Shown piece by piece: positions 1 to 64,000 of a DNA stretch of 64,000 nt. Position 1 is the first letter of the stretch. Every line of letters starts with the position of its first letter. The notes beneath the pieces were generated by a model that ran no database searches, was not told the DNA's origin, and saw only the letters and a list, made by a program, of their open reading frames with translations. Location of the stretch: NCBI RefSeq assembly GCF_003581645.1, contig NZ_QXFK01000014.1:186001-250000 (forward strand), read 5' to 3'. This stretch comes from Pelagerythrobacter aerophilus (GTDB taxonomy: Bacteria; Pseudomonadota; Alphaproteobacteria; Sphingomonadales; Sphingomonadaceae). The position numbers and the translations under genes are program-made.

Positions 1-397
1 AGTGGTCGATTTCGGGACCGCGACCACCTTCGACGCGGTCGATTTCAACGGGGCCTACAAGGGCGGAATCATTGCGCCGGGGATCAACCTCTCGCTCGAC
101 GCGTTGGTGGGCAACACCGCGAAGCTGCCTCGAATCGCCATCGAGGCGCCGCGCACCAACAGCGTGATCGGCACGAACACCGAGGATCAGATGCTGATCG
201 GCGTATTCTGGGGCTATGTCGCCATGATGGAGGGCCTGATCGCGCGGATGCGGGCCGAGATCGGCCGACCCGCGAAAGTGGTCGCGACCGGTGGCCTCGC
301 GATCCTGTTCGATCAGCACACGCAGATATTCGACGCCGTGGACGCCGATCTCACGCTCGAGGGGCTGGCCATTCTCGCGGAGCGTGCATCGCAGTGA
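1..397 (+). CDS. coaX: Type III pantothenate kinase (C-terminal part)
   Basis: The gene enters from the left edge, so only the last 131 or so residues are present. CoaX phosphorylates pantothenate in the first step of coenzyme A synthesis. The visible part opens with DFGTATTFD, an ASKHA-type phosphate-binding strand typical of CoaX, followed by GGIIAPGI and, near the end, VVATGGLA, which fits the family's C-terminal glycine motif. The GTG at base 2 lies inside the protein and is not a start. Its stop overlaps the GTG start of the ribonuclease J gene (GTGA), so the two are probably translated together. The coaX-rnj-DUF1467 order is common in sphingomonads, often downstream of the nuo genes (recalled, not visible here). 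Confidence 0.93.
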
Positions 398-2040
398 AAA
401 AGGACTTCACCCCGGAAAAGGAGCTGCTGTTCCTCGCGCTCGGCGGGTCAGGCGAGATCGGCATGAACGTCAACCTCTACGGGTGCGACGGCAAATGGCT
501 GATGGTCGATCTCGGCATGACGTTCTCCGGCGGCGAGTATCCGGGCGTGGACCTCGTGTTCGCGGACCTCGACTTCATCGAGGAGCGCTCGAAGGACCTC
601 GTCGGCATCGTCCTCACCCACGCGCACGAGGATCATATCGGCGCGGTGCCTTATTTCGCCGCCGATCTCGGCGTTCCGCTCTACGCGACGCCGTTCACCG
701 CCGATCTGGTCATGCGCAAGCTGGAGGAAGCGGGGCTCTCGCGCACGGTCGAGCTCAATGTGGTCGCAAGCACGGATCCGTTTTCCTTGGGCCCGTTCGA
801 TATTTCTTATGTACCGCTCGCGCACTCGATCGCGGAGGGCAATGCACTGCTGGTCGAGACGCCCTATGGCCGCGTATTCCACACCGGTGACTGGAAGCTC
901 GACGAAGACCCGATCGTGGGCGAGCCGACGACCGAGGAGGAACTGACCGAACTCGGCGACGAAGGCATTCTCGCGCTCGTGTGCGATTCCACCAATGTCT
1001 TCAATCCCGCCGCGAGCGGTTCGGAAGGCGCCGTCTATCAGGGGCTGATGGAGGAGGTGAAGCGCCAGGCGGGTAAGCGCGTGCTCGTCACCACCTTCGC
1101 CTCCAACGTCGCACGCCTGCACACCTTGGGCGAAGTCGCGAAGGCGACCGGGCGCCAGTTGTGCGTTGCCGGGCGTTCGCTCGACCGGATCATCGATGTC
1201 GCGCAGGACAACGGCTATCTGGAAGACCTGCCGCCGCTGGTCGATTTCGACACCGCCATGGGCCTGCCGCGCGGCGAGGTGCTGATCCTCGCGACCGGCG
1301 GACAGGGCGAGCCGAGAGCGGCGCTCGCGCGAGTCGCTGACGGATCGCACCCGATCGAGCTTACCGCGGGTGACGTGGTGCTGTTCTCAAGCCGGCAGAT
1401 TCCCGGCAACGAGATCGCGATCGGTCGAGTGCAGAACCAGCTCGCCGCGCGAGGGATCGTGATGGTTACCGACCGGCAGAGCGCGATCCACGTGTCCGGT
1501 CATCCGGGGCGGCCGGAGCTCGAGGCGCTTTACGGATGGCTCCGTCCGGAAGTGCTCGTGCCGGTGCACGGCGAGGTGCGGCACATGCAGGAACAGGCGC
1601 GGCTCGGCCTAGCCAGCGGCATCCCCCACGCGGTGGCGCAGGTGAATGGCGACGTCGTGCGCCTCGCACCGGGCGCGCCGGGAAAAGTGGCGGAAGTGCG
1701 CGCTGGACGGCTCGTGCTCGACGGCGACATCATCGCGCCGGCCGACGGCGAGGGCATCGTCATGCGCCGGCGTATCGCCGCGGAAGGCGCGCTGGTGGTC
1801 ATCCTCTCCCCCGACGGCAATGTGGCAATCGAATCCTTCGGGCTCCCGCTCGAGGAAGACATGACCGATTTCGCCGCGGAGGCAAAAGCGGACGTGCTGG
1901 AAGCGATCCGCAAGTTGCGCGGCAAGGCGCGCGCCGGCGCCGACGATGTTGCCGAGGCTGCACGGCTTGCCGCTCGCCGGGCGGCGCGCCGCTGGTCGGG
2001 CAAGAACCCGCAAGTCAAGGTCGTGATGTTGGAGGGCTGA
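394..2040 (+). CDS. rnj: Ribonuclease J
   Basis: A 548-residue metallo-beta-lactamase/beta-CASP nuclease that degrades and matures RNA in the cytoplasm (5'-to-3' exonuclease and endonuclease activity in the family). The metal-binding motif HAHEDH is at about residues 74-79, a further HTGDWKLD segment lies near residue 165, and the beta-CASP part carries SGHPGRPE and the VPVHGE motif. Length fits RNase J. The GTG start overlaps the coaX stop (GTGA), which favours this start over internal ones. A small DUF1467 gene begins 5 bases after the stop. RNase J replaces or complements RNase E functions in alphaproteobacteria; which applies here cannot be told from the window. Confidence 0.95.
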
Positions 2041-2044
2041 TGAG

Positions 2045-2314
2045 ATGCAATGGACTTCCATCCTTGCGATCTATTTCATCGTCTGGGTGATGAGCGCATT
2101 CTTCCTGCTGCCGTTCGGTGTTCGCACCCACGACGAGCTGGGTCTCGAAAAGATTCCGGGGCAGGCGGACAGTGCGCCGGCCAACTTCCGCCCCGGCCGC
2201 CTGGTGCTACGCGCTACGATCCTCGCAGCGGTGCTCACCGGGCTTTTCGCGCTCAATTACGAGTATCGCTGGATCGAGGTCGAGGATCTCGACGTCACCC
2301 GCCTATTCGCGTAG
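2045..2314 (+). CDS. DUF1467 family membrane protein
   Basis: An 89-residue protein with two predicted membrane segments: residues 5-25 (ILAIYFIVWVMSAFFLLPFG) and about 55-72 (LRATILAAVLTGLFALNY). The loop between them carries the GVRTHDELGLE stretch characteristic of DUF1467, whose function is unknown. It follows rnj by 5 bases and is probably co-transcribed with coaX and rnj. Its last 12 bases overlap the end of the convergent coiled-coil gene on the other strand, leaving no room for a separate terminator between them. Confidence 0.85.
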   Translation: MQWTSILAIYFIVWVMSAFFLLPFGVRTHDELGLEKIPGQADSAPANFRPGRLVLRATILAAVLTGLFALNYEYRWIEVEDLDVTRLFA

Positions 2315-4927
2315 CCGCTTGATCGCCTGGGCGAGCGCGACATAGAGCTTGCCCATGTCGGAGCTTAGCAAGGTCACGCCCAAGGCGTGTCCGTCCCGCG
2401 TGGACAGCATAGTGCGCAGCATTCCCTCGAAGTCCGCGACGTAACGGTTTACGTTCTCCTGGAAATCCGGCTCGCTGCTGTAGAGGCCGGCAATGTCCCG
2501 CGCCTCCGCCCTGTCGAGCAAGCGCACCGCGCGGCGGGTGAAGATGCCGCGATCGCCGCGCAGGTAGGATGTCCACGCGGTATCGGTCACTTCGGTCGAA
2601 AGCGCCTTCGCGATGTCGATCGCGTTCGAATTGAGGCTCTCGGTGATTAGCGCCATGCGCCGGGCAAAATCGTTGTCGACCTGTTCCTCGGCACGTTCGC
2701 GCGCCTGCACGACGCGCGTTTCGAGATTGCCGGCGAGTTCGTCCACTTTGGCCAGCTGGTCGCGTAGCTGAATCGCGGCCTGACGGCTCGCATCCGATGC
2801 CTTCGCGGCTGCTTTCTCGAGCTGACCGATCGATTGCTCGGCCTTCTCCCGCATAACTTCGTCGAGTGCTTGCGAGGTTTCCGTACCCACGCGCTCGGCA
2901 AGTTCGCGGATGCTCTCGCTGGCGCTCTCGCCAATCGCGGCACGGGCCGAACGGGCTGCCGTTTCGAGCGCTTCGATGGCATCGCGCAAGTCTGCACGCG
3001 CCTTCTCGGCGACCGCGGTGCTGTCCTCCTCAAGACTGGCGATCACGGCACGCAGCTCACCGACCTGCGCAACATGGGCTTCGTTCGCCTGCGCGAATCG
3101 TTCGTGCAGGACTTCCACATCGCCGATCGTCTCGCGGCCAGTGTCGCGGGCACCGACAACATAGTCGGACAACTGCGCGCTGGTGGCGTTCGCTTCGTCG
3201 AGCACGAGCTTGAGATTGCCTGCCCGTTCCTCGACCGACGCGAGGCGGCCTTCCGCTTCGCCGATGGCGAGAGGCAGATCCTCACGTGAATGCTGCTCGC
3301 TCGCCTGGAGCAATTCGAGCAGGCGGACACTCGCTTCCGTGAGGGACGCGACTGCCTCATCGGTTCCGTGCAGCGTCGCGCGGCTCTCGCCGAGTTTCGC
3401 TTCGAGCCGCTCGAGGCTCTGCGCCAGTACCTGCTCGGTTTCCCCACCGTGGTGCGCGATTGCTTCCACCTCGGCGCGCAATTGCACGAGCCGCTCGGTC
3501 ACGGCCTCGCCCTTGCGCGCGAGTTCGTCGGTCTGCGCGATGTGCGCCTCGCGCCGCTCGGCAATCGCTGCATCGATTTCGGCGAGGCGCGACGTGAGCG
3601 CTTCGGTATATTCGCGCTCCGCGTCGGCGAGGGCCGCCTGACGTTCGGCAATCCGGTCTTGCAAGCGCTGATCGCGTTCCGCGATGCCCCGGTCGACCGC
3701 TTCGGCTTCGGCCTTGAGTGCGGCGAGCTTCTGATTGGCCGACGCGAGGGCGTTGTCGTCGACTCCCTTGATCACCTCGATCGCCTCATTGAGGCGCTGC
3801 TTCATTGCCTCGATCTGTTCGGCCCAGGTACCGAGCGCGGCTTCTTCGCCTTCGCGCACGGCATTGCCGATGATCTTTGCTTCGTCGCGCAGGCCGCCGA
3901 GACGCGCGCGGAGGGAGACGAGCGCTTCCTCCTCTTCGGACGCCAGCGATTCGTGCGTTGCGTGCAGTTCCTCGGCCAACGATTGGGCGCGGCGACGCAG
4001 GGCAGCCAGTGTCTCCACTTCTCGCCCATCGAGTTCGGCGCGGAAGGTTTCACTCGTCGTACGGAGCGCTTCGAAACGCTCGGCGGTGAGCTGATCGAGC
4101 TGATCGAGCTGACTACCGAACCCGGCCAGCGCTTCCTCGATCCGGGATTCGAGAGTGCCAACCTGCCGCTCGCTCGCCTGACCGAAGTCGTTGAGCCGCT
4201 CGAAGCCCCTCGTCAGTTCGGCCACGTGCTCGTGCGCGATCCGCCCGGCATTGCCGATCTGGTTCGAAACGTCACGCGCGGAATTCGCGATAACCGGAAG
4301 ATCGTCACGCAATTTGTTCATGTTGGTCAAGGCAGTGGTGCTGACAGTTGCGAGCACTTCCACCTGCTGTCCATTGTCCTGGACGAGTCCCTGAAGGCGA
4401 TCGGCGTGGGTCGAGAGCCGCTCGGTCGCGACTCTCCCCAGCGTGTCGAGCTCGCGCGACTGGGATGCGAGGAATTCGCGCGCAAGGCTGAGTTCGCGGT
4501 TGATCGTGGCGAGCCGGGTCTCCAGCACGCGTGACTCGTGCGATAGCAGATGGGCGACTTCACCGAAGCGGCGTGCTTCGTGCGTGCTGTTGCGCGTCGC
4601 GATCAGCCACAACACGGCCACAAGAAGGACTGGTACCGCCCATTGACCCATCCAGGCGAGCCATTGCGCCGGAGGGGCGCCCGCAAGCATGGGTTCGCGG
4701 ACGATCCACACGAAGGCTGCGGTCCACGCGACCGTCACACCCAGGACGAGCGTCGGCGCAAGCCATCGGGTCTTCGCCTCAGGTTCGGGCTCTTCGTCCC
4801 ATTCTTCCTCGAACGCGGTGTGGTCGTCGACGTCCGCCTCGATCTCGGTCGTTTCAACCTCGTTCGTGACTTGTTCGCTCCCCGCGTCGTCCGGCCCTAT
4901 GGCCCTGATATTCGATCCTCCAGACAT
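2303..4927 (-). CDS. Large two-TM coiled-coil protein, TipN-like architecture
   Basis: An 874-residue protein. Residues 1-52 are acidic and low in complexity (runs of E and D). Two hydrophobic segments follow at about 55-76 and 90-110, giving a hairpin in the inner membrane, and residues 115-800 are almost entirely heptad-like coiled coil rich in E, A, L, R and Q. The last 80 or so residues look globular (SLNSNAIDIAKALSTEV onward). I see no ATPase motif, although such proteins are sometimes labelled ATPase. The layout and length resemble Caulobacter TipN, a new-pole marker with two N-terminal TM segments and a long cytoplasmic coiled coil. That is an analogy from architecture, not a sequence match. 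No strong Shine-Dalgarno is seen before the ATG. Confidence 0.7.
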   Translation of the reverse strand: MSGGSNIRAIGPDDAGSEQVTNEVETTEIEADVDDHTAFEEEWDEEPEPEAKTRWLAPTLVLGVTVAWTAAFVWIVREPMLAGAPPAQWLAWMGQWAVPVLLVAVLWLIATRNSTHEARRFGEVAHLLSHESRVLETRLATINRELSLAREFLASQSRELDTLGRVATERLSTHADRLQGLVQDNGQQVEVLATVSTTALTNMNKLRDDLPVIANSARDVSNQIGNAGRIAHEHVAELTRGFERLNDFGQASERQVGTLESRIEEALAGFGSQLDQLDQLTAERFEALRTTSETFRAELDGREVETLAALRRRAQSLAEELHATHESLASEEEEALVSLRARLGGLRDEAKIIGNAVREGEEAALGTWAEQIEAMKQRLNEAIEVIKGVDDNALASANQKLAALKAEAEAVDRGIAERDQRLQDRIAERQAALADAEREYTEALTSRLAEIDAAIAERREAHIAQTDELARKGEAVTERLVQLRAEVEAIAHHGGETEQVLAQSLERLEAKLGESRATLHGTDEAVASLTEASVRLLELLQASEQHSREDLPLAIGEAEGRLASVEERAGNLKLVLDEANATSAQLSDYVVGARDTGRETIGDVEVLHERFAQANEAHVAQVGELRAVIASLEEDSTAVAEKARADLRDAIEALETAARSARAAIGESASESIRELAERVGTETSQALDEVMREKAEQSIGQLEKAAAKASDASRQAAIQLRDQLAKVDELAGNLETRVVQARERAEEQVDNDFARRMALITESLNSNAIDIAKALSTEVTDTAWTSYLRGDRGIFTRRAVRLLDRAEARDIAGLYSSEPDFQENVNRYVADFEGMLRTMLSTRDGHALGVTLLSSDMGKLYVALAQAIKRLRE

Positions 4928-4998
4928 GGCCGGAAGGCTATCACGAAAAGGGGGGGCTGAAACCCTGCTTTAACCAGTCTTGCGATAGACGGAGTGCA

Positions 4999-5307
4999 AT
5001 GGTCCACGAAAACGGTGCCCTGGATGCCACGCTGGCAGCGGCGGCGGGCGACGATCCCGTCCTGCTCGCCGAGCTGCGCGCAGCTTTCGCGGACAGTCTC
5101 GAGCGGCAGATCGACCTGCTCGGGCGGGCGCGCTGCGACGGAAACTGGAATGTCGCCGCCTTGCGGTTGAAGGGGCTGGCCGCGAGTTTTCACGCTGCGG
5201 GTCTCATCGAACTTGCGGACGAGGCGATCGCGGCCGCGCCCGGGGAGCCGACCATCCTGCGCCGATTGGAGGCGTTCAGACGCGATTTCTCCGCCGGACC
5301 TGCCTGA
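4999..5307 (+). CDS. Hpt-like domain protein lacking the phospho-histidine
   Basis: A 102-residue alpha-helical protein. The pattern NWNVAALRLKGLAASFHAAG at residues 49-68 matches the core helix of histidine phosphotransfer domains (usual form AAH-x-LKGSAA-x-x-GA), but the residue at the histidine position is Leu55. It therefore looks like a degenerate Hpt fold that cannot take part in a normal phosphorelay. It might act as a docking or inhibitory partner, or the resemblance may be loose. It is divergent from the coiled-coil gene (71-base gap) and heads a same-strand run of four little-known genes ending with a kinase-like protein that is also missing its histidine. Confidence 0.6.
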   Translation: MVHENGALDATLAAAAGDDPVLLAELRAAFADSLERQIDLLGRARCDGNWNVAALRLKGLAASFHAAGLIELADEAIAAAPGEPTILRRLEAFRRDFSAGPA

Positions 5308-5380
5308 GCGCCCCATCGGTACGCTTGGCACAAGCCCTAGCTGGGCTTAAACCTCCTCGCTTTCATGCGGGAGTGAGCAG

Positions 5381-6571
5381 TTGCGGGTTGCGATCCTGTC
5401 GGCAATCCATCCAGGTGGAGAAGGGAGCGGAGCGGCCACGCGCGGCCTGCTGACCGTGGCCGGCCGGAGCGTCGCCGCGCTCCAGCTCGATCTCGCGCTG
5501 CGCTTGGGATGCGAGCGCATTGTGTGCCTTGCGGAAGGCCTGGACGAAGGCGTGCTGCCCTTGCTTCACCGTGCGGAGCAGGGCGGGGCGACCTTCCATG
5601 CGCTAAGCAGCGCACGCTCGCTTTCAGGCCTGGTGCGGGCGCAGGACGAACTGTTCCTCTTCGCCGAGGGCGTCGTGCCCGATCCGCTGGTGGTCGGGGA
5701 GCTGCTGGGCGAGCGTTCGGGCATCATCGCCCTGCCGGCCGAGCCGGGGATCGAGGCCGGATTCGAGCGAATCGACCGGGATCATGCTTGGGCCGGCGTG
5801 GCGCGCCTGCCGGGATCGGCGGTCGAGCGGCTGGTCGAAATGCCGTTCGAAGTCGACGCGGTGCCCGCCTTGCTGCGTGTCGGCCTGCAGACCGGCACAC
5901 GGATCGTGCCGCTCACGCCATCGCTGGTGAGCGATCGGCGCTGGGCCTTGCTGCGCGACGAGCAGCAGGCACGTGCGTTCGAGGCTGCCTGGCTCAATCA
6001 GCGCGTTACCCTGTCGTCCTTCGCTGCGCCGGTGCATGCCCTGGCGGATCGGGCCGCAATGGTTCTGGCGCCTGGCGTCCTCGCCCAGCGCGGCAAGGCG
6101 GCGCTTCCCATCGCAGGCGGTATCCTGGGCCTCGGCGGAGCGCTCGCCGCCGCGTGGTGGAAGCTGCCGCCGCTCGCCTTCGGGGCGGCTGCACTCGGAA
6201 CCTTCCTTCTGCGAACGGGCGAGACGGTTGCTGCGTTTCTCAGCGAAGGTCGCCGGAGCGGCATCGTTGCGCGCGTGACCCGCGTCCTCCCGGGGTTGGC
6301 GGTCGATGCGATTATTCTGGCGCTGGTCGGAATGCTTGCGCCGGTGGGGGAACTTGCGGACTGGTTGTTCGGGGGGCTCGCGCTGCTTCTGGCGCTGAGA
6401 ATCGCCGAACGTTCGCAGGTCGAATCGCTCGCCCGCGCGGCCTCAGATCGGGGTACACTGGCGCTGGTGCTCGCACTGTGTGCGGCGCTCGATCAAACTC
6501 TCCCGGGAATTCAGATACTTGTGCTCGCGGTGCTGGCGGCGATCTATCTCGCCCGCGGCGAACGCGGATAA
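5381..6571 (+). CDS. Membrane protein with nucleotidyltransferase-like N-terminus
   Basis: 396 residues; I do not recognise a named family. Residues 1-230 are soluble and begin RVAILSAIHPGGEGSGAATR, with LLTVAGRSVAALQLDLALRL just after. This loosely recalls NDP-sugar pyrophosphorylase-like domains (phosphate loop, then an L-x-x-VAG-x-S/P element). Residues 241-391 hold about six hydrophobic segments (near 241-260, 262-280, 303-322, 327-342, 358-372, 376-391). A cytidylyltransferase plus CDP-alcohol phosphatidyltransferase fusion would have a similar plan, but I do not see the CDP-alcohol motif. The start is TTG with GGGAG seven bases upstream; no ATG fits. It lies in the 5-9 kb group of unusual genes. 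Confidence 0.6.
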   Translation: MRVAILSAIHPGGEGSGAATRGLLTVAGRSVAALQLDLALRLGCERIVCLAEGLDEGVLPLLHRAEQGGATFHALSSARSLSGLVRAQDELFLFAEGVVPDPLVVGELLGERSGIIALPAEPGIEAGFERIDRDHAWAGVARLPGSAVERLVEMPFEVDAVPALLRVGLQTGTRIVPLTPSLVSDRRWALLRDEQQARAFEAAWLNQRVTLSSFAAPVHALADRAAMVLAPGVLAQRGKAALPIAGGILGLGGALAAAWWKLPPLAFGAAALGTFLLRTGETVAAFLSEGRRSGIVARVTRVLPGLAVDAIILALVGMLAPVGELADWLFGGLALLLALRIAERSQVESLARAASDRGTLALVLALCAALDQTLPGIQILVLAVLAAIYLARGERG

Positions 6572-6605
6572 CGCTCGCTTAACTATACCGCGTTAAGGCG
6601 GATGA

Positions 6606-7568
6606 ATGAACGAGTCCGGCACGAACAGCGCCTCGTATTCGCCGATCGAGGCGGTTCTCGCGGGCGAGCTCGCGCGCGGCGATCTCGTGCTCGGCACGGT
6701 CGGCCCAATGCTGGGCATGTTGTTGGCCAATCATGACAGTGCGCTGTTCAGCGACGAGATCGTCGCCAACGTGCGCGGCATGGGCCTCCACGTGGCGCGG
6801 CAGACATTGGTCGCGCAGGCCAACGCGGCGGGTATCGAGGATCCATTCGCCTTTGCGGCCGAGCATGGCGATGCCCTGGCGGAGAGCCTTGCGCGGAACC
6901 TGCAGTTCCTCGGCCATTGCCACGCACTCGCGCTCGAGCATCGCCTGGCGATGCAGTTGGATCGGCGCAACGCGATCGATCCGGTGCTGTCTCCGCTGCT
7001 CCAATCGCTGATCGCGTCTTCCGATACGGACACATCTCAGCTTGCCATGGCGCTTCTCGCCGCGCAGGCCCGCTTCGTTCAGCAACAGCGCAGGGTCGAA
7101 CTCCCGCTCGCTGAACTGCCGCCTCCGCTGTTCGAGCACGCACTTTCGGTGTGGCGTGCGCAGGCCGGGGGCACCGACGAAAACGCGGTCGAGCAAGCGG
7201 ACAAGCGCCTGCGAGACGCCTATGATCCGCACGCCACGCGTCTTGCTCTGCTTGAGCGGGCGGCGGGGGCGGTCGGTGACGGGATGAGGCCTGCCCTTTC
7301 CATCGGCCATGCCGGAACCGGGCTGTTCCTGTCGGCACTTGCGCTCGCGGCGGGACAGGATCGTGATCTGGTTGCCGTGTCGATCAACGAAAGCCAGGTC
7401 GGGCGGCTGGCGCTCGCGCTGCGCGCCGCCGGGCTCAAGCCCGAACAGATTGCCGAACAGTTCGTGCTCATTCACCCTGGCATCACATTGCCCGGCGCGT
7501 TCGACACGCTGCGCGCCGACCGCGCGGCGACGATTCTTGCGGCGTCGGACCGGCAGGCGCTGGGCTGA
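6606..7568 (+). CDS. Conserved hypothetical protein, mostly helical
   Basis: 320 residues, no signal peptide or membrane segment, predicted nearly all alpha-helical and rich in A and L. Two internal stretches have a repeat-like form: LGMLLANHDSALFSDEIVAN near residue 40, and SSDTDTSQLAMALLAAQARF near 137. The latter recalls the helical-repeat, RF-Q pattern of DUF2336-type alphaproteobacterial proteins, but the match is too weak to name. It begins 34 bases after the membrane protein and ends 4 bases before the kinase-like gene, so the three are probably one transcript. A role with the kinase-like neighbour is an inference from position only. Confidence 0.6.
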   Translation: MNESGTNSASYSPIEAVLAGELARGDLVLGTVGPMLGMLLANHDSALFSDEIVANVRGMGLHVARQTLVAQANAAGIEDPFAFAAEHGDALAESLARNLQFLGHCHALALEHRLAMQLDRRNAIDPVLSPLLQSLIASSDTDTSQLAMALLAAQARFVQQQRRVELPLAELPPPLFEHALSVWRAQAGGTDENAVEQADKRLRDAYDPHATRLALLERAAGAVGDGMRPALSIGHAGTGLFLSALALAAGQDRDLVAVSINESQVGRLALALRAAGLKPEQIAEQFVLIHPGITLPGAFDTLRADRAATILAASDRQALG

Positions 7569-7572
7569 GCCC

Positions 7573-8964
7573 ATGAACGCCCACTCTCCCAGCTATCTCG
7601 CGCGCGGGCGGACGGACGCAGAAGATCGCCTGATCGAAGCGGACGAGCTGCTCGCCGCCTTGCAGCGAAGCTGCGGGGGCGAGATTCCCGGTGTGCTTGC
7701 GGTGCCTGCGCTGCTCGAACGGGTGCGCCAGGCACGTGCCGCCGGCACCCGCCTCAGCGGTGCGATCGAGGCATTCGGGGGCGAAGACATCATTCACGCC
7801 TGGATCGAGGTCTTTCCGCACTCCGGAAACGAAGCGGGCTGCTCGATCGGCATTGCCGACTGGCAGGTATCGCCGGCGGTACGCGAGGATAATGCGCAGG
7901 CGGCGGTGCGGCACCTAGAGATCGAGCGCAGTGTGGCCGATCTGTGGGCGCGGCTCGATCCGGCGCAAGGCGTGCTCGCGGCCGAAGCCCATGCGCCGGA
8001 CCTCGCCGCGCTTGCTCTCCGCATGATGCAGGGCGCAGGGCGGCCATGGACCGATTTCGTCGAGCTGCCCGGTGCGGTCCACGAGCAGCCGATGCACTGG
8101 CGCTTGCTTGACGGCCTGGCGGTCCGGGTGCCGGAATCGCCGCGGGAATGGACCGTAACACTGGCGCCCCTCGGGGGTCCTGAGCCCGGGCAGTCCGGCT
8201 TCGAGCTCTACCTCGCATCGGACGCCGTGCTTCCCACCGGGGAAGCTCCGCCCCACGCGGAGTTGGCCGGACCTCCTGCCACTCATCTGATCGGGCGAAA
8301 TCTTGCGCCCGTTCTGCGTCAACCGATCGCGCGGATCATCGCCAATGCGGAGACGATCCGCACCCGCCTCGCGGGGCCGCTGGCAGAGGAATACAGCAAC
8401 TACGCGGCCGATATCGCGGCTGCGGGGCAGCACCTTCTGGCACTGATCGAGGACTTGTCGGATCTCGAAGTCGTGGAGGCCGAAGGCTTCGCTACGGCGC
8501 CCGACGAGATCGACCTCGGCGATGTCGCCCACCGTGCCGCTGGGATTCTGGCGGTGCGCGCGAAGGAGAAGGGGATAGCCCTGACTGCGCCACCCGCAGG
8601 ACGTCCCGTGCCTGCGGTGGCCGAATTCCGCCGCGTCCTGCAGATTCTGCTCAACCTCGTCGGGAACGCTATCCGCTATTCGCCCGAAGGCTCGCAAATC
8701 CGTCTGGAACTTTCAGCCGAGGGGGCGCGTGCCAGTGTGAGCGTGATCGATGAAGGACCGGGGCTCGACGCGGAGCAGCAAGCGCGGGTGTTCGAGAAGT
8801 TCGAAAGATTGGGCCGCAGTGGTGACGGCGGGTCCGGGCTCGGGCTCTACATTTCGCGCCGCCTTGCGCGCGCTATGGGCGGCGACCTCACGGTGCAGAG
8901 CGAACTCGGCAGCGGGGCCAACTTCACGCTCGAGCTACCGGCGGCTCACAAGTCTCAGGAATAA
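7573..8964 (+). CDS. Histidine-kinase-like protein with degenerate H-box
   Basis: 463 residues, soluble. Residues 1-240 are a sensor-like region without a recognised domain. Residues 241-300 form a HisKA-like dimerisation helix pair, but the H-box reads LAPVLRQPIARI, where the normal form is SHELRTPL; Pro246 sits at the histidine position. The catalytic domain is complete: N-box LNLVGNAIRYS, G1 DEGPGL, F-box FEKFERLG and G2 GSGLGLYIS. It could bind ATP and perhaps phosphorylate another partner in trans, but not itself at the usual site. The ATG is chosen because it follows the upstream stop by 2 bases; longer in-frame starts would overlap the neighbour by more than 250 bases. Confidence 0.75.
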   Translation: MNAHSPSYLARGRTDAEDRLIEADELLAALQRSCGGEIPGVLAVPALLERVRQARAAGTRLSGAIEAFGGEDIIHAWIEVFPHSGNEAGCSIGIADWQVSPAVREDNAQAAVRHLEIERSVADLWARLDPAQGVLAAEAHAPDLAALALRMMQGAGRPWTDFVELPGAVHEQPMHWRLLDGLAVRVPESPREWTVTLAPLGGPEPGQSGFELYLASDAVLPTGEAPPHAELAGPPATHLIGRNLAPVLRQPIARIIANAETIRTRLAGPLAEEYSNYAADIAAAGQHLLALIEDLSDLEVVEAEGFATAPDEIDLGDVAHRAAGILAVRAKEKGIALTAPPAGRPVPAVAEFRRVLQILLNLVGNAIRYSPEGSQIRLELSAEGARASVSVIDEGPGLDAEQQARVFEKFERLGRSGDGGSGLGLYISRRLARAMGGDLTVQSELGSGANFTLELPAAHKSQE

Positions 8965-8967
8965 TTG

Positions 8968-9000
8968 GGTTGCCGGCGAACGACTGCGCTGCCGGCAACC
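8968..9000. terminator. Bidirectional hairpin between convergent genes
   Basis: GGTTGCCGGC at 8968-8977 and GCCGGCAACC at 8991-9000 form a perfect 10-bp stem with a 13-base loop. It sits between the converging kinase-like gene and gltA. Neither strand has a proper T-run after it, so it may slow or end transcription with help, or protect the 3' ends. Confidence 0.6.
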
Positions 9001-9017
9001 TGAAGAAGGCGTGAAGC

Positions 9018-10304
9018 TCAGCGCTTCTCGACCGGAACGTAGTCGCGCTCTGTCGGGCCGGTGTAGAGCTGACGTGGGCGGCCGATGACCTGGCCGGGAT
9101 CCGAGATCATCTCGTTCCACTGCGCGACCCAGCCAACCGTGCGAGCCAGCGCGAAGAGGGCGGTGAACATCGTGGTCGGGAAGCCGATCGCCGAAAGGAT
9201 GATGCCCGAGTAGAAGTCCACGTTCGGGAAGAGCTTCTTTTCCTTGAAGTAATCGTCGCTCAGCGCGATTTCTTCGAGCCGCAGCGCAGTCTCGAACACC
9301 GGATCGGTGACCTTGAGCGCTTCGAACACCTCACGCACCGTCTTCTGCATCACCGTCGCGCGCGGATCGTAGTTCTTGTAGACGCGGTGACCGAAGCCCA
9401 TCAGGCGGAACGGGTCGTTCTTGTCCTTGGCCCGCTCGATATAATGCGGAATGCGATCGGGCGTGCCGATCTCGTGCAGCATGTTGAGCGCCGCCTCGTT
9501 CGCTCCCCCGTGCGCCGGGCCCCAAAGGCAGGCGATACCGGCCGCGACGCAGGCGAAGGGATTGGCCCCGGACGAACCAGCGAGCCGGACGGTGGAAGTC
9601 GACGCGTTCTGCTCGTGATCGGCGTGGAGGATGAAGATCCGGTCCATCGCCTTTTCGACCGCGGGATGCAGCTCATATTCCTCGGCCGGAACACCGAACG
9701 TCATGCGCAGGAAGTTGCCGGTGTAGCTCAGATCGTTCTGCGGATAGAGGAACGGCTGACCAATCGAGTACTTGTAAGCCATCGCCGCGATCGTCGGCAT
9801 CTTCGCGATCAGGCGATGGCTCGAGATCTTGCGATGCTCGGGGTCGGAGATGTCGGTGCTGTCGTGATAGAAAGCCGACAGAGCGCCCACGACGCCGCAC
9901 ATGATCGCCATCGGGTGGGCATCGCGGCGGAATCCGCGATAGAACGTCGCAAGCTGCTCGTGCAGCATCGTATGGCGGGTGATCGTGTAGTTGAAATCGT
10001 CGAGCTCGTTCTGCGACGGCAGTTCGCCGTTCAGCATCAGGTAGGCGACTTCCATGAAGCTCGAATGTTCGGCGAGCTGCCCGATCGGGTAGCCGCGATG
10101 GAGCAGGACGCCTTCCTCGCCGTCGATGTAGGTCAGCGCGCTTTCGCAACTGGCGGTCGACTTGTAGCCCGGGTCGAAGGTGAAGAGGCCGGTGCTGCCA
10201 TAGAGCTTGCGGATGTCGACGACCTCCGGCCCCACGCTCCCCTGGAGCACTGGAAATTCATGGGTCTGGCCGCCCAGCTCGAGTTTCGCCTGCTTGTCCG
10301 CCAA
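9018..10304 (-). CDS. gltA: Citrate synthase (type II)
   Basis: 428 residues, the length of the hexameric Gram-negative citrate synthases. It condenses oxaloacetate and acetyl-CoA to citrate at the entry of the TCA cycle. Family motifs are clear: an N-terminal beta-strand domain, [20 protein letters not shown], the catalytic segment [14 protein letters not shown], and [14 protein letters not shown] with the second catalytic histidine. The start has GAGGAG eight bases upstream (AAGAGGAGAACGAATTTGG region read on the minus strand). It lies 21 bases downstream of gltX on the same strand and may share its transcript. The upstream partner of the same pathway, pyruvate dehydrogenase, is also in this window. 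Confidence 0.97.
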
Positions 10305-10325
10305 ATTCGTTCTCCTCTTTGATGC

Positions 10326-11738
10326 CTAGCCCTGCTTCGCCGGAGCGGTCTGCGCGTCGATCCGCGCAAGCGCCTCTTCCCGCCCGAGCAGGACCAGCAC
10401 ATCGAAAATACCCGGGGACGTGGTTGTCCCGGTCAGCGCTGCGCGCATGGGTTGCGCGAGCTTGCCGAGGCCCAGTTCGAGCTCTTCGGCGAGTGATTTG
10501 GTAGTGGCTTCGAGAGCCTCGATTGTCCAGTTCTTTTCGGCTCGCAAACGATCGGCAATTCGACCTAAAATTGCGCGCGCATCGCCATCGAGCAGCGTTT
10601 CGGCCTTTTCCGTCAGTGCGAGCGGGCGGGTCTTGAACAGAAACGCCGCGCCCTCAGCCAACTCATCGAGATCGCGCGCGCGGGTCTTGAGCACGGGCAT
10701 GGCCTGCGCGAGCAGCGCCTCGTCGGCGTTCGTTCCCATCCGATCCGCCACCAGCTTCGCGAGCCGCGCATCGTCAGCCTCGCGGATATAGTGGCCGTTG
10801 AGGTTCTGGAGCTTCTTCAGATCGAACCGCGAAGGGCTCTTGCCCACACCGTCGAGATCGAACAGCGCGATCGCTTCCTCGCGCGTGATCTCCTCGCGAT
10901 CGCCGTGCCCCCAGCCGAGGCGGAGCAGATAGTTGAACAGCGCCTCGGGTAGAATGCCGAACTCGTCACGATAGGTTTCCGCGCCGAGCGCGCCGTGACG
11001 CTTGGACAGCTTGGCTCCGTCGCTGCCGTGGATCAGCGGAATATGAGCGTAGCTCGGCTCCGGCCAGTTCATCGCGCGATAGATCGGCAATTGGCGGAAG
11101 GCGTTGTTGAGGTGATCGTCACCGCGGATGACGTGGGTGACACCCATGTCGTGATCGTCCACCACCACCGCCAGCATGTAGGTCGGAGTGCCGTCGGCGC
11201 GCAGGAGGACGTAATCGTCGAGTTCCTCGTTGCGCACCGTCACTCGGCCCTGGACCCGGTCCTCGATCACCGTCTCGCCTTCATTCGGCGTCTTGAGCCG
11301 GACGACATAGGGTGCGCCGAGCGGAGCGTCGGCCGGATCGCGGTCGCGCCAGCGGCCGTCGTAACGCAGCGGCTGTTTGGCGGCGCGCTGTGCGGCGCGC
11401 ATTTCCTCGAGCTCCTCGGGCGTCGCATAGCACTTGTAGGCGTGCCCTGCGGCGAGGAGCTGCTCCGCTATTTCGACGTGGCGCGCGCCGCGTTCCGACT
11501 GGAACACGACGTCGTCGTCCCATTCGAGGCCGAGCCAGGCGAGCCCGTCGAGAATCGCATCGATCGCTTCCGGGGTAGAGCGCTTGCGGTCGGTATCCTC
11601 GATTCGGAGCAACGCCCTGCCGCCGTGATGGCGCGCGTAGAGCCAGTTGAACAGGGCCGTACGGGCGCCGCCGATATGCAGGAATCCGGTCGGCGATGGG
11701 GCGAAGCGCGTCACAACCTGTCCGCTATCGCTTGCCAT
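10326..11738 (-). CDS. gltX: Glutamyl-tRNA synthetase
   Basis: 470 residues, class I aminoacyl-tRNA synthetase that charges tRNA-Glu in the cytoplasm. The HIGH-type motif is [20 protein letters not shown] at about residues 21-40, preceded by [10 protein letters not shown], and the KMSKS-type motif is KLSKRHG near residue 250. The second half (anticodon-binding helical bundle) is complete. The start region overlaps the 5' end of the divergent ComEC gene's possible longer reading frame, so the two promoters must lie back to back in a very short stretch. Alphaproteobacteria often carry two gltX copies with different tRNA preference; a second copy is not in the window. Confidence 0.96.
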
Positions 11739-11758
11739 ATCCGACGTGTTCCTTTCCT

Positions 11759-13945
11759 ATGTCTCCCATGGCGACGGGGGTGCCCGAAGTGCCGTTGGGG
11801 GGCGGGCCCGAGCGGGCCAATGCTGCAGCGCAGCGCAATTGGCGCAGCGCGGCGCGTTTGTCCAGTGCGGCGGATCGGATCGAGACGTTTCTCGCTGAGG
11901 CGGGATTCGATCGCGGGCCGTGGCTCGCGGTCGCCTTTGCCGCTGGGATCGGGGCTTGGTTCCGCCTCTCGATGCCTTGGCAGTGGCTTGCCGTTATCGC
12001 CCTTGCGATTCTCGCAGCGGTTGCCGCGCAAGCGCTGTGGCGAGACCGGGACGATCGCGCCAATCTCCGGCTGGCGGTGATTTCCCTGGCGATCGTGGTC
12101 GCGGCCGGCGTCGCGATCGTGTGGCTGCGATCTGCAGCTGCAGGGGCCGAACCGCTCCCTTCTCCACGGGTCGAGCGGATCGAAGCGCGGGTTCTCGAAC
12201 GGATCGATCAGCCGGCGGAAGACCGCCTGCGCCTCGTACTGGCGTACCGCGATGCAGAGGCGGGGCTTGCGCGAAAGGTGCGGGTCAACGTGCCGCTCGC
12301 GGCGGATCGGGAAGGATTGGCCGAAGGGGCGATCGTGCGCCTGCGAACTCGGTTGATGCCGCCGTCGCCCCCGATGCTGCCGGGTGGCTACGACTTTGCG
12401 CGCACCGCATGGTTCCAGGGACTTTCGGCGACGGGATCGCTGATCGGAGAGGTCGAGGTCGTGCAGTCCGGCCGGGACGCGAGCAGCCTCGCCGGGGTTC
12501 AGCGTGCGCTGGCCGCGCATGTGCGCGAGCGGTTGTCGGGCTCGCCGGGGACCATCGCGGCGGCATTCGCGAGCGGGGACCGAGGAGCCATAACCCGTGC
12601 CGACGAGGAGGCGATGCGCGATTCCGGATTGACGCACTTGCTGTCGATCAGCGGTCTTCACGTCAGCGCGGTGATCGCGGCGGCGTATCTTCTGTCAATC
12701 AAGCTGCTCGCGCTCTGGCCGTGGCTTGCGCTGCGGGTGCGGTTGCCGGTGCTTGCCGCCGCGATCGCCGCCGGTGCGGGCGTGGGATACACGCTGCTGA
12801 CCGGCGCGGAGGTGCCGACCGTGCGTAGTTGCATCGGGGCGGTGCTCGTCCTGATTGCGCTGGCGCTGGGGCGTGAGCCCTTGTCGATGAGAATGGTGGC
12901 GGTGGCCGCAATCGCCGTGCTCTTGCTGTGGCCTGAGTCGCTGGTGGGGCCGAGCTTCCAGATGAGCTTCGCGGCGGTGCTTGCGATCGTCGCTCTGCAC
13001 GGCAGCGAGCCGATGCAGGCTTTCCTTGCTCCGCGCGAGGAGAGTTGGGTGGTTCGGTTCGCACGGCGCGCCGTGATGCTGCTGATGATGGGTGTTGTGA
13101 TCGAGATCGCGCTGACGCCGATCGTGTTGTTCCATTTCCACCGCGCGGGCCTCTACGGCGCTGCGGCGAACGTAATCGCAATTCCGCTGGTCACTTTCAT
13201 ATCGATGCCGCTGATCGCGCTTGCCTTGCTGTTCGACCTTGTCGGGATGGGAGCGCCTTTGTGGTGGCTGGCCGGCAAGTCGCTCGAACTGCTGCTGGCC
13301 ATCGCGCACTTCACCGCTACGCAGCCGGGGGCGGTGAAGCTTGCGCCGCAAATGGATTTGGCAACCATCGCGCTATTCGTGATCGGAGGGCTGTGGTTGG
13401 CCCTCTGGCGCGGACGGACGCGGCTTCTCGGCCTTGCGCCCGCGGCTCTCGGGACGATTCTGCTGATCGGAACGCCCGCGCCGGACATGCTTATTTCGGG
13501 CGACGGACGGCATGTCGGAATTGCGGGGGAGGGCGCCCGGCTTCTGATGCTGCGCGACACCCGCAGCGAGTTCGCGCGCGACAATCTCCTGGAGCTCGCG
13601 GGACTGGAGGGCGAGCCGGTTCCGCTTGGCCGCTGGAATGGTGCGCGCTGCAGCCGCGACTTCTGCACGCTCGCGATCGACCGTGGCGAACGACGCTGGA
13701 CACTGTTGATGGCGCGCAGCCGCGACATGGTGGAGGAACGCGCGCTCGCCGCAGCCTGCGATCGCGCCGACATCGTCGTTGCCGATCGTTTCCTTCCGCG
13801 CAGTTGCCGCCCCCGTTGGCTAAAGGCCGATCGGCGCCTGCTCAGCCGGACGGGTGGGCTCGCGCTCTACCTCGACGAACCACGCATGCAGACGGTCGCC
13901 GAAGGGCAGGGCGAGCACGGCTGGTGGCGCGGCGCGGGTCGCTAG
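11759..13945 (+). CDS. comEC: ComEC/Rec2-family membrane protein without MBL domain
   Basis: 728 residues from the chosen ATG. ComEC forms the inner-membrane channel for single-stranded DNA uptake. Residues 25-100 hold several TM segments, followed by a DUF4131-like soluble part. The Competence domain starts at GDRGAITRADEEAMRDSGLT and has the signature LTHLLSISGLHVS, then about eight TM segments. The C-terminal 150 residues (from LISGDGRHVGIAG) are in the place of the metallo-beta-lactamase domain of Bacillus ComEC but lack any HxHxDH motif, as in many alphaproteobacterial homologues. The start is uncertain: ATGs at 11759 and 11768 both work, with no clear Shine-Dalgarno. It is divergent from gltX. 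Confidence 0.85.
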   Translation: MSPMATGVPEVPLGGGPERANAAAQRNWRSAARLSSAADRIETFLAEAGFDRGPWLAVAFAAGIGAWFRLSMPWQWLAVIALAILAAVAAQALWRDRDDRANLRLAVISLAIVVAAGVAIVWLRSAAAGAEPLPSPRVERIEARVLERIDQPAEDRLRLVLAYRDAEAGLARKVRVNVPLAADREGLAEGAIVRLRTRLMPPSPPMLPGGYDFARTAWFQGLSATGSLIGEVEVVQSGRDASSLAGVQRALAAHVRERLSGSPGTIAAAFASGDRGAITRADEEAMRDSGLTHLLSISGLHVSAVIAAAYLLSIKLLALWPWLALRVRLPVLAAAIAAGAGVGYTLLTGAEVPTVRSCIGAVLVLIALALGREPLSMRMVAVAAIAVLLLWPESLVGPSFQMSFAAVLAIVALHGSEPMQAFLAPREESWVVRFARRAVMLLMMGVVIEIALTPIVLFHFHRAGLYGAAANVIAIPLVTFISMPLIALALLFDLVGMGAPLWWLAGKSLELLLAIAHFTATQPGAVKLAPQMDLATIALFVIGGLWLALWRGRTRLLGLAPAALGTILLIGTPAPDMLISGDGRHVGIAGEGARLLMLRDTRSEFARDNLLELAGLEGEPVPLGRWNGARCSRDFCTLAIDRGERRWTLLMARSRDMVEERALAAACDRADIVVADRFLPRSCRPRWLKADRRLLSRTGGLALYLDEPRMQTVAEGQGEHGWWRGAGR

Positions 13946-13979
13946 ATCAACGATCGAGCCGCCGCCGTACTCTCAGGGA

Positions 13980-14666
13980 TCAGTGATAACGGCGCAGCAG
14001 CCCCGAAAGCTTTCCCTGCACCTGAACCTCATCCGGCCGATAGATCTGCGGCTCGTAGGTGCCATTGGCGGGATCGAGCCGGACCATCCCGTTCTCGCGG
14101 CGCAGATATTTGAGTGTCGCTTCTTCATTGCGCACGAGGGCCACCACGATCTCGCCGTCTCGCGCCACATCGGTACGGCGCACGAGCGCGAAATCACCGT
14201 CGAAAATACCCGCTTCGATCATCGAATCGCCAGACACTTCGAGCGCATAGTGCTCGCCCGGTCCAAGCAGCGCAGCCGGGACCGGCAAGCTGCTCTGCCC
14301 CTCGATCGCCTCGATCGGAACGCCCGCAGCGATGCGCCCGTGGAGCGGAACTTCGATTACGTCGTTGGCAGGTCGTGGCTGCGCAGGGGGCGCGACCCGA
14401 TGCAGATCGATGACGTTGTCGCCTCTCGCGCTGCGCGCGACGGGTGTTGCATCTTCGGGCTGCTTGAGCACTTCGAGCGCACGGGCGCGGTTGGGAAGGC
14501 GGCGGATAAAGCCGCGTTCCTCGAGCGCCGAGATCAACCGATGGACGCCTGACTTGCTCTTGAGATCGAGCGCTTCCTTCATCTCCTCGAACGAAGGGGA
14601 AATGCCGGTCTCTTCCAGTCGCTGCTGGATGAAGCGGATCAACTCGTGCTGCTTTGCCGTCAGCAT
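13980..14666 (-). CDS. lexA: LexA repressor (SOS response)
   Basis: 228 residues. The N-terminal winged helix (residues 1-65, [20 protein letters not shown] as recognition part) binds SOS operators. The C-terminal S24-type protease domain has the self-cleavage Ala-Gly in [11 protein letters not shown], the catalytic serine in SGDSMIEAG and the lysine in [11 protein letters not shown]. RecA filaments on damaged DNA trigger self-cleavage. The start has GAGGAG eight bases upstream. Its own promoter contains a perfect alphaproteobacterial LexA box, so it is autoregulated. It is convergent with comEC (34-base gap) and downstream of trpC on the same strand, but has its own promoter. Confidence 0.97.
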
Positions 14667-14708
14667 GGCGAAGTCTCCTCGGTCGCCTGATATGCTCGCT
14701 CAGGTTGC

Positions 14709-14751
14709 GAACGAATGCGGAACAACTAGGCAACCAATTTGGTGAAGTCAA
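14709..14751 (-). promoter_or_regulatory. lexA promoter with LexA operator
   Basis: Read on the minus strand, a -35 box TTGACT (14746-14751) is followed after 17 bases by TAGTTG (14723-14728). Immediately after is GTTCCGCATTCGTTC (14709-14723), an exact GTTC-N7-GTTC direct repeat, the LexA box of alphaproteobacteria. The operator touches the -10 box, so LexA binding would block the polymerase. Confidence 0.85.
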
Positions 14752-14814
14752 GCAATTCCGCCATTTTGGAGTCGATAACGGAGAACATCCGTTCCGCTTT
14801 CGTCTCCGACGCCC

Positions 14815-15600
14815 TCAACCGAGGAGAAGCCGCCGCGTCGCCTCGGTGAGATCGGGCTGCCGCATGAGGCTCTCGCCGACGAGGAAGCAACGCACACCCG
14901 CGCCGGCCAGGCGCTCGCAATCGGCATGATACTCGATCCCGCTCTCGCCCACCAAGAGCGCACCTTCGGGAGCGAGCGGTGCGAGACGTTCGGTCACTGC
15001 AAGATCGGTGCAGAAGGTCTTGAGATCGCGATTATTTATTCCGATGAGCCTCGAGCGCAACGCGCTTGCCCGCTCCATCTCCGCCTCGTCGTGAACTTCG
15101 ACCAGCACATCCATGCCGCGCTCGAGTGCCGCCGCCTCGATCTCGGCCATCGCGCCATCGTCAAGCGCGGCCACGATGATCAGAATCGCGTCAGCGCCGA
15201 TCGCGCGCGCCTCTGCGACTTGCCAGGGATCAACCATGAAGTCCTTGCGCAGCACCGGCAGATCGCAGGCCGCGCGTGCATCCATCAGAAAATCCTCGTG
15301 CCCTTGAAAATAGGGCGCATCGGTCAAGACGGAAAGGCAGGCGGCGGCGCCTGACTGGTACGCCAGAGCATGTTCCGCCGGGCGGAAATCGGCGCGGATC
15401 AGACCCTTGGATGGCGAAGCTTTCTTGATTTCGGCGATCAGACCGAAGCCGGTGCGCGCTTTGGCCGCAAGCGCCTCGGCAAAGCCTCGTGGCGGCTCGA
15501 CATCCAGTGCCGCACGGTCGAGATCTTCGATCGTGGCGAGCCCCTTGCGAGCGGCGACTTCCTCTCGCTTCGTGGCGCAGATTTCGTCGAGCTTGTTCAT
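14815..15600 (-). CDS. trpC: Indole-3-glycerol phosphate synthase
   Basis: 261 residues, a TIM-barrel enzyme making indole-3-glycerol phosphate from CdRP in tryptophan synthesis. Motifs include [14 protein letters not shown] (catalytic lysine and substrate loop), [36 protein letters not shown] and VGESGI. It starts [15 protein letters not shown], a typical N-terminus. It is the last gene of the trp cluster here, 41 bases after trpD; trpF, trpB and trpA are absent from the window. In several sphingomonads I recall moaC and moeA between trpC and lexA; here lexA follows directly. Confidence 0.96.
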
Positions 15601-15641
15601 TATCCGGTCCTGTGTGGCAGGCTTGCGTTCGATCGCGCGAT

Positions 15642-16634
15642 CTACCGCGCCATTTCGATCCAGCGGTCGAGCAGGGTGCCTGCGCTTCCGCTATCGAGCG
15701 ACTCCGCGGCGACCGCGACGCCTTCCTCCCATCCCTGGACCGCACCCGCAACGATCAGCGTGGCCGCGGCGTTGAGCAACACGGCGTCGCGGTAGGGCCC
15801 AGGCGAGCCCATCAGCAGCGCTTTGAGCGCCCGGGCGTTATGCAGCGCATCACCGCCGCGAATCGCTTCGACCGGAGCATTCGGCAGGCCTGCCATGGAG
15901 GCATCGACCCGGCGCATCTCGAAGTCGTCACCGACCACGTCCGCCACTTCGTTGCCGCCGGCAAGGCTCAGCTCGTCGAGCCCCTCGTCGCCCGAGGCAA
16001 TAAAGGTACGCTCGGTCCCCAGCTTGGCTTTGGCCGCCGCATAGATCGGCACGTAACCGGGGCGCGCGATGCCGATCAACTGCCGGCGCACCCCGGCGGG
16101 GTTCGACAACGGGCCCATGAGATTGAAGATCGTGCGCCGTCCGAGCCGTTGCCGGAGAGGCTGGATGCGCCCCATGGCGGGGTGATGGTTCTTCGCGAAG
16201 AGGAAACAGATGCCCAGTTCGGCCAGCGTCCTCTCGGCAGTGTTCCCAGCCGCCGCCATGTCGAGCCCGAGCGCTTCCAGCGTATCCGCCGCACCGGATT
16301 TGCTGCTCGCCGCGCGATTGCCGTGTTTGGCGACCGGAACGCCTGCCGCCGCCACGACGAGGCTGACTGCGGTCGAGACATTGAGCGTGTGATGACCGTC
16401 GCCCCCGGTGCCGCAGCAATCGACGGCATTCTCTGGTGCCGCGACCGGGATCATTCGTGCTCGGAGTGCCCGCGCCGCACCGGCGATTTCGTCCGCCGTT
16501 TCGCTGCGCTCCGTGATCTCGATAAGAAAGCGCGCGATCTCCTCCTCGCTGGTCTCGCCGTCGAGGATCCAGCCGAAGACCTCCTCCGCCTCGGTTTCCG
16601 AAAGGTGCGGCTCTGCCTGCGGGAGCGTCTTCAT
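15642..16634 (-). CDS. trpD: Anthranilate phosphoribosyltransferase
   Basis: 330 residues. It transfers phosphoribose from PRPP to anthranilate. The glycine-rich PRPP loop is [16 protein letters not shown] near residue 73, followed by [23 protein letters not shown], of which KHGNR and SSKSGAAD are family signatures, and [12 protein letters not shown] further on. The start ATG overlaps the trpG stop (ATGA), which supports translational coupling and fixes the start. Length is normal for the family. Confidence 0.96.
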
Positions 16635-17245
16635 GCCGGCACCTTCGCGTCGATTCCGCAGATCGCGAGGAAGTTGGCGAGCAGCGCGTGGCCGTGCTCG
16701 GTGGCAATGCTTTCCGGGTGGAACTGTACCCCGTGGATAGGCAGCTCGACGTGACGGAAGCCCATCACGCTCGTGCCGTCGAGCCCCGGCGTCTCGCTGG
16801 TCGCGTTGGCCACCAGAGCCTCGGGGACATCCTCGACGATCAGGGAATGATAGCGGGTCGCGGTGAAGGGCGACGGCAGGCCGGCGAATATACCGCTACC
16901 GTCGTGCTCGACCGGCGAGGTCTTGCCATGCATCAAGCCGCCGCGCACCACGCGCCCGCCGAAATGCTGCCCGACCGCCTGGTGCCCCAGGCACACACCG
17001 AGCAGAGGTATGCCGGCGTCTGCGCAGGCACCGACGAGATCGAGGCTGATCCCGGCTTCGTTCGGTGTGCAAGGTCCGGGCGAGATCAGCACGCCCGCCG
17101 GCCCGCTCGCGACCGCCTCCGCCGCCGTCAGCGCATCGTTGCGCTCGACGCGAACCTCGGCGCCCAGTTCCATCAGGTAGTGGACCAGATTGAAGGTGAA
17201 GCTGTCGTAATTGTCGATGACGAGTATGTCGGGTCGTGCGGTCAT
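16631..17245 (-). CDS. trpG: Anthranilate synthase component II (glutamine amidotransferase)
   Basis: 204 residues from the ATG with GAAGG seven bases upstream; a longer frame exists but starts with atypical sequence. It supplies ammonia from glutamine to TrpE, or possibly to PabB, since this subunit is often shared. The N-terminus is [18 protein letters not shown]. The catalytic cysteine is in [13 protein letters not shown], and the His and Glu lie in [10 protein letters not shown]. The stop overlaps the trpD start (ATGA). It is separated from trpE by two unrelated genes, a lipoprotein glycosidase and an aminopeptidase. Confidence 0.95.
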
Positions 17246-17293
17246 AGCGCGGCCTTCGCCATTCGGGCGCCCTCGATCAAGCAAGTTAAGCTA

Positions 17294-18262
17294 TCAGCCG
17301 CTCTTTCCCGCGAACCGGTCGCTGGCGCGGACGAGGCCATCGGTGATGCCGGGCTCGGTAAACAAGTGCCCGCCGTCCGGCACGATCTGCAGGTCTACTT
17401 CGGGCCACGCCTGCTTGAGCGCCCACGCCGCGGCAGGGGGAGTGCAGCAGTCGTGCCGCCCCTGCACGATTACGCCGGGGATGCCTTTCAATCGATGCGC
17501 GTTGGCGAGGAGTTGGCCTTCCTCGAGCCAGCACTTGTGGCGGAAGTAGTGGTTCTCGATCCGGGCGATGGCGATCGCATGATCGTCTTCGGTGAACTCC
17601 TCGAGCATTGCGGGATCGGGCAGGAGGGTCACCGTCATACCCTCCCACGTGCTCCACGCTTTCGCAGCGGCGAGTTTCGTGGGGTGATCGTCGCTGGTGA
17701 GGCGGCGGTGATAGGCCTCGACGACGTCGTCCCGCTCGTCCTCGGGTATCAGCCCGATGAAGTCCGCCCAGGCTTCCGGATAGAGCTCGCTCGCACCGTA
17801 AGTGTAGAGCCAGTCGAGTTCGGCCTGGCTCGACAGGAAGATGCCGCGCAACACGAGTTCGCTGACGCGCTCGGGATGTGTTTGCGCATACGAGAGGGCC
17901 AGGGTCGAACCCCAGCTTCCCCCGAAGACCTGCCATGTCTCGTGCCCGCACATCTCGCGCAGGCGCTCCATGTCGGCGACGATGTCCCAAGTCGTATTGT
18001 GCTCCAGACTCGCGAAAGGCGTGGAGCGGCCGCAGCCGCGCTGATCGAACAGCAGCACGTCGTAGAGCGCCGGGTCCCATTGGCGGCGCTGCGTATCGCT
18101 GCTGCCGGAACCCGGGCCGCCGTGGAGAAAGACTGCCGGCTTGGCGCCGCGCGTGCCGACGCGCTCCCAGTAGATCGTGTGGCCGTCGCCGACATCGAGC
18201 GTTCCGGTCTCGTACGGCTCGATGGGTGGGTAGAGAGTGCGCTCGTATGCAATCCGGATCAT
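17294..18262 (-). CDS. pip: Proline iminopeptidase (alpha/beta hydrolase)
   Basis: 322 residues, S33-type peptidase that removes N-terminal proline from peptides. Motifs: oxyanion segment HGGPGSGSS, FDQRGCGRSTPF, nucleophile elbow GGSWGSTLAL, the acid in VQGRHDCCTPP and the histidine in VPDGGHLFTEPG. It starts MIRIAYERTLYPPIEPYETG, typical of the family. The ATG overlaps the stop of the upstream lipoprotein gene (ATGA). It sits between trpE and trpG in one tightly packed strand, which is an odd place; I see no metabolic reason, so it may simply share the transcript. Confidence 0.93.
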   Translation of the reverse strand: MIRIAYERTLYPPIEPYETGTLDVGDGHTIYWERVGTRGAKPAVFLHGGPGSGSSDTQRRQWDPALYDVLLFDQRGCGRSTPFASLEHNTTWDIVADMERLREMCGHETWQVFGGSWGSTLALSYAQTHPERVSELVLRGIFLSSQAELDWLYTYGASELYPEAWADFIGLIPEDERDDVVEAYHRRLTSDDHPTKLAAAKAWSTWEGMTVTLLPDPAMLEEFTEDDHAIAIARIENHYFRHKCWLEEGQLLANAHRLKGIPGVIVQGRHDCCTPPAAAWALKQAWPEVDLQIVPDGGHLFTEPGITDGLVRASDRFAGKSG

Positions 18263-19098
18263 GGCTTGTCCTTGTGCTCGACTACGATCATCGGCCCGAT
18301 CGGTGCCCGGTTGTCGAGACGATCGGTGGCGGGGTTCCAAAGCGCACTGACGCTACCGTCGAGGAACAATGCGTCGGGCGTCTTGAGAACGTCGCGGAAG
18401 TAACGCGCGAGGACGCCGAAGCTTACCGGTCCATCGGAGATGACGAAGTGGGCGCGACCCTGTGCGTCTATGCCGACGCCGTTGCGGATCGCCTTGCTCG
18501 GCCCGTCCTCCGAAATCTTGGGATGCAACTTGCCCTTGATCACGAGCATCGGGCCGCTCTGGGTGCCGAAGTCGGGGCGATCGCCGACGTTGGCGTAGAA
18601 ATCGTCCGCCGTACGGATCTGCCACTTGCCGCCGGTGCCGAAGAACACGCCATTCGGTTTCATGTGGAAATTGCCCGGCCCGTCCGCGCGGTTGAGCTCC
18701 TCAAGACGGTCGCCGTTCTCGACGTAGTAGCCGATCGGCTTGCCTTCGCCATCGTACATCCCGCCGTTCATCGCGAACGCGACCTTGGGCGCATCGTCGC
18801 TGCGAGCGGCGGCGAGCTTCGCCAAGCTGCGGTAGGGCGCGCCGTCGTCGGGTCCGAGATCGGTGAGAATGCGGTGCTTCGCGGGGTCGGCGAGGCAATG
18901 CGTAAAGGCCGCGCCTTCGAAGGTGACGCTCTCGCAGGCCGAAGCGACGCTCGGAGTCGGTGTGGGGGTTGGGGAAGGCGCGTCCGTTTTTTCAGCCACG
19001 CCGCTTCCAATTTCCGTGCGAATGACGGGTTCACCCGCCGGCTGCTTTTCGCACGCGGTGAGGGCAAGGAGCGCGGCGAGGGCGAGCAGACGTTTCAC
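18259..19098 (-). CDS. Phosphodiester glycosidase-family lipoprotein (NAGPA/DUF2233)
   Basis: 279 residues. The GTG start gives MKRLLALAALLALTACEKQ, a signal peptide with lipobox LTAC at residues 13-16, so the mature protein is probably a membrane-anchored periplasmic lipoprotein. A Pro/Thr-rich linker (residues 38-52) precedes the domain. FAMNGGMYD, GNFHMKPNGVFFG, QSGPMLVIKGKLHP, RNGVGID and ALFLDGSVSAL match the NAGPA/DUF2233 family, which cleaves sugar phosphodiesters. The substrate is unknown. The start overlaps the trpE stop (GTGA) and the stop overlaps the peptidase start, so it lies inside the trp transcript. Confidence 0.87.
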   Translation of the reverse strand: MKRLLALAALLALTACEKQPAGEPVIRTEIGSGVAEKTDAPSPTPTPTPSVASACESVTFEGAAFTHCLADPAKHRILTDLGPDDGAPYRSLAKLAAARSDDAPKVAFAMNGGMYDGEGKPIGYYVENGDRLEELNRADGPGNFHMKPNGVFFGTGGKWQIRTADDFYANVGDRPDFGTQSGPMLVIKGKLHPKISEDGPSKAIRNGVGIDAQGRAHFVISDGPVSFGVLARYFRDVLKTPDALFLDGSVSALWNPATDRLDNRAPIGPMIVVEHKDKP

Positions 19099-20624
19099 TG
19101 GCCGAATCCCGGTTCCTGCGCGATCCGCGCGGCCTCCCGTGCGGCGGCGAGGAGGGCGCCGGCCTTGGCTTCGCATTCGCGTTGTTCGTAGGCCGGGTCG
19201 CTATCGGCGACGATGCCCGCACCGGCCTGGACGTGGAGCACGCCGTCTTTCACCACACCGGTGCGCAGGACAATGCAGCTGTCGACCGATCCGTCTGGTG
19301 CGAAATAGCCAACGCCGCCTGCGTAAGCCCCCCGTGTTTCGGGCTCGAGCTCCGCAATGATCTCGCACGCGCGGACCTTCGGTGCGCCGCTGACAGTGCC
19401 TGCGGGGAAGCCTGCGAAGAGCGCGTCCAATGCGTCCTTGTCGGCACCGAGACGGCCGACAACGTTGCTCACGATATGCATGACGTGGCTGTAGCGTTCG
19501 ACGGTGAAGCTGTCGGTCACTTCGACCGTGCCCTTTGCGGCGACGCGGCCGACATCGTTGCGGCCGAGATCCAGCAGCATGAGGTGTTCGGCGCGTTCCT
19601 TGGGATCGGCGAGCAGGCTGGCCTCTGCCGCACGATCGGCCTCAGGTGTGGCGCCGCGCGGGCGCGTACCGGCGATCGGACGGATCGTGACCTCCCCGTC
19701 GCGCACCCGGACGAGGATCTCGGGGCTCGACCCGACGACAGCGAAGCCGGGTAGATCGAGGAAATAGAGAAACGGTGAGGGGTTCACCCGCCTCAGCGCT
19801 CGGTAGAGCGCGAACGGCGGTAGCGGGAAGGGACACGTGAAGCGCTGGGCGAGCACGACCTGGAAGATGTCGCCGGCTTCGATGTAGCCCTTCGCGCGCG
19901 CAACCATTGCGGCGTAGTCTTCGCCGGCCATCGTCGGGGCCAGTGCCATCTCCGGCAGGTTTGCCGCGCGATCTGCCGGCGCGACGGGGCCGGCCATCTT
20001 TCGCAGGGTGTCATCGATCCGTTCTTCTGCAGCTTCGATTGCATGGTCCGGATCGCCGCCTTCCGCCCAGATCGGCGCGATGCAGAAAAGTTCGTCGCCC
20101 AGACGGTCGAACACGAGCAGCACGGTCGGGCGGACGAAGAGCATGTCGGGCAGGGCGACCGAGCTCTGCGGCGCGCGCGGCAGCTTCTCGACCAGCCCGA
20201 TGGTCTCGTATCCGAAATAGCCGACGAGGCAGGCGAGGGCTGGGGGCAGGGCCTCGGGCACGTCAATCCGGCAGCGGGCAACGAGTGCACGCAGTTCCGC
20301 CAGCGCCCCTTCGCTACACGGCGCGAACGCCGCCCGATCTTCGCGCCAGCACGGGTTGATTTCGGCATGATCGCCTTCGGCGCGGAACACCAGATCCGGA
20401 TCGAGGCCGAGCAGGCTGTAGCGCCCGCGCACCTCGCCGCCTTCGACCGATTCGAGCAGGAAGTCGCCCCGGCCCGGTTCGATCAGCTTCAGCGCCGCGC
20501 CCACCGGCGTTTCGGTATCGGCAACGACCTTGCGCCAGACGAGCGCCGGCCGTCCCGCAGCAAGCGCACTGCGAGCGGCGCCCGCGTTCGAGAGACCCGG
20601 GGCGGCCAGAGCCGACCCCCTCAA
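19095..20624 (-). CDS. trpE: Anthranilate synthase component I
   Basis: 509 residues. With TrpG it converts chorismate to anthranilate, the first committed step of tryptophan synthesis. The N-terminal domain has FLLESVEGGEVRGRYSLLG, containing the LLES feedback-site motif known in TrpE, and the chorismate-binding domain has IAGTRPRGATPE, DLGRNDVGRVA, PAGTVSGAPKVRA and AYAGGVGYF. The TTG start overlaps the stop of the PpiD-like gene (TTGA); a later GTG is possible, so the start is tentative. No leader peptide or attenuator is visible, because the gene directly follows ppiD. Confidence 0.95.
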   Translation of the reverse strand: MRGSALAAPGLSNAGAARSALAAGRPALVWRKVVADTETPVGAALKLIEPGRGDFLLESVEGGEVRGRYSLLGLDPDLVFRAEGDHAEINPCWREDRAAFAPCSEGALAELRALVARCRIDVPEALPPALACLVGYFGYETIGLVEKLPRAPQSSVALPDMLFVRPTVLLVFDRLGDELFCIAPIWAEGGDPDHAIEAAEERIDDTLRKMAGPVAPADRAANLPEMALAPTMAGEDYAAMVARAKGYIEAGDIFQVVLAQRFTCPFPLPPFALYRALRRVNPSPFLYFLDLPGFAVVGSSPEILVRVRDGEVTIRPIAGTRPRGATPEADRAAEASLLADPKERAEHLMLLDLGRNDVGRVAAKGTVEVTDSFTVERYSHVMHIVSNVVGRLGADKDALDALFAGFPAGTVSGAPKVRACEIIAELEPETRGAYAGGVGYFAPDGSVDSCIVLRTGVVKDGVLHVQAGAGIVADSDPAYEQRECEAKAGALLAAAREAARIAQEPGFGQ

Positions 20625-22555
20625 TTTTGCCCGAGGAGCTGTTTGCGGATCGCCGCGATCGCCGTTTCGTTGCGCTCGACGCCGAGTTCCTTGCGCAGCG
20701 CGAGACGAAGCTGATCGGCGTATTCGCGGCCCATCGCGCCTCCAAGGTCCGCGCTCGCCTGCGCGAACACCGGATCTTCACGGCTCACCTCGCCGGTCTC
20801 GATGTCGTCGAGATCGACGACGAACCAACCGTTGCTGTCCGGCGCTTCAAGCTTCTTCGTAGTACCCTCGGCCATGCTGAACAGCAGCGCGATCGGCGGG
20901 GGGAACCGCCCCTGCATCGCGGCAAGCTGTTCACGCGTGAGATCGATCTGCTCCACACCTGGCAGATCCTGCTCCTCCTCGCCGATTGCCGCAGTGAGCG
21001 TCGCACCGTCCTTGACGCGCTGCAGGATACGATCCGCTGCGGCGCGCGCCGCCTTGGCGCCCTGCGCCTGCCGCCAGGAAGCGACCACGTCGTCGCGGAT
21101 CTCCGCCAGCGGCGCAGCGGCCGAGGGGATGATCTGGCTCGCCTCGAAGATCAGGAACGTCTGGCCTCGTTCGATCTCCGCAACCTGCGGCTGGCCTTCG
21201 GACATCTGGAATGCCGTCTCCATCGCAGGCGCGAGAACTTGGGGCGCAGTTTCGTTCGGCGTGCCGTAGACGCCGCCCGATGCAAGCAGCGGACGCGTGG
21301 TTTGCAGTTCGGCGCCGAGGTCCTTCGCGACGTCGGACAGCGAAACGCCGTCCGCGAACTGCTCTTCGACGTTCGCAGCAAGATCGGCGAGAGCATTCTG
21401 GCGCTTTTCGACCCGCAGCGCGTCGGCAATCTCGCTGCGAACCTGCTCGAAGCTGCGCGCCGCCGTCGTATCGATCTCGTCCACCCGCACGACGTGCCAG
21501 CCGAGGCCGCTTCGTGCAGGCGCCGCAATCTCTCCGCGGTTCGCTGCGAAAACGGCGCGGGCGACTTCGGGTGAGCTGCGAGCCGCTAGATCTTCCCGGG
21601 AAATCGGCCCCAGCGCCGCCGTGTCGAATCCGGCCTCACGTGCTGCCGTTTCCAGCGAACCGCCTGTGCTCACCCGCTGGCGGATGGCATTCGCCGCGTC
21701 CTGCGTGGGAACGATGAGCTGCGTGAGACGGCGATTCTCGCTCGCCGCATATTGCGCACGATTTTCGTCATAGCGCGCCCGAATTTCGGCCGCGGTCGGT
21801 TCGGCCTGCTTGCCGAGGGTATCGGCGCCGAACACCGCATACCGGATTACCCGGCGCTCGGGCCGAATGAAATCGGCGCGGCTTTCGGTGTAGTGGGCTT
21901 CGAGAGCGGACTGGCTGGGATCGCCGGTCGGCGCGAAAGCCCGCGCCGGGAGGACCGCGATAGCGCCGCGGCGCCGTTCCTTGAGCAATGCGGCGTAGTG
22001 CGTCACGACCTTTTCCGGGGCCTTCCCGCCGATCGCGACGGGAACGAGCAGTTGCTGGGCGAGCAGGCCCTGCGCCAGATCGGCGCGGAACGTCGCTTCC
22101 GAGAGGCCCTGGGCGGCGATCAACTGACGGAACGTGTTCGTGTCGAACTCTCCGTTGGCGCCGCGGAATTGCGGAATGGCCATGATCTCGCTGTTGACCA
22201 GGTTCTCCCCCGCGCGGAGCCCGTGAAGGCGTGCATATTCGGCGATCGCCGCGCGATCGATCATCTGGTCCAGGACGTCGTCCAGTCCGCCTTGTTCGAT
22301 GAAGGCGTTCATCGACAGATTCGGATTGCTCTGCCGAGCCTGATCGAGCGCTGCGTTCGCGCTGCTGATCAGATCGGCCGAATCGATCTTCCGATCGCCG
22401 ACCACCGCCACCCGGTCGCCGCCGGCGACGCCGCCGAAGGTGCCCGAGTTGGCCAGATCGCTGCTCGCAAAGGCGATCGCGATCAGCGCCAGAAAGGCCA
22501 ACGTGATGGGAACGCCAAACTTCGAGTTGAAGAAGTTGCGGAAGAATAGGAGCAT
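20621..22555 (-). CDS. ppiD: PpiD-like periplasmic peptidyl-prolyl isomerase/chaperone
   Basis: 644 residues. A single N-terminal anchor (residues 17-37, VPITLAFLALIAIAFASSDL) is followed by a SurA-N-like helical domain (residues 60-190), a parvulin-type domain at about 260-370 (ASENRRLTQLIVP through SGLGWHVVRVDEI), and a second degenerate helical/parvulin-like region. PpiD assists newly exported proteins at the SecYEG exit. In this window secG lies about 1 kb away on the other strand, though not in one operon. It heads the minus-strand run that continues with trpE. Confidence 0.9.
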   Translation of the reverse strand: MLLFFRNFFNSKFGVPITLAFLALIAIAFASSDLANSGTFGGVAGGDRVAVVGDRKIDSADLISSANAALDQARQSNPNLSMNAFIEQGGLDDVLDQMIDRAAIAEYARLHGLRAGENLVNSEIMAIPQFRGANGEFDTNTFRQLIAAQGLSEATFRADLAQGLLAQQLLVPVAIGGKAPEKVVTHYAALLKERRRGAIAVLPARAFAPTGDPSQSALEAHYTESRADFIRPERRVIRYAVFGADTLGKQAEPTAAEIRARYDENRAQYAASENRRLTQLIVPTQDAANAIRQRVSTGGSLETAAREAGFDTAALGPISREDLAARSSPEVARAVFAANRGEIAAPARSGLGWHVVRVDEIDTTAARSFEQVRSEIADALRVEKRQNALADLAANVEEQFADGVSLSDVAKDLGAELQTTRPLLASGGVYGTPNETAPQVLAPAMETAFQMSEGQPQVAEIERGQTFLIFEASQIIPSAAAPLAEIRDDVVASWRQAQGAKAARAAADRILQRVKDGATLTAAIGEEEQDLPGVEQIDLTREQLAAMQGRFPPPIALLFSMAEGTTKKLEAPDSNGWFVVDLDDIETGEVSREDPVFAQASADLGGAMGREYADQLRLALRKELGVERNETAIAAIRKQLLGQN

Positions 22556-22752
22556 GTCGTGGGTGGTTCCGGAAGCTGCGATCGATTTGGGGTTGCGCTA
22601 TACGGCGAGCGCTTTATCCGGCCTGCGGCGTCCCGGCAACAGGTCGGCAGCGCTTTTGGCCCTGCAAGGCGAAGCATCTGGCGGCCGGGGCGTATCGCCC
22701 CATATAGGCGGCGATCGGAATCGTCTAAATCGGGATTACAGGACGGATTGTC

Positions 22753-23517
22753 ATGGCCGAACGGCCCTATATCGTTGGAAACTGGAAGATGAACGGCACG
22801 CGGGCGATGCTCGCCCAGGCGCGTGCCATCGACCGCGCGGCGCAGAACATGATGAAGGTCGAAGTGGCGCTTGCGCCGCCGTTCACACTGATTCACGCGA
22901 CCCACCGGGAAGTCGAGCAAATCGGCGTCGGCGCTCAGGATTGCCATTGCTCCACCGACGGTGCGCATACCGGTGATGTCTCCGCGACGATGGTCGCCGA
23001 CGCGGGCGCGAAGTTCGTGATTCTGGGACATAGCGAGCGGCGGCAGAACCACGGCGAAGACGACGCGCTGGTTCGTGCCAAGGCGGAGGCGGCCCTGGCC
23101 GCGAGCCTGCGGGTGATCATGTGCTGCGGCGAGACCGAGGATGTCCGCGACGCGGGCAATGCCATCGAATTCGTCGCTTCCCAGCTTCGCGCCTCGCTGC
23201 CCGAGAAGCACGAGCGGGCCGGCGAGATGCTGACGGTTGCTTACGAGCCGGTCTGGGCGATCGGCACCGGCCGCACGCCGACGGTCGACGATATCGGCGT
23301 CATGCATCGTGCGATCCGCGAACTGCTGGTCGAACGCTATGGGGACGCCGACGGTGCGTCGATACGAATCCTCTATGGCGGGTCGGTCAAGGCGGACAAT
23401 GCCCGCGAACTGCTGTCGGCGGACGAGGTCGGCGGCGCGCTGGTCGGCGGTGCGAGCCTGACGGCAGACAGCTTCATGGGTATCGTCATTGCTGCTGCCG
23501 AAGTGCACGAGCAATAA
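22753..23517 (+). CDS. tpiA: Triosephosphate isomerase
   Basis: 254 residues, interconverts dihydroxyacetone phosphate and glyceraldehyde 3-phosphate in glycolysis and gluconeogenesis. Motifs: GNWKMNGT at the N-terminus (catalytic lysine), LGHSERRQ (catalytic histidine), VAYEPVWAIGTGRTP (catalytic glutamate and loop 6) and ILYGGSVKADNA. The start ATG follows TTACAGGACGGATTGTC; the Shine-Dalgarno is weak (AGGA). The 197 bases upstream hold the divergent promoters of tpiA and ppiD; I could not pick either one with confidence. Confidence 0.97.
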   Translation: MAERPYIVGNWKMNGTRAMLAQARAIDRAAQNMMKVEVALAPPFTLIHATHREVEQIGVGAQDCHCSTDGAHTGDVSATMVADAGAKFVILGHSERRQNHGEDDALVRAKAEAALAASLRVIMCCGETEDVRDAGNAIEFVASQLRASLPEKHERAGEMLTVAYEPVWAIGTGRTPTVDDIGVMHRAIRELLVERYGDADGASIRILYGGSVKADNARELLSADEVGGALVGGASLTADSFMGIVIAAAEVHEQ

Positions 23518-23595
23518 GCCCTACGCCGGAGGGGCGGCTTGCCCCGACGCCGCGCAGTCCCTAGATGCGCGGGCAAACGGATCGAGATAGAACGC

Positions 23596-23979
23596 ATGTC
23601 CCTCTTCATTTTCCTTTTCGTGCTCCAGGCGATCGTCGCCGCGGCGTTGGTCGGCGTCGTGCTGATGCAGCGTTCCGAGGGCGGCGGGCTTGGCATCGGC
23701 GGTGGCGGTAGCCCGGGTGGATTGATGAGCGCCCGCGGCGCGGCAGACTTCCTCACCCGGGCGACGAAGTGGCTGGCGGTCGTTTTCGTCCTCCTCTCGA
23801 TCGCGCTCGCGGTGATTGCGGCCGAGACGACCGGACAGGACAGCATTACCTCGACGCTCGACCGCTCGATCGCCGATCCGCTCGGAGAGGCCGCTGGCGG
23901 TACGCCGGCGCCTGCGGCACCTGCTACGCAGCCCCCTGCTCCGGCCGGTGACGATCCGCTGGCCGACGTCACCCAGTAA
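23596..23979 (+). CDS. secG: Preprotein translocase subunit SecG
   Basis: 127 residues. Two TM segments at about 2-24 (LFIFLFVLQAIVAAALVGVV) and 56-76 flank a glycine-rich loop with SEGGGLGIGGGGSPGG and MSARGAADFLTR, the usual SecG pattern. SecG assists SecYE during protein export. The C-terminal tail (residues 100-127) is Ala/Pro-rich and variable. The internal ATG is chosen because the upstream extension is basic and not SecG-like. It lies between tpiA and pyrG; this tpiA-secG-pyrG order is common in alphaproteobacteria. Confidence 0.93.
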   Translation: MSLFIFLFVLQAIVAAALVGVVLMQRSEGGGLGIGGGGSPGGLMSARGAADFLTRATKWLAVVFVLLSIALAVIAAETTGQDSITSTLDRSIADPLGEAAGGTPAPAAPATQPPAPAGDDPLADVTQ

Positions 23980-24067
23980 CTTCACACTGGCAGTTGTGGA
24001 TTGCGGGCGCTTGCCCGCACCATTCCGCTTGCCCCGACTCATACCTCACGCGTAAGGCCCGACTCCC

Positions 24068-25702
24068 ATGGCGCGGTACATATTTATCACCGGCGGCGTG
24101 GTTTCTTCGCTCGGTAAAGGTCTCATGGCGGCGAGCCTCGGCGCGTTGCTGCAGGCACGCGGGTTCAAGGTCCGCATTCGCAAGTTCGACCCCTACCTCA
24201 ACGTCGATCCGGGGACGATGAGCCCCTATCAGCACGGCGAGGTTTACGTCACCGACGACGGGGCGGAGACCGACCTCGACCTCGGCCACTACGAGCGCTT
24301 CACGGGCGTTTCCGCGCGCCAGAGCGACAACGTGACCTCGGGCCGTATCTATCAGCAGATCATCGCCAGGGAGCGGCGTGGCGACTATCTGGGCGCGACC
24401 GTCCAGGTGATTCCGCACGTGACCGACGCGATCAAGGAATTCGCGCTCGCCGACCAGGACGACCACGACTTCATCCTGTGCGAGATCGGCGGCACGGTGG
24501 GCGACATCGAATCGCTGCCCTTCATGGAAGCCATCCGTCAGCTCCGGAACGAGCTCGAGCCAGACCGGACGCTGAGCGTCCACGTCACGCTGGTGCCCTA
24601 CATCGCGGCGGCCGGCGAACTGAAGACCAAGCCGACGCAGCACTCGGTGCGCGAACTCGCCAGCCTGGGGATCAAGCCCGATCTCCTCCTGTGCCGCTGC
24701 GAGCATCCGCTGCCCGACAGCGATCGCCGCAAGATCGCCCAGTTCTGCAACGTCCGCCCCGAAGCGGTCATTCCGGCACTCGATGCCTCGTCGATCTACG
24801 CGGTGCCGCTGCAATATCACCGCGAAGGGCTCGATACGCAGGTGCTGCGCGGCTTCGGGATCGAGGACGCGCCGGAGCCGGATCTTTCGATCTGGCACGA
24901 CATCCTCGACCGCTACGAGCATCCCGAAGGCGAGGTGACGATCGGTGTGGTCGGCAAGTACGTCGGCCTGCCCGATGCGTACAAGTCGCTCAACGAGGCG
25001 CTTATCCACGGCGGCATGGCCAATCGGGTTCGAGTCAACATCCGCTGGATCGATGCGGAACTGTTCGAGGGCGAGGATTCGGAGCTCGCGGCCAAGCTTG
25101 AGCCGCTTCACGGCATTCTGGTGCCCGGCGGCTTCGGCGAACGGGGGTCCGAAGGGAAGATCTCGAGCGTCCGTTTCGCGCGGGAGCGCGGCGTACCGTT
25201 CCTCGGCATCTGCCTCGGCATGCAGATGGCCTGCATCGAAGGCGCGCGCAGCGCCGGCCATCCAGGTGCGTCCTCGACCGAGTTCGGCGAGACTCAGGAG
25301 CCGGTGGTCGGCATCATCACCGAATGGATGAGCGAGGAGGGCCTGCAGAAGCGTGAGGCCGGCGGGGATCTTGGCGGAACGATGCGGCTTGGCGCATACG
25401 ATGCCAAGCTTGCAGGCAACAGCCACGTCTCGCGCATCTATGGCGGGGCCACGGAAATATCGGAGCGCCATCGCCATCGCTACGAGGTCAACGTCGCCTA
25501 TCGCGACGCGCTCGAGAGCGGGGGCCTGATCTTCTCGGGCATGTCGCCTGACGGATTGCTGCCGGAAATCGTCGAGCGCCCCGAACATCCGTGGTTCGTC
25601 GGGGTGCAGTTCCATCCGGAACTGAAATCGAAACCATTCGATCCGCACCCGCTGTTCGCCGGCTTCGTAGCGGCCGCGCTGGACCAATCGCGCCTCGTCT
25701 AA
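24068..25702 (+). CDS. pyrG: CTP synthase
   Basis: 544 residues, makes CTP from UTP, ATP and glutamine. The N-terminal amidoligase part begins [20 protein letters not shown] (P-loop) with [20 protein letters not shown]. The C-terminal glutamine amidotransferase part has [11 protein letters not shown], the nucleophile in [12 protein letters not shown] and the His/Glu pair in [11 protein letters not shown]. Full length and typical. A start at ATG 24068 gives the normal family N-terminus. A long open frame on the opposite strand across the whole gene is a shadow of high-GC codon use. Confidence 0.97.
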
Positions 25703-26042
25703 GCCGCCTAAGCGCGTATTATCGTTGGCGAACTTGCGAAATCATAGGCCTCTCTGACCCGTATGGGCGCAATAAACAGCGTCAAATCGGGACAGCGAGG
25801 CACAGATGTTTGCGCCTCGGCTTTATCTTTTGATGAATTCAGCGCATGATGCCGTTGGGCACGCGCGATTTTTTTCGTGAGTCGTCCGCGAGGGGCTCCA
25901 GGCTATTGAATCGAGCTTGGCTCGGAGTTGATCGTCTTCTGCGACCCGGACGATCATGCTCCGTGACAAGGCGGCGTCCGCGCCGCGGGGGCGGGCTTTC
26001 GGGCCCGCCTCCATCTCCGGCCGCTGCCTCCGTCTGTAATTG
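25703..26042. other. Gene-poor intergenic region after pyrG
   Basis: About 340 bases without a convincing protein gene. The first half is less GC-rich than its surroundings, with runs such as GATTTTTTTCG (25868-25878). The right part has the strong hairpin at 25989-26010. No tRNA or known riboswitch fold was recognised. A small RNA or the 3' UTR of pyrG is possible. Confidence 0.4.
25989..26010 (+). terminator. Hairpin downstream of pyrG region
   Basis: GGCGGGC (25990-25996) pairs perfectly with GCCCGCC (26003-26009) around a TTTCGG loop. The T-run is poor (TCCATCTCC), so this is a likely but imperfect terminator for transcripts coming from pyrG or for a small RNA ending here. Confidence 0.5.
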
Positions 26043-26080
26043 AACAAAACGGCCCGCCCCGTTTCCAGAGGCGGACCGTT
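26043..26080 (-). terminator. Rho-independent terminator of hsp20
   Basis: On the minus strand AACGG-t-CCGCC (26070-26080 side) pairs with GGCGG-g-CCGTT (26048-26058 side), one mismatch, and is followed by TTTTG. It lies 19 bases past the hsp20 stop. Confidence 0.75.
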
Positions 26081-26098
26081 CCAGCTTGCCAGTACCTG

Positions 26099-26587
26099 TC
26101 AGGCGGCGTCGGCCTTGTCTTCGCTCTCGTCGCCGTCGTCATCCCGGACGACCTCGAGCGTCTTCTGCCCGTTCACGGCGATCTTCTTCGGCTTCATCGC
26201 TTCAGGCACTTCGCGGACCAGATCGATCGCGAGCAGGCCGTCCTCGAGCCGCGCGTTCTCGACGCGGACGTAATCGGCCAGTTCGAAGCGACGCTCGAAC
26301 CCGCGATTGGCGATACCCACATGGAGCATTTCGCTCTCGCTATCGGTTTCTTCGCGCTTCTTGCCCTGAACGACGAGCAGGTTCTGCTGCGCCGTGATAT
26401 CGATGTCCGACGGGCGGAAGCCGGCCACCGCCAGAACGATGCGATAGCTGTCTTCGCCCCGGCGCTCGATGTTGAAGGGCGGATAGTTGTCGCCGGTGTT
26501 GCTGCGCGCCTGCCGCTCGAGCAGGTCGAACAGATGGTCGAAGCCGACGGTGGAGCGGCGGTAAGGGGTAAAATCAAAACGGTTCAT
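26099..26587 (-). CDS. ibpA: Small heat-shock protein Hsp20 (IbpA type)
   Basis: 162 residues, ATP-independent chaperone that holds unfolding proteins in the cytoplasm. It begins MNRFDFTPYRRSTVGFDHLF, typical of alphaproteobacterial IbpA. The alpha-crystallin domain spans about residues 35-130 (YPPFNIERRGEDSYRIVLAV onward), with a C-terminal PKKIAVN, the IxI/V-like tail anchor. The C-terminus is acidic (DDDGDESEDKADAA). AGGAGG lies nine bases before the ATG and is part of a ROSE-type hairpin; an RpoH-type promoter lies about 100 bases upstream. Expression is therefore probably heat-controlled at both the RNA-synthesis and translation levels. Confidence 0.95.
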   Translation of the reverse strand: MNRFDFTPYRRSTVGFDHLFDLLERQARSNTGDNYPPFNIERRGEDSYRIVLAVAGFRPSDIDITAQQNLLVVQGKKREETDSESEMLHVGIANRGFERRFELADYVRVENARLEDGLLAIDLVREVPEAMKPKKIAVNGQKTLEVVRDDDGDESEDKADAA

Positions 26588-26686
26588 CGAAACAAATCCT
26601 CCTAAGAGCAATTTGACTATGTGCCGGGCCCAATGCGGCGCCCGGCGGTTTGGCGGAGGACACATCCATTGCGGCATGCGCCTCCA
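26588..26686 (-). ncRNA. ROSE-type RNA thermometer in hsp20 leader
   Basis: The leader ends with a hairpin (26594-26614, minus strand) in which AAATTGCTC pairs with GAGGATTT-side bases containing the Shine-Dalgarno AGGAGG. The TTGCT element with an unpaired G facing the Shine-Dalgarno is the hallmark of ROSE elements. A second stable stem, GCCGGGC/GCCCGGC (about 26624-26647), lies upstream, as in multi-hairpin ROSE leaders. Melting at high temperature would free the ribosome site. Confidence 0.8.
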
Positions 26687-26692
26687 TTCGCC

Positions 26693-26720
26693 AGATAGGG
26701 AGCACGGCCCGCCGTTCAAG
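26693..26720 (-). promoter_or_regulatory. RpoH (sigma-32)-type promoter of hsp20
   Basis: On the minus strand CTTGAA (26715-26720), a 14-base spacer, then CCCTATCT (26693-26700). This closely matches the heat-shock sigma consensus CTTGAAA / CCCCATnT. The predicted RNA start near 26686 gives a leader of about 100 bases, the size of a ROSE element. Confidence 0.75.
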
Positions 26721-26755
26721 AGCCTCTTCTTGCCAAGAATAACCGAGGAATATCA

Positions 26756-27019
26756 ATGAGTACCCCAAAGGTCGACATCTACACCAAATTCGGATGCGGA
26801 TATTGCTTTCGTGCCAAGCGCCTGCTGGACCAGAAGGATGTCGATTATACCGAATATGATATCACTCTGGGCGGCCCGAAGCGTGACGAGATGCTGAAGC
26901 GGGCTCCGGGCGCGCGCACGGTGCCGCAGATCTTCATCGGCGACACCCACGTTGGCGGGTCGGACGAGCTCCACGCGCTCGAACGCGAAGGCAAGCTGGA
27001 CGCGCTGCTCGGCGGATGA
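26756..27019 (+). CDS. grxC: Glutaredoxin 3
   Basis: 87 residues, a glutathione-dependent disulfide reductase of the cytoplasm. The active site is CGYC at residues 14-17 (FGCGYCFRAKRLL); most GrxC proteins have CPYC. The glutathione-binding elements RTVPQIFIG and GGSDELHALE are intact. GAGG lies about 8 bases before the ATG. It is divergent from hsp20, so the two share a 168-base control region. The stop overlaps the start of the next gene (ATGA), so the pair is translationally coupled. Confidence 0.94.
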   Translation: MSTPKVDIYTKFGCGYCFRAKRLLDQKDVDYTEYDITLGGPKRDEMLKRAPGARTVPQIFIGDTHVGGSDELHALEREGKLDALLGG

Positions 27020-27831
27020 CGCGCATCGCACTTCTCCAGATGCAGTCGGGGATCGACCCGGGCCGCAACGCCGCAACGATCGTGGAGGCCGCGGAACGCG
27101 CTGCGGGCGAGGGTGCGGCGATGCTTTTTACGCCCGAAATGTCGGGTCTGCTCGACCGCGACCGTGCCAGAGCCGCGAAGAACATCGCGCGAGAAGCGGA
27201 CGACCGCGTGCTGAGCGCCGTCCGGGAAGCGGCAGCGCGGAAGGCACTATGGATCGCCCTCGGCTCCCTCGCGATCGACCTCGGAGGCGGCAAGTGGGCG
27301 AACCGCAGCTACCTGATCGATTCAGGCGGAGATATCGCCGCGCGCTACGACAAGATGCACATGTTCGACGTCGATCTCGCCAGCGGAGAGAGTTGGCGCG
27401 AATCGAATGCTTATCGTCCGGGTGAGGAGATCGTGACAACCGATACGCCGCTCGGCCGACTGGGTCTTTCGATCTGCTACGATCTGCGTTTCCCCGCACT
27501 GTTCGAGGCGCTCGGCAACCGCCGGTGCGATGCGATTGCGATCCCCGCTGCCTTCACCGTCCCGACCGGCGAGGCGCACTGGCACGTGCTTCAACGGGCG
27601 CGGGCGATCGAGGCGAGCGCCTACGTGATCGCTGCGGCGCAGGTCGGCACTCACGAGGACGGCCGGCGAACCTACGGGCACAGCCTGGTGGTCGATCCGT
27701 GGGGAGAAGTCCTGCTCGACATGGGTGGCGAAGGGCCGGGACTGGGCTTTGCCGAGATCGATGCAGAGCGGATCGCCGAGGTCCGCCGGCAGGTTCCCAG
27801 CCTTGCCAATCGCCGCCAGATGCCCGACTAG
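27016..27831 (+). CDS. Carbon-nitrogen hydrolase (Nit1/deaminated-glutathione amidase type)
   Basis: 271 residues, nitrilase superfamily. The catalytic triad is visible: Glu in LFTPEMSGLL, Lys in RYDKMHMFDVDL and Cys in GLSICYDLRFPAL. The segment KMHMFDVDLASGESWRES is typical of Nit1-like enzymes, which remove deaminated glutathione (a repair role). The link to glutathione agrees with its coupling to grxC. Other omega-amidase activities remain possible. It ends 10 bases before the DUF1178 gene. Confidence 0.9.
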   Translation: MTRIALLQMQSGIDPGRNAATIVEAAERAAGEGAAMLFTPEMSGLLDRDRARAAKNIAREADDRVLSAVREAAARKALWIALGSLAIDLGGGKWANRSYLIDSGGDIAARYDKMHMFDVDLASGESWRESNAYRPGEEIVTTDTPLGRLGLSICYDLRFPALFEALGNRRCDAIAIPAAFTVPTGEAHWHVLQRARAIEASAYVIAAAQVGTHEDGRRTYGHSLVVDPWGEVLLDMGGEGPGLGFAEIDAERIAEVRRQVPSLANRRQMPD

Positions 27832-27841
27832 CGCGCCCGCT

Positions 27842-28306
27842 ATGATCGTATTCGAACTCTCCTGCGCTGAAGGGCACCGTTTCGAAGGCTGGTTCGGCTC
27901 GTCCGACGACTTTGCCGGGCAGAAGACGCGCGGGCTCGTCACTTGCCCGCGGTGCGGTTCAACCGAAATCGCCAAGGCGCCGATGGCGCCCGCGGTCGGG
28001 GCCAAGAGCAATCAGCGTCCTGCCGCCGGCGAGACCAAAAAGAAGCCGATGAGCGGCGGCAAGATCCCGCCGGAGGTGCGCAAGGCGATGGAAGCGCTCG
28101 CGAAAGCCCAGGCGAAAGCGCTCGAGAGCAGCCGCTGGGTCGGCGACGGCTTCGCAGAGGAGTCGCGGGCGATGCACTATGGCGAGAAGGATCTCGAGGC
28201 GATCCACGGCAAGGCGACGCTCAAGGAAGCGAAGGAATTGCTGGACGAGGGCATCTCGCTCGCCCCGCTGCCGTTCCCCGTGGCTGAGCCCGACGAGATC
28301 AACTGA
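27842..28306 (+). CDS. DUF1178 family protein
   Basis: 154 residues. The N-terminal 45 residues form a zinc-ribbon-like unit: FELSCAEGHRFEGWFGSSDD, then LVTCPRCGS. The middle is Lys/Ala-rich, and the C-terminal part (EESRAMHYGEKDLEAIHGKA, then LLDEGISLAPLPFP) is the conserved DUF1178 tail. Function is unknown. In alphaproteobacteria it commonly follows grxC and the nitrilase-like gene, as here, so a shared stress or redox role is an inference. The ATG at 27842 gives the normal family N-terminus. Confidence 0.88.
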   Translation: MIVFELSCAEGHRFEGWFGSSDDFAGQKTRGLVTCPRCGSTEIAKAPMAPAVGAKSNQRPAAGETKKKPMSGGKIPPEVRKAMEALAKAQAKALESSRWVGDGFAEESRAMHYGEKDLEAIHGKATLKEAKELLDEGISLAPLPFPVAEPDEIN

Positions 28307-28332
28307 TCGACCGAAGTTGCTGGTAGCGGTCG

Positions 28333-28409
28333 TGGTGCGCCCGACAGGATTCGAACCTGTGGCCCCCAGATTAGGAATCTGGTGCTCTATCCGACTGAGC
28401 TACGGGCGC
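28333..28409 (-). tRNA. tRNA-Arg (anticodon CCU)
   Basis: On the minus strand GCGCCCG pairs with CGGGCGC as a 7-bp acceptor stem, followed by A and an encoded CCA. The D arm is AGCTCAGTCGGATAGAGC, the anticodon arm is CCAGA-TTCCTAA-TCTGG with anticodon CCT, and the T arm has GGTTCGAATCC. It reads AGG codons. Confidence 0.96.
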
Positions 28410-28497
28410 CCCGCAGCGCGCTTTAGGGTCGCGGGCGCGGTGCTGCAAGAACTACACAGAAGCTGGCTCATGCGCGGGCGAAGCCAGCGCCGCGGCA

Positions 28498-29073
28498 TCA
28501 GCCCTTGGCGGCGTGTTCGGCGCGGGCGATCTCGTGGAGCCAGTCGGCGTGCCGGGGGGCTTTCTTGGTCTGCGACCATTCCTCCAGCATCGGCATCGCG
28601 ACCCGCTTGAGCTCGGCGTACTGCTCGTCGGTCCCGATGTCGGCGGCGAGCTCCACGCGGTGGCCGTTGGGATCGAAGAAATAGATCGACTTGAAGATAC
28701 CGTGATGTGTCGGGCCGAGCACGTCGATGCCGAGGCTTTCGATATGCTCCTTCGCGGCCAGCAGCTCTTCCTCCGAACCGACACGGAAGGCGAGATGCTG
28801 GACCCATGCGGGCGTGTTCTCGTCGCGGCCCATGTCCTTCTGCTGAGGCAGCTCGAAGAACGCCAGCACGTTGCCGTTACCCGCGTCGAGGAACACGTGC
28901 ATGTAGGGATCGTATTCGCCAGTCGACGGTACATGGTCCTCGGAGAAGGCGCTGACATATTCCATGCCGAGGACCTTCTCGTACCATTCGACCGTCTCCT
29001 TGGCATCCTTGCACCGGTAGGCCGCGTGGTGGACCCCGCCGAGCTTGATCGGGTGCATTGCCTGTTCGGTCAT
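28498..29073 (-). CDS. VOC-fold (glyoxalase/bleomycin-resistance superfamily) protein
   Basis: 191 residues. It has the paired beta-alpha-beta-beta-beta repeats of vicinal oxygen chelate enzymes: GGVHHAAYRCKDAKETVEWY begins the first, and VQHLAFRVGSEEELLAAKEH the second. Candidate metal ligands are the histidines of those segments and Glu in PNGHRVELAADIG. The last 45 residues form an extra helical tail. It lies 17 bases downstream of hppD and is probably co-transcribed, so a role in tyrosine or aromatic-ring breakdown is likely but the substrate is unknown. Confidence 0.85.
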   Translation of the reverse strand: MTEQAMHPIKLGGVHHAAYRCKDAKETVEWYEKVLGMEYVSAFSEDHVPSTGEYDPYMHVFLDAGNGNVLAFFELPQQKDMGRDENTPAWVQHLAFRVGSEEELLAAKEHIESLGIDVLGPTHHGIFKSIYFFDPNGHRVELAADIGTDEQYAELKRVAMPMLEEWSQTKKAPRHADWLHEIARAEHAAKG

Positions 29074-29090
29074 CGCTACCTCCGTGTGGC

Positions 29091-30212
29091 CTACTCGGCC
29101 GGTTCCGTCTGAACGGATTGCGCGTCCTCGACCTTGAGCGCGCCGCGCTTGATCTGGTCGCGTTCCATCGATTCGAACAGCGCCTTGAAGTTGCCTTCGC
29201 CGAAGCCCTCGTCGCCCTTGCGCTGGATGAACTCGAAGAACACCGGACCGACCTGCGCCTCCGCGAAGATCTGCAGAAGCAGGCGCGGATGACCGCCTTC
29301 GGTAGTGCCGTCGAGCAAGATGCCGCGCGCCTTCAGCGCCTCTACGTCCTCGCCGTGGCCGGGCAGGCGCTCGTCGAGCATCTCATAATAGGTGGCGGGC
29401 GGCGCGGTCATGAACGGCACGCCCAGCTTCTTGAGATTGTCCCAGCAGGCGACGAGGTCGTCGCAGATCAGGGCGATGTGCTGGATGCCTTCGCCGTTGA
29501 ACTCGCGCAGGTATTCCTCGATCTGGCCCTTGCCGCCGTCGCCTTCTTCGTTGAGCGGGATGCGGATCTTGCCGTCGGGCGCGGTCAGCGCCTTCGAGGT
29601 GAGACCGGTATATTCGCCCTTGATGTCGAAATAGCGGATTTCCTGGAAGTTGAAGAGCGTCTCGTAATAGTCCGCCCAGTACTTCATCCGTCCGCCGTAG
29701 ACGTTGTGCGTCAGGTGGTCGATCAGCTTGAAACCGGCGCCGACCGGGTGCTTCTCGACACCGGGCAGATATTCGAAATCGATGTCGTAGATCGACAGAC
29801 CTTCGCCATCCTCGTTCTCATAGCGGTCGACGAGGTAAAGGATCGCGCCCCCGATGCCGCGGATGGCAGGCAAGCGCAGTTCCATCGGTCCGGTCTCGAC
29901 GTGGACTGGTTCGGCCCCCCTGTCCATCAGGTGCTGCCAGGCCTTGGCGGCATCCTTCACGCGGAACCCCATGCCGCAGGCGGACGGGCCATGCTCGCGG
30001 GCGAAATACCAAGCAGCACTTCTGGGCTCGTAATTGGTGACCAGATTGATTCCACCCTGGCGCCACAGGTGCACATCCTTGCTGCGGTGAGTGGCCACGT
30101 GCGTGAAGCCCATGGCTTCGAACACCGGTTCGAGAACGCCCTTTTCGGGCGCGCAGAATTCCACGAACTCGAAGCCATCGAGGCTGGCGGGATTTTCGAA
30201 CAGGTCGGGCAT
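29091..30212 (-). CDS. hppD: 4-Hydroxyphenylpyruvate dioxygenase
   Basis: 373 residues. It turns 4-hydroxyphenylpyruvate into homogentisate in tyrosine breakdown. The start [19 protein letters not shown] has GAGGAG about eight bases upstream. The iron ligands fit His in [12 protein letters not shown], His in [12 protein letters not shown] and Glu in [13 protein letters not shown], with [18 protein letters not shown] at the C-terminus. The enzyme is a VOC-fold protein of usual length. The upstream region is divergent with ftsB. A VOC gene follows; the rest of the homogentisate pathway is not in the window. Confidence 0.95.
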
Positions 30213-30397
30213 GAATGTGGTCTCCTCTGTTGGTTTCAAGTGTAACCAATTCGATCCCGTTCCGCAAGGGTGGGCCATTTGAAAAACGCTTGGGAGACGC
30301 CATAGGGCTCGCGCAGGAGCATCGGGTCGTCGCAAATGGGTGATGATCGCAGACAAACCGCTTGAATAGCGGCATTAACTGTGATTCTGTCGTTCTC

Positions 30398-30721
30398 GTG
30401 ACGAGAGCAGGGCACAAGATCACTTTGCCGAGGGAGCAATTGACGCAAGGGTTCGCCCTGGCGCTGCTTTTGCTGCTCATGGGTTTGGCGATCGCGGGGC
30501 CGAGCGGGCTGCTCGCATGGGGCGAGAACGAGCAGTTGCTGGGCAAGCACCAGACGCGCATCGCAAAGCTGACGGAACAGCGCGACGCGCTCCGCAACCG
30601 TGTGAAGTTGCTGGACCCGGATCACGCGGATCCCGATCTCGTTGGCGAGCAGTTGCGCCAGAACTTCAACGTAGTGCATCCGGACGAGGTCGTTCTGATC
30701 CTCGAACCCCAGGACGAGTAA
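30398..30721 (+). CDS. ftsB: Septum formation initiator FtsB/DivIC family
   Basis: 107 residues from the GTG chosen here. A basic N-terminus is followed by one TM segment (about residues 16-38, GFALALLLLLMGLAIAGPSG), a coiled coil (ENEQLLGKHQTRIAKLTEQR) and a short C-terminal part. This is the layout of FtsB, which links FtsQ and FtsL in the division complex. The start is uncertain: TTG at 30362 and GTG at 30398 are open, and neither has a good Shine-Dalgarno. It precedes pdhA, a common sphingomonad order. Confidence 0.85.
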   Translation: MTRAGHKITLPREQLTQGFALALLLLLMGLAIAGPSGLLAWGENEQLLGKHQTRIAKLTEQRDALRNRVKLLDPDHADPDLVGEQLRQNFNVVHPDEVVLILEPQDE

Positions 30722-30782
30722 GCCGGCAGCGGGCACTCTCTTGCACTGTCGGGAATTTCGTATTCATCTGCAGTCCGGGGCG

Positions 30783-30815
30783 TTGCACGTGCGCGCTGCT
30801 TGCGCCTATAGGCGC
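30783..30815 (+). promoter_or_regulatory. Candidate pdhA promoter with overlapping palindrome
   Basis: TTGCAC (30783-30788), an 18-base spacer, and TATAGG (30807-30812). The -10 lies inside GCGCCTATAGGCGC (30802-30815), a perfect 14-base palindrome that could be an operator. There is no direct evidence for either. Confidence 0.4.
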
Positions 30816-30874
30816 GGCATGCCGCGCGATGCGGCGCACCTCCCCAGGTGATCGCCACAACCGAGGAAAGAGAA

Positions 30875-31966
30875 TTGGCCAGAACCGCCAAGACCCGCAA
30901 GACGCCCGCGAAAAGCCAGCAGCAGGGCGGCCCGTCCGACGATCCCGATTTCGCGCTGCACAGTCTGCAGGAAGCGTTCGAGAAGGCGAAAACCTACGAC
31001 GCCTCCGAAGACGAGATGATGGCGTTCTACCGGCAGATGCTGCTCATCCGCCGGTTCGAGGAGAGGGCGGGGCAGCTCTATGGCCTGGGCCTGATCGGGG
31101 GCTTCTGCCACCTTTACATCGGACAGGAAGCGGTTGCCATCGGGCTTCAGAGCGCGCTCGACAACGACAAGGACAGCGTGATCACCGGCTACCGCGATCA
31201 TGGCCACATGCTCGCTTACGGTATCGATCCCAAGGTCATCATGGCCGAGCTTACGGGGCGCCAGGCCGGCATCTCGAAAGGCAAGGGCGGCTCGATGCAC
31301 ATGTTCAGCACCGAGCATAAGTTCTACGGCGGCCACGGCATCGTGGGCGCGCAGGTGGCGCTCGGCGGCGGGCTCGCGCTCGCGCACAAGTACAACGAAG
31401 ACGGCGGCCTGTGCCTCGCCTATTTCGGCGACGGCGCGGCGAACCAGGGCCAGGTCTACGAGACCTTCAATATGGCCTCGCTGTGGAAGCTGCCGATCGT
31501 CTTCGTGATCGAGAACAACCAGTATGCAATGGGCACCAGCACCGCGCGATCCAGCGCCGAGACGGAATTCCATCGGCGCGGTACGGCGTTCCGCATCCCT
31601 GGCATGGACGTCAACGGCATGGACGTGCTCGAGGTGCGTGCGGCGGCCGAAGTCGCATTCAAGCACGTCCGCGAGGGCAAGGGGCCGGTGCTGATGGAGC
31701 TCAACACCTATCGCTATCGCGGTCACTCGATGTCCGACCCGGCCAAGTACCGTACGCGCGAGGAAGTGCAGGACGTGCGCGAGCACAAGGATCCGATCGA
31801 GGGCCTCAAGAAAGTCCTGGTCGAGAAAGGCAAGAGCGAGGACGATCTGAAGGCGATCGACAAGGAAATTCGCAAGATCGTGTCGGAAGCGGCTGATTTC
31901 TCCGAAAATTCTCCCGAGCCGGAAGCAGGCGAACTCTACACCGATGTCCTGGTGGAGGAGTACTGA
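30875..31966 (+). CDS. pdhA: Pyruvate dehydrogenase E1 component, alpha subunit
   Basis: 363 residues. With PdhB it decarboxylates pyruvate using thiamine diphosphate. Motifs: LLIRRFEERAGQLYGLGLIG, SKGKGGSMHMF, GAQVALGGGLALAHK, the TPP site GDGAANQGQVYETFNMASLW to ENNQYAMGT and the regulatory-loop-like YRYRGHSMSDPAKYR. I chose TTG at 30875 rather than GTG at 30848: GAGGAAAGA lies just upstream at good spacing, and the resulting N-terminus, basic and Ala/Lys-rich, resembles related PdhA proteins. A small NTF2-like gene follows by 2 bases. Confidence 0.95.
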   Translation: MARTAKTRKTPAKSQQQGGPSDDPDFALHSLQEAFEKAKTYDASEDEMMAFYRQMLLIRRFEERAGQLYGLGLIGGFCHLYIGQEAVAIGLQSALDNDKDSVITGYRDHGHMLAYGIDPKVIMAELTGRQAGISKGKGGSMHMFSTEHKFYGGHGIVGAQVALGGGLALAHKYNEDGGLCLAYFGDGAANQGQVYETFNMASLWKLPIVFVIENNQYAMGTSTARSSAETEFHRRGTAFRIPGMDVNGMDVLEVRAAAEVAFKHVREGKGPVLMELNTYRYRGHSMSDPAKYRTREEVQDVREHKDPIEGLKKVLVEKGKSEDDLKAIDKEIRKIVSEAADFSENSPEPEAGELYTDVLVEEY

Positions 31967-31968
31967 GC

Positions 31969-32318
31969 TTGGCGATCACCGACGACAACTTGTGGCATGC
32001 CGAGCGGCGGCTGTGGACCGAGGGTGCCGAGGCTTATGGTGAGCTGGTCGCACCGGACTGTGTGATGGTTTTCCCGGGCATGGGCGTGATGGATCGCGCC
32101 GGCGCTATCGCGGGCCTCGAGAATGCGCCGCGCTGGCGGGAGCTCGACATGTCCGAGAGGCATGTGGCGCGCTTCGGGAAGGACGTTGCAGTGCTCGCCT
32201 ATCGCGCCGAAGCCAAACGCGGTGACGACGAAACTTACACCTGCCACTGCTCGAGCACCTATCGCGGTGCCGATGCCGGCTGGCATCTCATTCAACATCA
32301 GCAGACGGTAACCGACTG

Positions 32319-32319
<1 letters not shown>
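31969..32319 (+). CDS. NTF2-like (DUF4440/SnoaL-type) protein between pdhA and pdhB
   Basis: 116 residues with the small cone-shaped NTF2-like fold pattern: helix [20 protein letters not shown], then [20 protein letters not shown], and beta-strands ending in [14 protein letters not shown]. It starts at TTG 31969, with GGTGGAGGAG at proper spacing in the end of pdhA. Its stop overlaps the pdhB start (TGATG), so all three are translationally coupled. NTF2-like folds include isomerases and non-catalytic binding proteins; no catalytic residues can be assigned. A role with the E1 complex is inferred from position alone. Confidence 0.75.
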
Positions 32320-33725
<1,406 letters not shown>

Positions 33726-33738
33726 CCTGGGGCGGCGC

Positions 33739-34422
33739 TCAGCCGAGCGTCGCCACCCCGTCGTACACGTTGCAATCCGCGGTCGCGTCCGGGTCCCCGG
33801 CATCGTGCTGGTAGACTTGCGATAGATCGCGATTGTCGCGCACGTTGAAGGCGGCGGTGGCGCTTATCTTGTCGGCATGGGTGAAGGCGCGCGAGATCAG
33901 CGGCTGATAGTCATACACGACCTCGACGAACATCACCGCCTCGCCTTCGAACGCGATGATCTCCTCGCCGGGCGGTCCCATGCCGGGAATGCCGCTCATG
34001 AGGCCGTCGCCGGCGTGTCCGTAGCTTGAGGTGTGGACCAATTCGCCCTTGCACCGCTGCCAGTGAATGTACTGCTGGTCCTGGGTTCCCGGCACGACTT
34101 CCAGACTGGATAGGATCACCCGCCCGTGCTTGTAGAGGTCGAAGTTCCCGGCCTGGACATGCGCGCCGTAAAGCACGTCGTTGATGTCGGTCTCGTAAAG
34201 CTTGGTTTCGCCGAGCAGCGAGTTCTCGCCCACGCGCGACGCGTTATCCGCGATCAACACCGAGATCTGACTGATACGCATCTGCACGACCGCGCGATGC
34301 GCCGATTCCACACCCCAGAGGCCCGCGGTCATGACCAGCGGCGCGGCGAGCGCGAATTCGGTAAGTGCGGTGCCCGACGTCGAGCGGCACATACGCCTGA
34401 GGAGAGCGCGTAGCGGGCTCAT
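33739..34422 (-). CDS. TadE-like protein (copy 2, third gene of trio)
   Basis: 227 residues. The N-terminus is the TadE pilin-like pattern: basic residues, then TALTEFALAAPLVMTAGLWG, one TM segment at about 20-42. The outside part shares with its paralogue at 36974 the segments GRVILSSLEVVPG and IHWQRCKGE, and VEVVYDYQPLISRA near the end. TadE/TadF proteins are pseudopilins of Flp/Tad pili. No tadA, tadB, tadC or flp gene is in the window, so these may serve a Tad system elsewhere or act alone. The start overlaps the stop of the gene before it (ATGA). Confidence 0.8.
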   Translation of the reverse strand: MSPLRALLRRMCRSTSGTALTEFALAAPLVMTAGLWGVESAHRAVVQMRISQISVLIADNASRVGENSLLGETKLYETDINDVLYGAHVQAGNFDLYKHGRVILSSLEVVPGTQDQQYIHWQRCKGELVHTSSYGHAGDGLMSGIPGMGPPGEEIIAFEGEAVMFVEVVYDYQPLISRAFTHADKISATAAFNVRDNRDLSQVYQHDAGDPDATADCNVYDGVATLG

Positions 34423-35006
34423 CCGCAATTCCTGACCAGCGACGAGACATCCTGCTCGCCGTAAGGCTGATTGCGCAGCACCGTCGTCGCCTGGGTGGTG
34501 AACGTGTCCGGCATGCCGATGAAAGCGCTGATGGCGAAAGCGCGCGTGTAGCTCACGGTCACGACATAGAGCACCGCATCGCGCGCGCCGCCGAGGCCTT
34601 CTGCACCGCGATCCTCATCCCAGATGCCGTTGCCGTTCGCATCCTCGAACGGTTCGCCGTCGTTGCAGGTGCCGTTGCCGTCGATATCGCTGAAATCCTC
34701 CGGTCGTGCGACGTCGGAGAAGCGGGCGTAGGCCTTGCGCGAGAACGTCACCTCCGCGCCCGGCACGATGGCGTGAACTGCATCGGCCACCCGTGCGTCG
34801 ATCTCGCCCATCCGCGAATGCGCGCCTTCGATGCCGGAATCGCGCGCGGCTTTCTGGATGGCGCCCTGGAGCTGCGACTGGACGTAGTAGTTGTAGCCCA
34901 TGTCGAACATGCCCAGCAGCATCAGCAGCAGCACCGGCGCCACCAGCGCGAATTCGACCAGGGCGGCACCCCCGCGATCGACGAAAAGATTGCGCGCCCG
35001 CGTCAT
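34419..35006 (-). CDS. TadE-like protein with calcium-loop-like segment (copy 2, second gene)
   Basis: 195 residues. The N-terminal pilin-like segment is GGAALVEFALVAPVLLLMLL (residues 12-31), continuing MFDMGYNYYVQSQLQGAIQ. Residues 107-132 contain two Asp/Asn/Gly-rich loops, DIDGNGTCNDGE and DANGNGIWDED, similar to EF-hand or dockerin-type calcium loops. These are followed by GAEGLGG and a beta-rich end with QATTVLRNQPYGEQ, nearly the same as its paralogue at 37627. The start ATG overlaps the stop of the vWA gene (ATGA), which rules out the longer open frame running into it. Confidence 0.8.
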   Translation of the reverse strand: MTRARNLFVDRGGAALVEFALVAPVLLLMLLGMFDMGYNYYVQSQLQGAIQKAARDSGIEGAHSRMGEIDARVADAVHAIVPGAEVTFSRKAYARFSDVARPEDFSDIDGNGTCNDGEPFEDANGNGIWDEDRGAEGLGGARDAVLYVVTVSYTRAFAISAFIGMPDTFTTQATTVLRNQPYGEQDVSSLVRNCG

Positions 35007-36898
35007 CGGCTCACCCGCAAGTCGCTCATGCTCTCGGCGATCGCGGCGAACGAGGCGTTGAGTTCGGCCGCGTCGGCGGCTTCGAAGTAATGTCCCTCGC
35101 CGGCGCAGTTCTTCATCACGTCGGTCAAGGTGATGCCGAAGCCGATGACCCATACCGTGACGTTCTTCCGGCGTACTTCTCCGCAAGCGAAGGCAAAACG
35201 CTTCTCGACGGTTTCGGCAAGCGAGAGCGGGGAGTCCGGCGACCACCGCCGTTGGTCGAGCGGTTCGAAGCCATAGCTTGAGTAGCTGAGATCGAGCGGC
35301 GCGGTTTCGCCGTCGGTGAGGAAGATCAGGTGGCGACTGGTCATCGAATTGGCGGCATCCGCATTTTCCGCTGCGAACAGGCCGGTCGGGGAGATGAGGC
35401 GGCCGCCCCAGATCATTCCGATGTCGTGATATGTGCTGCCTTCCGCCCGCAGGGTTTCGAGATAGTCCTGCAACTCGTCGGCCGTCATCGCGGACAGGTT
35501 GCGCGCCGGCGCAGGGCAGGCGGCGGAATCGAGCCCGACCGGGGAAACATAGTCCTCGGTGGTGATCGTCTCCCTGGTGTCGAACTTGCCCCTGCCGTCC
35601 CAGCGCAGTGCGCGGCCGAAGATGTAGGAGGGTATCATCGGCCGCCATTGCGTCGACGGATTGCCGCTGACCGGAATCCGATCGAGGTCGAGGTCCAGGG
35701 CGCGGCTCAGGTCCACGGCGCTGAAATCCGCGATCTCGTAGGTATCGCGCTCCTCCACGCAGCCGTTTCCGGTCGTGCGCCAGTCACCGACATCGTACTC
35801 GATCTGCGCATATCGCCATTGCGCTTCGCTCAGGAGCGCGGGTTCCTGGATCTTCTTGTAGGTGTCGACATAATTGTCGTACGTGTGCTGGCGCACGATG
35901 CAGGTGGTATCGTTCAGAACGGTCGAATAGCTGTTCCCATTGCGCGTGCGAAGATAAGTCCACTCGTGGCGGACGCCGGGTATGGGCGTGAGAACGTCCG
36001 TCAGAGTCTCCGTGACCTCGGTGCCGGTGGTGATTTTCCCCGACGGCTTCGAAGGACAGTGGTATCCTTTCAATTCGGTGAAGCTGGCCTTGTAGGACGT
36101 GTAATTGCTCACCGTGATCGAGCCGGATACGCGTTTTGCAGGCGTCGTATATGTCCGCGACGCAGGGCTGGTCAGGTCGTCATGCTTCTCGCGCGACTGA
36201 TAGCTCCATGTCCCAGCGACCCATTCGTCGCGCAGCAGATGGCCCACATGGACATTGGTCGAATAGGGGACAAAGCCGTAGCGGATGCGCGAACCGGCCT
36301 GCGACGCGGCGGCGAGCTGCGCATGGAAGGTCGCAACCGTCTGCTTCATCGCATCGAGGCGCGAGAGCGTATCGCCCGGATTGCGCTGCGCCATGGAACC
36401 TGTGACGTCGAGCACCATCATCACGTCGGTGTTGGCAAAGTCGATCTGCGCCTCGCACTCGACGCGCACCGGAACGACCGTGAAGCCGAAGATCTGCATG
36501 ATCGTGGTCGGGACGTCGACCGTTGCCACGCCTGAGATCGCGAAATCGTCCTCCAGTGTCATCACGAAATCGCGGTCCTCGGTGCCGTAGGAGCCCGAGC
36601 GGAAGTTGATGTTGAAGAAGCGTTGTCCGGTCTCGGCAACGTCGGGCGAAATTTCACCGGTGGCGGCGGCTTGCGCGCCCAGCCGCTTTCGCGCGGCGAG
36701 CACCCCGGCATCACAGGCCTGCTGTAGCCGGCTCTGGCTGAGGTAGGAGCGCCCCATGTCGATCCCGCCGCCGACCATGGCGAGGATCGGCGCAATCGCC
36801 GCGGCAATGATGGCCAGCGTGTTGCCCGACCGATCGCGCACGAGGCGCGTCAGCAATCCGGCGACCGGCCGAGGCGGCGAGGCGAGACGATTTCCCAC
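35003..36898 (-). CDS. TadG-like protein with von Willebrand A domain (copy 2, first gene)
   Basis: 631 residues. The N-terminal TadG/pilin-like part has DRSGNTLAIIAAAIAPILAM with one TM segment (about 25-46), then GIDMGRSYLSQSRLQQACDA. From residue 158 a vWA domain begins, with the metal-site motif DVTGS (D164, T166, S168) in MMVLDVTGSMAQ; later elements are YHDIGMIWGGRLISPTGLFA, HLIFLTDGE and VTVWVIGFG. It probably sits in the inner membrane with its large domain in the periplasm. The paralogue at 38220 has the same order of motifs but is 78 residues shorter. It heads the second trio. Confidence 0.85.
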   Translation of the reverse strand: MGNRLASPPRPVAGLLTRLVRDRSGNTLAIIAAAIAPILAMVGGGIDMGRSYLSQSRLQQACDAGVLAARKRLGAQAAATGEISPDVAETGQRFFNINFRSGSYGTEDRDFVMTLEDDFAISGVATVDVPTTIMQIFGFTVVPVRVECEAQIDFANTDVMMVLDVTGSMAQRNPGDTLSRLDAMKQTVATFHAQLAAASQAGSRIRYGFVPYSTNVHVGHLLRDEWVAGTWSYQSREKHDDLTSPASRTYTTPAKRVSGSITVSNYTSYKASFTELKGYHCPSKPSGKITTGTEVTETLTDVLTPIPGVRHEWTYLRTRNGNSYSTVLNDTTCIVRQHTYDNYVDTYKKIQEPALLSEAQWRYAQIEYDVGDWRTTGNGCVEERDTYEIADFSAVDLSRALDLDLDRIPVSGNPSTQWRPMIPSYIFGRALRWDGRGKFDTRETITTEDYVSPVGLDSAACPAPARNLSAMTADELQDYLETLRAEGSTYHDIGMIWGGRLISPTGLFAAENADAANSMTSRHLIFLTDGETAPLDLSYSSYGFEPLDQRRWSPDSPLSLAETVEKRFAFACGEVRRKNVTVWVIGFGITLTDVMKNCAGEGHYFEAADAAELNASFAAIAESMSDLRVSR

Positions 36899-36973
36899 CC
36901 TTCGCTGTTATCGAGCCGCAGTAAGATTATCGTGAATGACTGGGGTTAATTTATTGAGTTCGTTCGCTTCGGT

Positions 36974-37636
36974 TCAGCAGGCGCTTTTGGTAGCTGCCGG
37001 GTCCGGGTTGAAGATATTGGTCAAATCGCGATCGTCGCGGACGTACATCGCGGCCGTCTTGTAGATCGTCTGTTCCGGGATCAGACCGCGGAACACGACC
37101 GGCTGATAGTCATAGAAGACCTCGGCATACATGATCGCGAATCTCGGTTCCGCCTGCACCATGCGCGTGCCAGCGCCCATCCCGGCAAACGACGTTCCCG
37201 TTTCTCCCTCGCCTTCCGCGCCGTAACGTGAAGGATAGGACTTGTCTCCGCCGCAACGCTGCCAGTGGATCCACTGGCCACCGTCTCCATTCACCTCAAG
37301 GCTGGAGAGAACGACACGGCCGTTTGCCTTCAAGTTCAGATTGCCGCCCTGTAACTGCGCGGCGCGGATCGACTCGTTGGCGTCGAGTTCCCGGAAGCGG
37401 GGATTGCTGCCGACCACCTCCTGCTTGGCGCGCGAGGCGTTGTCGGCCAGCGATATCGCGATCTGGTTCACCCGCAGATGTGCGGTCGTGTAGTTGACGA
37501 GCTCGAGGCCGCCGAGGCCGAGCGTGACCATGATCGGCAGCGAATAGGCAAACTCGATCAGAGCTACGCCATCACGCGCGCCGGCGAGCGTGCGGAATTC
37601 GCGCGTCACCCACGAAGCAAGGCGCGTCACGGACAT
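36974..37636 (-). CDS. TadE-like protein (copy 1, third gene of trio)
   Basis: 220 residues. The N-terminus DGVALIEFAYSLPIMVTLGL (about residues 22-41) is pilin-like with one TM segment. The rest shares GRVVLSSLEVNGDGG, IHWQRCGGDKS and AEVFYDYQPVVFRG with the paralogue at 33739. Both end with Asp-rich sequence followed by DRDLTNIFN or DRDLSQVYQ. It overlaps the previous gene by 10 bases. The 75 bases downstream separate the two trios. Confidence 0.8.
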   Translation of the reverse strand: MSVTRLASWVTREFRTLAGARDGVALIEFAYSLPIMVTLGLGGLELVNYTTAHLRVNQIAISLADNASRAKQEVVGSNPRFRELDANESIRAAQLQGGNLNLKANGRVVLSSLEVNGDGGQWIHWQRCGGDKSYPSRYGAEGEGETGTSFAGMGAGTRMVQAEPRFAIMYAEVFYDYQPVVFRGLIPEQTIYKTAAMYVRDDRDLTNIFNPDPAATKSAC

Positions 37637-38223
37637 ATGCGCACCGTCTTGCGGGCTGCTTGCTCACCGAACGGCTGGTTGCGCATGACGGTGGTCGCCT
37701 GCGCCGTGGCCCGTTGCTGCAAGCCGATCATGGACCAGAGAGGAAAGAGGCGATCGTACCCGACTGTGACTTCGTAGTAGACGACATCGTCCGCCCCGCC
37801 GAGCCCGTCGGCGCCGATGTCATCGTCCCACTGGCCGTTGCCATTCTGATCGGTGAAGCACTCCGTGATATCGTACAGGTCGTTGTTGTTGGTGTCGTCA
37901 TAGTCCTCCGGCACGCCGATGTCGCTGAACGTGACGTAGTTGGAGCGCTTGATGTCGATATCCTCGTCAGGAATGAACGGCATGACGGCCTGGACGCTCG
38001 TCCGCACGCTCTCGTCGATCGTGGCTTGCGCCGTACGCCCGCTCTCCAAGCCGGCGTCGCGCCCCGCGTCCTGCACCGCGCCCTGGAGCACCGACTGCAT
38101 GTAGAGCCCATGACCGAGGTCGAGCACGCCGAAGATCAGCGTCAGCAACACCGGAGCCACGATCGCGAACTCGATGATCGTAACGCCCGCTGTGTCGCGG
38201 AGAAGAGCACGCAAGCGGTTCAT
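37627..38223 (-). CDS. TadE-like protein with calcium-loop-like segment (copy 1, second gene)
   Basis: 198 residues. Pilin-like N-terminus AGVTIIEFAIVAPVLLTLIF (12-31), then GVLDLGHGLYMQSVLQGAVQ. Two Asp/Asn-rich loops follow, DDTNNNDLYD (109-118) and DQNGNGQWDDD (125-135), then GADGLGGADDVVYYEVTVGY and QATTVMRNQPFGEQ. The order and spacing match the paralogue at 34419. Starts at an ATG that overlaps the TadG-like stop (ATGA). Confidence 0.8.
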   Translation of the reverse strand: MNRLRALLRDTAGVTIIEFAIVAPVLLTLIFGVLDLGHGLYMQSVLQGAVQDAGRDAGLESGRTAQATIDESVRTSVQAVMPFIPDEDIDIKRSNYVTFSDIGVPEDYDDTNNNDLYDITECFTDQNGNGQWDDDIGADGLGGADDVVYYEVTVGYDRLFPLWSMIGLQQRATAQATTVMRNQPFGEQAARKTVRICP

Positions 38224-39881
38224 TCGCCGAGCCTCAGGTCGGCCACCTGTGAGGCGATGTAGCGGAAGGTGGCTCGGAGTTCGTCGGAGTCGTTGGAGTA
38301 ATACGCTCTATGGCCCGTCGCGCAGTTCTTCATCTGCGTCGTCAGTGACGAACCGAAGCCGATTACCCAGACCGTGTAGCCTTCGTCCTTGATTGCGTTG
38401 CATGCCGCCACAAAGCGGGCATTGTGGTAAGCGATCAGATCATCGGTATCGCTGCCGGAGGGGGCTACACGATGATCGTATTGTTCGATCCCATATGCAG
38501 AGTAGCCACTCAGCACGGGGAGCATTTCGCCATCAGTCATGAAGATGATGTGCCGACTGACTGAGCGATCGGGTTCATCGTTAACGAGATCGGCAAAAAT
38601 TCCGCTCGGACTCGCCAGACGCCCTCCCCAGATCATCCCGATATCGTGATAGGTATTGCCCCGGACGACCAGTCCATCGACATAGTTGTCGAGCCATTCC
38701 GGGATCTCGTTCGGCGTTAGGTCAACTTTTTTGTATAGCTGCATCGGCGAGGGGCAGTTGTCAGCGGCGCTCGCCGAATTGCGCGTCCCGACGACATATG
38801 GGGCGAAATATGGTTTCCAACGTGTATCGTCACTGTTCGGCGCGGAGTTGATGTCAAGGTCGGTGGCGCCGGAGGGGACAGGATCCATATCCCCATCGAC
38901 CACCGTTGCACGCTCTTCGATGCATCCGCCCCAAGAATAGTTGAGTGTCTTGACCCCAACCGTGCCGGACATCGTCGCGAGTCTGAGCATGTCGTATTCA
39001 CGGGGACTTGCGGGGGTACCCTTGATATAGGCCGGATCTTCGTTCCGGCCCTCTCCCTCAACTTTGCTTACGATCTTGACCGAGGTAAAGTCCTTAAGGA
39101 ACGATACATCGATCTCGGTGGGTTCGCGGCGCCATCCGGACAGCTTGTAGACTTGCTCCCATTTCGAGCCCGTCCAAGCCCATTCATGGGAATCGAACAC
39201 CGCCTTCCGCACGTTATAGCGGGCGGTGTTGGCTATATAATCTTTCGGCATGTCGCCGTTGACCAGCAAGTTTCTGGCGTTCACGGTCATGCTGTACGGT
39301 ACGAAGCCGTAGCGTACCCGTACATCGTCGTCGGTTACTGACGAAGCGATGGTCTTGTGGAAGTCCTTCACCGCGTCGCGCAGGCCCTGGATACGGGTAC
39401 CTGCCATGGACCCGGTCGTATCGAGCACGAACATCACATCGGTGTTGGTGATCTGCAGCTCGGCCATGCATCCTGTCGAGAACGACAGCTCGTTGGTGCC
39501 GAACAGCTTCATCAGCACGGTCGGGATCGTCGCTGTGGCCGTACCGTAGACGTCACCGTCCGTGCCGGCTCGGGTATCGAAGGTCACCTCTTCTGCGTCG
39601 ACGATAGCGGAATCGAAGTTCGCATCGAACATGCGCGATGCTTTCGCCTTTTCGGAGGTTTCGAACAGACCAGACTTCGCCATGGCGCGGCGGCCCGCGA
39701 GTACGCCGGCGTCGCAGGCGTTCTGCAACTGCGTCTTGGTCAGATAGCCGCGGCTGGCGTCGACCCCGCCGCCCACGATCGCGAGCAGCGGAATCAGCGA
39801 TGCCGCGAAAATCGGCAGGGTGTTTCCCCCCCGATCGCGCCAGAGCGCTGCAAGCGATGTGGCGATGCCGATACCCCTCAT
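38220..39881 (-). CDS. TadG-like protein with von Willebrand A domain (copy 1, first gene)
   Basis: 553 residues. N-terminal DRGGNTLPIFAASLIPLLAI with a TM segment at about 20-40, then DASRGYLTKTQLQNACDAGV. The vWA domain begins near 148 with FVLDTTGSMAGTR (metal site D154, T156, S158), and later has YHDIGMIWGGRLASPSGIFA, HIIFMTDGEM and YTVWVIGFG. Parts of the gene, about 38.4-39.3 kb, look less GC-rich than the neighbours by eye. It heads the first trio, divergent from the phytoene-synthase-like gene across a 122-base gap. Confidence 0.85.
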   Translation of the reverse strand: MRGIGIATSLAALWRDRGGNTLPIFAASLIPLLAIVGGGVDASRGYLTKTQLQNACDAGVLAGRRAMAKSGLFETSEKAKASRMFDANFDSAIVDAEEVTFDTRAGTDGDVYGTATATIPTVLMKLFGTNELSFSTGCMAELQITNTDVMFVLDTTGSMAGTRIQGLRDAVKDFHKTIASSVTDDDVRVRYGFVPYSMTVNARNLLVNGDMPKDYIANTARYNVRKAVFDSHEWAWTGSKWEQVYKLSGWRREPTEIDVSFLKDFTSVKIVSKVEGEGRNEDPAYIKGTPASPREYDMLRLATMSGTVGVKTLNYSWGGCIEERATVVDGDMDPVPSGATDLDINSAPNSDDTRWKPYFAPYVVGTRNSASAADNCPSPMQLYKKVDLTPNEIPEWLDNYVDGLVVRGNTYHDIGMIWGGRLASPSGIFADLVNDEPDRSVSRHIIFMTDGEMLPVLSGYSAYGIEQYDHRVAPSGSDTDDLIAYHNARFVAACNAIKDEGYTVWVIGFGSSLTTQMKNCATGHRAYYSNDSDELRATFRYIASQVADLRLGE

Positions 39882-40003
39882 GGAACGTCCGAAGTTGTTC
39901 GCCTTGCGCCTACCAAGACGGCATTAAGAAACTCCAAATAGGCGATGCATCTCGGATCGACGTGGCGTGGTCGGCCCGATCGGTGCTATCGGCAGCAGAC
40001 TCG

Positions 40004-40657
40004 ATGGATCTCGGTTTCCTCCCCTTGCCGCAGCGGCTGGCGCTGAACTACGCGCCCGAACGTATTCGTGCGCAGACCGCTGCGCTGTTCGCTCTCGACG
40101 CACGCCTGGGGGAGCTTGTCGCCAAGGCCAACGAGCCGCTGCTCGCGCAGCTGCGCCTGGCGTGGTGGCGCGATGAGCTGAGCAAGCCACAGGAGGAGCG
40201 GGCGAGGGGTGATCCCATACTCGACACGCTCGGCGAGACATGGCCGGGAGAGGAACACGCGCTCATTCGCCTGATAGACGGGTGGGAGCAACTCGTCGGC
40301 GCTGCACCGTTACCAGGTTCCGCTCTCGAAAGTTTTGCCGACGGCCGCGCCGGTGCGTTCGCGGCGCTCGCCCGCCTCGCAGGTGAGCCGTCCGCGGAAG
40401 AGATAGCTCGCGATGCCGGAAGGGTTTGGGCTCTTGCCGATCTCGCGGCCCGGGTGAGTGACGACCAGGAGCGGCAGACGGCGTGTCGTCTGGCGGAAGG
40501 GCAAGAGCATCGCTTCCCGCGCCTGCCCCGCGCGCTGCGTCCGCTGGCGGTGCTGCGAGGGCTTGCGCACCGTGCTCTCCTTCTTGGAGGGGCGCCGCTC
40601 GTCACAGGGAGGCGCGACATTCTTGCTGCGCTGCGTCTTGGCATGATCGGCCGTTAG
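40004..40657 (+). CDS. Squalene/phytoene synthase-like protein, degenerate
   Basis: 217 residues. FLPLPQRLALNYAPERIRAQ, ALFALDARLGELVAKANEPL and QLRLAWWRDELSK match the N-terminal half of trans-isoprenyl-diphosphate synthases of the squalene/phytoene family, in particular the short NDUFAF6-like branch. The usual aspartate-rich DxxxD motifs of active enzymes are not seen, and the protein is 70-100 residues shorter than true synthases. It may be an assembly factor (NDUFAF6 acts on complex I in mitochondria) rather than an enzyme. The start is ATG 40004; an in-frame GTG at 39983 is possible. Confidence 0.7.
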   Translation: MDLGFLPLPQRLALNYAPERIRAQTAALFALDARLGELVAKANEPLLAQLRLAWWRDELSKPQEERARGDPILDTLGETWPGEEHALIRLIDGWEQLVGAAPLPGSALESFADGRAGAFAALARLAGEPSAEEIARDAGRVWALADLAARVSDDQERQTACRLAEGQEHRFPRLPRALRPLAVLRGLAHRALLLGGAPLVTGRRDILAALRLGMIGR

Positions 40658-40693
40658 CCTATGATCCCCCGCGAAGCAGGGGGAGAGTGGACG

Positions 40694-41152
40694 ATGAACC
40701 GGCTCGTGCTGGGGGCGGTCGGCGCCTTGATTCTTGTCGGGATCGGTATGTTCTGGTGGCAGGGAAGGGCCGAGGTCGAGCGAGGAGCTCCACCGCCGTT
40801 GCCCGAAATCGCGGAACCCGATGACGAGACGCTGCCGCAAGTCGATCCCGGAAACTTGAGCGGTCCAGAGCCGCCCGAGGCAACCGAGCTGACGCGCGAG
40901 CAGCGGCGCTTCTTCCGCTACGACCGCAATCGCGACCTCAAGATAACGCGCAACGAGATGCTGTCGACGCGAAGCGACGGCTTCCGCAAACTCGACAAGG
41001 ACGGCAACAATCTGCTGACTTTCGAGGAATGGGCCGTCACGACGGCCGAGCGCTTCGAAGGCGCCGACGCCGATGGAAATGAGGAACTGACTGCGGCGGA
41101 GTTCGCAACGACTGCACCGAAGCGCAATCCGAAGCCGGCATGTAAATGCTAG
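40694..41152 (+). CDS. Membrane-anchored EF-hand protein
   Basis: 152 residues. A TM or signal-anchor segment at 3-21 (RLVLGAVGALILVGIGMFWW) precedes a Pro/Glu-rich linker and three EF-hand-like loops: DRNRDLKITRNE, DKDGNNLLTFEE and DADGNEELTAAE. The second and third have a full set of calcium ligands; the first is weaker. GGGAGAG lies upstream of the ATG at normal spacing. The protein probably faces the periplasm, where calcium is available. The phytoene-synthase-like gene ends 36 bases before. Confidence 0.85.
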   Translation: MNRLVLGAVGALILVGIGMFWWQGRAEVERGAPPPLPEIAEPDDETLPQVDPGNLSGPEPPEATELTREQRRFFRYDRNRDLKITRNEMLSTRSDGFRKLDKDGNNLLTFEEWAVTTAERFEGADADGNEELTAAEFATTAPKRNPKPACKC

Positions 41153-41255
41153 CAAGCCAGCGGTCGCCTGCCGGGCCTCGTGTGTTGGCCCGTTGTGCCC
41201 TCTTCTGTGTTTCCAGGTGCCTCTCTGCGGAGATGCTCGTGCGCATTATTTCAGC

Positions 41256-42608
41256 CTAGGCCGGAACGCGGGCGGCACTCTCCAGCCATTCACTGAAATC
41301 GGCTTTGGCGCGGCTCGTGTAGGCTTCCTTGCGCGACTTCTTCTTCACGTCGTGAAGCGGAGGGAAGAGCCCGAAGTTGACGTTCATCGGTTGAAACGTC
41401 TCGGCCTCCGCGTCGCCCGTGATATGCGCGAGAAGCGCTCCCATGGCGCTGCTGCGCGGCGGCGGAGTCCACGCCGTACCCGCCAGCTCGGCCGCGGTCA
41501 TCAATCCGGCCATGATCCCCACGGCCGAGCTTTCGACGTAGCCCTCGCATCCCGTGATCTGCCCGGCGAAACGGACATGCTCACCGCCCTTGAGGCGTAG
41601 CTGCCGGTCGAGCACCAGCGGCGAATTGAGGAAGGTATTCCGGTGCAAGCCGCCCAGGCGTGCGAACTCGGCATTCTCCAGCCCGGGGATCGTGCGGAAC
41701 AACTCCACCTGCGCGCCGTGCTTCAGCTTGGTCTGAAAGCCGACCATGTTCCACAGCGTGCCGAGCTTGTTGTCCTGCCGCAACTGCACGACGGCATAGG
41801 GCCAGCGTCCTTGAGGGAACTCCGGTGTCGTGTCGCGCGGATTGTCGAGCCCGACCGGCTTCATCGGGCCGTAGCGCAGCGTGTCGACGCCGCGCGCGGC
41901 CATGACCTCGATCGGCATGCAGCCTTCGAAATAGGGGGTGTCGGCCTCCCAATCCTTGAAGGCGATTTTCTCCCCGTCGAGCAGGCCCTGATGGAAGGCG
42001 AGGTACTGTTCCTTCGTCATCGGGCAGTTGATGTAGTCCTTCCCGTCACCCTTGTTCCAGCGGCTCTGGAACCAGCACACGTCCATATCGATGGACTCGC
42101 GGTGGACGATCGGCGCGATGGCGTCGAAGAAGGCGAGGCGGTCCTGCCCGGTTGCCCTGACGATACTTTCCGCCAGTCCCTGCGCGGTGAGCGGCCCCGT
42201 GGCCACGACCGTGAGGCCGGAGGTCGGCAGTTCGTCGATCCGCTCGCGCACGACCGTTATATTCGGATGCGCCGTGAGCACCCGCTCGACTTCGGCTGAG
42301 AACACGTCGCGATCGACCGCCATCGCCGACCCCGCAGGAACGCGTGCGATCTCGCCGGCGCGCATCACCAGCGAGTCGAGACGCCGCATCTCGTGGTGCA
42401 GCAGGCCGACGGCGTTGCGCTCGTCGTCGTCGGAACGGAAACTGTTGGAGCAGACGAGCTCCGCCAGGCCCTCCGTCTGGTGCGCGGGCGTCGTGTCGCC
42501 GCTCCCGCGCATCTCGGACAGGCGTACGCGAAAGCCGCGCTGCGCGAGTTGCCAAGCTGCTTCGCTGCCCGCGAGGCCGCCGCCGATGATGTGGACGTCA
42601 TGGGTCAT
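41256..42608 (-). CDS. trmFO: TrmFO, folate/FAD-dependent tRNA (uracil-54) methyltransferase
   Basis: 450 residues. It makes ribothymidine at position 54 of tRNAs, using methylene-tetrahydrofolate and FADH2 in place of the SAM-dependent TrmA. The FAD-binding start is [20 protein letters not shown]. Other family segments are [63 protein letters not shown] and [14 protein letters not shown]. The start is placed at MTHDVHII, 12 codons after the longest frame, to give the usual N-terminus. It is divergent from the YhhN gene. Confidence 0.95.
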
Positions 42609-42743
42609 GCGCGCGCACCTAGGGTTCGGATCGATAACCTGCAATGGCCGGGGAGGGAGGGCGCGCTACGGGAGCGGAACCGTTCGTGCTTGCCCGCCAC
42701 AGGGTTCAAGTCCAAGTACGCGCGTTCGAGGGGGAAGAGAACG

Positions 42744-43385
42744 ATGCCGAAACGCGCACTGCTTGAGCACCGGCCTTGGCTGCTCGCCGCGATCGCTGCG
42801 GCGACGGTCTATTTCTTCGTCCGCGAATGGCCGATCGGTGAGTTGTGGCTGATCCTGCTCAAAGGAGCGGGGGTCGGCTTCCTCGCGATCTACGCCTGGC
42901 AGCGCCACGCGAGCGCCGACGGCAGGCTTCTCGCACTCGTCATGGCGCTATCGGCTCTCGGCGACATGCTTCTGGAGCTCGACTTCGTCTGGGGCGGGGC
43001 GGCCTTCTTCGCGTCGCACCTCGCTGCGATGAGTCTCTACCTGCGCAACGGCCGCGAGGCACCTGCGCCCAGCCAGAAGGCGCTCGCTGTTGCCTTGCTG
43101 ATCGGCACGCCGCTGATCTCGTGGCTGTTCACGCGCGACGAGGGGATCGCGCTCTACGCCCTGGCGCTCGGTGGCATGGCCGCCTGTGCGTGGATGAGCC
43201 GTTTCCCGCGCTACCGGGTTGGATTCGGCGCACTCCTGTTCGTCATCTCGGACTGGCTGATCTTCGCGCGCATGGGGCCGCTCGCATCGAGTGCGCTACC
43301 GGGGCTGCTGGTCTGGCCGGCCTATTTCGCCGGCCACTTCCTGATCGCCACCGGCGTGATCCAGACGCTGCGCCGTAACGTCTAA
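42744..43385 (+). CDS. YhhN/TMEM86 family membrane protein (lysoplasmalogenase-like)
   Basis: 213 residues with about eight hydrophobic segments. The family pattern is present: LKGAGVGFLAIYAWQRH, ALSALGDMLLELD, FFASHLAAMSLYL, and near the end FVISDWLIFAR and LLVWPAYFAGHFLIATGVIQ. The two acidic residues in GD and SD are the putative catalytic sites shared with mammalian lysoplasmalogenase. The true bacterial substrate is not established. GGGGGAAGAGA precedes the ATG. It is convergent with gyrA (19-base gap). Confidence 0.9.
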   Translation: MPKRALLEHRPWLLAAIAAATVYFFVREWPIGELWLILLKGAGVGFLAIYAWQRHASADGRLLALVMALSALGDMLLELDFVWGGAAFFASHLAAMSLYLRNGREAPAPSQKALAVALLIGTPLISWLFTRDEGIALYALALGGMAACAWMSRFPRYRVGFGALLFVISDWLIFARMGPLASSALPGLLVWPAYFAGHFLIATGVIQTLRRNV

Positions 43386-43404
43386 CGGCGGGCGCCCGGC
43401 GAGG

Positions 43405-46197
43405 TCACTCGCCGCCGGGCTCGCCTTCGATATCCTCATCCGATTGCGGAGTCGTCTCGGGTACAGTTTCGACGCTGCCGCGGACGGCCATTTCCTCGAC
43501 GATCGCCTCCTCGGCCTCATTTTCGGGATCGGGCTCTTCGTCCAGGCGCACGGCACTGACGATCTGTTCGCCTTCCGCGACCTTGAACAGGCGCACCCCG
43601 GCGGAACCGCGACCGATCACGCGCAGGCTGTCGAGCCCGATGCGGATGAGCTTGGCCTGGTCGGTCACCAACATGAGCTGATCGCGCTGCGTGGCGTTGA
43701 AACTCGCCACGACGGGCCCGTTGCGTTCGACATTGTCGATGTTGAGAATGCCCTGGCCGCCGCGCCCGATGCGGCGATACTCGTAAGCCGAGGAAAGCTT
43801 GCCATAACCGTTGGCGCAGACGGTGAGAATGAACTGCTCCTTCTCGGCCAGTTCCTCGAACCGTTCGGGAGCAAGCTCGGTCTCGCCGTCTCTCTCGCCC
43901 TTCCAAGGAGCGTATCTGAGGTACTGATCGCGCTCTTCGGATTCGGTGCCCACGCGGTGCAGGATGGAGAGGGAGACGACTTCATCGCCATCCTTGAGAT
44001 TCATCCCGCGAACACCGGTGGAGGTGCGGCTCGTGAACTCGCGCACATCGTCGCCGGCGAAGCGGATCGCTTTGCCGTTGCGGCTCGCAAGCAGCACGTC
44101 GTCGTGCGCGTCGAGCAGGGCAACGCCGATCAGACGGTCGTCGCTGCCCTCTTCGAACTTCATCGCGTATTTGCCGTTGGAAGGAATGTTGGCAAACGCA
44201 TCCATCGAGTTGCGGCGGACATTGCCCTTGGCGGTCGCGAATACGACGGAGAGTGCGCCCCAACCGCTCTCATCCTCCGGCAGAGGAAGCACGGTGCGGA
44301 TCGTTTCGCCCTCGTCGAGCGCCGGAAGCAGATTGACGATCGGCCGGCCGCGAGTGGCCGGGCCACCTTCGGGCAGCTTCCAGACCTTGAGGCGATAGAC
44401 TTTACCCGCCGTGGAGAAGAACAGCACCGGATTGTGAGTGGAGGTGACGAACATCTCCATCACCGCGTCCTCTTCCTTCGTTGCCATGCCGGCGCGACCC
44501 TTGCCGCCACGGTTCTGCGCGCGGAAGGTGGAGAGAGGCGTGCGCTTGATGTAGCCGTCGAGCGTGACCGTCACGACCATTTCGTCGCGTTCGATCAGGT
44601 CTTCATCGTCTATGCCGTCCCATGCGGGCGCGATCTCGGACATGCGCGGGGTGGCGTAGAGTTCGCGGATCTCGGTCAGCTCGTCGCGCATGACGCGATA
44701 GAGCTTCACCCGATCCGCCAGGATCGAGAGATACTCCTCGATCGCGATCGACAGCTCCTTGAGTTCGCCACCGATCTCGTCGCGGCCGAGCGCGGTGAGA
44801 CGGTGAAGCCGCAGGTCGAGGATCGCCTTCACCTGCCGCTCGGACAGGCGATAAGTGCCGCCCTGCTGCTCCGCGTCGGGCTCGATCGCCTCGACCAGGC
44901 GGATATACTGCGCGATATCGCCGATCGGCCACTCCTTGGCGAGCAGCTTGGCACGCGCATCGGCCGGATTGGACGACCCACGGATCATCGCGACTACTTC
45001 GTCGAGGTTCGAGACCGCGACCACCAGACCGAGCAAGATATGCGCCCGCTCGCGCGCTTTGTTCAGCTCGAACTTGGTGCGGCGGGTAATGACCTGTTCG
45101 CGGAAGGCAATGAAGGCCTGGATGAAGTCGCGTAGCGTCAGGACTTCCGGTCGCCCGCCGCGGATCGCGAGCATGTTCGCCGGGAAGCTTGCCTGGGCCG
45201 GCGTATGACGCCAGATCTGGTTAAGCACGACTTCGGCGGTTGCATCCCGCTTGAGGTCGATGACCACGCGCACACCCTCGCGACTCGATTCGTCGCGGAT
45301 GTCCGCGATGCCCTCGATCCGCTTTTCCTTGGCAGCATCGGCGATCTTCTCGACCAGGCCGGACTTGCCGACTTGATAGGGAATCGACGTGAACACGATC
45401 GACTGCCGATCGCCGCGCGATGTCTCGATCAAATGGCGGCAGCGCATCAGGATCGAGCCGCGGCCCGTCGTGTAGGCGGCCTTGGCGCCCGACTGGCCGA
45501 GGATAAGCGGTGCGGTGGGGAAATCCGGGCCGGGAATGATCTCGACCAGTTCCTCGCTGCTGATTCCTGGGTTGTCGATGAAAGCAAGGCAGCCGTCGAT
45601 CACTTCGCCGAGATTATGCGGCGGGATGTTCGTCGCCATGCCGACGGCGATGCCGCCGGCGCCATTGACCAACAGGTTGGGGAAGCGGGCGGGGAGGACG
45701 GTCGGCTCCTGTCGCGAACCATCGTAGTTGTCGGCGAAATCGACCGTATCCTTGTCGAGATCGTCGAGGAGGCTGTTGGCGACTTTCGCCAAGCGTGCCT
45801 CGGTATATCGCATCGAGGCCGGCGGATCCGGGTCCATGGAGCCGAAGTTGCCCTGGCCATCGACCAGCGGCACGCGCATCGACCACGGCTGCGTCATGCG
45901 GGCGAGCGCATCGTAGATCGCGGCGTCGCCGTGCGGGTGGTAGTTACCCATCACGTCGCCGACGATCTTGGCACTCTTGCGGTAGGGGCGCCCGGCGACG
46001 AAGCCGCCTTCCTGGCTGGCGAAGAGAATCCGGCGATGGACGGGTTTCAGGCCGTCGCGCACGTCGGGCAGCGCGCGGCTCACGATCACGCTCATCGCGT
46101 AATCGAGGTAACTCGTCTTCATTTCGTCGACAATGTCGACCCGATCGAAATCGCCCGCTGGAACGGGCGGTGCAAGAGTCTCGGTATCGTCGCTCAA
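43405..46197 (-). CDS. gyrA: DNA gyrase subunit A
   Basis: 930 residues, the breakage-reunion subunit that with GyrB introduces negative supercoils. The catalytic tyrosine is in SMRYTEARL (about Tyr131). The quinolone-resistance-determining region reads [12 protein letters not shown], with Ala92 where E. coli has Ser83, and Asp96 at the Asp87 position. The GyrA-box-like QNRGGKGR lies in the C-terminal beta-pinwheel, and the end is an acidic tail ([12 protein letters not shown]). The start codon is TTG. No operator was recognised in the 284-base upstream region shared with a divergent gene. Confidence 0.97.
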
Positions 46198-46481
46198 CGG
46201 ACTTCTTTTCTTTTCGTTCTGTTGCTTGGGAATGCAGCGTTATGCCTAGGCCAGGTGACTGGAAATCGCCACCTGAACAGGCCCCAGATGGGCATTCGGG
46301 CCCGCTTTTTCCACACTTCCGGTGACTTGTGCACCACGAGAGCCCGAACGAGGCATTCAAAGCCCGTTCAGCACGCTTCCCCTACAAGAGATTGCAATAC
46401 GCGGCACGAGGCGGCACTAGCGCCTGCCTCATGTGCTTTTCAGCCTACATGGTATTTAATTCGTCAATGGGAGATACCCAG

Positions 46482-47816
46482 ATGCAGTCATTCGCCCGCA
46501 ATCCGAAAGCCCGCACCAAGCGTTTCGGTTCACACCTCGCCCTCGCCATCGCGCTCATCTCGGGCGGGGCGGTCGCCACCGTCGCACTGGAAGCACCGGC
46601 GCAGGCTCAGAAGGACAAGGAAAAGAAGGAGGCGAAGGCAGATTATTCCAAGGGCTTCATCGAGGTCTATCAGCCGTTCGCCAAGCGCCTCGAAGCCCAG
46701 GAGGATCCGGCGGCGCTGAAGGCCGAGATTCCCACCCTGCTTGGGGCTGCCCAGACCGCGGACGACAAGCTGGTCGCCGGTCAGGCGATTTATACCATCG
46801 GTGCCCGTAGCGAGGACACGGCTTTGCAGCGTCAGGGTGTCGAAATGATGCTCGAAAGCGGCAAGGTTTCCGCGGCGGATCAGGGCCGCATGGCATTCGC
46901 GGCCGGGCAACTTGCCTATCAGGCCGAAGATTGGACGGCTGCGCGTGCTCGCTTCGAACAGGCCATTGCCGGCGGTTTCGAAACGGCGAACGCTCAAGGG
47001 TTGATCGCCGAAACCTATTTCTCCGAAGGCAACCACGCCGCGGGCCTCGATTTCCTCATGCAGGCGATCACCGCGCAGGAAGAGGCCGGGCAGCCGATCG
47101 ATGAGAACTGGATTCAGCGCGGCTTCGCCATCGCTTACAACAACCAGCTTCCCGAGCAGGCAACGACGTTCAGCAGGCTCTACGTCACGCACTATCCGTC
47201 GAGCGACGTCTGGGGCGACGCGATCGCGGTGCAGCGCAGCTTCTACGACTACGACGATCAGGCGCTGCTGGACCTGATGCGGCTCGCCGAACGCACGGAC
47301 AGCCTGCGGAGCGAGCGTGACTATGTCGACTACATTGCGGCGGCCGATCCCCGCCGTCTGCCGGCCGAGGTCGGCCGTGTGATCGACGCGGGGCTGGCGG
47401 CAAACATGCTGAAGCAGGGCGACGTCCTCGTGACCGAAGCGAAGGCGACGACGCAGGCACAGACCGCTTCGGCGCGTGCCGATCTGCCCGAGCTCGAGAG
47501 CGATGCGCGCGCCTCCGGCGCCAACGCGCTTCTCGCCACCGCAGCCGGCGACATGTACCTGAACTTCGAGCAGCCGGCGAAGGCGGAGGAGATGTACCAG
47601 CTCGCCCTGACGCGGCCCGATGTCGATACCGCCCGCGCTTTGACTCGTCTCGGCATTGCGCAGGCCGACCAAGGCAAGTTCGCGGAAGCCAAGGCGACCT
47701 TCGACAAAGTCGAGGGGACCCGTGCACCGATCGCCGACCTATGGGCGCTTTACGCTCAGGCGCAGGCTTCCGGTGGTGCTTCGCCAGCACCGGCGGCTCA
47801 GACGCCCGCCCAGTAA
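46482..47816 (+). CDS. Exported TPR-like repeat protein
   Basis: 444 residues. The signal peptide is long and twin-basic (KARTKRFGSH then ALAIALISGGAVATVALEAP), with likely cleavage after AQA near residue 42. The mature part is helical and resembles tetratricopeptide repeats: LAYQAEDWTAARARFEQAIA near 150 and AAGDMYLNFEQPAKAEEMYQ near 370 are clear TPR-like units. Such proteins often organise envelope complexes; the role here is unknown. GGGAG lies eight bases before the ATG, fixing the start. A strong terminator follows the gene. The C-terminus is Ala/Pro/Gly-rich. Confidence 0.8.
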   Translation: MQSFARNPKARTKRFGSHLALAIALISGGAVATVALEAPAQAQKDKEKKEAKADYSKGFIEVYQPFAKRLEAQEDPAALKAEIPTLLGAAQTADDKLVAGQAIYTIGARSEDTALQRQGVEMMLESGKVSAADQGRMAFAAGQLAYQAEDWTAARARFEQAIAGGFETANAQGLIAETYFSEGNHAAGLDFLMQAITAQEEAGQPIDENWIQRGFAIAYNNQLPEQATTFSRLYVTHYPSSDVWGDAIAVQRSFYDYDDQALLDLMRLAERTDSLRSERDYVDYIAAADPRRLPAEVGRVIDAGLAANMLKQGDVLVTEAKATTQAQTASARADLPELESDARASGANALLATAAGDMYLNFEQPAKAEEMYQLALTRPDVDTARALTRLGIAQADQGKFAEAKATFDKVEGTRAPIADLWALYAQAQASGGASPAPAAQTPAQ

Positions 47817-47835
47817 TCCTGGATCGCGAATGCAG

Positions 47836-47868
47836 AAGGCGCGGGCTTCGGTCCGCGCCTTTTTCTTT
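47836..47868 (+). terminator. Rho-independent terminator
   Basis: AGGCGCGG (47837-47844) pairs with CCGCGCCT (47853-47860) around GCTTCGGT, followed by TTTTTCTTT. It lies 20 bases after the TPR-like gene and just before the 3' end of the convergent NYN gene. Confidence 0.88.
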
Positions 47869-47876
47869 GCGCGCCG

Positions 47877-48584
47877 TCAGCGCAGCCGCTTGATCCAGAT
47901 CTGCCCGCCGTCACGCCGTTCGGTGGCGAAGTTGGGGATGGTCTCGATCATGTCGATCAGCCGCGTAAAGCCGTAATTGCGCGTGTCGAAGCTGGAACGG
48001 TTGCCGGCGAGTTGGCCGACTTCGGAGAGTTTGGCGAAGCCTTTCTCGTCACGCTTGCTCGCATTGTAGGCGTCGAAAAGGAGCTGCAGCAGCTCCTGGT
48101 CGAGCTTGCCGTCCTTGCCGTTGGCGCGCTCCTCCTTCTCGGCACGGATCAGTGCGTCGACGTCGATGAAGCGCGTGCAGGCCTGGCGGAAAGCCTCCGG
48201 CGTCTTGGGGCTGCCGAAGCCGTAGACGGGATATCCGTCCTGCCGAATGCGCATCGCGAGCGGCATGAAGTCGCTGTCCGAGCTCATGATGCCGAAACCG
48301 TGCACGCGGCCACGATACATCAGATCCATCGCGTCGATGGTCATCTTCATGTCGGTCGCATTCTTGCCGCGCGTGAGATCGAACTGCTGCTGCGGTTCGA
48401 TGCCGTAGCGATGAACAAGGTCGGCCCAGCTCTTGAGCGCAGGCTTGCGCCAGTTGCCGTAAGCGCGCCGGATGTTGACCTGGCCGAGCTCCGCCAGAAC
48501 GGTCAGCACCGGATCGATGCCGGCAGGGCTCGCGTTGTCTGAGTCGATCAGGAGGGCGATGTTGCGTTGCAGCTCTTCGGCCAT
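47877..48584 (-). CDS. NYN-domain (LabA/DUF88-type) protein with OST-HTH/LOTUS end
   Basis: 235 residues. The N-terminal NYN domain (PIN-like fold) has acidic residues in IALLIDSDNASPAGI, DMKMTIDAMDLMYRG and GIMSSDSDFMPLAM, the expected metal-binding aspartates of this RNase family. The C-terminal 75 residues (KDGKLDQELLQLLFDAYNAS onward) fit an OST-HTH/LOTUS domain, a likely RNA-binding module. Function is unknown; a role in RNA decay is inferred. It ends 8 bases after the facing terminator. Confidence 0.88.
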   Translation of the reverse strand: MAEELQRNIALLIDSDNASPAGIDPVLTVLAELGQVNIRRAYGNWRKPALKSWADLVHRYGIEPQQQFDLTRGKNATDMKMTIDAMDLMYRGRVHGFGIMSSDSDFMPLAMRIRQDGYPVYGFGSPKTPEAFRQACTRFIDVDALIRAEKEERANGKDGKLDQELLQLLFDAYNASKRDEKGFAKLSEVGQLAGNRSSFDTRNYGFTRLIDMIETIPNFATERRDGGQIWIKRLR

Positions 48585-48623
48585 GTGCGGCTACATGCCG
48601 GGCCGAGCGAGGCGTGACAAGCG

Positions 48624-49262
48624 CTAGTCGGCGGGATTGAATTCGCCCGTCTGCTCGTCAAGCAGGTGGAGCACGCCGTCCGAAATAGCGAAGAACGCAC
48701 CATAGAGCTTGAGGGAACCTTTGCCCTCCTTCGCCTGCACGCATGGAAAGGTCCGCAGGTTCTTTAGGCTGACTTTGACGGCGGCATGTTCCAGCGCGCG
48801 CTCCGCTTCGCGGCCTTCGGTCCCGAGCTCGGCGACGATCGGATCGCGTACCTCGTCGAGCATGGCCACCCAATTGGCGATGAAACCACCCTCGCCGGGC
48901 CGGGTACCGTGCAGATCTTGTGTCAGCGCCGCCTTGCAGCCGCCGCAGAAGCCATGTCCCATGACAACAACTTCGCGAACGTTGAGGAACTGGATTGCGA
49001 ATTCCAGGGCCGCGGAGACGCCGTGGTTGCCCGGGGTGGTTTCGAACGGCGGTACCATCGCGGCCACATTGCGTACGACGAAGATCTCGCCTGGGGCAGC
49101 GTCGAAGATCTGCATCGGATCAGCCCGACTGTCGGAGCAGGCGATGACCATGACCTGCGGCGATTGCCCCTCGGCAAGTTCGCTCCACCGTTCGCGCTGC
49201 GCAGCCCAGGCGTTCTTGCGGAAGTTGCGGTAGCCGTCGATCAGTTCTGCGAAGCTCTTCAT
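48624..49262 (-). CDS. can: Beta-class carbonic anhydrase
   Basis: 212 residues. It interconverts carbon dioxide and bicarbonate. Zinc ligands are visible: Cys and Asp in IACSDSRADP, and His and Cys in VVMGHGFCGGCKAAL. FVVRNVAAMVPPF and LEFAIQFLNV are usual family segments. The start MKSFAELIDGYRNFRK is chosen since GGGAGC lies at suitable spacing; a slightly longer start four codons upstream is possible. It is divergent from lipA. Confidence 0.95.
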   Translation of the reverse strand: MKSFAELIDGYRNFRKNAWAAQRERWSELAEGQSPQVMVIACSDSRADPMQIFDAAPGEIFVVRNVAAMVPPFETTPGNHGVSAALEFAIQFLNVREVVVMGHGFCGGCKAALTQDLHGTRPGEGGFIANWVAMLDEVRDPIVAELGTEGREAERALEHAAVKVSLKNLRTFPCVQAKEGKGSLKLYGAFFAISDGVLHLLDEQTGEFNPAD

Positions 49263-49327
49263 GCTCGCTCCCATGCCTCGCAGGGAAAGGGCTGGCAAGA
49301 CTGCAACGCCGCCATTAGATGGGCCCC

Positions 49328-50275
49328 ATGAACGATCTCTCCAGCGCACCCGTACCCGAGAGCCCGCGCCCCGAACGGCAGCGCAAGCCCGACTGGATCC
49401 GCGTCAAGGCCCCCGTAAGCAAGGGCTACCACGAAACGCGCCAGCTCATGCGCGAGCTCAATCTCAACACGGTGTGCGAGGAAGCAGCCTGTCCCAATAT
49501 CGGCGAGTGCTGGACGAAGAAGCACGCGACCGTGATGATTCTGGGCGACGTGTGCACGCGCGCCTGCGCGTTCTGCAACGTAAAGACCGGCATGCCGCGC
49601 ATGGTCGATCCGATGGAGCCGGAGAACGTCGCCATCGCGGCGGGCAAGATGGGCCTGCAGCACATCGTGATCACCAGCGTCGACCGTGACGATTTGCCGG
49701 ATGGCGGGGCGGGGCAGTTCGTCAAGGTCATCAAGGCGCTTCGGCGCGAGACGCCCGAGACAACGATCGAGATCCTTACCCCGGATTTCCGCGGCAAGAT
49801 GCGTCCCGCGATCGAGGCGATTTGCGAAGCCGGGCCGGATGTGTTCAATCACAATCTAGAGACGGTGCCGCGGCTTTATCCGACGATCCGCCCTGGAGCG
49901 CGCTACTACGCGTCGCTGCGGTTGCTCGAAGAGGTCAAGGCGCACGATCCGCTGATCTTCACCAAGTCCGGCATCATGCTGGGGCTGGGCGAGCAACGGC
50001 TCGAGGTTCACCAGGTGATGGACGACATGCGCAGCGCGGATGTCGATTTCATCACCATGGGCCAGTATCTTCAGCCGACCCCGCGCCATGCCAAGGTCGA
50101 GGATTTCGTAACGCCCAAGGCTTTCGCCGCCTACGGCTCGATAGCGCGCGCCAAGGGCTTCCTGCAGGTTGCCGCAAGCCCGCTCACGCGGTCGAGCTAT
50201 CACGCAGGCGACGATTTCGCCGAGATGAAGGCTGCGCGCGAGGCGAAACTGGCGAAAGCCTCGGCGCGGGCATAA
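49328..50275 (+). CDS. lipA: Lipoyl synthase
   Basis: 315 residues, a radical-SAM enzyme that inserts two sulfurs into protein-bound octanoate to make lipoyl groups. The auxiliary iron-sulfur site is [12 protein letters not shown] (C-x4-C-x5-C) and the radical-SAM site is CTRACAFC (C-x3-C-x2-C). Other family segments are [37 protein letters not shown] and [16 protein letters not shown]. Its product is needed by the lipoyl domain of PdhB in this window. ATG 49328 is preferred to 49319. Confidence 0.97.
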
Positions 50276-50361
50276 GTCTGCCCCTACCCCAAAGTCCGCT
50301 CAGCCGGCGGGCGGGGGTTGGCGACAAGTGCCCGGAATTAACGATTGCCTAGAAGACGAGC

Positions 50362-50823
50362 ATGCCCGGAATACGCGAGACCAGACACGTTCCCTACAGC
50401 GCCGAGCAGATGTTCGATCTCGTGGCCGACGTGGGGCGCTACAAGGAATTTCTGCCCTGGGTGATCGCGACCCGGGTCCGCTCTGACAGCGAAACCGAGA
50501 TGGTCGCCGACATGGTGGTGGGGTTCAAGAGCTTTCGCGAGAGTTTCACTTCCAAGGTGACCAAGCGCCGGCCGGAGATGATCGACGTGATCTATGTCGA
50601 TGGCCCGCTGCGCGACCTCGATAACGAATGGCACTTCACCAATCTGCCCGAGGGTGGATGCCGGGTCGACTTCGCGGTTGAGTTCACGTTCAAGAACCGC
50701 GTGTTCGAAGCCCTGGCGGGTCAGTACTTCGATCGTGCTTTTCGCAAGATGGTCGCGGCCTTCGAAGCCCGCGCGGAAGAGCTTTACGGCAATAGCAACT
50801 CGAGCGCGCAAAGCGTCGCCTGA
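50362..50823 (+). CDS. ratA: RatA/COQ10-type START-domain protein
   Basis: 153 residues, polyketide-cyclase/START fold. RHVPYSAEQMFDLVADVGRY and FLPWVIATRV open the domain; MVADMVVGFKSF and DNEWHFTNLPEGGCRVDFAV are typical of the COQ10/RatA group. In eukaryotes the relative COQ10 binds ubiquinone and aids respiration; in E. coli RatA was described as blocking ribosome subunit joining. The respiratory role is more likely in alphaproteobacteria, but this is inference. Its last 40 bases overlap the end of the convergent cinA-like gene. Confidence 0.9.
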   Translation: MPGIRETRHVPYSAEQMFDLVADVGRYKEFLPWVIATRVRSDSETEMVADMVVGFKSFRESFTSKVTKRRPEMIDVIYVDGPLRDLDNEWHFTNLPEGGCRVDFAVEFTFKNRVFEALAGQYFDRAFRKMVAAFEARAEELYGNSNSSAQSVA

Positions 50824-51284
50824 CGGCGCACTTCGGCCCGCCCGACGTTGCCGAAGTTCCTCAACTCGCCTTCGGGATCGCCGACTTCGCCGCGGGTGAC
50901 GCGGGCGAACACGACTGTGCCCACCGGCTTGAGATCGGAGCCGCCATCCGGTCCCGCCACCCCGCTGATGGCGACGGCAACATCGGCCTGACTACGCTCG
51001 AGCGCTCCCTGCGCCATGGCCCATACGCAGGCGATCGAAACCGCGCCGAACGTATCCATGATCTCGTTCGACACGCCCAGCATCTCGAATTTCGCCTCGT
51101 TCGAATAGGTAACGAAGCCGCGATCGAGGACCTTCGAGGAACCGGGAATTTCGGTCAACGCGGCGGTGACGAGGCCGCCGGTGCAGCTCTCGGCCAGCGC
51201 GACGCGGCGGCACGCCGCGAGATTTTCCTCCACGCAGCGGCGCGCGAGTTCTTCGATGTCGTCCGAGAGGAGCGCGCCGGCCAT
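50784..51284 (-). CDS. pncC: CinA C-terminal-domain protein (nicotinamide-nucleotide amidase type)
   Basis: 166 residues. VALAESCTGGLVTAALTEIP, FVTYSNEAKFEMLGV, AISGVAGPDGGS and PVGTVVFARV are the signature segments of the CinA C-terminal domain. As a stand-alone protein this is PncC, which deamidates nicotinamide mononucleotide in NAD recycling. The chosen start, MAGALLSDDIEELARR, lies just one base after the upstream stop. The 3' end overlaps ratA by 40 bases on the opposite strand. Confidence 0.92.
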   Translation of the reverse strand: MAGALLSDDIEELARRCVEENLAACRRVALAESCTGGLVTAALTEIPGSSKVLDRGFVTYSNEAKFEMLGVSNEIMDTFGAVSIACVWAMAQGALERSQADVAVAISGVAGPDGGSDLKPVGTVVFARVTRGEVGDPEGELRNFGNVGRAEVRRQATLCALELLLP

Positions 51285-51285
51285 G

Positions 51286-51813
51286 CTATTCGCCAGCCAC
51301 GCCAGCGGCGTCGGCACTGTTTCCATCCCGCTCTGCCATTTCGACCATAAAGCCGATCAGGCCTGCAATATTGTCGGCGGGTAGCGGATCGATCAGTTCA
51401 AGCCCCCGCTCCACGTCGACACATTGCGTCGGCTTGATCTCCGAAGCAGCCATCTGTTGCAGCAGGGCGGTGACGAAGGGCTTCAGCGCGTCATCGGGCA
51501 TCTCGGCCAGCATCGCGCTATCCACGCCCTGATCGTTACCCATGGTGGAGAGCGCCGCCTTTGCCGCGGGCCAGTGTGCGTCTGCGCCTTCGGCGAACTT
51601 GGCTACGAGCCGATCGGCGTTCCGCGCGACATACCCGTCGGGCGCGAGCTGGGCGGAACAGGTCGCTTGAAATCCGTTGAACAGCGCGGGCAAGCCGAAC
51701 CGAACTGCGCTTTCGATCTCAGGGCCGCTTGGCGCGGCCTGCGCATTCGCGGGGAGGGCAAAGAACGCCAGCGCCAGCGGCGCGAGAGCGGTACACGTCA
51801 GGGGGGCTTTCAT
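51286..51813 (-). CDS. Exported hypothetical protein
   Basis: 175 residues. A signal peptide (residues 1-26, LAPLALAFFALPANAQA) with likely cleavage at ANA-QA precedes an alpha-helical mature domain with two cysteines (ATCSAQL and PTQCVDVE) that may form a disulfide. I recognise no family. It lies between cinA and ispDF on the same strand with 1- and 9-base gaps, so the three are probably co-transcribed. Periplasmic location is inferred. Confidence 0.7.
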   Translation of the reverse strand: MKAPLTCTALAPLALAFFALPANAQAAPSGPEIESAVRFGLPALFNGFQATCSAQLAPDGYVARNADRLVAKFAEGADAHWPAAKAALSTMGNDQGVDSAMLAEMPDDALKPFVTALLQQMAASEIKPTQCVDVERGLELIDPLPADNIAGLIGFMVEMAERDGNSADAAGVAGE

Positions 51814-51822
51814 GGGATCCGT

Positions 51823-52974
51823 TCAATCCTTTCCGACCAGCGTCGCCACCGCCTGGGCGGCAATGCCTTCACCGCGACCCGTAAGCCCGAGTCCCTCGGT
51901 CGTGGTAGCCTTCACGCTAACCCCGCATACGTCGATCTCCAAGAGTTCTGCGACGCGTGCCCGCATCGCGTCCCGATGTGGGCCGATCTTCGGCGCCTCG
52001 CAAATGATCGTAAGATCCACGTTGACGATCCGATAACCGGCAGTGTCGACGAGCGCAGCCGCGTGCTCCACGAAGCGTCCCGACGATGCACCCCTCCACT
52101 GTGGATCGCTGGGGGGGAAGTGGCTGCCGATATCGCCCTCGCCGACAGCGCCGAGCAGCGCGTCGACCAGCGCGTGAAGCGCCACGTCCGCATCGCTGTG
52201 CCCGGCCAGACCCTTGTCATGTGGCACAAGCACGCCGCCGAGCCACAGTTCCTCGCCCGCGGCGAGGCGGTGCACGTCGAAGCCCATGCCGGTGCGGACC
52301 GAGGCAGGCTGGGGCATGAAATCCTCCGCGAATGTCAGTTTTCTGAGCGCTTCATCGCCTTCGACGAGCGCGACAGTTTGGCCGGCCGCACGCAGGACCT
52401 GCGCGTCGTCGCCGGCTGTCGCGTCGCCAAGCCAGGCCCGATGCGCGGTGAGAATATCGGCGAAACGGAACGCCTGCGGGGTCTGGACACGGCGCAGCGC
52501 TTCGCGCTGGGCGGAACCACCCATCGTGCCGCCATCGGCGATCGCAAGGCTATCGATGACCGGAAGGACGGGAATGGCGCCCGGATAGCTGGCAAGTGCC
52601 GCCAGTAGCCGCGCAATCACGGGGCGGGTGAGAGCGGGGCGAGCAGCATCGTGGATCAGTACGAGCTCCGGCGCGCTGGTTGTCAGCGCTTCGAGGGCGC
52701 GGTGCACCGACATTTGCCGGGTCGCGCCGCCGGTGACGAGTTCCACTCGCGCGAGGCCTGTCAGCGCTTCTCCGGCGACATTCTCGGCCCCTTCCGGAAT
52801 GGCGACGACCACCCGTCGTGCTCCAGCCTCGATCATGGCCTCTACCGAGTGGCGCACCACCGGCTTGCCGCGCCAGCGCGCGAACTGCTTGGGTACCGGC
52901 TGTCCCGCGCGCAGCCCTTTGCCTGCGGCGACGACGACCGCGGCGAATGGGGGCAGGGGCGAGCTGTCCGGCAT
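51823..52974 (-). CDS. ispDF: Bifunctional IspD/IspF isoprenoid enzyme
   Basis: 383 residues. The first 225 are IspD, MEP cytidylyltransferase: [34 protein letters not shown] and [11 protein letters not shown]. The rest is IspF, MECDP synthase: [19 protein letters not shown] with the metal-binding Asp and His, [19 protein letters not shown], and [20 protein letters not shown]. Both act in the MEP pathway for IPP. The fusion is typical of alphaproteobacteria. The start is taken at [10 protein letters not shown], since the longer frame adds an unusual basic segment. Confidence 0.96.
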
Positions 52975-53051
52975 CGCCGCCGCGGCTAGCCGCTTGCGCG
53001 AAGCCGGGCAATCCACTATGCGCTGCCCAAATTTTAGGCACACCCTCGTAT

Positions 53052-54068
53052 ATGACTTCGCTTCCCACCCCTCCGGCTCTGAAGCCGATCCACGTCGGCC
53101 CGGTGACGATCGACTGTCCGGTGATCCTCGCGCCGATGACCGGCGTCACCGATATGCCGTTTCGCACGCTCGTCCGGCGCTACGGCTCCGGCCTCAACGT
53201 CACCGAGATGATCGCGAGCCAGGCTGCTATCCGCGAGACGCGCCAGTCGGTCCAGAAAGCTGCTTGGGACCCAACCGAAGAACCGGTTTCGATGCAGCTC
53301 GTCGGATGCGATCCAGAGTCGATGGGGGAAGCGGCCAAACTCAATGAGGACCGCGGCGCCGAGATCATCGACATCAACTTCGGCTGTCCGGTGCGCAAGG
53401 TCACCAACGGCATGGCCGGCTCCGCGCTGATGCGGGAGGTTCCGCTGGCGACCAGGCTGATGGAGGAGACCGTGAAGGCCGTTTCGGTGCCGGTGACGGT
53501 CAAGATGCGCATGGGCTGGGATCATGGTAGCCTCAATGCGCCGGAGCTCGCGCGGATCGCGGAGGATCTGGGCGTGAAGATGATCACCGTTCACGGCCGT
53601 ACGCGCAACCAGATGTACAAGGGGAGCGCCGACTGGGCCTTCATACGCAAGGTGAAGGATGCGGTTTCCATCCCTGTGATCGTCAACGGCGACATCTGCG
53701 GGGTCGAAGATGCCGCCAAGGCGCTCGAACAATCGGGCGCCGACGGCGTGATGATCGGCCGCGGCGCCTACGGCAAACCGTGGCTGCTCGGCCAGGTGAT
53801 GCACTGGTGGCGCACCGGGCAGACCCTCGGCAACCCAAGCTTCGACGAGCAGTACGATGTGCTCGTCGAGCACTACCGCGGCATGCTGGAGCACTACGGC
53901 CGCGATGTCGGCGCCAAAGTCGCGCGCAAGCATCTGGGCTGGTACACCAAGGGGATGCACGGGTCGGCCGAGTTCCGCAACCGTGTAAACTTCATCGACG
54001 ACCCGGATCAGGTGCTCGGCGAGCTGGAACGGTTCTATGAGCCATTCATGCGCCGCCGCGCTGCGTGA
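53052..54068 (+). CDS. dusB: tRNA-dihydrouridine synthase (DusB/NifR3)
   Basis: 338 residues, FMN enzyme that reduces specific uridines in tRNA. Motifs: [40 protein letters not shown] (catalytic cysteine), [17 protein letters not shown], and ANGDICG-like [12 protein letters not shown] and [14 protein letters not shown]. It heads the nitrogen-regulation block; nifR3-ntrB-ntrC-ntrY-ntrX is a well-known alphaproteobacterial order. Its stop overlaps the ntrB GTG start. Confidence 0.96.
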
Positions 54069-55141
54069 CGATGGAGGACCAGCGGCCCGGGCCGGGTGCG
54101 CAGATCGCCGGACTGATCTTCGCCGTCCTGCTGCTCGATCCCGATCTGGTGGTCCGCGAGGCAAATCCGGCGGCCGAAGACCTTCTCCATCGCAGCGCCA
54201 AGCGGCTCGTGGGCGCCAAGTTGCTCGACGTTCTTGAACTCGACGATGCGCGCGTAGCGATGCGTCTGAGGGAAGCGGACGCCCGCCTCACAGTGCGCGG
54301 CATGACGCTGCGCTGCGGCGCACGTGCGACGCAGGTGAACCTGACCGTCTCTCCTCTTGCGTCGCACCCGGGCTGGCGGGTGATGACGATCTCCGAGGTC
54401 GGGCAGGGGGAGATGGCCGAGCTTCCCGGCGAGGAAACCACGCTTCGCGCACCGGCGATCCTCGCGCACGAGATCAAGAATCCGCTCGCTGCGATCCGCG
54501 GTGCCGGCCAACTGGTCGCGCGCAAGCTGGAAGAGAAGGACCGGCCGCTCGCCGCGATGATCTCGGACGAAGTCGACCGCATCGCTCGCTTGGTCGACCG
54601 CATGCAACGCCTGGGAAGCGAGCGTGCCGATCCGGTGGCACCGGTCAATCTTCACGTCGCGGTACGCAGCGCGATCGCAACGGTGCGCACGGCGGGCGAC
54701 AGCGACGTGGAATTGGTCGAGGAGTTCGATCCCTCGCTGCCGCCGGTGCTCGCCAGTCGCGACGCGCTGGAGCAGGTGCTGATCAACCTGATATCGAACG
54801 CTCGCGACGCCTGCGCCGGTGCAGCTTCGCCGCGCGTCACCATTCGCACGCGTTTCGCCAGCGGGCTCGTCTCCAACCTGAAGCTGGGGCGGGCGGTGCG
54901 CCTGCCGATCGAAATCACCGTCAGCGACAACGGTCCGGGAATCGAGCCAGCATTGTGCGATCACGTGTTCGAGCCGTTCGTGACGTCGAAGGCGAGCGGG
55001 CAGGGGCTCGGCCTCGCCCTCGTGCGCAAGCTGGTCCGCGATATGGACGGGCGGATCGGACATCAGCGCGACGAGCGCGCGGGCCTGACACATTTCCGCA
55101 TCCATTTGCCGCTGGCGAAGAACGAAGGGGAACAGGCATGA
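54065..55141 (+). CDS. ntrB: Nitrogen-regulation sensor kinase NtrB
   Basis: 358 residues, cytoplasmic. A PAS-like domain covers about residues 15-110, followed by HisKA with the phospho-accepting His135 in [18 protein letters not shown], and the ATP-binding domain with N-box [11 protein letters not shown]1 DNGPGIEP and G2 [10 protein letters not shown]. It phosphorylates NtrC when nitrogen is short (control by PII proteins in the family). The start is GTG overlapping the dusB stop, or ATG two codons later. The stop overlaps the ntrC start (ATGA). Confidence 0.95.
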
Positions 55142-56550
55142 GCGGCAAGATCCTGCTGGTCGAGGACGACGCTTCGATCGCCACCGTCATTCGATCGGCA
55201 CTGGAAGACGAAGGTTTCGCGGTCGATCGCTGCGACAGTATCGCGGCACGCGACAGGCTGCTCGCTTCGGGCAAGTACGACGTGATGCTGACCGATGTCA
55301 TGCTTGCCGATGGTGACGGCATTGCGACGATCGATAGCGTCCGCGCTGCGTGCCCTTCCATGCCGCTGATCGTGCTGTCGGCACAGAATACGCTCGATAC
55401 GGCCGTGCGTGCGAGCGATACCGGCGCGTTCGAGTACTTCCCCAAACCGTTCGATCTGGAGGATCTGGTGCGCGCGGTGGCGCAGGCTGCCGGTTCGGGC
55501 GCGCAGCGCGGAGAGGAAGCGAAAGTGGGCGACGGCCTGCCTCTCGTCGGCCGTAGTCAGGCCATGCAGGCCGTGTACCGCATGATAACCCGTGTCCTGC
55601 GCAACGATCTGACGGTGCTGATTTTGGGCGAATCCGGGACCGGCAAGGAGCTGGTGGCGGAGGCGATCCATCAGCTTGGCCATCGCAAATCCGGGCCGTT
55701 CGTAGCAGTCAACGCAGCGGCAATCCCGTCGGACCTGATCGAAAGCGAGCTGTTCGGTCATGAAAAGGGGGCCTTCACCGGCGCTATCGCCCAGGCGATC
55801 GGCAAGTTCGAACAGGCCAACGGGGGTACGCTGTTCCTCGACGAGATCGGGGACATGCCCATGGAGGCGCAGACGCGGTTGCTTCGCGCGCTGCAGTCCG
55901 GGCGCATCCGGCGCGTCGGCGGGCGGCAGGAGATCGGGGTGGACGTGCGTATCGTCGCCGCCACGAACCGCGATCTCAAGCCGATGATCGCCAGCGGCAG
56001 GTTCCGCGAGGATCTGTTCTATCGCCTCAACGTCGTGCCGGTCCAGTTGCCGCCGCTGCGCGACCGTGCGGAGGATATCGAGGCGCTGGCCAAGCATTTC
56101 CTCGGCCATGCCGCGCGGGAGGGCCTGCCCGAACGCCGGATCGACCGTGCCGCTATCGCGCTGCTCGAACAGCAGCCCTGGCGCGGCAACGTGCGCGAAC
56201 TGCGGAACGCGATCTATCGCCTGTCGCTGATGGCGCGCGACGAGGTCATCGACGCCCAGACTGTCACGGCGGTCCTGGGCGAGGACTCGGCGTATCCGGC
56301 TCGGCCGGACAATGACGACAGCCTGCGCAGTGCGCTGGAAGGTTGGATCGCCGGTACCGCGCCGGCGCCGGGCACGGTCTATCACCGCGCACTTGCCGCG
56401 TTCGAACGGCCGCTGTTCGAACACGCGCTGGCGCAGACCGGTGGCAATCAGTTGCGAGCCGCGAAGCTCCTGGGCATCAACCGGAACACGCTGCGCAAGA
56501 AGCTTTCGGATTTGGCGATCCAGGCGGAGAGCTTTGTTCGCATTGCATGA
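55138..56550 (+). CDS. ntrC: Nitrogen-regulation response regulator NtrC
   Basis: 470 residues. The receiver domain has VEDDAS and the phosphorylation site MLTDVMLADGDG, with KPFD for the conserved lysine. The sigma-54-activating AAA+ domain has the P-loop GESGTGKE, the GAFTGA motif in GHEKGAFTGAIAQ and the Walker B GGTLFLDEIGDMP. The C-terminal Fis-type helix-turn-helix is RAAKLLGINRNTLRKKLSDL. It activates nitrogen-assimilation promoters with RpoN. The start ATG overlaps the ntrB stop. Confidence 0.96.
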   Translation: MSGKILLVEDDASIATVIRSALEDEGFAVDRCDSIAARDRLLASGKYDVMLTDVMLADGDGIATIDSVRAACPSMPLIVLSAQNTLDTAVRASDTGAFEYFPKPFDLEDLVRAVAQAAGSGAQRGEEAKVGDGLPLVGRSQAMQAVYRMITRVLRNDLTVLILGESGTGKELVAEAIHQLGHRKSGPFVAVNAAAIPSDLIESELFGHEKGAFTGAIAQAIGKFEQANGGTLFLDEIGDMPMEAQTRLLRALQSGRIRRVGGRQEIGVDVRIVAATNRDLKPMIASGRFREDLFYRLNVVPVQLPPLRDRAEDIEALAKHFLGHAAREGLPERRIDRAAIALLEQQPWRGNVRELRNAIYRLSLMARDEVIDAQTVTAVLGEDSAYPARPDNDDSLRSALEGWIAGTAPAPGTVYHRALAAFERPLFEHALAQTGGNQLRAAKLLGINRNTLRKKLSDLAIQAESFVRIA

Positions 56551-56628
56551 CCGTTCGTCGGCACCAACTTTCGTCTGGGCGAAATTGAGCTTGCAAAACT
56601 GCAACAGGAGCGTTGTAAGCCTGCAACT

Positions 56629-58842
56629 GTGGCAGCACCGACACTCCCGTTGACCAGGCGAGCGCCGCGATTATGGCGCCGCGTCGTGGTCGCTTCGCGC
56701 CGGTCGAATTTCTTCCTCCTGCTCGAGATTGCTGCCGCACTCGCGCTGGCGGCCATGGTGGCGACGACCTGGGTTACATTCGAAAGCGCGCCGCCGGATG
56801 GCCAACTCGTGCCTGCGGGTCAAGTAGCGAGCTTGCTGATCGGCACGCTGCTGCCTGCGATGGCGCTGGTCGTGCTCTTCGGCCGACGGCTCGCGCTCCG
56901 CCGCGCGGCTGGAAGTACGGCCCGGCTTCATGTGCGTCTCGTGTTCTTCTTCTCGCTTGTCGCGGCAATCCCGACGTTGCTGGTCGCAGCATTTGCGGCG
57001 GTGCTGTTTCAGTCGGGCGTAGACTTCTGGTTTTCCGACGATTCACGCGGCTTGATGCGCAACGCCAACGAGCTCGCACAGGGCTATTACGAGCAGAATC
57101 AGCTCGAGGTCGCCAACCAGACCATAGCCATGGCTGCAGACCTGCGATTCTATCTCCAGCGTGGCTCTCTTACCGACGGTGGGTTCGAAGATTATTATCG
57201 CTATCAGGCGGAGGGGAGGGGGATCAACGAATCGGCCATTCTCCAACGCGTGGCAGACGGAAGCTTGCGCACCGCGGCGCTGCTCGGCTTGGTCAGTGAC
57301 AACGATCCGACCGAGCTTGATCCCGCATTGTTCGACCGGGTGGCGGGCGACGAACAGGTTGTCGTGCAGGGCAGCTCGGAGCGCATCGAGGGCGTCGCGG
57401 CGATCGATGAGGAAAGCGGAATATTCCTCTATAACGCGCGAAATTCGCAAGCGTTCGCCTTCGATCTGTGGGACCGCGCCAACGCGATTTCCACCAAATA
57501 CGACCTGCTCACGCAGCGTGCTCGGGCCTTGCAGCTGCGTTTCAATCTGGCGCTGTTCTTCGTGTCGCTCGCGCTGCTTGCGCTTTCGGTGTGGTTCGCC
57601 CTGCGCTTTGCAGACCGGCAGGTCGAGCCGCTCACCGACCTCGTCGGCGCGGCGCGTCAGGTTGGCGCGGGCAACTTCGCGCTACGCGTAGAGGGGCGAA
57701 CCGGGCCCGACGAGATCGGCCTACTCAACCGCGCGTTCAATCGGATGACGGCGCAGATCGAGAAGCAGACGGACGCTCTCGTCAGCGCCAACCGCCAGTT
57801 GGAAAACCGCCGTGCGTTCATGGAAACCGTGCTCGAATCGGTCACCGCAGGGGTGATCTCGGTCGATCAGGATGGGCAGGTCCTGCTGATGAACAGCTCG
57901 GCGCAGGCGTTGCTGATCGAAGAATCGTCGCCGCCGCCCATCGGGCTCACGCTCGAACAGCTCAGCCCGCAGATCTCGACACTCGTGCTCGGGGGCGTTG
58001 ATCGGGGGATCGTAAACCAGACCGTCGGCGGAGAGCTGCTGACGCTGGCGGTCAAGGTCGCCGACTTCTCCGAAGGCAAGGTGATCACGTTCGAGGATAT
58101 CACGCGCCAGCTCCTCGACCAGCGGCAGGCAGCCTGGTCGGATGTGGCGCGGCGGATCGCGCATGAGATCAAGAATCCCCTCACGCCTATCCAGCTCGCC
58201 ACCGAGCGTCTCAAGCGCCGCTATCGCAAGCAGATCGACAGCGACGGCGAGCTGTTTGACGAGCTGACCAGCACCATCGTGCGTCAGGTGGGCGCCCTGC
58301 GGAAAATGGTCGACGAATTCTCATCCTTCGCGCGCCTTCCCAAGCCGGTCTTCCGCAAGGAAGACGCGCTCGATCTCGTCCGGCAGGCGCTTTTCCTGCA
58401 GGAAGTCGCCCATCCCGAGATCGACTTCCGTTTCAGCTACGAAGGCGACGGCCCGATCCCGCTCGCGTGTGATCGGCACCAGGTCGGTCAGGCGCTTACC
58501 AATGTTCTCAAGAATGCCGTCGAGGCTGTGGACGCACGCGTGCGCGAGGCAGAGCCGGATTTCCGCGGACAGATCGCGGTCGCCGTCATCCCTGGCGAAG
58601 ACGATGTGACGGTTACGGTCGAGGACAACGGCGTCGGCCTGCCGCAGGATCGCGATCGCATCGTCGAACCCTACGTGACGACCCGCGAAAAGGGCACGGG
58701 GCTCGGCCTCGCCATCGTCAACAAGATCGTCGAGGAACACGGGGGGGAAATGATCTTCGCAACCGCCGAGGGTGGGGGCACTCGCGTAACACTGCGGTTT
58801 ACGCGCGAACCTGCGGTGCAAGGGAGCGAAGCCGCAGAATGA
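56629..58842 (+). CDS. ntrY: Membrane sensor kinase NtrY
   Basis: 737 residues. Several N-terminal TM segments (about 28-50, 65-85, 100-125, and one near 300) and a periplasmic loop precede a HAMP region (RQVEPLTDLVGAARQVGAGN), a PAS-like part (about residues 390-490), HisKA with [20 protein letters not shown], and an ATPase domain with VEDNGVGLP and GTGLGLAIVNKIV. It pairs with NtrX just downstream, in nitrogen, redox or envelope sensing. The start is uncertain (GTG 56629; a TTG at 56650 is also open) and no close Shine-Dalgarno is seen. Confidence 0.94.
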   Translation: MAAPTLPLTRRAPRLWRRVVVASRRSNFFLLLEIAAALALAAMVATTWVTFESAPPDGQLVPAGQVASLLIGTLLPAMALVVLFGRRLALRRAAGSTARLHVRLVFFFSLVAAIPTLLVAAFAAVLFQSGVDFWFSDDSRGLMRNANELAQGYYEQNQLEVANQTIAMAADLRFYLQRGSLTDGGFEDYYRYQAEGRGINESAILQRVADGSLRTAALLGLVSDNDPTELDPALFDRVAGDEQVVVQGSSERIEGVAAIDEESGIFLYNARNSQAFAFDLWDRANAISTKYDLLTQRARALQLRFNLALFFVSLALLALSVWFALRFADRQVEPLTDLVGAARQVGAGNFALRVEGRTGPDEIGLLNRAFNRMTAQIEKQTDALVSANRQLENRRAFMETVLESVTAGVISVDQDGQVLLMNSSAQALLIEESSPPPIGLTLEQLSPQISTLVLGGVDRGIVNQTVGGELLTLAVKVADFSEGKVITFEDITRQLLDQRQAAWSDVARRIAHEIKNPLTPIQLATERLKRRYRKQIDSDGELFDELTSTIVRQVGALRKMVDEFSSFARLPKPVFRKEDALDLVRQALFLQEVAHPEIDFRFSYEGDGPIPLACDRHQVGQALTNVLKNAVEAVDARVREAEPDFRGQIAVAVIPGEDDVTVTVEDNGVGLPQDRDRIVEPYVTTREKGTGLGLAIVNKIVEEHGGEMIFATAEGGGTRVTLRFTREPAVQGSEAAE

Positions 58843-58864
58843 TGCATGACAAGGAGTTCGCCCT

Positions 58865-60250
58865 ATGGCCCTAGACATCCTCGTCGTCGACGATGAACGC
58901 GATATTCGCGAGCTCGTCTCCGGCGTCCTGTGCGACGAGGGCTACGAATGCCGCACGGCAGGTGACAGCAACGGAGCGCTCGCCGCGATCGACGAGCGCC
59001 GTCCGAGCCTGGTGCTGCTCGACGTATGGCTCCACGGCAGCCCGATGGACGGGCTCGAAGTGCTCGATGAGATCAAGAAGCGCGAACCCGAGCTGCCGGT
59101 GATCATCTTCTCCGGCCACGGCAATATCGACACTGCGGTGTCGGCGGTCGGCCGCGGGGCGATGGATTTTATCGAGAAGCCCTTCGAAGCCGAGCGCCTG
59201 CTCCATCTCGTCGGCCGTGCGACCGAGACCGAGCGGCTGCGGCGGGAGAACACCCGTCTGCGGCAGGGTTTCTCGCATGGAGAGGAATTCACCGGTAATT
59301 CGCCGGCCATCAACCAGGTTCGTGCGACGCTGAAGCGGGTCGCTAATACGGGAAGCCGCGTGCTCATCAGCGGGCCTGCGGGGGCGGGCAAGGAAGTCGC
59401 GGCGCGGCTGCTGCATAGCTGGAGCGCGCGTGCGGATTCCGCCTTCGTCATCGTCAATTCGGCGCGGATCACGCCCGAACGATTCGAGCAGGAACTGTTC
59501 GGCGAGGAGGCCGACGGTCAGCTCGTCCGCCCCGGTCTCCTCGAGCTTGCCGACGGCGGAACGCTCTACCTCGACGAAGTGGCGGACATGCCGCTTTCGA
59601 CCCAGGCGCGAATCCTGCGCGTGCTGACCGAACAATCCTTCGTCCGTGTGGGCGGCAACCGGCAGATCGGCGTTGACGTGCGGGTCGTCTCTTCGACCTC
59701 GCGCGATCTGACCGAGGAGATGGAGAACAAGCGCTTTCGCGAGGACCTGTTCTACCGCCTCAACGTGGTGCCCGTCGCCATTCCTTCGCTCGCCGAGCGC
59801 CGCGACGACATTCCGGCGCTCGCGCAGCATTTCTTTGCGCGCTACGCCGCCGAGCAGGGCGTACCCGCTCCCGACATTTCGGAGGAGGCGATGGCTGCGC
59901 TGCAGGCTTACGATTGGCCCGGCAACGTCCGCCAGTTGAGGAATGTGGTCGAGCGGACAGTGATTCTCTCCCCGCGCGAGAACCTGGAAGTGATCGAGGC
60001 CGAGATGCTGCCGAGCGAGGTTACGGGCGGCAAGCTGGGGGGCGCAAATGGCCTTTCCACGCTGATGGGGGTCCCCCTGCGTGAGGCGCGCGAAACGTTC
60101 GAGCGCGAGTATCTGAGCATCCAGATCCGGCGTTTTTCGGGCAATATTTCGAAGACGGCGAGCTTCATCGGGATGGAACGCTCGGCACTGCACCGCAAAC
60201 TGAAGCTGCTCGGAATGGGCGAGCGGCATGCATCGGATCGGAAGGTTTGA
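58865..60250 (+). CDS. ntrX: Response regulator NtrX (AAA+ domain without GAFTGA)
   Basis: 461 residues. The receiver has VVDDERDIRELVS and the phosphorylation site VLLDVWLHGSPMDG, with IFSGHGNIDTAVSAV. The AAA+ domain has P-loop SGPAGAGKEVAAR and Walker B GGTLYLDEVADMP, but the stretch FGEEADGQLVRPGLLELA has no GAFTGA, the loop that contacts sigma-54. The C-terminal HTH is KTASFIGMERSALHRKLKLL. It may therefore work without RpoN. It follows ntrY by 22 bases and precedes hfq. Confidence 0.94.
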   Translation: MALDILVVDDERDIRELVSGVLCDEGYECRTAGDSNGALAAIDERRPSLVLLDVWLHGSPMDGLEVLDEIKKREPELPVIIFSGHGNIDTAVSAVGRGAMDFIEKPFEAERLLHLVGRATETERLRRENTRLRQGFSHGEEFTGNSPAINQVRATLKRVANTGSRVLISGPAGAGKEVAARLLHSWSARADSAFVIVNSARITPERFEQELFGEEADGQLVRPGLLELADGGTLYLDEVADMPLSTQARILRVLTEQSFVRVGGNRQIGVDVRVVSSTSRDLTEEMENKRFREDLFYRLNVVPVAIPSLAERRDDIPALAQHFFARYAAEQGVPAPDISEEAMAALQAYDWPGNVRQLRNVVERTVILSPRENLEVIEAEMLPSEVTGGKLGGANGLSTLMGVPLREARETFEREYLSIQIRRFSGNISKTASFIGMERSALHRKLKLLGMGERHASDRKV

Positions 60251-60395
60251 ACGGCATCGGATTGCAGCACACACAATAACGATTTGCTCGCGGGCACCAA
60301 TCGCGGCATAATCGGTTATCTAATGCGGCGGCGGCTTTCGGGCCGTGGCCAGAATGCGGACCGCAAGGGCGGCCGCCAAGAAGAAGGAAGCAGCC

Positions 60396-60956
60396 ATGCC
60401 TACCGGACAGACGCTTTCCGCGCGTCCCCGATCCAAGCCTGAGTCAAAGCCGGCCGAAGAAGCGAAGCAGCAGGGCCGTCAGGCAAATCTGCAGGACGCG
60501 TTTCTGAACATTCTGCGCAAGAACAAGACGCCGGTGACCATGTTCCTGGTGAAGGGCGTCAAGCTGCAGGGCATCGTCACCTGGTTCGACAACTTCTCGA
60601 TCCTGCTTCGTCGTGACGGCCAGTCACAGCTGGTCTACAAGCACGCGATCTCGACGATCATGCCCGCGCAGCCGATGGACGCCTCGCAGTTTGCGAGCCA
60701 GGATTCGAGCAAGAAGCAGCGCTTGCTGCAGGACGTATTCCTTTCGCGCGTGCGCGATGCGGAAGCGCAAGTAACGATGTTCCTCGTCAACGGCGTCATG
60801 CTGCAGGGCGCGATTGCGGCTTACGATCTTTTTTGCATGCTGCTGGAGCGCGACGGATACGTCCAGCTCGCCTACAAGCATGCCATCTCGACGATCCAGC
60901 CCGCAACGCCCGTCGATCTGACCGACGATGACGACTTCGAAGGCGAGGACGACTGA
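60396..60956 (+). CDS. hfq: Hfq with two tandem Sm domains
   Basis: 186 residues, about twice normal. Residues 31-91 are a canonical Hfq Sm domain ([20 protein letters not shown], then [20 protein letters not shown] and [13 protein letters not shown]). Residues 110-171 are a second copy ([53 protein letters not shown]) with changed RNA-binding positions (for example, N/K-rich RKNKTP replaced by RDAEAQ). A 19-residue linker joins them and the end is acidic. Three such chains could make a ring of six. Hfq aids small-RNA action. AAGGAAG precedes the ATG. Confidence 0.95.
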
Positions 60957-62275
60957 GCTTCGACGACAACCTTCTCGGTGAGGTTTCGCGCGGCGCGCGG
61001 GCGCTGGTCGTGTGTCCGGATATTCGCGGGCAGCACCACGATCTCGAGGCCGAGGCACGTCTTGCCGAAGCAAGCGGGCTTGCGCTCGCTATCGGGATTG
61101 TGGTGGCCGAAGCCTTCGTGCTGCCTGTGCGCCAGGTGCGACCGGGCACGCTCTTCGGTGCGGGTCAGGTCGAGAATATCGCGGTCGCCTGTGAGCAGAA
61201 CGAGGCCGAGCTGGTCGTGGTCGATGGCGCGCTGTCGCCAATCCAGCAGCGCAACCTGGAAGAGGCGCTGAAGCGTAAAGTGATCGACCGCACCGGTCTG
61301 ATCCTCGAGATATTCGGCGAACGTGCTGCGACTGCCGAAGGCCGTTTGCAAGTCGAACTCGCGCATCTCGATTACCAGCAGAGCCGTCTCGTCCGGTCGT
61401 GGACCCACCTCGAGCGCCAGCGCGGCGGCTTCGGGTTCCTCGGAGGCCCGGGCGAGACGCAGATCGAGGCCGACCGGCGGATGATCCGCCAGCGCATGGG
61501 GCGGCTGCGCAAGGAACTGGAGCAAGTACGCAAGACGCGTACGCTGCACCGTGAGAGACGCGGCAGGGCACCCTGGCCGGTGATTGCATTGGTTGGTTAC
61601 ACTAACGCCGGGAAATCTACGCTTTTCAATCGTCTAACGGGCGAATCTGTCATGGCGGAAGATCTCCTTTTTGCCACTCTCGATCCGACGATGCGCGCCA
61701 TCCGCCTGCCGGGCGTGGAGAAGGCGATCCTGTCCGACACCGTCGGCTTCATCTCCGATCTTCCGACCCAGCTCGTCGCGGCCTTTCGTGCCACTCTGGA
61801 GGAAGTCACGGGTGCCGACGTGATCGTCCACGTGCGCGACATGGCGAACCCTTCGGCCGGTGCTCAGAAGACGCAGGTCCTTCAGGTGCTCGCCGACCTG
61901 GGCGTCGTCGAGGGGGAGGGGGGCGAAAGCACCATTCCCATCGTCGAAGCCTGGAACAAGATCGACCTGCTGCCTGAGGAGCCGTTCGAGGAACTGCTTG
62001 CGGTCGCGGACGGTGAGCCGAATATCGTCCCGATCTCTGCTGAAACGGGCGAGGGTGTGGAAGAGCTACTCACTCGGCTCGACGCCCTGCTGACGGCGGG
62101 TGCGAAAGTGCACGAGATCGTGCTGCCGGCGGGTGAGGGGCAGAAGATCGCCTGGCTCCACGCACACGGGCAAGTGCTTGGCGACCGCGCGGAGGAGGGC
62201 GAGGGCGGCCCCGTCCATCGGCTCCAGGTGCGCCTGACACCGAAGGAATTCGGGCGCTTTGCCAGCCTGCGCTAA
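60953..62275 (+). CDS. hflX: GTPase HflX (probable CTG start)
   Basis: 440 residues if translation starts at CTG 60953, which overlaps the hfq stop as CTGA. The first normal start, GTG 61010, would remove 19 residues including [19 protein letters not shown], the first strand of the HflX N-terminal domain. No ATG, GTG or TTG lies between. Family motifs: [17 protein letters not shown]1 [49 protein letters not shown] and the G4 site AWNKIDLL. HflX splits stalled ribosomes. It follows hfq, as in the classic hfq-hflX pair, and converges with mazG (4-base overlap). Confidence 0.9.
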
Positions 62276-63030
62276 CGCTCGCTTCGTTTGACCTGCTGCC
62301 AAAGCGCCTCTTGCTCGTCGAGCGAGAGATCCGGAAATGCGCCGGCCGCCAGAGCTTCCATGGCACGGAAGCGGCGTTCGAACTTGTCGTTGGCGGCGCG
62401 CAGCGCTTCCTCGGCTGGAACGCCGTAAGCGCGCACGAGGTTGACCGCGGCAAACAGCAGATCGCCCGCTTCGGCGGCTTGCTCGTCGGGAGCAGCGTCG
62501 GCGAGTTCCTCCATCTCCTCGATTACTTTCGCGCGAGGCCCGCCCGGATCGGGCCAGTCGAAGCCGGCGCGCGCGGCACGCTTCTGGAGTTTCTCTGCAC
62601 GCATGAGCGCGGGAAGCGCAGCCGCGACGCCGTCGAGCGCGCTTTCTGCGCCCTTGGCCGCGCGTTCCTGCGCCTTGAGCGCTTCCCAGCGTTCCTCGCG
62701 CATTCCGCCGGGCATGTCGGTATCGCCGAAGATATGCGGATGGCGAGCCTCGAGCTTGTCGGCGATGGATCGCGCGACGTCGTCGAACTCGAAATGGCCG
62801 GCTTCCTCGGCGATCCGTGCCTGGAACACGACCTGGAATAGCAGATCGCCGAGTTCATCGCGGATGTCGGCCACGTCGCCGCGTGCGACGGCGTCGGCCA
62901 CCTCGTACGCTTCTTCGATGGTGTGCGGCACGATCGTCTCAAAGCGCTGCGCGCGGTCCCACTCACAGCCATGCTCGGGGTCGCGGAGGGTCGCCATGAT
63001 CTGGAGGAGGCGGGTCAGTTGGTCAGTCAT
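62272..63030 (-). CDS. mazG: Nucleoside triphosphate pyrophosphohydrolase MazG
   Basis: 252 residues. Two MazG repeats are present: the first with RDPEHGCEWDRAQRFETIVP, EEAYEVADAVARGD and RDELGDLLFQVVFQ, the second with KVIEEMEELADAAPDEQAAE and EAGDLLFAAVNLVRAYG. The acidic residues (E-x2-E and E-x2-D pairs) bind magnesium. It hydrolyses damaged or excess NTPs to NMP and PPi and limits ppGpp effects in E. coli. The start is ATG 63030; an AT-rich palindrome lies directly upstream. Confidence 0.95.
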   Translation of the reverse strand: MTDQLTRLLQIMATLRDPEHGCEWDRAQRFETIVPHTIEEAYEVADAVARGDVADIRDELGDLLFQVVFQARIAEEAGHFEFDDVARSIADKLEARHPHIFGDTDMPGGMREERWEALKAQERAAKGAESALDGVAAALPALMRAEKLQKRAARAGFDWPDPGGPRAKVIEEMEELADAAPDEQAAEAGDLLFAAVNLVRAYGVPAEEALRAANDKFERRFRAMEALAAGAFPDLSLDEQEALWQQVKRSER

Positions 63031-63039
63031 ACTGGAATG

Positions 63040-63053
63040 ATAATATATATTAT
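63040..63053. repeat. Perfect AT-only palindrome before mazG
   Basis: ATAATATATATTAT, a perfect 14-base palindrome composed only of A and T, starts 10 bases before the mazG ATG and is part of an AT-rich island (about 63039-63064) in a GC-rich chromosome. It could be a promoter element or a protein-binding site. On the minus strand it reads the same, so TATATTAT could act as a -10 region. Confidence 0.5.
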
Positions 63054-63083
63054 GTAAAATAAAGGACGGCGGAGCCAGGCGCC

Positions 63084-63254
63084 CTATCCGCCGATCAGCG
63101 AGAACAGGAATGCGACCCCGACAAAGATCACGATCCACAACAACGCCATGCGCACGCTCTTCTTCCAGTCCAACCGGAAGGACGCGTACGCAGCGACCGC
63201 GACCACGAGCCATCCGATCAACGAGACCATCTGAAGCGCAGCGAGATCTGTCAT
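63084..63254 (-). CDS. Small two-TM membrane protein, 56 residues
   Basis: Starts MTDLAALQMVSLIGWLVVAV and ends FSLIGG. Two TM segments (about residues 9-26 and 36-55) flank a basic loop SFRLDWKKSVR, so both ends probably face the periplasm or the loop the cytoplasm. Its ATG overlaps the stop of the MBL-fold gene (ATGA), which argues that it is real despite being short. Family is not recognised. It is probably translated with the hydrolase. The stop lies 53 bases before the mazG start. Confidence 0.75.
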   Translation of the reverse strand: MTDLAALQMVSLIGWLVVAVAAYASFRLDWKKSVRMALLWIVIFVGVAFLFSLIGG

Positions 63255-64000
63255 AGCGCGACCTCCATGCCGTCGTAGCCGACCGAGACGCCTTTCGGCA
63301 CTTCTTCAGACAAAGCCCGGTAATCCATACTCTTGTCGAGATGCGTCAGGACGGTCTGGCGCGCGTTGCAGCGCTCAGCAAGTTCGAGCGCCATCGCAAG
63401 ATGTGCGTGCGTCGGATGCGGCTCGCGGCGCAGGCAATCGGTGACGAGCAGATCGACATTCATAAAGGTATCGACCATCTCGCTGCGTATTTCGCTGAAA
63501 TCCGTCGCATAAGCTACGGATTTTCCGTCGATTTCAAAGCGGAAACCTGTCGATTGCGCTGGCCCGTGGGGCATCTGGCACCATGCGATCGAGAAGCCGG
63601 CGCACAGTCTCAGCCGATCGAGCGCTTCCAACGACACGATCGTAGGATAGCCGTGCTGCCCGGCAAAGACGTAGTCGAACCTCCGCCGCAGCCGGTCGGC
63701 CGTCGTGGCGGCGGCGTAGCCCGGAATGGGGCCGCCGCGTCCATAGCGAAGCACCCGCAGATCATCGATGCCGTGGCAATGATCGGCATGATCGTGGGTC
63801 CAGAACACGGCGTCGATCGCATCGACCTGGTTCGCGAGAAGCTGCTGGCGGAGGTCGGTCGAGGTGTCGACCAGGATCCGGCGGCCTTCATCGCTCTCGA
63901 GCAGTATCGACACACGCGTGCGCCGGTTCTTCGGCTCATTTGGATCGCAGTCGCCCCAGTCGTCGCCGATCCGCGGAACGCCGGTGGACGTGCCGGAGCC
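63251..64000 (-). CDS. MBL-fold metallo-hydrolase (PhnP-like), 5' end cut
   Basis: The gene continues past the right edge; about 249 residues are visible. It starts inside the N-terminal GSGTSTGVPRIGDDWGDCDP and NEPKNRRTRVSILLES, so the GTG at 63913 is internal. The metal-binding motif is THDHADH, with further ligands in VAYATDFSEI and LTHLDKSMDY. The sequence style is that of PhnP-like phosphodiesterases; PhnP acts on 5-phosphoribosyl cyclic phosphate, but no phosphonate genes are nearby, so the substrate is unclear. In alphaproteobacteria a TatD-family DNase gene commonly lies upstream (not visible). The small membrane gene and mazG follow. Confidence 0.9.
   Translation of the reverse strand, partial: GSGTSTGVPRIGDDWGDCDPNEPKNRRTRVSILLESDEGRRILVDTSTDLRQQLLANQVDAIDAVFWTHDHADHCHGIDDLRVLRYGRGGPIPGYAAATTADRLRRRFDYVFAGQHGYPTIVSLEALDRLRLCAGFSIAWCQMPHGPAQSTGFRFEIDGKSVAYATDFSEIRSEMVDTFMNVDLLVTDCLRREPHPTHAHLAMALELAERCNARQTVLTHLDKSMDYRALSEEVPKGVSVGYDGMEVAL

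Follow-up and report, generated by a model that had tools for sequence, protein, structure and literature searches.

Two old classes of TadG-TadE-TadE trios share one genomic slot in Pelagerythrobacter aerophilus and may encode alternative tips of a single Tad pilus

Introduction

Why does one bacterium carry, side by side, two gene sets that each encode a TadG-like and two TadE-like proteins, and what might the pair be for? The question is raised by a 64,000-nucleotide stretch of the P. aerophilus genome (the window), in which positions 33739-39881 of the minus strand hold six ORFs forming two adjoining TadG-TadE-TadE trios. An earlier note on this DNA described them as a tandem duplication which may give rise to two alternate minor-pilin or adhesin assemblies.

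Results and Discussion

Organization of the two trios

The ORF map confirmed that the two sets have the same gene order and that all members lie on the minus strand. The class II trio (classes are defined below) is composed of (i) G2 (38220-39881; 553 aa), a TadG-like protein with a pilin-like N-terminus and a vWA domain carrying MIDAS residues, (ii) E2a (37627-38223; 198 aa), a TadE-like protein of type a recognized by PF07811 (54.1 bits), its place in the tree and a G-X4-E motif, and (iii) E2b (36974-37636; 220 aa), of type b, recognized by PF07811 (23.2 bits) and the tree. A gap of 75 bp (36899-36973) separates it from the class I trio, which consists of G1 (35003-36898; 631 aa, GTG start), likewise TadG-like with a pilin-like N-terminus and a vWA domain, E1a (34419-35006; 195 aa; PF07811, 58.7 bits) and E1b (33739-34422; 227 aa), which was placed by its homology to E2b. 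Coupling by ATGA overlaps, claimed for both sets, applies to three of the four within-trio junctions (4 nt each), but E2a and E2b overlap by 10 nt.

The trios fill a slot between two non-pilus genes of the plus strand, identified as its edges by synteny: a squalene/phytoene-synthase-like gene (40004-40657; PF00494, 39.1 bits) and pdhB (32319-33725; PF02779, PF02780 and PF00364). A consensus scan revealed no promoter-like or terminator-like site in the inter-trio gap; over positions 33600-40100 it returned no promoter-like and two terminator-like sites, fewer than in shuffled sequences, and was therefore uninformative. An NCBIfam search gave no match over the cut-off.

Two classes of trios

Each member is most similar to its counterpart in the other trio, as had been noticed. 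In BLASTP comparisons the identities were 38% for G1 and G2 (two blocks, E 1e-44 and 9e-44), 46% for E1a and E2a (197 aa, E 1e-62) and 38% for E1b and E2b (208 aa, E 3e-47), and members of different types gave only weak matches (E 0.01 to 7e-6) within approximately their first 100 residues. The shared motifs quoted earlier (VWVIGFG; QATTV-RNQP-GEQ; IHWQRC) occur in both trios. Several such motifs are conserved across the whole family, and they therefore provide no argument for a recent duplication.

Phylogenetic trees of all six proteins separated the trios into classes I and II, both of them old. Members of each occur in other genera, which indicates that the split predates the genus. The split was the same for G, Ea and Eb, and class I formed one clade in all three trees (100/100, 92/82 and 100/98, respectively), so the trios travel as units. 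The class II-like sequences made up a grade, not a single clade, in the G trees, whose root (class III outgroup, very long branches) is not trusted. Judged by these trees, the trios are old paralogues, and an ancient duplication within the slot is possible.

Domains and variable parts of the encoded proteins

Both large proteins scored over the PF13400 (Tad) cut-off of 22.3 bits (G1, 41.3 bits; G2, 49.6 bits), which places them in the TadG family. A strict G/A-X4-E/F cleavage motif was absent from the first 45 residues of each, and for this reason they are classed as members of that family and not as proven processed pilins. The VWA match of G2 (32.1 bits) exceeded its cut-off of 23.8 bits; in G1 the VWA (18.3 bits) and VWA_2 (21.2 bits) matches were both under the cut-off. 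The MIDAS residues (DxT/SxS, T and D; D154, T156, S158, T410 and D450 in G2) were found in 32 of 32 aligned TadG sequences, and those of G1, assigned by alignment, fall in the same columns as those of G2. Scanning of one example each of the class III and class IV TadG proteins gave no Pfam vWA match.

The AlphaFold2 model of G2 had a pLDDT of 76.1 (below 50 at residues 246-291). Two vWA adhesins of pili, Mfa5 and SpaC, headed its PDB matches together with PilB, a minor pilin with a vWA domain (Z 17.4-18.1); integrin-type vWA domains scored lower (Z 15.7-16.5). The 50 chains listed (Z 15.7-18.1) were mostly vWA domains. A sequence search of solved structures with G2 yielded a single match, with E 0.43, which was disregarded. 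The likeness to PilB of Streptococcus sanguinis (7b7p, 7ba2; Z 17.4, rmsd 3.0, 205 residues) extends to its build, a pilin fused to a vWA domain, although, according to PMC12075869, PilB belongs to a non-Tad type IV pilus of a monoderm.

Within the genus, the pilin and vWA-core parts of G1 and G2 are conserved. Identity per 50-residue block with six genus relatives was 70-100% for residues 1-200 of G2 and 24-76% for residues 201-400 (38682-39281), a hypervariable insert inside the vWA domain. The most variable part of G1, residues 251-450 (35549-36148), showed 32-76% identity per block with four genus relatives.

Of the small proteins, E1a, E2a and E2b exceeded the PF07811 (TadE) cut-off of 22.9 bits and E1b (13.2 bits) fell under it; all four contain a prepilin-type G/A-X4-E/F leader motif. 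The Ea proteins also carry paired EF-hand-like acidic loops (E2a residues 110-133, 37825-37896; E1a residues 107-130, 34617-34688), and both putative loops were found in 44 of 44 aligned class I and II Ea sequences. The 12-residue pattern (DxDxDG...E) also arose in 3-4% of E1a and E2a shuffles, and Pfam lists no EF-hand for Ea proteins. In its AlphaFold2 model (pLDDT 79.0) E1a consists of a long helix followed by strands. Comparison of the Ea model with solved structures revealed no convincing relative (best Foldseek E 0.26); an unrelated enzyme had the highest Z (7.0) and the PilB minor pilin came third (Z 5.7). Little can be concluded about the Ea fold from the lack of a listed family in such a PDB search.

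The Tad core lies elsewhere in the genome

The statement that no other tad genes are present holds within the window, as profile searches confirmed, but the genome contains the rest of a Tad system. TadE and Tad matches were confined to the window, with nothing besides the two trios in a genome-wide profile search for TadE and TadG, and T2SSE, T2SSF and Flp matches lay elsewhere. The Tad core genes, on contigs C1, C2 and C3, comprise Peptidase_A24, RcpC, a secretin, CpaD, two T2SSF proteins, a T2SSE ATPase and two Flp proteins, all over the Pfam cut-offs, and a protein in the CpaE position whose ATPase family matches were under them. From ORF length and neighbours, we read one of the four T2SSE matches as CpaF.

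Two trios are thus found with one T2SSF pair in this genome. All seven genomes of the genus had two Flp and two T2SSF matches, with one TadB/TadC pair per genome, whether they contained two trios (5/7) or class II alone (2/7; G001 and G004). The idea of one Flp per trio was rejected, since the Flp number was two regardless of the trio number. The Flp pair lay approximately 7-8 kb from the trios in three of six genus genomes measured, and 148-305 kb away in the other three (305 kb in this genome).

Content of the slot in relatives

A survey of relatives for one or two trios revealed empty, one-trio and two-trio slots. Our first collection of 101 loci, of which 82 had both edges and 80 were left once two repeats had been removed, was assembled from the best 80 of 509 by similarity to G1 and 20 hand-picked stretches; class I was present in 70 of the 80 islands, and all 10 class-II-alone islands came from the picked stretches. 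The resulting impression that class I is the usual occupant was rejected, since a family census via pdhB (69 genomes, 54 with both slot edges) found class I in 16 of 54 slots. This census was not selected on trios and is therefore used for frequencies.

The slot is empty in 14 of the 54 genomes with both edges; at such sites the squalene-synthase-like gene abuts pdhB. The others contain class II-like alone (21), III and I (7), II and I (6), I alone (3), III alone (2) or a IV-like trio (1). Class II-like and III never occurred together in the 40 occupied slots (expected about 6). Where present, class I adjoins pdhB with a fixed orientation; at the second position, trios of class II, III or IV are found facing either way. 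In relatives the two trios may be tandem, divergent or convergent, or a trio may be single. Mapping onto a tree of flank genes required at least 25 label changes among the 54 islands.

Proposed function and alternatives

We consider it probable, by analogy with published Tad tip trios (PMC12075869, PMC12607857), that one Tad pilus can carry either of two MIDAS-bearing tips, one encoded by each trio, and the suggestion of two alternate assemblies is the best reading of the locus. In each case, two TadE/TadF-type minor pilins and a large TadG-type protein would assemble as a heterotrimer at the tip of a Tad (type IVc) pilus, the TadG-type protein displaying a MIDAS-bearing vWA adhesion domain with its variable insert. 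Both trios would feed the single Tad machine, whose genes lie outside the window, so the cell could equip a single type of pilus with one tip or the other. Tip assembly, alternation between the trios and a part in adhesion or surface sensing are all inferred.

According to PMC12075869, Myxococcus has four TadEFG-like trios which act as interchangeable tips on one Tad pilus. Genetic work established this arrangement there, and tad loci have led to the proposal that it is more widespread. The likeness to the M. xanthus Kil Tips 1-4 (KilL/KilM/KilN), as these are described in that text, lies in several paralogous TadE/F/G-like trios for one Tad pilus and in an extra domain of the large pilin that varies between trios. 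The present system differs in that its TadG has a MIDAS vWA domain, in that two trios occupy one slot whose content varies between relatives, and in its hosts, Erythrobacteraceae and Novosphingobium. Caulobacter CpaJ-CpaK-CpaL, as described in PMC12607857, likewise combines two minor pilins with a pilin-vWA protein, CpaL, a minor pilin with an insert-split vWA domain and a MIDAS; the Dali neighbours given there (SpaC, RrgA, Mfa5 and PilB) are also among the matches of the G2 model. One trio is described for Caulobacter and two of distinct classes are present here.

The products of both trios might instead assemble jointly, as a larger single tip that contains two vWA proteins and leaves no choice between them. 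This is unlikely: the tandem, same-strand arrangement with a 75-bp gap free of terminator-like sites, and the second trio beside class I in 13 of the 16 census islands that hold it, would suit such a composite, but a single class suffices (II-like alone in 21/54, I alone in 3/54), class I pairs with III as often as with II, and G001 and G004 keep the two Flp and two T2SSF matches with class II alone.

We find it equally improbable that only one of the trios works as the nucleator, its neighbour being redundant and subject to drift. The frequent changes in slot content agree with drift, as does a broken class I TadG in at least two relatives (an in-frame stop in L125/G042, a frameshift in L107). 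Against this, all six window ORFs are open, GC3 is 0.72-0.84 in five of them (all but E1a, for which a longer overlapping ORF was scored), neither class has lost its MIDAS or acidic-loop residues, and the pilin part and vWA core of each TadG are conserved in the genus.

A role of the trios in some surface complex with no relation to the Tad pilus is very improbable; the trios do lie outside the tad core cluster, far from flp in this genome, but the otherwise present Tad core has no other TadE or Tad match to draw on, and half of the genus genomes measured have flp close to the trios. A recent tandem duplication in this lineage, with copies now diverging, would account for adjoining sets of the same order whose members are each other's closest counterparts within the genome, but was in effect ruled out by the rejection of trees that group the G1 and G2 proteins of the window together with those of L047 and L048, both near relatives (p-AU 1.7e-76), by the 84% identity of G1 to that of strain C41 against 38% to the adjoining G2, and by the occurrence of both classes in other genera; of the earlier claim, the paired paralogues stand and the event in this lineage does not.

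The slot as a possible site of tip exchange

The two-tip reading can be extended to the slot itself. Tentatively, and holding it a little less probable than its opposite, we suggest that the slot is a dedicated tip-exchange locus, in which II-like, III and IV cassettes are mutually exclusive in one place. On this view some lineages would have gained a derived class I trio next to pdhB, and the exposed insert of TadG would have diversified still more, with import as a possible source in class II. If true, this would mean modular change of the binding of one Tad pilus, or of which pilus-specific phages use it, in a system spread through a non-predatory alphaproteobacterial family.

The class II TadG insert has perhaps been diversified by imported foreign sequence, as codon comparisons might suggest. 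In residues 201-500 of class II, the codons of identical residues differed more than those of flank genes in 5/5 comparisons (p 2e-6 to 0.02) and more than those of residues 1-200 in 4/5 (p < 0.05); all comparisons share the window sequence, and the p values are not corrected for multiple tests. Residues 251-450 of class I showed no such excess (3/3 comparisons). Codon differences were also raised in the neighbouring sqs and EF-hand genes (0.34-0.69), so regional codon usage may explain the excess in the insert.

The slot offers a natural series of empty, one-trio and two-trio sites in one family of marine and soil bacteria, accompanied by apparently one core machine (as counted in the genus). 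This series, together with differences between close strains, makes the role of the tip in Tad pilus function directly testable by strain comparison and trio swaps in a harmless group: between close strains an entire trio may be present or missing (G001 and G004 versus the five others), or the differences may lie chiefly in the insert of TadG.

Organization and relationship of the two trios

The six trio genes of the window are all located on the minus strand (33739-39881) and form two sets, class II (G2-E2a-E2b) and class I (G1-E1a-E1b), separated by a 75-bp gap, each encoding a TadG-like protein (G) and two TadE-type proteins (Ea and Eb). The coupled ATGA overlaps described in the earlier note are present at three of the four within-trio junctions, but at E2a/E2b the overlap is 10 nt. 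In Pfam searches, PF13400 (Tad) scored above the cut-off in both G1 and G2, VWA in G2 (G1 matched under the cut-off), and TadE in E1a, E2a and E2b (E1b under it). The pairing of look-alikes between the sets was confirmed: the best match of every protein was its counterpart (identity of 38% for G, 46% for Ea and 38% for Eb), and matches between non-counterparts were weak and confined to N-terminal parts.

In a TadG tree of 57 rows, with a very distant class III outgroup, class I formed a single clade (100/100), around which the class II-like rows were arranged as a grade. The Ea and Eb trees, on which class labels were taken from the TadG tree, divided in the same way, with values of 92/82 (not starred) for Ea and 100/98 for Eb. 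A separate 47-row census tree, with one model label altered (G055), again placed class I in one clade of 19 rows (99, SH-aLRT only). A constraint that placed G1 and G2 together, from the window as well as from two close relatives, cost 608 log-likelihood units (p-AU 1.7e-76). The sets had been taken for a tandem duplication; the class split and the constraint result indicate that the trios are inherited as units and that the window's two trios diverged well before the genus arose.

Contents of the slot

In relatives, the trios occupy a slot bordered on one edge by a squalene-synthase-like gene, followed by an EF-hand protein gene, trmFO and gyrA, and on the other by pdhB, followed by pdhA and ftsB. 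In the window, the conserved neighbour with EF-hand motifs (40661-41152; PF13405, PF00036) is small, and in the product of pdhB (32319-33725) the E1-beta part is preceded by a fused lipoyl domain (PF00364) at the N-terminus. No published account of the slot, or of paired trios in sphingomonads, was found in the one open-access library searched.

The survey of relatives for one or two trios, suggested in the earlier note, was performed as a census by pdhB, so that stretches were chosen independently of the trios; pdhB was located in 114 of 118 relatives. The sample comprised the stretch beside pdhB in 68 of 70 other family genomes (all those with a match) plus the window, 69 in total: 54 had both edges, 13 had neither a left edge nor a recognised trio, and two were trio-bearing but broken by a contig end. 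The 54 islands contained none, one or two trios. Judged by TadG, with any trio type outside the recognised models scored as absent, 14 were empty; class II-like trios, which take in deep, low-scoring rows (e.g. G060, 243 bits), stood alone in 21 (17 in one orientation, four in the other). The remaining islands carried III+I (six, and one more with a doubled class I TadG), II+I in tandem (four, every one in the genus of the window), II+I divergently (two), class I alone (three), class III alone (two) or a class IV-like trio (one). Of the empty sites, 12 had 20-277 bp between pdhB and the squalene-synthase-like gene, and the other two had 631 and 1604 bp.

Class I adjoined pdhB in constant orientation in 16/16 islands. 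Class II-like (27) and class III (9) trios never shared an island, with approximately six such cases expected among 40 occupied (hypergeometric 3e-6, or 1e-5 with one genome per genus and 35 occupied, relatedness being allowed for only through this thinning). On the flank-gene tree of the 54 islands we counted at least 25 changes of content label (shuffled mean 33) and at least 10 occupied/empty changes, among which gains and losses were indistinguishable. The census led us to revise our view of the usual class and to reword the slot model. That the slot is a dedicated tip-exchange locus is a tentative proposal, somewhat doubtful in our view both before and after the census.

Trios also occur outside the slot: eight of the 101 first-survey loci lacked any edge gene, and one relative (G021) has a class II trio in the slot and another elsewhere (L137, from 8702-10600 onward), between ORFs read as a lumazine-synthase-like gene and an mre-type cluster. 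Class I TadG is doubled without a second TadE-type pair at L051, L098 and L121 (also in G059 and G070), and is broken in two relatives, by an in-frame stop (L125, 8920-10872; G042) and by a frameshift (L107, 8950-10915).

Of the seven genus genomes, five carry II+I and two (G001 and G004, in separate subgroups of the flank-gene tree) carry class II alone; tblastn of their slot stretch found no class I remnant. TadG variation within the genus is concentrated chiefly in an insert: compared with six relatives, G2 showed 24-76% identity per block at residues 201-400 and 70-100% at residues 1-200, and G1 residues 251-450 showed 32-76% per block compared with four. Codon comparisons hint weakly that the insert may have been imported.

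Predicted structures

The AlphaFold2 model of G2 (pLDDT 76.1, pTM 0.71) comprises a long helix (21-70), pilin-type strands and, after these, a vWA domain interrupted in sequence by the insert (approx. 200 to 380). Foldseek gave 20 matches at E up to 0.001, led by the pilus adhesin SpaC (E 1e-7), and VIA-align gave 18.1 for Mfa5, 17.5 for SpaC and 17.4 for PilB. The MIDAS residues D154, T156, S158, T410 and D450 are kept in 32/32 aligned sequences.

The E1a model (pLDDT 79.0) consists of a long helix and strands, and no convincing relative was found for it in the PDB. Two EF-hand-like acidic loops are present in E1a (34617-34688) and in E2a (37825-37896). Such pairs occurred in 44/44 aligned class I/II Ea proteins and in 110 of the 114 ORFs assigned to class I/II models, compared with 1/50 for class III and 0/3 for class IV. 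The loops may bind calcium; of the two mentions of calcium in PMC12075869, at least one belongs to a reference on PilY1.

Tad machinery and the proposed role of the trios

The earlier statement that other tad genes are absent holds for the window as far as searched. The TadE and Tad profiles gave three matches each (E up to 0.001) in the whole genome (3.65 Mb, 19 contigs), all in trio genes, but the remaining Tad system is encoded elsewhere. Contig C3 contains genes for a prepilin peptidase, RcpC/CpaB, a secretin, CpaD, two T2SSF proteins and an ATPase in the CpaE position (Pfam match below the cut-off); a T2SSE ATPase on C2 is read as CpaF, and two Flp genes lie on C1, approx. 305 kb from the trios. 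All seven genus genomes have two Flp and two T2SSF matches. The retention of these pairs in the single-trio genomes suggests that each trio can do without the other.

The genes, their classes, the slot and this core are shown by the analysis. Multiple Tad tips are described in PMC12075869 as known in Myxococcus and proposed elsewhere; its Kil Tips and Caulobacter CpaJKL (PMC12607857) provide two models in which the trios would be tips that start pilus assembly. By this analogy, each trio probably forms the tip of one Tad pilus, a view that the census left unchanged: the tip would display the vWA adhesion domain, and a single pilus would be served by either of two tips. Processing of TadG, a trimer, its position at the tip, a choice between tips and a ligand would be the putative steps. 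That the trios act independently of the Tad pilus seems to us very improbable.

The other three T2SSE genes (L005 and L007 on contig C17, L006 on C6) adjoin ORFs that we read as conjugation-type (Trb/VirB-like). Among six genus genomes measured, the orphan flp pair lies approx. 7-8 kb from the slot and its trios in three and 148-305 kb away in the others (coordinates from L128, L132, L133 and from G001, G005 and G006), which indicates that one of these two loci moved within the genus.
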